DNA of 23,988 nt from IMG/VR virus record IMGVR_UViG_3300028388_002332, positions 1 through 23,988 of that record; one strand, written 5' to 3'. Origin of the DNA: a virus. Shown in pieces: positions 1-23,988 of this stretch (positions are counted from its first letter, which is position 1; each line of letters opens with the position of its first letter). A model generated the notes under the pieces. The model was not told the DNA's origin. It did not search any database and worked only from the letters and a program-made list of their open reading frames with translations. A program made the translations under genes and the position numbers.

Positions 1-3000
1 ATTAGTTGTAAACTTTAAAGTCATGCTCTCAAAAGATACAACATCAGCAGCGCCAGTACCTAGCATCCATAAAGATTCAGCATACCCGCCTATAAATTTA
101 ACACCTGCTCTAGGCCCACTATTAGAAATAAATAAATATTTATGTGCTCCAGCAGCGTTAAGATTATATACAGCAGGTAAACTGCCTATGGCATTTCCAT
201 AACTTCTTCCATCGAGCAAAGTCCAATTATAAGTCGCATAAATATTATCTATAGAATTTCCCCTACTTTGGTCTTGCCCGTAACACAATGCTGACCTGTT
301 TCGTGTAAAGGCACATTGCTCTACTTTGACATTATCACCATTTTGAACACCTCCAGCACCAGTAGGATTATGCATAAATCCAGCCATAAATCCGTCAAAC
401 ATGCAACCTCTCACTGTTAACATCGACGTACCGCCGTTACCTGTATAAGTATACAAGTCATCGTGTCCATTATATCTATCTGAAACAGGTACATTATCTG
501 AAAACGGGTCAACAACTAAACCACAAAACGGGCTATATGTATTACTAGAATAAGTACCTTGTTCCCAATCACTTAAATCCCATTCGTATATTTGATTAGG
601 TGTTATGGAATTGACAATTCCACCTAAAAATTGTATGTTCTCTACTACTACATTACGACCTAAATGTACAGCCAGGCCAAACCCTTCTACGTTATTTCTA
701 CAATCTAATGTAGTAGTGTTGGCGAGTGTGCTGCCAGCATACGCACTGGTATTGCCTCTAAACGTAATATGTACAAAGTCATCATAAGCTCCACCAACAG
801 TTCTTCTTGTTTTAAGAACAATTCCAATACTATCTACTGTATAAAGACCAGAGCTTAATTGTACTATAGCAGAAGACCTTTTATTAGTTTGGTCAATTAC
901 ATTAGCAGCAAAATCAACACATTTTTGAATTGCAGCAACATCATCGTTACCATCGTTAGGAACAGCTCCAAAGTCGTCTACCCAATAAGCACCGTCTGCT
1001 CTTGGTTGAATTACTGCATACTGGCCATTTGCCATAGGTATAACTGATATACTATCAACGGGAATATCCGTTATGGCATTAGATTGAACTTTATACCTGG
1101 CAAGTCCAGCATCACCTTTACTATCATATCCTCTAGTCTTTATATAGGTATTGACAGGAAGCCTTAAGTTAAGTATATCCAGTCTGTCATCTACATTATA
1201 CTCAACTGGATCAAGCTTAACGGGAACCGTTGTCTTACTGCCCACCACATTCAATGTATCGTTGCTAAGATTAGCGGATACTAAATCTTCACTAATTGGT
1301 TCAAATGCGGGATTAGTGCCAGAGCCTTGTATACCAGGACTAGTACAAACATAAGTATGTTCACTACCATCATTTACATATATCCTGTCTCCTGCATTAA
1401 ATGGAAGATAGGTATATAGTGCTGTAGTATAACTTTCTTGATCTTCTACACGAACTTCAGTTTTGTGCCATCCAGTACCAAACCACTTTTGTGTACCAGA
1501 TTGTGTAGCATTATTAGACATTACAATAGTATCTCCAGCTACATTAGCACTAACTACTCTAGTTCCATTTGGTATACCCCAACCAACTACTGTAGACCCG
1601 GTAGTTAAAGTTGTTGAAGCGATATAATACTTTAAGTTAGTAATTAAATTACTACCAGCAGTTACATCACCTATAAGGCCCATTCTATATACAGGATAAC
1701 GAATTCTATACAAACCGTAATTACCGTCTGTAACTTCGTATGGTAAACCTTGTACATATACTGTATCAGATACAATTGCAGACACATAACCTAAAGGAGG
1801 ATTTATTGTAGATACACCTGTAAGTGGAGGCATTGTGCTTGAATAGGGAACTGCTACGGTACTCAATAAGTTATCTCCTACTCTATAATCATTTACATCA
1901 GCAGCTACAAAATAAAATCTATTAGTAGAAGAGTCTACAGTAATTGTAGCTGTTTCTACTGTAATACCTTCTAATTGTTTACCTGTATTAGTAATTTTTA
2001 TATTATCAGTAACACCGCCCGGTTGAAGATATGCTTCACCTAATAATGGTGCATTTTGAGAAGCAATGTTACTTATATTACCAGACCTCATAGATGATTG
2101 AGAGTCTAGCCAACCATAACAAGTATGATATGTATTAGTATATGTTACAGGAACACTTGCACCTACGCCATTTCCAGTAGTATATACCACACCACCTTCT
2201 ATATGAACACCCTCAAAAGAAACAGAGGACTTTCCTCTAAGGAAAAAAGGTATAGGATATGGCCTACTACAAGATGTGAAATATCTTAAAGCAGAACCAT
2301 TAAAACTAATAGTTGAATTATTACCTATAAATATAGCTTGAGGCAATCTTTCACTAGTAGAACTTATGAAATCTAATGTAGAGCCGTTAAAGGCGATTGT
2401 AAAATCAGAGCCTTTACCAAGCATCCACATACTTTCTACATGTGTATTATTTACACTTACTTTACCATTACCACCGTTAGCTCTAAAAAGCATTTTGGTG
2501 ATAGCTATATTACAAGACTCAATGCCTGGTAAAGTACCAAAACCTTCACCAAATTCTACACCATTTATAATGGTATTATGGCGAATGAAATAACAATTTA
2601 CTATACTACCACCTCTACTCTGGCTTTGACCTTGAGCAACAGCAGTATAGTTATTCTGAAAGTAACAATCTTCTACTCTAAGGTTGTCCCCATTCTGAAT
2701 AAGGCCGTCAGAAGGATTAGCCATGATTGCTGTAATAAAGCCCTGAAAGCTACATCCTTCTATCGTTACCATACTAGACCCGCCATTAGATGAATCAGTG
2801 TAATAACTGGTAAAATCAGGATACTGGTTTGCTCCAGCAACATCTGTCCCGAATCCGTCAATCACTATGGCAGAATAAGGGCTATTAGTATTAGTTCTAT
2901 ACGTTCCACCTCCCCAATCAGATATAGTGTTTTCAATTACTTCAGTGTTAGTAAAACCACCTATACCGCCAGAAAATCTGATATTCTTAAACTTAACCTG

Positions 3001-4440
3001 GCGACCTTTTTCTACAGCAAAGACAAATCCGTCTGCATTGTTTGCTGCAAAGTAAGTAGCATCTCCTATTTCCGCATAAGCATCTTGATTACCTTCAATA
3101 ATAATATTATTAAAAGTATACCCACCTGTAGTGTCTGAAAGCACTATACCAGTGTCAAAGTCAAACTGTCCCTCTCCAAACTTAAGAGTTCTAGTTCTAC
3201 CAGAAGCTTCTATGAAATCAAGAGCTTTTTTAATAGCGGCTTCATCAGTTGTTACATCATCTGCAATAGCTCCGAATTGCTCTGCTTTATAACTACCTTC
3301 ACTAGGCTGAAGAACAGCATACCTAGCATCCGCCATAGGCACTACAGCTACACCATCAGCAGATAAACCAGCAGGTAAATCTTTGTAAACAATATAACTA
3401 GCTGCTCCTCCATCTCCAGGAGTTGTGTACCCTTTAGTGTGTATACGTTCTCCTATCACGCCTCTAAGGAGAGCAATCTCTGCAACAGCATTTACTTCAT
3501 AATCCCACTTGAACAATTGTTCAATACTTGTAGAATCAAAATAAGCTTTGTAGCCTTCGTCAGTCTTATATAGTGTGCTTCTTTCTCTGGCACTACCAGA
3601 TTTAGGACTTGTCACTTGAATATCTCTAGCAATAGTAGCATCGGCACCAGAGCTGGACTTTATTGTATCTTCTATTACTGTTTCAGTAACAGATAAATCC
3701 GTCATACCCGAACCAGTAGCATTAGTACCAGTGTATAGTGTATCTGTGCCGGATACTACAAACACAGAGTCGTTTCTGACAAAGTTCTGATCTACAAAAC
3801 TACTGCTAGAAATACCTGTAAAGTACTCAGTACCTGCTATAGAAATAAAGGCAGAATCACTTCTAGTATAACTAGAATCTACATTTTCTCCTCCTGTATT
3901 AATACCTGTAAAAAGAGTATCATTAGTTGTTACAGCAAATACAGAATCATTACGTACAAAGGTGTTTTCTATACCAGAACCAGCTCCTCCAGAGATAGTG
4001 TCTAATCGTATATTATTAAATGTTTGAATACAGTTCTGTAAGTCATCAGTTAAACCACCAACATAAGGAAATAATTTCCTATTTGTTGTAGGTTTGCCTA
4101 TTGCAGCCATTCCAGCAGGAATAGAGGTTAATGTTCCTGTATTATCAGTAAATGTAGCAGTAATTACTTCTGGTGTAGAAGATATTATAGCATCTATTTC
4201 TAACCAATAACATTTTCTATTAGCTTTTAATATTACTACACATTCATCATCAACATCTGTCCCATCGTATTGTTTCAATGTATTAACGAAAGCTCCTTTA
4301 AACTGAAAATTAGGAGCTGTTCCGCCAGATTCAACAATAGGACTTAAATATCCATTAAATGTACTATCAATTACACCTTCTTGAGAAAAAGCTGCAAATG
4401 ATAAAAACATTAATATTATATTAAAAAATAGTTTTTTCAT
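1..4440 (-). CDS. Giant tailspike/tail-fibre protein with two beta-helix modules (3' end outside window)
   Basis: I read the frame codon by codon from the ATG at 4440 to position 1 and found no stop, so at least 1480 residues are encoded. Residues 1-19 form a Sec-type signal peptide (MKKLFFNIILMFLSFAAFS, then QE). Residues about 161-239 hold three ~30-residue repeats with the pattern RNDSVF...GTDTLYTG. Two homologous modules follow. Each opens with a phage tailspike-type motif (TKGYTTPGDGG at 335, TRGYDSKGDAG at 1102), then a pectate-lyase-3-like FGA motif with D-rich turn (389 and 1157), then repetitive Asn/Gly-rich strands typical of right-handed parallel beta-helices. The linker near 921-955 carries a GIPNGTRVVS-type surface motif. 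Such proteins usually bind or cleave host surface glycans. The start overlaps the upstream stop as TAATG. Family fold is inferred; catalytic residues are not identified. Confidence 0.85.
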   Translation of the reverse strand, partial: MKKLFFNIILMFLSFAAFSQEGVIDSTFNGYLSPIVESGGTAPNFQFKGAFVNTLKQYDGTDVDDECVVILKANRKCYWLEIDAIISSTPEVITATFTDNTGTLTSIPAGMAAIGKPTTNRKLFPYVGGLTDDLQNCIQTFNNIRLDTISGGAGSGIENTFVRNDSVFAVTTNDTLFTGINTGGENVDSSYTRSDSAFISIAGTEYFTGISSSSFVDQNFVRNDSVFVVSGTDTLYTGTNATGSGMTDLSVTETVIEDTIKSSSGADATIARDIQVTSPKSGSARERSTLYKTDEGYKAYFDSTSIEQLFKWDYEVNAVAEIALLRGVIGERIHTKGYTTPGDGGAASYIVYKDLPAGLSADGVAVVPMADARYAVLQPSEGSYKAEQFGAIADDVTTDEAAIKKALDFIEASGRTRTLKFGEGQFDFDTGIVLSDTTGGYTFNNIIIEGNQDAYAEIGDATYFAANNADGFVFAVEKGRQVKFKNIRFSGGIGGFTNTEVIENTISDWGGGTYRTNTNSPYSAIVIDGFGTDVAGANQYPDFTSYYTDSSNGGSSMVTIEGCSFQGFITAIMANPSDGLIQNGDNLRVEDCYFQNNYTAVAQGQSQSRGGSIVNCYFIRHNTIINGVEFGEGFGTLPGIESCNIAITKMLFRANGGNGKVSVNNTHVESMWMLGKGSDFTIAFNGSTLDFISSTSERLPQAIFIGNNSTISFNGSALRYFTSCSRPYPIPFFLRGKSSVSFEGVHIEGGVVYTTGNGVGASVPVTYTNTYHTCYGWLDSQSSMRSGNISNIASQNAPLLGEAYLQPGGVTDNIKITNTGKQLEGITVETATITVDSSTNRFYFVAADVNDYRVGDNLLSTVAVPYSSTMPPLTGVSTINPPLGYVSAIVSDTVYVQGLPYEVTDGNYGLYRIRYPVYRMGLIGDVTAGSNLITNLKYYIASTTLTTGSTVVGWGIPNGTRVVSANVAGDTIVMSNNATQSGTQKWFGTGWHKTEVRVEDQESYTTALYTYLPFNAGDRIYVNDGSEHTYVCTSPGIQGSGTNPAFEPISEDLVSANLSNDTLNVVGSKTTVPVKLDPVEYNVDDRLDILNLRLPVNTYIKTRGYDSKGDAGLARYKVQSNAITDIPVDSISVIPMANGQYAVIQPRADGAYWVDDFGAVPNDGNDDVAAIQKCVDFAANVIDQTNKRSSAIVQLSSGLYTVDSIGIVLKTRRTVGGAYDDFVHITFRGNTSAYAGSTLANTTTLDCRNNVEGFGLAVHLGRNVVVENIQFLGGIVNSITPNQIYEWDLSDWEQGTYSSNTYSPFCGLVVDPFSDNVPVSDRYNGHDDLYTYTGNGGTSMLTVRGCMFDGFMAGFMHNPTGAGGVQNGDNVKVEQCAFTRNRSALCYGQDQSRGNSIDNIYATYNWTLLDGRSYGNAIGSLPAVYNLNAAGAHKYLFISNSGPRAGVKFIGGYAESLWMLGTGAADVVSFESMTLKFTTN
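3721..3966 (-). repeat. Three in-frame ~30-residue repeats in the tailspike stalk
   Basis: Within the giant tail protein, residues 161-180, 191-210 and 220-239 align as (F/Y)(V/T)R(N/S)DS(V/A)F followed by a G/N-T-(D/E) turn and (L/Y)(Y/F)TG. Copies 1 and 3 are the closest to each other. The period is 29-30 residues (about 90 nt). Short beta-rich repeats of this kind ahead of a beta-helix often form a trimeric stalk. That role is inferred. Confidence 0.7.
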
Positions 4441-5147
4441 TACCAAGAAAATTTTAAAAAGTGTTTGTTTGGATAAGCAGATAAGCCTTCAAATCTTAAT
4501 GATATACTAGGATTATTTGTACTACCTATACCAATTAAGCTTACAGAAGGAGAGCTTGTTAAGTCTAAAGGATATGGAATAGAGTCACTAGGTAAAGATG
4601 ATATACTTATCGGCAAAGCCATTTTTTGAATATTTGGTAAATATAATGTATCTAAAGATATATTTCCAGGCAATCCATTTCCATTAAAAATAATAGTTCT
4701 GTTATCTGAATCAACAGAGGTGCTTGGCCCTTGTACAGAAGTAGAAATAGGTACACAAGTACTGGGATAAGTTACAGTAACTATTTCATCATTATCACCA
4801 GAAACACTTGCTGTAGGTTCTGCACCAGCATATCTTGTAGCAATAATCGAACCATTATCACTTTTTAGTACAATAAAATTATTAAATAAAGAAGTATTTG
4901 TAATTAAAATTCTACTTTCATCAATAGCTTTTTGAATAGTATCTACTACACTATGAGCTTTATTCGCTACACCAGCACTTACCTTATGACTACTACTAAA
5001 AGGATTACCAAAAGATTTTCTTCCTCTATCGACTAAATTAGAATAAGAAGCAATTAATATATCTTCAGGTACATCTAAATCTCTATTCTTAGAATTTAAT
5101 CTTAATATAACATCTAAATTTTCATTATCATTAACTTTTATAGCCAT
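4440..5147 (-). CDS. Virion/tail-associated protein of unknown function
   Basis: This gene encodes 235 residues and I do not recognise a family. The N-terminal third is charged and probably helical (VDTIQKAIDESR around residue 68). The rest is rich in Ser, Thr, Pro, Asn and Ile, as in beta-structured phage fibre or baseplate-like proteins. It sits directly before the giant tailspike gene, with the stop and next start sharing one base (TAATG), so the two are probably translated together. An anchor, adaptor or chaperone for the spike is possible. It begins about 20 nt after a strong terminator-like hairpin, with an A-rich leader (AAATAAAAACT) before the ATG. Function is inferred from position only. 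Confidence 0.75.
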   Translation of the reverse strand: MAIKVNDNENLDVILRLNSKNRDLDVPEDILIASYSNLVDRGRKSFGNPFSSSHKVSAGVANKAHSVVDTIQKAIDESRILITNTSLFNNFIVLKSDNGSIIATRYAGAEPTASVSGDNDEIVTVTYPSTCVPISTSVQGPSTSVDSDNRTIIFNGNGLPGNISLDTLYLPNIQKMALPISISSLPSDSIPYPLDLTSSPSVSLIGIGSTNNPSISLRFEGLSAYPNKHFLKFSW

Positions 5148-5162
5148 AGTTTTTATTTAATA

Positions 5163-5197
5163 CAAAAAAAGAGGAGCCATGTAACATAACTCCTCTT
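5163..5197 (-). terminator. Intrinsic terminator/attenuator after the 617-residue virion gene
   Basis: On the minus strand the arms AAGAGGAG (5190-5197) and CTCCTCTT (5169-5176) pair perfectly, with an inner ATGT/ACAT pairing in the 13-nt loop. A run of seven T follows at once. This is a textbook rho-independent terminator. Only about 16 nt separate the T-run from the next ATG at 5147, too little for a promoter, so downstream genes probably depend on read-through. Confidence 0.85.
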
Positions 5198-5207
5198 AAT
5201 TTTATTT

Positions 5208-7061
5208 TTATACAAAATTCGATCCTGTAGAGGATTCGCCTTTTAATTCGTGCCCTGAATAAGCTACAGCACTATCTAACCAAGCACCAAGGCTTGCTTC
5301 TAATCCAGATACAGTCGTACTGTCATCTGTTGCTGTAGTAACTGCTTCTCCACTAGAAAGATTACTTACAGCAGTAGCAACTGTAGTACAAGTTGCTGTA
5401 GAAGTAAGTAAAATAGCTACTTGCTTAGGAGTAGAAACTCTTTGTGTCAAAGTTTCTTCATAATCATAATAGTCAATCAGTGTAGAAGTATAATTATAAG
5501 TAGGTTCAATATAAGTAACACCTTTAGAGAAATATTCCCCATGAGGTTGATTTTGAGGAGTATGTACAGATAATTGATACCTGTCATCATTAGAAATAAC
5601 CCATTTCCAACCCTGACCAGTACCTTCATCAGCAGCTACTTTAGTAGTACTGTGAACATTACCATCAAAACCACCAGCTACATTTACATCTACAGTATTG
5701 CGAACTTGCTCAATATTATCAAAATAAGCAGCTTTAGGTTCATCAAGACCTAGGATAATAAATGCATCTACATTAGTATTTAAACCACCTGTTAAAGTAC
5801 CAGCACCAGATACAGACCAAGTAGCACCACCATCAGTGTCTTCAGTCAATACAACAGCATTACCAGCAGTGCCAGCAAGTCTAGAAGTAATGTTTAATGT
5901 TGTAGCAGTAGCTACAGCAGAAGCTTTAGGATTAGCTACAGTACCAGCAGCATAAGTAGTACCAGGAGTTCCAGTACCATTTACAGCATGCGCCAAGTTC
6001 TGTAAACTGATTGCAGCGGAAGCTCCAAGGTCTACATCATAAGCGGCAGATGGAGCAGCAACGAACTTGTAGGTTAAATCCCCAATAGTTACTTCATCAT
6101 TAGCAGTAAAGTTACCAGTAGTAGTTAATGTACCAGTAGCAAGAGTACCGTTTTTAGCAGTTTTAGGATCAATTACTTCAATTGTAGAAGCAGTTGTAAT
6201 TTGATCGGTAATAGTTTCACCGCCTGCAACTAAATCAGCTTGTTCTTTAATCAATTTAGCTAAAGCTGTAACCAGTTGAGCGTCAGCAACAAGATTAGTA
6301 GTTGTTACATTACCTTGAGCATCATAATCATACATTACAGGAATAGTAGTAGGAGTAGAAGCACAGGTAATAGTACCAAGAGCTTGACCATTTCCACCAC
6401 TAGTATTAATAGCTAAACCAATATAATTTTTATTACCTCTACGAATACCAGCAGAGTTGGAAACACTTGCTACTCTAGAGCGAGTATTTAATTTGTACAG
6501 CAAGTTTTCAACTACATAGCTAGTAGTATCAGTAATACCACTTAAAGAAGCGGGAGTAGTGATTGTTTCATAAGAAACATCATCATTATCAGAGTAATCT
6601 CTGTCATTACGTACTCCGTAGAGATAAACAAAAGCACCATATTCTGTATCAGCAAGGATTGTTGGTAAATCTGTAACTGCTTGAGCAGAATAATTACCTA
6701 CTCTGTAAGATTTAGTAATTACACTGCGAATGTTTTCACGATAAATTACACCGCTTTCAACATATCCTTTGTCAGAAACTTCCCAAGGCTCTACAGTGTG
6801 TATTGCACTTGATTTAGGTGTACCTTGTAAAACTTTAATTGCTTTTACTTGAGCTGCTGTTTGACCAGCAGTAATAAAAGTACCAAGAGCAGTTGCTCCA
6901 TCAAAATCCCAAGATAAAACACCTAACTGTTTATCGGCAATACCGAGTGAAGTAGTACCATTTACTAATGCACCAGTGGCTAAGGCTTGGTCGCCATCAC
7001 CTACTAAAATTACCTTTTGAGTACCTAAAGCAGCGCGATTAGTTCTTTTAAATTTAGACAT
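5208..7061 (-). CDS. Large virion structural protein with inserted phage domain (tail or head-surface component)
   Basis: The gene encodes 617 residues rich in Ala, Thr, Gly and Val and poor in Lys, a composition typical of abundant phage structural proteins, and its GC content is above that of its neighbours. Residues about 308-428 form a distinct insert: a beta-strand motif (NDEVTIGDLTYKFV), a Gln-Asn-Leu helix (ISLQNLAHAVNGTG), then LNITSRLAGTAGNAVVL and a GTLTGG end. This resembles an approximately 100-residue module recurrent in phage tail and other virion proteins. The flanking parts may form the core subunit. I see no clear sheath, tube or capsid signature, so the exact role (tail tube/sheath, head fibre or decoration) is open. 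A strong terminator follows the stop, consistent with high expression. Confidence 0.75.
   Translation of the reverse strand: MSKFKRTNRAALGTQKVILVGDGDQALATGALVNGTTSLGIADKQLGVLSWDFDGATALGTFITAGQTAAQVKAIKVLQGTPKSSAIHTVEPWEVSDKGYVESGVIYRENIRSVITKSYRVGNYSAQAVTDLPTILADTEYGAFVYLYGVRNDRDYSDNDDVSYETITTPASLSGITDTTSYVVENLLYKLNTRSRVASVSNSAGIRRGNKNYIGLAINTSGGNGQALGTITCASTPTTIPVMYDYDAQGNVTTTNLVADAQLVTALAKLIKEQADLVAGGETITDQITTASTIEVIDPKTAKNGTLATGTLTTTGNFTANDEVTIGDLTYKFVAAPSAAYDVDLGASAAISLQNLAHAVNGTGTPGTTYAAGTVANPKASAVATATTLNITSRLAGTAGNAVVLTEDTDGGATWSVSGAGTLTGGLNTNVDAFIILGLDEPKAAYFDNIEQVRNTVDVNVAGGFDGNVHSTTKVAADEGTGQGWKWVISNDDRYQLSVHTPQNQPHGEYFSKGVTYIEPTYNYTSTLIDYYDYEETLTQRVSTPKQVAILLTSTATCTTVATAVSNLSSGEAVTTATDDSTTVSGLEASLGAWLDSAVAYSGHELKGESSTGSNFV
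5778..6140 (-). other. Inserted beta-domain inside the 617-residue virion protein
   Basis: Residues 308-428 have the layout strand, TYKFV strand, QNLAHAVN helix, LNITSRLAGTAGN strand, TGG end, found in many unrelated phage structural proteins. The segment is bounded by Thr/Gly-rich linkers (ATGTLTTTGN at the front, GGLNTN at the back) and looks like a cassette inserted into a host fold. Domain membership is recalled from pattern and not searched. Confidence 0.55.
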
Positions 7062-7083
7062 TTGTTAAAAATTTAATTAAAAA

Positions 7084-7842
7084 TTAAACTGTATTAATTA
7101 TTTTTTGCTGTCTGTATGCTACCTGATTGTAATCAGCGAAATTACCAGAAACATTTTGAACAGCAATATCAACAACTAAACTACAATAATTATCAGGAAT
7201 ATCCATATTTATAGAAGGATCAGAACTAGAAGGGAATGAAGGATCACCTTCACTAAACTCTAATGTATCATATCCGCCAAAAAAGGGTTTTATGGGAATC
7301 TTAATGTATTGCCCATTTATACCTAATAATTCTTCATCTGAATAAACAAATAAAGACTTTCCAGTTTGAGTTGATTTTTTAATTACACCAAGTAATCTAG
7401 TCCATTTAATAGATGGTTTTTGATATGAATCATATAATTTACTATCTAAATCATGATGTTGGATTATATCAACTGATATGTTACCACAAGAATCATGTAT
7501 ACCATAAAACCTAACTTTATGCATATAGTCATCTGGTAATTTAAATTCATGTTTATAAAAACCATTTTCAGTAGTTTGATTGATTGGTGTTAAAGGATCA
7601 GAATCAGATAATGCTAAATCTACTACTAAAGTAGACAACATATCTATTCTCATCTGTGTAACTTCAAAACCATATTTCCCTGCTTTAGTTTTATTTGCTC
7701 CAGAAAATATATCAACATAATCTAAAGCAGCTTCATATAAAAAATCATCAATAAAAGCAGCAGGATAATCTTTGGAATGATTAGAGTCAATTTTATTTAA
7801 TTCCTGTTTAAAAGTTATATGTTGTCGTTTAATGTTACACAT
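7084..7842 (-). CDS. Probable neck/ring (head-tail adaptor) protein
   Basis: From the ATG at 7842 this gene encodes 252 residues. An upstream TTG at 7851 is also in frame, but the ATG lies two bases after the preceding stop and is the better start. The protein mixes helices (ALDYVDIFSGANKTKAGKYG region) and beta segments, and ends with a helix preceded by DIPDNYCSLVVDIAVQNVSG. That ending recalls the pattern of phage connector/ring proteins, in which a Pro-Asp/Glu turn precedes a helix of the I-V-D-x-A-V type. Its place two genes after the major capsid gene agrees with a connector protein. The assignment rests on pattern and context, not on a search. Confidence 0.7.
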   Translation of the reverse strand: MCNIKRQHITFKQELNKIDSNHSKDYPAAFIDDFLYEAALDYVDIFSGANKTKAGKYGFEVTQMRIDMLSTLVVDLALSDSDPLTPINQTTENGFYKHEFKLPDDYMHKVRFYGIHDSCGNISVDIIQHHDLDSKLYDSYQKPSIKWTRLLGVIKKSTQTGKSLFVYSDEELLGINGQYIKIPIKPFFGGYDTLEFSEGDPSFPSSSDPSINMDIPDNYCSLVVDIAVQNVSGNFADYNQVAYRQQKIINTV

Positions 7843-7843
7843 A

Positions 7844-8968
7844 TTATTCAAATTCTATACCCTTCTGTTTTACTTCTTCTAACAAGTCTTTATACCAATT
7901 AGTTACATCTCCATCAGGATTATATTCTCTATATTCTTTTAAGAAAAAGTTAACTAATGAATCCCAAGAACTTCCTAATTTGTAAACATCTGGAGTACCA
8001 GCTTTGGAATGCCAAATATATTGATTATCTCTGTGAGCAATTACATTTGTGTTTATTGCTTGTTGACAGAGATACATTATATCTAACTTTTCATTTCCTT
8101 CTCTAGTTTCCATTAATTTAACTGTACTCATAAATTTTCTAATATTATCCATTTGATGTCTACCATCAGAGATAAAATCAGATAAAATATTATTGACAGT
8201 ATCAGGATTAACTTTACCTTTTAATATTACTCTAGATTCATAGTCTCTAAGAACAATAGCTATTTGATAAGACTTAAATCTACCATATTCATTTTTAATC
8301 TTATACAGATAATAGAATGCTTCTTCTATTTTTTCTTGCTTCTTAGCCTTTTCAGCTTCAGCTTCGTGTTCTTGAGAAATATACCAATCATGATAAGCAG
8401 TATTTATTTCTGCTTTATTTTTAGCTATAATAGGAATAACATAAGCCATTTCCATTAAAAGGTCTTGTCTAGGAGTAGTATTTTCTAAAGGATTAGGTCT
8501 TGGGTAAAGTGTCATTGTTAATGACTGTAGATAAGTCTTTTTACCCCACTCATCCATGTTAGAAGGCATATTAAACATAGTATAGTCTATTTTATCTGTA
8601 TAATAATCTGGTTCTACACTATGTCTAATTTCGTAAAGGGTTTGTTTTTTAATTTGTTCCTTCTTAATAATAGAAGGTAAAATATCTCTCCATTGTGGAG
8701 AAAGTTTAAAATTGACAAATATATCATCTTCATTCAATCCTTGAAAAGGATTTTCAACTAATTTATTAAGACCTGTCTCAAGTCTTCCTGTATTAGGGTT
8801 TAATGGAAAACTAAGTACATCGGCTGTACTATCTTCTTTAGCCTTTCTTTTAGATACAGTAGGAATTATACCTCTATCTGTACTAATTGTATATACTTGT
8901 TTGTGTCTTCCTTGATAAGATACTCTTTCTACAGGATTAATCCATATTTTTCTGTAATTGCTTTTCAT
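7844..8968 (-). CDS. Unknown 374-residue protein of the neck/tail module
   Basis: I do not recognise a family. The protein is mainly helical after residue 150. A charged heptad-like segment (HEAEAEKAKKQEKIEEAF near 200-217) is followed by further helices, and the C-terminus is acidic. The first 90 residues are basic and Pro/Asn-rich, as in an extended arm. There is no signal peptide or membrane segment. The start overlaps the end of the upstream lipoprotein gene by 32 nt and the stop is two bases before the next ATG, so it is embedded in the late operon. A structural or assembly role is likely from context only. Confidence 0.7.
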   Translation of the reverse strand: MKSNYRKIWINPVERVSYQGRHKQVYTISTDRGIIPTVSKRKAKEDSTADVLSFPLNPNTGRLETGLNKLVENPFQGLNEDDIFVNFKLSPQWRDILPSIIKKEQIKKQTLYEIRHSVEPDYYTDKIDYTMFNMPSNMDEWGKKTYLQSLTMTLYPRPNPLENTTPRQDLLMEMAYVIPIIAKNKAEINTAYHDWYISQEHEAEAEKAKKQEKIEEAFYYLYKIKNEYGRFKSYQIAIVLRDYESRVILKGKVNPDTVNNILSDFISDGRHQMDNIRKFMSTVKLMETREGNEKLDIMYLCQQAINTNVIAHRDNQYIWHSKAGTPDVYKLGSSWDSLVNFFLKEYREYNPDGDVTNWYKDLLEEVKQKGIEFE

Positions 8969-9746
8969 GCTGTTTTAAATATTTTTCAATTATTTTAGCA
9001 GTAATTTTACCAAAATCTTTTCTTGATTTATAGTTTTTTCTTATGTAATAAGGTAATTCTAATTGAATTACTACTACATTATCAAATTTACTATATTTTT
9101 CTGTTATGTAACCACCATTAAAATAAGGATAAGGTGGTATTGGATTTTTAGGAGAAGGAGCTACATTATAATATTTATCATAATGAGCACCCAAACTATA
9201 TTCTCCACGTATTAATGATTCATTACACTTACCAATAATATTCTGAACAGAACTATTTAATTGATTAATGTTAACTTTGTAATCATTTCTTTCTATATCA
9301 TAACCCAGCTCTATAAATTCATGAGAATGAGCTTGACCATGTATATCTAAGATTAATATTAAAGATTCATCTTTTTCAGTATCAATAGCTTTTTTTATAA
9401 AATTATGAAACACTCTGTAATATAATTTGCAAGACTCATCTGCACAAGCAACATATTCTTCTCTATTAGGGTCTAATTCAGACCTATCAAGATAATTAAC
9501 TATCATGTGAGGTGTTCCCCATTTTATATATTTAGCTATTTGATTGGCAACATCAATTGTATTTAAATCAGTAACACAAGTATATTTATTACAATCTCTA
9601 TCTGTTATAGAAGAAGACTCAATAACCCCGCCATGAGAGACTGTAAGTATAACAGGAATATCTCCCTGATAATAATTAATAAAACTTTGTGATCTACATC
9701 CAAATAATAACAGAAACAGTATAATAAAAATTATTAACTTTTTCAT
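8937..9746 (-). CDS. Lipoprotein with N-formylglutamate amidohydrolase-like domain
   Basis: The gene encodes 269 residues. Residues 1-16 form a lipoprotein signal with lipobox LLFG followed by Cys17, so after export the protein would be lipid-anchored, probably in the outer membrane. The rest resembles the N-formylglutamate amidohydrolase (FGase) branch of zinc exopeptidase-like hydrolases: PVILTVSHGG at 31-40 (a PHSG-like motif), LDRSELDPNRE near 86-96, LILDIHGQAHSH at 130-142 (a DxHG metal-site motif), and a late VVIQLELP strand. Extra Cys residues (52, 57, 101, 106) could form disulfides outside the cytoplasm. The substrate may be a peptidoglycan or polymer amide bond. It lies between the capsid gene and neck genes. 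Lysis, host-envelope remodelling or superinfection exclusion are candidate roles. The family call is by motif. Confidence 0.72.
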   Translation of the reverse strand: MKKLIIFIILFLLLFGCRSQSFINYYQGDIPVILTVSHGGVIESSSITDRDCNKYTCVTDLNTIDVANQIAKYIKWGTPHMIVNYLDRSELDPNREEYVACADESCKLYYRVFHNFIKKAIDTEKDESLILILDIHGQAHSHEFIELGYDIERNDYKVNINQLNSSVQNIIGKCNESLIRGEYSLGAHYDKYYNVAPSPKNPIPPYPYFNGGYITEKYSKFDNVVVIQLELPYYIRKNYKSRKDFGKITAKIIEKYLKQHEKQLQKNMD

Positions 9747-9765
9747 TGTTATTAGTTTTTAAAGA

Positions 9766-9795
9766 TAAAGGGAGGGTATAAATTCCCTCCCTTTA
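9766..9795 (-). terminator. Strong GC-rich hairpin after the major capsid gene
   Basis: An 11-bp perfect stem pairs 9766-9776 (TAAAGGGAGGG on the plus strand) with 9785-9795, around an 8-nt AT loop. It is among the most GC-rich hairpins in this AT-rich window. The T-run after it on the minus strand is weak (TCTTTAAAAAC), so it may be an attenuator or an RNA-processing or stabilising hairpin more than a full terminator. The next ATG lies only 20 nt beyond. Confidence 0.7.
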
Positions 9796-9798
9796 GGT

Positions 9799-9817
9799 CA
9801 TTAGATACTATCTAATG
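9799..9817 (-). repeat. Second inverted repeat in the capsid 3' leader
   Basis: CATTAGATACTATCTAATG is a perfect 9-bp inverted repeat around one base, forming a hairpin just upstream (in the transcript) of the GC-rich hairpin. It lies between the capsid stop and that hairpin. Together they form a tandem stem-loop structure. It could equally be a protein-binding site. Confidence 0.6.
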
Positions 9818-9831
9818 AGTGGTAAATTTTT

Positions 9832-11442
9832 TTATACAACGCTAAAAGGAGTATACTCGATACGTCCTACGCGAGTTACATCCCATACACAGAGTCCACC
9901 AGAAGTTTCACGGTAAACGCCGAGTTCTTTGTTGTTAGAATATGCGTTAGAACCATCTTTGATAGCACCAGTTGCAAAATCATAAACATTAGATACTGTA
10001 AAGTAAGACTCTACACCATCCTGCATCACACAAGTAATGTTTTCAGGACGAGACGCATCAAATGCTTTTTGATCGGTAGCACCAAAGTCAAAAATGTCCA
10101 TTGCAAAAGATTCTACAGTGCGATTTGTTCCAGGAGCTTTTTCCGGGAAAAGTTTTCTATCATCCTTAATAGGATCGTAAGAAATTTCTAAGATATAACC
10201 CATTGGAAGCTTAATTTTCGTAAACTGGGCACCGTATTCCAATTCATTTTCATGGTATCCTTGAGGATCATTACGCTTAGTTGTAAACAGCGTATCAATG
10301 TACTGGAATTGAGATGCTTCTTGAGCAATCAGTCTGTGTAAAAATTCTACTCCACCTTCACCAGATGCAAGTACAATTCTACGATCAGCATGATCTCTAC
10401 GAGTTAAGAAAATTTCTGCAATGTATTCGTACAGTTCAGAAAGAGTTAGTGTGCCATTGTGACGCTTGAAATGACCATCTCTTACAATTTGTCTCCAGCC
10501 TGGAGCAACTTTACGAGTCATATTGCTTTCGCGATCAACTCCTTTTTCAAGATGACCAAATTCAAAATTCATTTCACGGTCACGCATCAATCTTTCTTCA
10601 AGTCTTGCTTCTATTTTAGAAACAAAAACACCTGCTTCAATTGTGCCAGCTTCACCAGCATCAAATGGCTGCTGGTAAACATAACCAACACCTACAGCAC
10701 CATCTTTATAAGTTTGACCTGCAATACTATAACCCATGTTACGAGGCATTGTACGACCCTCTTTACGAGCAGCAATTTCAGCACGAATGAATTTATCAGT
10801 AAATTCTGCTTTGCGAGCAAAATTACCAGTCCAAGACTGAAGCTTGAACATTTCACCATACTGGTCACCACCATACTTAGTGTTTAATTCATCAGAAACA
10901 GAAGTAGTAACATCAATAAATCTACGACCAGGCTTCAGGTAATCCACAGGGATATAAGCATTATGGTCAGAAGTTTGGAGTTCTACTTCATACTCCCAAG
11001 AGTTTACACTACGCTCAATAGGTTGTCCCAAAATTCTAATCAGAGGTAAGCTAGGAGCTTCGCTCTTAAGAATTACTGGCTCATGTAACCAAGGTCTGTC
11101 AAGTGCAATACGGAAAGGAATTTTTCCTTTACCGGGGTAAGAGTTAGTTGCTACAAGTAATTCAGTAGCTCTAAAGTCTACATCAGCATCAGCTACTAAG
11201 AACCATTCGTAATCATCTACTCCACCAGGAAGTGTATACGTATTACCTTTTGCAACAGTGTAATAAGTAAACTTCTTGTTAATCAGATGAGAACCAAGCT
11301 TAGAGCTGAATAATTGAGCAGCTTTTACGCCAAAGTTATACGGCTTGTATTTACGAAACATAGCAGTATGCGTTAGGAAGTCAAACTGACTACCACCCCA
11401 CGCATGTCTTTCTACAGTTTGTAAAGCTGTTTTTCTATTCAT
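9832..11442 (-). CDS. Probable major capsid protein
   Basis: The gene encodes 536 residues. It follows portal and scaffold-like genes, has higher GC than its neighbours, and is followed by two strong hairpins, all as expected for a highly expressed capsid gene. The N-terminal region is compact and hydrophobic without a signal. A central helical stretch (KIEARLEERLMRDREMNFEFGHLE near 280-303) and a later RRIVLASGEGGVEFLHRLI segment resemble the long spine-helix and P-domain layout of HK97-fold capsids, and the late YDPIKDDRKLF / ESFAMDIFDFG stretch recalls crAss-like capsid proteins. There is no protease site I can point to. The call rests on order, length and composition, with family similarity from memory. 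Confidence 0.78.
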   Translation of the reverse strand: MNRKTALQTVERHAWGGSQFDFLTHTAMFRKYKPYNFGVKAAQLFSSKLGSHLINKKFTYYTVAKGNTYTLPGGVDDYEWFLVADADVDFRATELLVATNSYPGKGKIPFRIALDRPWLHEPVILKSEAPSLPLIRILGQPIERSVNSWEYEVELQTSDHNAYIPVDYLKPGRRFIDVTTSVSDELNTKYGGDQYGEMFKLQSWTGNFARKAEFTDKFIRAEIAARKEGRTMPRNMGYSIAGQTYKDGAVGVGYVYQQPFDAGEAGTIEAGVFVSKIEARLEERLMRDREMNFEFGHLEKGVDRESNMTRKVAPGWRQIVRDGHFKRHNGTLTLSELYEYIAEIFLTRRDHADRRIVLASGEGGVEFLHRLIAQEASQFQYIDTLFTTKRNDPQGYHENELEYGAQFTKIKLPMGYILEISYDPIKDDRKLFPEKAPGTNRTVESFAMDIFDFGATDQKAFDASRPENITCVMQDGVESYFTVSNVYDFATGAIKDGSNAYSNNKELGVYRETSGGLCVWDVTRVGRIEYTPFSVV

Positions 11443-11471
11443 AGTTTAGTAAAAATATGTTATTTAGTAAT

Positions 11472-12539
11472 TTAAACTGGTGATATAGGCACCAAATCTT
11501 TAAACTTATCAGTGTTAGGATTAGATTGAACTTCTTTAGTCTTAGTAGATGTACTAAGCATTTCCTTCTTAATCTTATTTTCTAACCTGCTAGCTTCCTT
11601 ACTAGTGATTTGATTTATAAAATCATCGAAATCGAATTGTTGAGTCTTTTCGTTATAATATGTTGCGAGGTTTGCTAATTGAATTAGAGCCTTTGGGGAC
11701 TTTGCAGCTACGCTTAAAATTTTATTAGTTTGACCATTAACGAGATTATTTTTAATCTTATTAATTCTCGTAGATTTCCAATCTAAATTATTTAACTCTT
11801 GATTAATACTTTCAAACAATTGTTTTTGTTCTTGCTCCCTTTGACTAATTTCTTGTTTAGCGGAATCTAAATGCACTTTATGCTTTAAATTTTCTTTATC
11901 TTTTTCAGCTAATTTTTTTGCTTCTTCAAAAATTGCATTTTCAGATTCATCTTCTAAAGCATCAAGCATAACTGGAATTTGAGATTCTCTAATTCCCTGA
12001 GCTTTATATTTTTCAGTTAAAAAGTTTCTTGCTTGATCTATTTCTTTAAATTCATAATTTTTTTCAAGAGTATTTAAATCTTGAAGGTAATCATTAAAAA
12101 ATGTTTTTAAATCATCTTTACTTAAATCATTACCTTTAGTAAAAACATAATCAATCAAGTTTCTTCCAATTTCAGGACTTGATTGAATCATAGCAGTAGC
12201 TACTTGTTGAGGTAACTCTTCTTTATAAGAATTAATAGCTTGATTTACATCTTCCCAAGAGTATTCTTGTTTCTCATCATTTTTAGAAACAATACCTTGT
12301 TCTACTAATTCATTATAAAATATAGTTGATACTTCAACATCTTGTTTAGGCTCACCTTGTTTAGATTGAACTTGCGGTTCGGCAGGAGGATCATTTTCAT
12401 CAATCCTAGGTTCTTCCACTTTTGTTTCTGGTTCCTTTATTTCAGGCTCTTGAATAGGCTCATCTTTAACATCTTCAAAAGATGTATCAAATATGTCAGA
12501 ATCTAGTTGTGGAATTAAATTTTCAAATTTTTCATTCAT
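11472..12539 (-). CDS. Scaffolding-like protein
   Basis: The gene encodes 355 residues. Residues 1-70 are strongly acidic and rich in Pro and Glu (runs such as EPEIKEPETKVEEP), which suggests a disordered arm. Residues about 155-300 are charged and predicted to be long helices or coiled coil (EEAKKLAEKDKENLKHK, REQEQKQLFESINQELNN). The C-terminus is basic and ends with DLVPISPV. This acidic-then-coiled architecture, placed between portal and major capsid genes, is typical of phage scaffolds. No protease domain is visible. The role is inferred from architecture and position. Confidence 0.72.
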   Translation of the reverse strand: MNEKFENLIPQLDSDIFDTSFEDVKDEPIQEPEIKEPETKVEEPRIDENDPPAEPQVQSKQGEPKQDVEVSTIFYNELVEQGIVSKNDEKQEYSWEDVNQAINSYKEELPQQVATAMIQSSPEIGRNLIDYVFTKGNDLSKDDLKTFFNDYLQDLNTLEKNYEFKEIDQARNFLTEKYKAQGIRESQIPVMLDALEDESENAIFEEAKKLAEKDKENLKHKVHLDSAKQEISQREQEQKQLFESINQELNNLDWKSTRINKIKNNLVNGQTNKILSVAAKSPKALIQLANLATYYNEKTQQFDFDDFINQITSKEASRLENKIKKEMLSTSTKTKEVQSNPNTDKFKDLVPISPV

Positions 12540-12625
12540 TATTAATATATTGTTTTTTTAACTTAATTTTTACAAATATTATATATTTTTATAAAATTGT
12601 AAACATACTATTCACAAATCTTAAA
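12540..12625 (-). promoter_or_regulatory. AT-rich spacer with possible promoter ahead of scaffold and capsid genes
   Basis: This 86-nt gap is the longest non-coding spacer in the head module apart from the hairpin regions, and is almost pure A and T. On the minus strand a TATAAT box (12578-12583) has TTTACA 14 nt upstream, and TTTG motifs are nearby, but neither the sigma-70 spacing nor the Bacteroidetes TAnnTTTG consensus is met exactly. A TTTACAA...TTGTAAA inverted repeat spans the region. Promoter function is only suggested. Confidence 0.3.
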
Positions 12626-15262
12626 TTAATTATTTTTAGATTGTTTTGCTTTTTGTTTAATTTCTTTCTCTTTTAACTTAAGCTGTTGCTTTTGTATATC
12701 TATTTTGGCATCACTTTCTTTAATACCTTGAATAGTTTTAGCAACTTCCAAGTAATCAGGAACATCTTCATTATCAGGATTAACTTGCATTTGAGCAGCT
12801 ATTTTTTCTAATTCTGTAATTCTTCTCTGTTGTTCTTTAATTACAGCTAAACTAATTTCATGTTCTTGATTATCTTCTCTATTCTCTTTTTCTCTAGCAA
12901 GATATTCTTCTTGAACTCTCAACTTACTTTCTTCTAATTCTTTCATTCTATCAATTTGCTTTTGAGCTTCCATCATAATTATCTTATGAGTTTCTTCAGG
13001 AGAAACACCAGAAGTAATAGCTTTAACTAATGAAGAAACAGCTTCCATGCCTTCACCAGCATTTTGACCAAATGAATGAGATAATTGCATCATCATTTCT
13101 TTATATCTTTCATCATTCATAGAATTAGTTACATAAATTCCTATATTTTGAGGCTCTAACATTCTAGGAGTAACTTTAAATAATTCTTCCGTACCATCAT
13201 CTAATACATAATGAAACATTGGAGATTCTCCTGTTTCTTCTAAAATATTAGCACAATAAGTTCTAAAGTTCTTTATATAGTCTTCTAAAACATCTTTCCA
13301 TACTTGTTTTAATGTATAAAAATAAGGTTCTGTAATGTGATGCGATTGAGTTATAGCTTGCTGATTATCTGATACATTTGAATTTTGTGTAAATTGAGAT
13401 AATCTTTGAGGACTAATTCCCATTGCCATACTAATCTCTATATCAATAAATTGAAGTACTTGTTGCAAATTATATATTTCTCCAGCAGTACCTAATATAT
13501 ATCCAGAACTACCAGGACTTCTTGTTGCAGGAGGCATGCCACCTATAGTACTTTCTGAACCTGAGTAGAAGTCTACACCTAATTGTTTTCTGTATAACAT
13601 CCATACTGCAATAGGATCACGAATAATTTCTCCATCAATATCTTTACCTAATTTATCAGGTATTTGATCTATATCAACAGATTGAATATATCCCTGATAT
13701 TTACTTAATTCTCTATTCTGTATGTGCTTTATATATAAATACTGGAAATAAGCAGGAATAGCTCTTTGAAGTAGAGATATAGACTTAGAGTTTCTAGCAG
13801 TAAATATACCGCCAAAAGTAGATAAATTAAAACTAGAATAAGGATTTTCTATATCAGTTGATTGATAAGGAACTTCTCTACAAATAGGATACACATCATT
13901 ACCTAATCTAATTACTTCATATTTACGAGGTATCCATAATTTTTCAAGAGTATATTCTGTACCACTAATAGGATCAACCCATACATATTTTTTACTCTTT
14001 TTACCCCATTTATTTGTGAATTTAATTTCCTGAGCTTCTTCAGGAATTTCAAAATCAGACGATAAAGGAAGTGTAATTCTTTCATTGTAATCATCTATAT
14101 AAGTTAAAAAGTTTAATTCTCTAAATGCTTTAAATTCAAAATGAGTTTCCCATATAAGTGTTTGTTTACTTCTACTATATCTATTAACTCCTTGACCTTG
14201 ATGCAAACCAGTTTGTTTATTTTCATATCCATCAATTGTATGGTCTGTAACTGATTTAAATACTTCTTCATTAAATGTATCTCGCATATATGTTTGATCG
14301 TGTGGCCCTAAAGCATGTCTTTTATCTATACGATAATTATCTTGTTGAGTATGAATCCCTAAACGTTCCATTTCATCTTGAGATAAAATATCACTATATT
14401 CATTATAAGCATCTACAACAGTTATAGGTTTTTTATACCATATATAATCTCCTTTATTAACCATTAACTGATTAGGAGCTTTTTGAAATCCTGTATATAA
14501 TGGATTCCTTATTTCTAGATATGGCTTACCAAATTTCCATCCAGAATAAATAAAACATCTATCAGCAATAGCTACATCTTCTAATGTTTCTACTTCTTTT
14601 TGTTTTACACTCTGATCGTGATAAGCATATTTCATTGATTTAGAATAAAATATTTCCCATTCTGATTGAAAGTTCTTTTGAAGTAAATCTTCAGGTGTTT
14701 TTTCACTTCTAACTCCTTCTATATATGCTTGCATCTCTTCTTGAGACATACCTTGCATCTGCATTTGTACTTTTTCTATTTCTAAAGCAACTTCTTCTTC
14801 TACACTTTTTTTAATAGCTTCGACAAGTCTTTTATTCTTGTCTTTTATAGCTTTCATAGAAAGAAGTACAATTTTAAAATTGTCATTTCTTTTAATAAGC
14901 TCCCCTTTTAAAACATTAATATTATTATGGAGTTTTGGGTAAGGCTGTACTTCTTCTTCTATATTTCCTATATTTTCTCCCAATCTATTACAAAATCTAT
15001 CTAATTCTTGTTTATAACCATCAAGATTATCATTATATATATCATAAGCTAGTTTCATTTCTTTATAATCATTGATTACGGAAGAATGGGCTGGGACAAC
15101 CCATTCCATATAATCTTTGAACCATTGACAATCATCTGTATATTTTTCTTTTTCAGAACATTTTAAATTGAATACAGGTTCATGTCTTTTCTTCTTTGAT
15201 TTATTTACATACTTATTATCTTTGTAATAAGTACTAATTGCTTCTTCTGAGTATTTTGGCAT
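12626..15262 (-). CDS. Portal protein (large)
   Basis: The gene encodes 878 residues, at the large end for portals. It lies after terminase and before scaffold and capsid genes. The N-terminal part is charged. The middle holds repetitive Tyr/Trp-rich strands. Around residue 610-650 comes GISPQRLSQFTQNS followed by QQAITQSHHITEPYF, which recalls portals of crAss-like phages. The last ~120 residues are almost all charged coiled coil (KENREDNQEHEISLAVIKEQ, ending KLKEKEIKQKAKQSKNN), matching the helical barrel/crown extension of long portals. It starts three bases after the chaperonin stop. The portal forms the DNA entry ring and docks terminase. The call rests on context, length and recalled motifs. 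Confidence 0.82.
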   Translation of the reverse strand: MPKYSEEAISTYYKDNKYVNKSKKKRHEPVFNLKCSEKEKYTDDCQWFKDYMEWVVPAHSSVINDYKEMKLAYDIYNDNLDGYKQELDRFCNRLGENIGNIEEEVQPYPKLHNNINVLKGELIKRNDNFKIVLLSMKAIKDKNKRLVEAIKKSVEEEVALEIEKVQMQMQGMSQEEMQAYIEGVRSEKTPEDLLQKNFQSEWEIFYSKSMKYAYHDQSVKQKEVETLEDVAIADRCFIYSGWKFGKPYLEIRNPLYTGFQKAPNQLMVNKGDYIWYKKPITVVDAYNEYSDILSQDEMERLGIHTQQDNYRIDKRHALGPHDQTYMRDTFNEEVFKSVTDHTIDGYENKQTGLHQGQGVNRYSRSKQTLIWETHFEFKAFRELNFLTYIDDYNERITLPLSSDFEIPEEAQEIKFTNKWGKKSKKYVWVDPISGTEYTLEKLWIPRKYEVIRLGNDVYPICREVPYQSTDIENPYSSFNLSTFGGIFTARNSKSISLLQRAIPAYFQYLYIKHIQNRELSKYQGYIQSVDIDQIPDKLGKDIDGEIIRDPIAVWMLYRKQLGVDFYSGSESTIGGMPPATRSPGSSGYILGTAGEIYNLQQVLQFIDIEISMAMGISPQRLSQFTQNSNVSDNQQAITQSHHITEPYFYTLKQVWKDVLEDYIKNFRTYCANILEETGESPMFHYVLDDGTEELFKVTPRMLEPQNIGIYVTNSMNDERYKEMMMQLSHSFGQNAGEGMEAVSSLVKAITSGVSPEETHKIIMMEAQKQIDRMKELEESKLRVQEEYLAREKENREDNQEHEISLAVIKEQQRRITELEKIAAQMQVNPDNEDVPDYLEVAKTIQGIKESDAKIDIQKQQLKLKEKEIKQKAKQSKNN

Positions 15263-15265
15263 TTA

Positions 15266-16750
15266 TTAAAACGGATTTTTTGTATACTCATTATACAAAG
15301 TATACGAAGTATTTATTAATAATTTAGTATTAGTAAAAGAATTCTTTAACGCAGATATAATTACTTCGGTTGGATCAATGATACCACTTTCTAAGAAATT
15401 TTCATATTGATGTGTTTTAACATTATATCCTTTTAAATCATTAACATCAATATTAACTTCTTCTACATTAGCATTCTTACAAATCTGAGCCATAGGTGTT
15501 AAAATAGAATTTTTAACTGGAGCATATAACTTTTCAGTTAATGCTATTTTTGTAAGAGATAATCCACCACCTAAAACATATCCACTTTCTATTGCTGTTC
15601 TTACAGCTCCGATAGAATCTTCTAATCTATCATATTCTTCTTTTTGAGCTATACTAGTTTTACCACCCGCATATATAATAGCACTAGCACCTTTTAATCT
15701 ATATATTCTTTCTTCATAATCTTTTGCATCATATTTATCTGTAGTTGATTCAATTAACTTTCTAAGTTGTTCCACTCTTTTTTCTACAAGCGGAGTATCT
15801 GCATTATATAATACAAATTTATAAGAATCAATCATTATTTTATCTACATAACCTTCTTCATTTAAAAAAGCGCGAATATCTTCAATATTCTTCTTTTGAC
15901 CATACCCATAACCAGGTATTTTAATTAAACACACTTGAGCACCTTGATTTACTTTATTCATGCTAAATGATCTCATAAAAGCATCAGAAAATCTAGGCGC
16001 AATTACAATTACAGGTATTTGTTCTTGTATTGATAAAGATAGTAATTTTTCATATTCAGGAGTTAATCTAGTCAAAGGTTCTGTACTAATATGAATATAT
16101 GCATCTTCATATATAGCCTGTTCTGTATCTTTATTAGTCATAAAAGACGAGTGGATATAACCGCTATCAAAGCTAATACCTTTAACTACTTCATAATATG
16201 TATAATCAAAGTTTTCACTTTTTTCTAAATAAAGGCGAGCATCTAAACCTGTTTGCTCATATATCTCTTTGAATAACTCACCTATTCTTTCAGAATTAGC
16301 AGAGACTTTAGTAATATTTTTAACATCATTAATACTTTCTATTTTTATAGTTTCTTCTCTAAGTTTTGAAATTACTTTAGCAACAGAATCTTCAACTTTA
16401 GATAATACTTGATTTATATCAGAATTTTTAGTTAAAGACTTTCTAACTTCTTTAACCATTGCTTGTAATAACAAAGAAGTTAAAGTAGTTCCATCACCAC
16501 ATTCTTCTACAGTTTTATTAGCAGCAGATATTAATATTTGTGCACCAACATTTTCTAAAGGGTCTTCCAAACTAATACTTTTAGCTACAGAGACTCCATC
16601 TTTAGTAAATCTAAGAGATTGTTGAGGATCATTAGTAGCTATAATAACTGTTTTACCTTGACCACCCATAGTAGACTTTACGGTATCAGCAGCTATATTT
16701 AATCCTCTAATTATTTTATCAAGTTTGTTTGTGTAATGCTTAGTTTTCAT
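15266..16750 (-). CDS. groEL-like: GroEL-type chaperonin
   Basis: The 494-residue product is recognisably a group I chaperonin. ATP-site residues are kept: TKDGVSVAK with Asp51, ECGDGTTLTS with Asp86, and RLEDSIGAVRTA with Asp378 (E. coli Asp52, Asp87, Asp398). GGG at 394-396 and the GIIDPTEVIISALKNS segment also match. Apical-domain hydrophobic positions appear at GISFDSGYIHSSF (191-203). The offset to E. coli grows from 1 to 20 residues between Asp86 and Asp378, so the apical part is shortened. The usual GGM-rich C-terminal tail is absent and the Pro33 loop is changed (STMGGQGKT). No GroES gene is in the window. It probably folds virion proteins. Phage chaperonins are known in large phages such as EL, OBP and AR9. 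Confidence 0.93.
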   Translation of the reverse strand: MKTKHYTNKLDKIIRGLNIAADTVKSTMGGQGKTVIIATNDPQQSLRFTKDGVSVAKSISLEDPLENVGAQILISAANKTVEECGDGTTLTSLLLQAMVKEVRKSLTKNSDINQVLSKVEDSVAKVISKLREETIKIESINDVKNITKVSANSERIGELFKEIYEQTGLDARLYLEKSENFDYTYYEVVKGISFDSGYIHSSFMTNKDTEQAIYEDAYIHISTEPLTRLTPEYEKLLSLSIQEQIPVIVIAPRFSDAFMRSFSMNKVNQGAQVCLIKIPGYGYGQKKNIEDIRAFLNEEGYVDKIMIDSYKFVLYNADTPLVEKRVEQLRKLIESTTDKYDAKDYEERIYRLKGASAIIYAGGKTSIAQKEEYDRLEDSIGAVRTAIESGYVLGGGLSLTKIALTEKLYAPVKNSILTPMAQICKNANVEEVNIDVNDLKGYNVKTHQYENFLESGIIDPTEVIISALKNSFTNTKLLINTSYTLYNEYTKNPF

Positions 16751-16776
16751 TTAAGCTTTTTTATTTAAAATTGATC

Positions 16777-17460
16777 TTAATTTTCATTAGACCAAATTAT
16801 TGGATGTAAGTAATTAATTTTAAAATTTTCAACAGATTGAATTCCTTTAGATATAGAATATATTCTACCTTTATTATCTTGCAATGCAATAATTCCAAAT
16901 AGATTTTGTGGTGCAAATTTATCAAACTCTAATTCTAATCCTGCTAATATTCTAGGTCTTTTATCTTTTTTAGGTTGTGTAACCATAATAGGATCAGCAA
17001 TTATAGTTTTAACAGACGGTATAAATTCAGTGTTATATTTTTTAACTTCATGTAAAAAATCTACTTGATCTATAACTCCATTGTGATAAATATCAGTAGT
17101 TAATTTATAAGTAGAATCATTAAAATAATTAGTTAATCTATCTGTTTTAAAAGGAGCTTCAACACCTTTTATATGTTTTTTAAAATCATCTGTTTCTTTT
17201 TCTATTATCGTAGTATCTCTAATATATTTAATTCTTACTTTTTCTTTTTGCTTTACTGTCTTTAAAGAATCATATCTGTATTGTAAGTAAGATACTTCAG
17301 ACTTTAAAGAATCAATCTGTCTAACTTGTTTTGCAATAACATCTGCATAATAATCATAATCACATTCTTGTTCTTTTTTTCCACATTGTTGAAATAATAT
17401 GATAATAGCTAAAATAGCTATTACACCATATTGAATGTAACTTAGTAAATTATTTTTCAT
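16777..17460 (-). CDS. Membrane-anchored coiled-coil protein (possible spanin-like)
   Basis: An in-frame TTG at 17505 and an ATG at 17481 lie further up, but the ATG at 17460 overlaps the terminase stop as TAATG and is the better start, giving 227 residues. A short polar tail is followed by one hydrophobic segment (GVIAILAIIILF, near residues 12-23) and a CGKKEQECDYD stretch. Next comes a coiled coil (VRQIDSLKSEVSYLQYRYDSL), then a beta-rich C-terminal part. The N-in, single-pass layout with a periplasmic coiled coil resembles inner-membrane spanins or holin-associated proteins. I cannot show a partner outer-membrane spanin. The lipoprotein at 8937 is too large to be a typical one. Confidence 0.7.
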   Translation of the reverse strand: MKNNLLSYIQYGVIAILAIIILFQQCGKKEQECDYDYYADVIAKQVRQIDSLKSEVSYLQYRYDSLKTVKQKEKVRIKYIRDTTIIEKETDDFKKHIKGVEAPFKTDRLTNYFNDSTYKLTTDIYHNGVIDQVDFLHEVKKYNTEFIPSVKTIIADPIMVTQPKKDKRPRILAGLELEFDKFAPQNLFGIIALQDNKGRIYSISKGIQSVENFKINYLHPIIWSNEN

Positions 17461-19910
17461 TAATTCCAGTTTTTTGACCATCCTGGATTTGGAACTAATT
17501 CCCAAGGATTATACCAGCCAGGTTCATTTGATTCATCTTTTTCATGACTTAATTTTTCCACAAGATTTCTGTGTGGATCAGGATTTTTAAATATTCTAGG
17601 ATTTTGAGATAAGAACGTTAAAGGATTATGCTTATCTTTATTTTTAATTTCTTCCATTATATTTTTTTCTTCTTCCTTCATTCCTAATATAGCTCCTGCT
17701 AATGCCATAACAGCATCATAATTACCTTCTTTCATGTCAAAAGCTATAATCTGTCTAATTAAGAATATATCAGGAATACGTTCTATATTCCTTCTTGTTT
17801 CCTCACCTATTGTTGTTTCAGCTAATAACCATTCAGCTACTTTATCCATAAGTTCAGCTTTAGCTATATTATTACCAACCATGTAACCATATTGAGTAAT
17901 TTTTTTAGCATAAATGCCTGTATTATTTACATTTTGAGGACGAAAACAAAGTAAGTATTCTTTATCTCTATTTTTAAAATAGTTTTTACATTCATCACCT
18001 CTGTTAGCTTCAAACCATAATCCTCTTTTAGGATTACCATAAAAAGCTAATAACTTTTCTAAATTTGAGTAATATTCTTTTCTACCTCCTGGTGGTTTGC
18101 CAATATAAGATGCAACTATAGTATTACCAGAGTAACCATATAAAGTATATTTAGGATTCATTATAATATAGGTTGCACCTAAAGAATCTCCTTCATCAAT
18201 ATTATCTGATACATAAGGGTCATGTCCTACAAATTTATACATATCATCTGGAACTACACCATCTATTTCTTGAGGAAATTCATATATCATTATTGGCCCA
18301 TCTAAATCTTCTCTTTCATATCTATACTTATGTTCAAAGAAAGGTTTTTTAGATTTGTCTACTTCATAACCAACTCCTCTTGGAAAGTTAGAATCCCAAG
18401 ATAATTTAACAGGAGTATATATTTTTTCATATAACTTATTGTTCATTAACCCCTTTTCCCTCAACTGTGCTTCTGCTACAGGTAATATATTACCTTTATT
18501 AGATTGCCACATATCAGAAGGAATAAGTGGGCTATTCATTTTTTCATGAGCAAGTATTTGTGGATTATTAGCTTCTTCTGCTACTTCTCTTAATTTTTGA
18601 TAATAAGTTATAGCTTCTTCATAATTTGTATTACCATTTTCATCTTTAAAATCAGAAGCAGTCATATAAGCAGGTAAGAAAAATCCTATTTCTCCACTTT
18701 CTTCCCAATCATCATTAAATGTAACAAGATTGTATTGTTTGGGATGCATAAATATTTCTTTAGCAGGTATTATTGTTTCCATGTTTCCAGAAGTTCCAAG
18801 TGCTATTTGTACACCAAACTGACGAGAACCAACTCGTACTGTTGATTTATTAGAACCCCAAGCTTTAGTTAACAAACTAGTTAATCCTTGCTCTTCATAA
18901 ATTATATAATTATAACGTCCACCAGCAGCAGCTTGAGCACCATCTGGTTTATTGGGAGAGTAAACTACATGCGCAATATAAGAACCAGTACCTTCAGTAA
19001 TTTCTCTACCTTTATATATTGAAGTATATTCATGTCTCCAAAGATTTTTTTTGTTGTTAGGCCCAAGAGAACCTGCCATTTCTTTATAAAAAATATTTGG
19101 CTCGTAATCTTCATCACCAAATATTCCCCAAGCTCCAAGAGTTTTACTAACAGCTAACTCATTCATAGCATCTGAAATCTTTTTACAAAATTCAGATGAT
19201 TTGTTAACCTGTCCAGAACCTACACAAACTTCAGCTTTAGGTGGATTTTTTATTAAATCTTCTGTATAATATTTAGCGCCATCAAATACTATTGTATGTA
19301 AACAAACAGCAATTGCATAGAAGTAAGATTTACCTCCTCCACGTGCTCCAAGTTCACTAATATTTTTTGTAGGATTCCAATAAAGAGGAACCCCTTTCTC
19401 CTTCTCATGTATTTGTTTTATATTTTCTCTAGGAGATTTATATTTTTTTAATCTTCCTTCTTTATTAATTAAGGCTAAATATCTTTTTCTTTTATTTCTA
19501 GCCCATTTATTAAATGTAGAGGTAGAAGGTAACCCCTTTGTTTGAAGCTCTAAAACCCATTCATCAGATGTGAATTCATCATCATCAGACCATCCACTAA
19601 AACCTTCTGCTTCTAATACCATATAAGCTCTTTCCCATTCTATATCTCTTATTAAAGGTGTTATAGCTGTACGAGTATTCTGTTCTTCATCAACATCCAA
19701 AATTGTACCAAAGTTACCATAAAAAAATAACTTACCGGGCATATATCTAAATCCTCCAAACTCTCTACCCCACATTCCTTCAATACATCTAGTTTTAAGG
19801 TCTGCCCAGTAAGGTAAATATCTCGGATCATCAGGATGAAAATGCTTTATTTCATCAAGTAGAAATTGCTTTAGATTTTCTATTCTTATGTAATCTGTTT
19901 TGTATTTCAT
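17460..19910 (-). CDS. terL: Terminase large subunit (packaging ATPase and nuclease)
   Basis: The 816-residue protein drives DNA into the prohead and cuts concatemers. The ATPase motifs are clear: Walker A GARGGGKSY (188-196), Walker B YIIYEE (335-340) and coupling motif LGTSGN (371-376). The RNase H-like nuclease half shows FVGHDPYVSD (Asp564), LWFEANRGDE (Glu634) and EGNYDAVMALAGAI (Asp732), the usual acidic triad. The N-terminal ~180 residues, ahead of Walker A, are an extra domain relative to short terminases. No second in-frame Met occurs for 45 codons, so 19910 is the likely start. It overlaps the preceding gene by 56 nt. A separate small terminase subunit is not recognised. Confidence 0.93.
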   Translation of the reverse strand: MKYKTDYIRIENLKQFLLDEIKHFHPDDPRYLPYWADLKTRCIEGMWGREFGGFRYMPGKLFFYGNFGTILDVDEEQNTRTAITPLIRDIEWERAYMVLEAEGFSGWSDDDEFTSDEWVLELQTKGLPSTSTFNKWARNKRKRYLALINKEGRLKKYKSPRENIKQIHEKEKGVPLYWNPTKNISELGARGGGKSYFYAIAVCLHTIVFDGAKYYTEDLIKNPPKAEVCVGSGQVNKSSEFCKKISDAMNELAVSKTLGAWGIFGDEDYEPNIFYKEMAGSLGPNNKKNLWRHEYTSIYKGREITEGTGSYIAHVVYSPNKPDGAQAAAGGRYNYIIYEEQGLTSLLTKAWGSNKSTVRVGSRQFGVQIALGTSGNMETIIPAKEIFMHPKQYNLVTFNDDWEESGEIGFFLPAYMTASDFKDENGNTNYEEAITYYQKLREVAEEANNPQILAHEKMNSPLIPSDMWQSNKGNILPVAEAQLREKGLMNNKLYEKIYTPVKLSWDSNFPRGVGYEVDKSKKPFFEHKYRYEREDLDGPIMIYEFPQEIDGVVPDDMYKFVGHDPYVSDNIDEGDSLGATYIIMNPKYTLYGYSGNTIVASYIGKPPGGRKEYYSNLEKLLAFYGNPKRGLWFEANRGDECKNYFKNRDKEYLLCFRPQNVNNTGIYAKKITQYGYMVGNNIAKAELMDKVAEWLLAETTIGEETRRNIERIPDIFLIRQIIAFDMKEGNYDAVMALAGAILGMKEEEKNIMEEIKNKDKHNPLTFLSQNPRIFKNPDPHRNLVEKLSHEKDESNEPGWYNPWELVPNPGWSKNWN

Positions 19911-20229
19911 TAATACTTAAAACATTTATTTTTTCTTCTTTTTCAACATCTGATAAAATGTTTTCTAAATCATAGGAAGAACAATACCAAATATAATATT
20001 CATCTCTATATTTATCAAAGTATCTAGGATAAAAATACCAAACATATAAACAACTATTCAGTCCTGGCCCACATATTGTTCCATCAGTATTTTTTTCTCT
20101 ACAAAGAATATAATCTGGTTGATTGCTGTAAAATAATTCATTACCGTCTACATCTACTATTTTATACTCTCCATTTATAACTTCCTGAACACATTTTATA
20201 TGTTCGTCAAGTTTAACTATCCACTTCAA
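19855..20229 (-). CDS. Unknown small protein, probably TTG-initiated
   Basis: The 124-residue frame has no ATG anywhere. The first usable start is the TTG at 20229, five codons after the TAA that ends the upstream 52-residue gene in the same frame. The product is rich in Tyr, Trp, Asp and Cys (KCVQEV, LCREKNTDGTICGP, WYFYPRYFDKYRDEYYIWYC) and has a short basic tail. No family is recognised. It overlaps terL by 56 nt. A link with packaging is suggested by position only. It may instead be the second half of one broken gene. Confidence 0.55.
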   Translation of the reverse strand: MKWIVKLDEHIKCVQEVINGEYKIVDVDGNELFYSNQPDYILCREKNTDGTICGPGLNSCLYVWYFYPRYFDKYRDEYYIWYCSSYDLENILSDVEKEEKINVLSINEIQNRLHKNRKSKAIST

Positions 20230-20241
20230 TTTGTAATTGTT

Positions 20242-20400
20242 TTAATTAGCAAGCTCGTCTAAATCTTCATTTAATTCTAAATAGCACTGTTGGGCACTAC
20301 CTACAAACAAAGTTATGCAAAATAAATCAAACTCTTCTATAGGCACTACAAACCTTTTACCTGTTAAAAGATTCTTTTTGTACTTGTGTGTATTTTTCAT
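20242..20400 (-). CDS. Small 52-residue protein
   Basis: This short gene reads MKNTHKYKKNLLTGKRFVVP at its start and ends in an acidic tail (ELNEDLDELAN). It begins with an ATGA overlap with the upstream stop, which supports real translation. The middle is hydrophobic (FCITLFVG) but short for a transmembrane helix. Function is unknown. The same frame continues past its TAA into the next gene, so the pair may be one split ancestral gene. Confidence 0.55.
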   Translation of the reverse strand: MKNTHKYKKNLLTGKRFVVPIEEFDLFCITLFVGSAQQCYLELNEDLDELAN

Positions 20401-20801
20401 AATCCAAGTTGTTTAATCAAACGTTTAAGTTCCGACTTGTTTTTTACATACCCATTAAATATAGGGCTAGCATCTGTTTCTCCATACATCGTTACGCCTA
20501 CACCTTGATCTTCATTTCTCTTCTTATCATCAAAGTAAAGCTGAATCTCTCCATTTCCTTTATATGAGTGAAACCATTCATCAGGTTCATCATGTGATGA
20601 CTCAAATCCTAACTCTTTTACATCCTCTTGGTCTAAATACTTCACTCTAAACTCTGAGTTATATTCATCATAAGGAGGAAATACTTCCTTAGTACTTAAC
20701 ACTACTTTATTCCACTCTTTATTGCTTGAATCTGGATAACGCTCCTCGTATTCAAACCCTATGTGGAACTCTTCAGTATTTGGAGTGTAGTATTTATCCA
20801 T
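20397..20801 (-). CDS. Unknown 134-residue protein, phage type
   Basis: The product starts MDKYYTPNTEEFHIGFEYEE, contains FRVKYLDQEDVKELGFE and ends YVKNKSELKRLIKQLGL. From memory this layout recurs in small hypothetical proteins of Bacteroidetes phages and prophages, but no function is known to me. It is acidic, with beta-strand patterns and a C-terminal basic helix. It overlaps the next gene by 4 nt (ATGA). Its start immediately follows the preceding stop. Confidence 0.8.
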   Translation of the reverse strand: MDKYYTPNTEEFHIGFEYEERYPDSSNKEWNKVVLSTKEVFPPYDEYNSEFRVKYLDQEDVKELGFESSHDEPDEWFHSYKGNGEIQLYFDDKKRNEDQGVGVTMYGETDASPIFNGYVKNKSELKRLIKQLGL

Positions 20802-21365
20802 TTAAAGTAATTTTTGTTCAGATTTACTTTTTTTCCTTCCTCCTTTAATTCTTGTTTCTGTTTTTTCTTTAAGAAACTTAGATTCTATTTCTTCGTAGTT
20901 TTTAAGAAGTGCTGGTGTTTTAGATCGTATTCTATCTAATTTTTCAATATCAGTTAAAGAAGAATTTTCATAATCAAAGTTCCTTATAAATTTTGATCTT
21001 TGTATCATACTATCTATTTCTTCTTTTAAAGCCTTTTTAGCGGCACTTAAGCACTGATGCGGGTATTCCTCCAGACAAAGAATTATATCTTCGTCAGTCT
21101 CATCAAAATCACTATAATAAGTTTCCTTAAGCATGCTTAATCTTTCTTGATAAGGTATTCTGTAAAACTTATTTTTTTCAGGATCAGGATCGCACATAAA
21201 AAATACACAAACCATTTCTTTAGAAGAAATTCTTTTATTTTTATCTTCGTCTCTATTATACAATCTAGAAAATGGTTTCATAATGCTTAATTGCATATTA
21301 TCATTCCAGAAATTATATTTTTCATTTGTAAAATCTGGAGCTATATTTACTAGTCCATCATTCAT
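20802..21365 (-). CDS. Unknown 187-residue protein ahead of terL
   Basis: No family is recognised. The protein is charged and mainly helical after residue 90 (AAKKALKEEIDSMIQRS, IESKFLKEKTETR), with a basic Lys-rich C-terminus (KGGRKKSKSEQK) that could touch nucleic acid. The N-terminal half has an SSKEMVCVFFMCDPDPEKNK stretch. It lies two to four genes upstream of terminase, so a small-terminase role can be considered, but I see no helix-turn-helix. The start overlaps the upstream stop as ATGA. Confidence 0.78.
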   Translation of the reverse strand: MNDGLVNIAPDFTNEKYNFWNDNMQLSIMKPFSRLYNRDEDKNKRISSKEMVCVFFMCDPDPEKNKFYRIPYQERLSMLKETYYSDFDETDEDIILCLEEYPHQCLSAAKKALKEEIDSMIQRSKFIRNFDYENSSLTDIEKLDRIRSKTPALLKNYEEIESKFLKEKTETRIKGGRKKSKSEQKLL

Positions 21366-21679
21366 TGTACTTCTACATTTTGTTCAAGAACGTGAAGATT
21401 TAAAGTTAATTTATCAACACTGCCATCATTAAAAACTACATCTACACTCACTTTTTTAAAATAATCTCTTTTGCCTTGATCGTATAATCTTTTATGTACT
21501 TTACTTTTTACAGGATCAGTATTTATTGTTAATATAACTTTATTATCTTCTTTTTTAGCTTTAGTACATCCGCAGCTTTTAACTACTCTAGAAATATATT
21601 TATCTCCTTTATATTCAAAAGTTTCTTCTACTTGTGTAAATTCGAGTACTTCTTTTTCTACAAAGGTTTTATCCCACAT
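21362..21679 (-). CDS. DUF1573-like Ig-fold protein
   Basis: The 105-residue product carries VVKSCGCTKAKK (Cys36 and Cys38), followed by alternating beta strands (NKVILTINTD, FKKVSVDVVF, VDKLTLNLHVLEQN). The SCGCT motif leading into Ig-like strands is the signature of DUF1573, common in exported Bacteroidetes proteins. Here there is no signal peptide, so it would stay cytoplasmic or be built into the virion. A capsid decoration role is one possibility. Family membership is by motif. Confidence 0.7.
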   Translation of the reverse strand: MWDKTFVEKEVLEFTQVEETFEYKGDKYISRVVKSCGCTKAKKEDNKVILTINTDPVKSKVHKRLYDQGKRDYFKKVSVDVVFNDGSVDKLTLNLHVLEQNVEVQ

Positions 21680-21680
21680 T

Positions 21681-22040
21681 TTAACTCAATTTAAACATGT
21701 AAAGCGTTTGGTCAATCAATTGTTTGATTGAAATCAAAATATCTTGTATAGCAAGATCATCATTAGATAATTTAATTTGTGTTCCAATATAATCAGATAA
21801 TTCTTGAAAATAAGCTACATGATCTTCTTCTACATTTAATAATATTGCTGGAGGCATTTGTATTTGCTGTTTATTAAACTTAATAGATTTTTCAGCTAAA
21901 GAATCATTAAGATCAACAATAGCTTCATAAAAAGCACCTAAAGCTAAATGACGTGCATAAGAATCAGTTCTTAAATGCCAGTATCTACTAAGTGCTCCAG
22001 CTTGTTCAAGTTTGTTAAATATTTTGTTAAAATCAATCAT
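21681..22040 (-). CDS. Dps/ferritin-like small helical protein
   Basis: The 119-residue product is all-helical. Its start contains RYWHLRTDSYARHLALGAFYEAIVDLNDSL (residues 19-48), split by a T-x-S-x-x-x-H spacing like that of Dps and the small Dps-like proteins (DUF5856 type) found in phages: His22, His31, Glu39 and Asp43 could be metal ligands. The last helix is IKQLIDQTLYMFKL. The length is shorter than full Dps (about 160). It may protect phage DNA or bind metal. The call is from motif memory. Confidence 0.68.
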   Translation of the reverse strand: MIDFNKIFNKLEQAGALSRYWHLRTDSYARHLALGAFYEAIVDLNDSLAEKSIKFNKQQIQMPPAILLNVEEDHVAYFQELSDYIGTQIKLSNDDLAIQDILISIKQLIDQTLYMFKLS

Positions 22041-22224
22041 CAGTTGATATGCAAATTAGTTCACTAAGAAATTTTAAATCATTTTCATACTCTTTTTTTT
22101 CTCCTGGATGCAAAGCCTCCGTAAAGAAAAAATCATGCTTTTGAAATTCATTTACTATATTTAATAATTTAACTCTTTTATTATAATCAGATATTAATTG
22201 TGCTGTAATTGTTGTTTTATCCAT
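22033..22224 (-). CDS. Small 63-residue protein
   Basis: The product is charged and helical with a FQKHDFFFTEALHPGEKKEY middle. No family is recognised. It overlaps the downstream Dps-like gene and the upstream gene by 8 nt each, a recurring overlap in this cluster, which supports a real coupled gene. Confidence 0.65.
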   Translation of the reverse strand: MDKTTITAQLISDYNKRVKLLNIVNEFQKHDFFFTEALHPGEKKEYENDLKFLSELICISTDD

Positions 22225-22513
22225 TTTTAATTTGGTTTATTTCGTAAGGAGTTCCTACTTCGTTCATTGGTAAATAACCATATTCTCCATTTTCATGAAT
22301 AACTGCAATTGCAGGTTGAAATTTAGAATCAAAATTGTTATAAACAAGTCTAGGTAGTAATTTCTTTAAATTCTCTATTTCATATTCACATCTTAATTTC
22401 ATTCTACCATCAAAAGAATACTCTTCTATTTTTCTTTGTAAATATCTAATCTCTCTTCTAATTTTACCGGGTCGATACCAAGTTTTTTTCATTGTATTTA
22501 GGTATTGATTCAT
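22217..22513 (-). CDS. Small basic protein (98 residues)
   Basis: The product starts MNQYLNTMKKTWYRPGKIRR and has a helix (IEEYSFDGRMKLRCEYEIENL) and a beta-rich end (AIAVIHENGEYGYLPM). No family is recognised. Two Met codons compete as start: 22513 overlaps the upstream gene by 50 nt and lies in a hairpin, while 22492 (residue 8) overlaps by 29 nt and is also possible. Confidence 0.62.
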   Translation of the reverse strand: MNQYLNTMKKTWYRPGKIRREIRYLQRKIEEYSFDGRMKLRCEYEIENLKKLLPRLVYNNFDSKFQPAIAVIHENGEYGYLPMNEVGTPYEINQIKNG

Positions 22514-22700
22514 AGGTAGTAAATCTACCTACACCCCTTTTTCGTAGGAGTTTATTTTTAGTTAATTTTTTAAGTTCGTGAGATATATAAGAGCTTTCAG
22601 AATAACCCATTTCAATAGCAGCCTGTTTTGGCGTTACAGCTTCTTTCTTTTTTCTAAAATATTCTAATACTTTTAATTGTTTTTGAGTATAATTATTCAT
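22464..22700 (-). CDS. Winged-helix DNA-binding protein
   Basis: From the ATG at 22700 this gene encodes 78 residues (an ATG at 22709 adds three). The layout is YTQKQLKVLEYFRKKKEAVT, then PKQAAIEMGYSESSYISHEL as helix-turn-helix, then KKLTKNKLLRKRGVGRFTTYE as recognition-helix end and basic wing. This is the MarR/ArsR-like winged-helix pattern. It may regulate the late operon or be an accessory DNA-binding protein. The 22700 start overlaps the previous stop by 8 nt, as with two other genes here. Confidence 0.72.
   Translation of the reverse strand: MNNYTQKQLKVLEYFRKKKEAVTPKQAAIEMGYSESSYISHELKKLTKNKLLRKRGVGRFTTYESIPKYNEKNLVSTR
22511..22531 (-). promoter_or_regulatory. Inverted repeat over a start codon
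   Basis: The 7-bp arms at 22513-22519 and 22525-22531 (TAGGTAG and CTACCTA, 5-nt loop) sit immediately before and partly on the ATG at 22511-22513. In mRNA a hairpin here could mask that start or favour the internal ATG at 22492. It could also be an operator for the neighbouring winged-helix protein. Weak evidence; the repeat is inside coding sequence. Confidence 0.3.
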
Positions 22701-22875
22701 TAAGTACATCTCTTATTTCATAAATACCTTTTTTAATTCTCTCTTCTATAATATTTAATTCTTCTTCATTAAGATTATAATCATGAAATACTTTTACTAA
22801 ATATTTAATTAAATCTCTTAATTCTATTTTATGTGGTTCTTCTTTCCATCCCTTTAAATCACGAATTGATCCCAT
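22693..22875 (-). CDS. Small acidic 60-residue protein
   Basis: The product is MGSIRDLKGWKEEPHKIELR at its start, then helical with alternating charge (LIKYLVKVFHDYNLNEEELN). No family is recognised. It overlaps the glycosyltransferase gene end by 22 nt and the winged-helix gene by 8 nt with the preferred start. A real gene by overlap and charge pattern, function unknown. Confidence 0.6.
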   Translation of the reverse strand: MGSIRDLKGWKEEPHKIELRDLIKYLVKVFHDYNLNEEELNIIEERIKKGIYEIRDVLNE

Positions 22876-23792
22876 GTTGATTTTGCTTGAAAATTATACA
22901 ATATAAGTTTGTAAATTTGATTCTCTATAACATTAACTTTATCATTCATTACTCTTGCGATTTCATTTTTTATATGATAAATATCATAATTATCTTCTAT
23001 TCTAGAGCCTAACCAATCAATTTGTTTAGAAACCACCATAGGCACTGACTGCCAAATATGGTCTGCTGTAACTAAATTAAATGTTTCTGTAAGACTTACT
23101 TGCATTCCTAAATCCATAGCTGAAAGTAAATTTAAAAAGTCTTCCTTAGGTAACCAATTATGTTCAATAAGAATATGGTTTGTATTTCTAAACAAGCTTC
23201 TAATATTTTTCATAATTTCTGAATCAGCTTTATTCATATGAAATATTAAATTCTTTTGCATATCATTGGCGTAAGCTATAGCCGCAACAGCTTGATTAAA
23301 TTGATTTTTTAATATACGAGAAGCTCCAAAGCAAGAAATGTTTAATGAATCAGAGTTAAAGTTATTGCAAAATCTCTGAGGCTTTGGATAAATGTTAGGT
23401 AAGTAAATAACATTTTTATTTAATATTTCAGATAAATCGTTTGTTGTTTCTTCGTGATTAGAAGCTATATCACAATTATATCTAAATAACCAGTCAAACA
23501 CTTGTCCTTCTTCAGCTAAAAATTCTATTCTAGAGTGCGCTCTAACGATAAATTGTACATTAGAATGAATAGACATTAGCTCATCTATCTTTTCAGGAGT
23601 AACCCAAATAGCTTCTAATATAACAACATCAGGAAGATGTTCTACAATTAGTCTATCAATATCATTTCCATCTACAGCGTAATCTACTATAGAACTATTT
23701 ACATATTGAGAAGTTAAACTTGCAGCACCATCCAATCCAAAATTAGGATAACTAGTATTTTGCTGCTTTAATATAAAAAGAACTTTTTTCAT
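22854..23792 (-). CDS. GT-B-like glycosyltransferase
   Basis: The 312-residue product transfers a sugar from a nucleotide donor, judging by fold. The N-terminal half shows alternating strands and helices starting MKKVLFILK, with VVILEAIWV and QFIVRAHSR. The C-terminal half has the GT4-type layout: ISCFGASRILKNQFNQAV (residues 152-169), NLIFHMNK, HNWLPKEDFLNLLSAMDLGM, and SLTETFNLVTADHIWQSVP (233-251), where acidic residues (Glu237 and Asp244) take the donor-site place. It may modify phage DNA, virion proteins or host surface glycans to avoid exclusion. Target unknown. Confidence 0.8.
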   Translation of the reverse strand: MKKVLFILKQQNTSYPNFGLDGAASLTSQYVNSSIVDYAVDGNDIDRLIVEHLPDVVILEAIWVTPEKIDELMSIHSNVQFIVRAHSRIEFLAEEGQVFDWLFRYNCDIASNHEETTNDLSEILNKNVIYLPNIYPKPQRFCNNFNSDSLNISCFGASRILKNQFNQAVAAIAYANDMQKNLIFHMNKADSEIMKNIRSLFRNTNHILIEHNWLPKEDFLNLLSAMDLGMQVSLTETFNLVTADHIWQSVPMVVSKQIDWLGSRIEDNYDIYHIKNEIARVMNDKVNVIENQIYKLILYNFQAKSTWDQFVI

Positions 23793-23798
23793 TGTTTT

Positions 23799-23876
23799 TT
23801 ATTTTAAATATCCATTAGGGTGTGAATTCATTTGAATAGCTTTTCTATTTTCTACTATCTTTTCAAAACTTTCCAT
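23799..23876 (-). CDS. Possible micro-ORF (25 residues) before the glycosyltransferase
   Basis: ATG at 23876 gives MESFEKIVENRKAIQMNSHP and ends TAA at 23799-23801, leaving only 6 nt to the glycosyltransferase start. It overlaps the end of the Cys-rich gene. It could be a leader peptide or chance. No similarity is known to me. Confidence 0.3.
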   Translation of the reverse strand: MESFEKIVENRKAIQMNSHPNGYLK

Positions 23877-23982
23877 GCTTGCATTTTTTATTCGTTGTAA
23901 GAGCTTCTTTAAAGTCGCAACCACAACACTCCATTGTCCCATTTAAATAACACTGAGGGCACTGAGAAACCTTATATAGCAT
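23863..23982 (-). CDS. Cys-rich zinc-binding-like mini-protein (may extend past the window)
   Basis: From the ATG at 23982 the product has 39 residues: MLYKVSQCPQCYLNGTMECC then GCDFKEALTTNKKCKHGKF. The CPQC pair and ECCGC cluster with a late KKCKH look like a small zinc ribbon or knuckle. The frame is still open at the window edge, so an earlier start cannot be excluded. A nucleic-acid binding or assembly role is only a suggestion. Confidence 0.5.
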   Translation of the reverse strand: MLYKVSQCPQCYLNGTMECCGCDFKEALTTNKKCKHGKF

Positions 23983-23988
23983 ATTATC

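Follow-up and report, generated by a model that had tools for sequence, protein, structure and literature searches.

Bacteriophage T4 supplies only a lid, gp31, and relies on host GroEL for the barrel, while phage lambda takes barrel and lid from the host. It is an open question what leads some phages to encode a chaperonin when most borrow that of the host. T4 gp31 and RB49 CocO are phage-encoded, GroES-like lids for capsid folding. The jumbo phages EL, OBP and AR9/PBS1 encode GroEL-like rings, and the EL, OBP and AR9 barrels have been reported to need no co-chaperonin (PMC9598537). The Flavobacterium phages elemo and immuto and Cellulophaga phage Calle_3 encode a phage GroEL with a recognisable phage GroES close to it, near replication or small genes; since these pairs are known, the GroEL-GroES combination as such is not new. 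Among Crassvirales-type phages, Cellulophaga phage phi14:2 and cr108_1 (Steigviridae) carry a GroEL of about 490 residues that lacks the Gly-Gly-Met (GGM) tail and is encoded about 8 to 11 genes upstream of the terminase large subunit (TerL) gene. Both also have a GroES-like gene just upstream of TerL, and the cr108_1 GroES-like protein is matched by PHROG 931, 'head morphogenesis'.

The window analyzed here is the whole of an IMG/VR record (IMGVR_UViG_3300028388_002332; 23,988 bases), a linear fragment of a crAss-like phage genome, in which an original prediction had placed a GroEL-type chaperonin between the terminase and portal genes. The protein (window GroEL) is similar in length to the Steigviridae GroELs and likewise has no GGM tail, but it is only 28-30% identical to them and its gene is found at a different place. 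As in T4, a putative GroES-like lid is encoded by relatives of the window, but the lineage has a barrel of its own too. By contrast to window GroEL, the jumbo-phage chaperonins form far more diverged branches and are not encoded in a crAss-type head operon, and the elemo, immuto and Calle_3 genes do not lie between TerL and portal.

Window GroEL is a group I chaperonin with an intact ATP site

The chaperonin gene is a minus-strand open reading frame at 15266..16750 that encodes 494 amino acids, and PHROG and Pfam searches agreed on its identity (E 1.2e-91 to PHROG 'chaperonin groEL'; 98 bits to Pfam Cpn60_TCP1, cut-off 34). An AlphaFold2 monomer model generated from 34 sequences had a pLDDT of 88.5 and matched GroEL/Hsp60 along its full length (Z 38.8 across 484 residues), with a best Foldseek E-value of 1.7e-39. 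Window GroEL was found to have the three-domain fold of the group I (GroEL/Hsp60) family, similar to bacterial GroEL and mitochondrial Hsp60, to which it is about 28-33% identical. The ATP-site residues noted in the original prediction were all located on the minus strand: Asp51 (E. coli D52; codon 16598..16600) in TKDGV, Asp86 (D87; 16493..16495) in GDGTT and Asp378 (D398, of ATP hydrolysis; 15617..15619) in RLEDS. The GGG motif and D495 are likewise present, and D52, D87, D398 and D495 are invariant in 12 of 12 aligned members of the lineage; in the GroEL of one relative (contig L013), GDATT replaces GDGTT. Window GroEL is very probably an active, ATP-driven chaperonin.

Window GroEL differs from bacterial GroEL in other respects, two of which had been anticipated and were borne out by alignment with the E. 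coli protein. The apical domain (residues ~190-356; 15683..16183, minus strand) has 167 residues compared to 186 in E. coli and is thus 19 residues shorter, with the gap opposite E. coli positions of about 297-316; the tail past E. coli position 526 is TKNPF, without the GGM repeat. Among the substrate- and GroES-holding residues of the apical groove, window GroEL retains Y199, F204, L237 and a hydrophobic residue at both 259 and 264, and has other residues in place of Y203, L234 and V263; it also lacks the R197-E386 salt bridge. With these three residues and the salt bridge lost, the classical mode of GroES docking may be changed.

Residues at ring-ring contact positions were also affected. 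E. coli position 430 is deleted in all aligned members and 434 nearly always, and positions 452, 461, 463 and 464 are mostly not kept (n=12); these are ring-ring contact positions of GroEL (SR1 mutant). Based on the loss of these residues, a single ring is possible for window GroEL. The deletion or change of contact positions in all members and the shortened apical domain could also be read to mean that the protein is independent of any co-chaperonin, its open barrel folding clients with no lid, as for OBP and AR9, whose chaperonins act as lid-less single rings (PMC9598537). We consider this unlikely, as the window sequence resembles ordinary GroEL more than the OBP or EL proteins, and relatives carry a GroES-like gene in this part of the genome (see below). 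Furthermore, the ring state is not readable from sequence, because the diverged chaperonin of phage EL still forms a double ring, which splits with ATP (PMC7185714).

Window GroEL is encoded in a crAss-type head module

The phage was assigned to Crassvirales by its crAss-type capsid, portal and TerL genes in conserved order, and the matches of its portal in a phage collection were mostly to crAss-like and related Bacteroidota phages. Every gene of the module is carried on the minus strand. The TerL gene (17460..19910, 816 aa; PHROG 6681, E 1.1e-62) is followed by a gene for a small membrane-anchored coiled-coil protein, spanin-like by eye (16777..17505; the true start is probably the ATG at 17460 or 17481), then by GroEL, by the portal gene (12626..15262, 878 aa; PHROG 6547 portal, E 3.4e-45), by a gene for an acidic structural-module protein at a position kept in relatives (11472..12539) and by the crAss-type major capsid protein gene (9832..11442; PF23898 Crass_capsid, E 6.9e-35; PHROG 11589). 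The portal start lies 3 bases past the GroEL stop, the same gap as originally predicted. The predicted location between terminase and portal was confirmed, with one correction: GroEL adjoins the portal gene but not TerL in this phage, the small membrane protein gene being in between.

Start sites in the module are A-rich and without clear Shine-Dalgarno sequences, as is usual in Bacteroidota, and a member of the Bacteroidota is the likely host. A promoter/terminator scan of the TerL-portal interval revealed no terminator on the coding strand, and promoter matches were near the shuffled mean.

Additional genes of the window were also compared to those of relatives. Beside the capsid gene, 8937-9746 encodes a lipoprotein-like protein with weak similarity to N-formylglutamate amidohydrolase (FGase; E 0.0015, below cut-off), and proteins that resemble it, as judged by eye, were found on the contigs L013, L123 and L126. 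A small protein of unknown function is encoded at 20397-20801, and the position of its gene is mobile: upstream of TerL in the window, in the TerL/GroEL interval in L007/L008, directly after GroEL in phi14:2, and adjoining the GroES-like gene in L127.

The location of GroEL between TerL and portal is a trait of the lineage

Relatives of the window were found by scans with TerL, portal and GroEL alignments and by tblastn on contigs. A scan of viral contigs with window GroEL as single protein found nothing, and TerL and alignment queries were needed. By this approach, TerL, GroEL and portal, in this order and with at most one small gene between TerL and GroEL, were detected in 12 contigs including the window (the others being L008, L013, L019, L021, L023, L122, L123, L126, L127, L128 and L129). 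Three further contigs are partial: L007 and L009 stop within GroEL or shortly past it (TerL-GroEL seen), and L018 starts inside GroEL (GroEL-portal seen). L007 and L008 are almost identical and represent one phage. The lineage GroELs are 40-64% identical to window GroEL. In the members measured, GroEL overlaps the portal gene or is at most 7 bases away, and in several it touches both TerL and portal. Overlaps of a few bases with TerL and/or portal were seen in several members. The small membrane protein of the window has a counterpart at the equivalent site in L013 (29% identity). In the portal tree, the window lineage formed its own branch next to Steigviridae, Suoliviridae and Flavobacterium phage Fpv1, sister to the known families. 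GroEL and portal identities were correlated (Mantel r 0.69, p 0.0008), as expected if both genes were inherited together.

One relative differed in this respect. In L022, the portal of which falls in the window-lineage clade, the matches to TerL and portal are only about 125 bases apart, with no GroEL in between. GroEL was lost, moved or never gained at this site, and the gene is thus dispensable or located elsewhere in at least one relative. For three additional GroEL contigs (L130-L132; 27-29% identity), the stretch examined contained no marker gene of those tested.

The fixed TerL-portal location and the overlapping genes of several members might be taken to indicate that the protein serves in structure or assembly at the packaging vertex, for instance as a chaperone for terminase or portal ring assembly, and not in general folding. 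This we regard as highly improbable, since the protein retains its ATP site and its full set of three domains, adjacency alone is no demonstration of such a role, and L022 is without GroEL at that place. The location had been described as unusual in the original prediction, which holds in comparison to other phages; within its own lineage, however, the position is fixed, and GroEL is also found in structural modules of some unrelated phages. In Vibrio phage SRILMA (L113) GroEL lies between tail sheath and tail tube, and in a Manatee Spring myovirus (L114) it is just upstream of terminase.

Intein-like and other inserts are present in relatives

In L128 (3214-5610), GroEL is interrupted by an intein-like insert of about 310 aa with a LAGLIDADG domain, located inside the ATP motif (GDG|TT); a literature search found no report of an intein in a chaperonin active site. 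Intein-like inserts at the Walker A motif of TerL were observed in L007 (3895-7356), L009 (399-3851), L023 (5143-8544) and L013 (5839-9238), at two different sites, before and within ARGGGKS; that of L013 splits TerL at the motif as an intron-like insert with a LAGLIDADG ORF. The capsid genes of L013 (16200-18991) and L123 (12436-15241) are each interrupted by an insert that contains a homing-endonuclease-like ORF. In the window, the capsid gene is uninterrupted and TerL has no intein-like insert.

Window GroEL is not a recently captured host gene

The best cellular match of window GroEL, among the best 80 bacterial loci, was 32-33% identical. In a maximum likelihood (ML) tree, seven lineage GroELs were monophyletic (support 100/100), their stem measured 2.47 changes per site, and this branch was outside all bacterial GroELs. 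Placement among the Bacteroidota GroELs was rejected by AU test (p=0.0008). A joint clade with the Steigviridae GroELs was borderline rejected (p 0.0475, with long branches), and the deep order of the tree is unsure due to these long branches. The lineage was also separate from the jumbo-phage chaperonins of OBP, phiRU/EL and PBS1, again on long branches. Thus, the phylogeny that the original prediction had called for did not place window GroEL in a recent host GroEL clade.

Captured GroELs do occur in phages: in the same tree, that of SJC03 was inside the Bacteroidota and those of Vibrio phages were next to E. coli, consistent with recent captures. For window GroEL, recent host capture is ruled out by the ML tree and AU test, and the probability that the gene is either such a capture or an assembly artefact is negligible, as the gene and its place recur in 14 other contigs from different samples and the lineage lies outside all bacterial GroELs. 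The data support window GroEL as a phage-specific chaperonin of non-recent origin that is encoded in a head-gene operon.

Relatives of the window encode a diverged GroES-like protein

No GroES-like gene was detected in the window with a GroES profile and Pfam Cpn10. The window extends 4.1 kb upstream of TerL, and L007 and L021, which extend 3.9 and 4.1 kb on that side, likewise showed no GroES-like gene. As the L123 lid gene is located about 4 kb upstream of TerL, the absence of a lid gene from the window says little, and that of the window phage would probably lie beyond the fragment end. A GroES-like gene was within reach upstream of TerL in six lineage members (L013, L019, L023, L122, L123 and L127), and all six encode a strongly diverged version, a protein of about 200 residues whose gene is a few genes upstream of TerL.

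The relationship of this protein to GroES was revealed by profile-profile comparison, in which the lineage family matched an 80-sequence GroES profile at 92-94% probability. Shorter GroES-like proteins of the GroEL-bearing cr108_1, phi14:2 and Dulem virus 41 and of the GroEL-less Suoliviridae cr50_1, cr53_1 and cr60_1 likewise gave about 94%. Each of the three GroES-like families was at about 94% (E about 1e-7), compared to less than 0.4% for 8 control families from the same phage operons. The L013 protein also matched the PHROG co-chaperonin GroES (5.8e-5), and the cr50_1, cr53_1 and cr60_1 proteins are labeled 'chaperonin' or 'putative chaperonin' in GenBank. When all ORFs of 22 loci were scored with a small GroES profile, most of the GroES-like proteins ranked directly after true GroES. 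With a larger profile, single-sequence scores were weak and two other ORFs of cr50_1/cr60_1 ranked among the GroES-like proteins; the GroES-like assignment is therefore carried by the profile-profile result. The six aligned lineage proteins have in common a Gly-hydrophobic triplet-Pro at the place of the mobile loop, KVG(D), and a YGY ending with DI, together with an N-terminal extension and an insert. An AlphaFold2 model, based on three sequences only, had a pLDDT of 34. Pfam Cpn10 (PF00166) gave nothing over cut-off in the window or in a whole 108.8-kb relative and 0 families for L122 and L123; this standard search alone would have led to a false 'no GroES'.

Nine crAss-like genomes with GroEL also have the lid, and among complete crAss-like genomes none was seen to carry GroEL alone. 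The suggestion that the chaperonin may be independent of GroES is thus unlikely for this lineage, given the GroES-like gene near TerL in relatives. Based on these comparisons, window GroEL would probably work together with a phage GroES-like lid in the window phage.

A PF00118 search of the whole genomes of cr50_1, cr53_1, cr60_1, cr273_1 and Fpv1 found no GroEL, and the presence of a GroES-like protein in the first three of these (Suoliviridae) suggests that a lid can be used with host GroEL. This finding, and the partial retention of the mobile-loop contact site in window GroEL, would fit a scheme in which the phage barrel acts with host GroES, or in rings mixed with host GroEL subunits, to retune the host machine, the GroES-like protein serving separately as a lid for host GroEL. 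We consider such a scheme quite improbable for the window lineage, in view of the co-occurrence of GroEL and lid in the nine genomes; mixed rings are also unlikely, as phage and cellular GroEL share only about 32% identity.

Discussion

The explanation that we favor, and consider reasonably likely, is a phage-owned chamber of GroEL and a GroES-like lid that folds virion proteins, encoded in part by an old lineage gene in the head operon. The ATP-driven group I chaperonin would be the phage lineage's own, acquired long ago and seated in the TerL-portal-capsid operon, where it would be expressed alongside the head genes. Phage GroEL would pair with the phage GroES-like lid to form the folding chamber, and its chief clients would be abundant or hard-to-fold virion proteins such as capsid, portal and tail, as for T4 gp31 with host GroEL but with the barrel also supplied by the phage. 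A dedicated role in the folding of virion proteins is plausible from the gene position and the T4 gp31 precedent; that GroEL and lid together enclose the virion proteins produced from this operon and fold them is, on balance, the slightly favored view.

A more far-reaching proposal is tentative, and we hold it with reserve. The lineage, an environmental crAss-like group at the level of a family, may have a self-contained, co-evolved chamber in which a diverged lid of 200 residues with an N-terminal extension and a single-ring barrel, encoded in the packaging operon, fold the phage's own capsid; at the same time, the lid may be an ancestral part of the Crassvirales toolkit that acts on host GroEL in other families.

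The fixed TerL-portal place of GroEL, the extent to which the lid has diverged and its distribution within Crassvirales appear to be new. A literature search found no paper linking crAss-like phages with a co-chaperonin and none on this operon, and the virioplankton chaperonin sequences of ISME J 2017 were outside the comparison.

A barrel locked between terminase and portal with a hidden lid gene provides a natural comparison with the lid-only Suoliviridae and with the barrel-less relative, and bears on the use of phage-encoded as opposed to host chaperonins. With such a lineage it could be tested whether a phage-specific chamber is required to fold crAss-type capsid proteins, and whether a lid can work with chaperonins of the single-ring type. 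If a phage-owned chamber is indeed formed, the window lineage would represent a further combination, in which a phage brings its own barrel and its own diverged lid.
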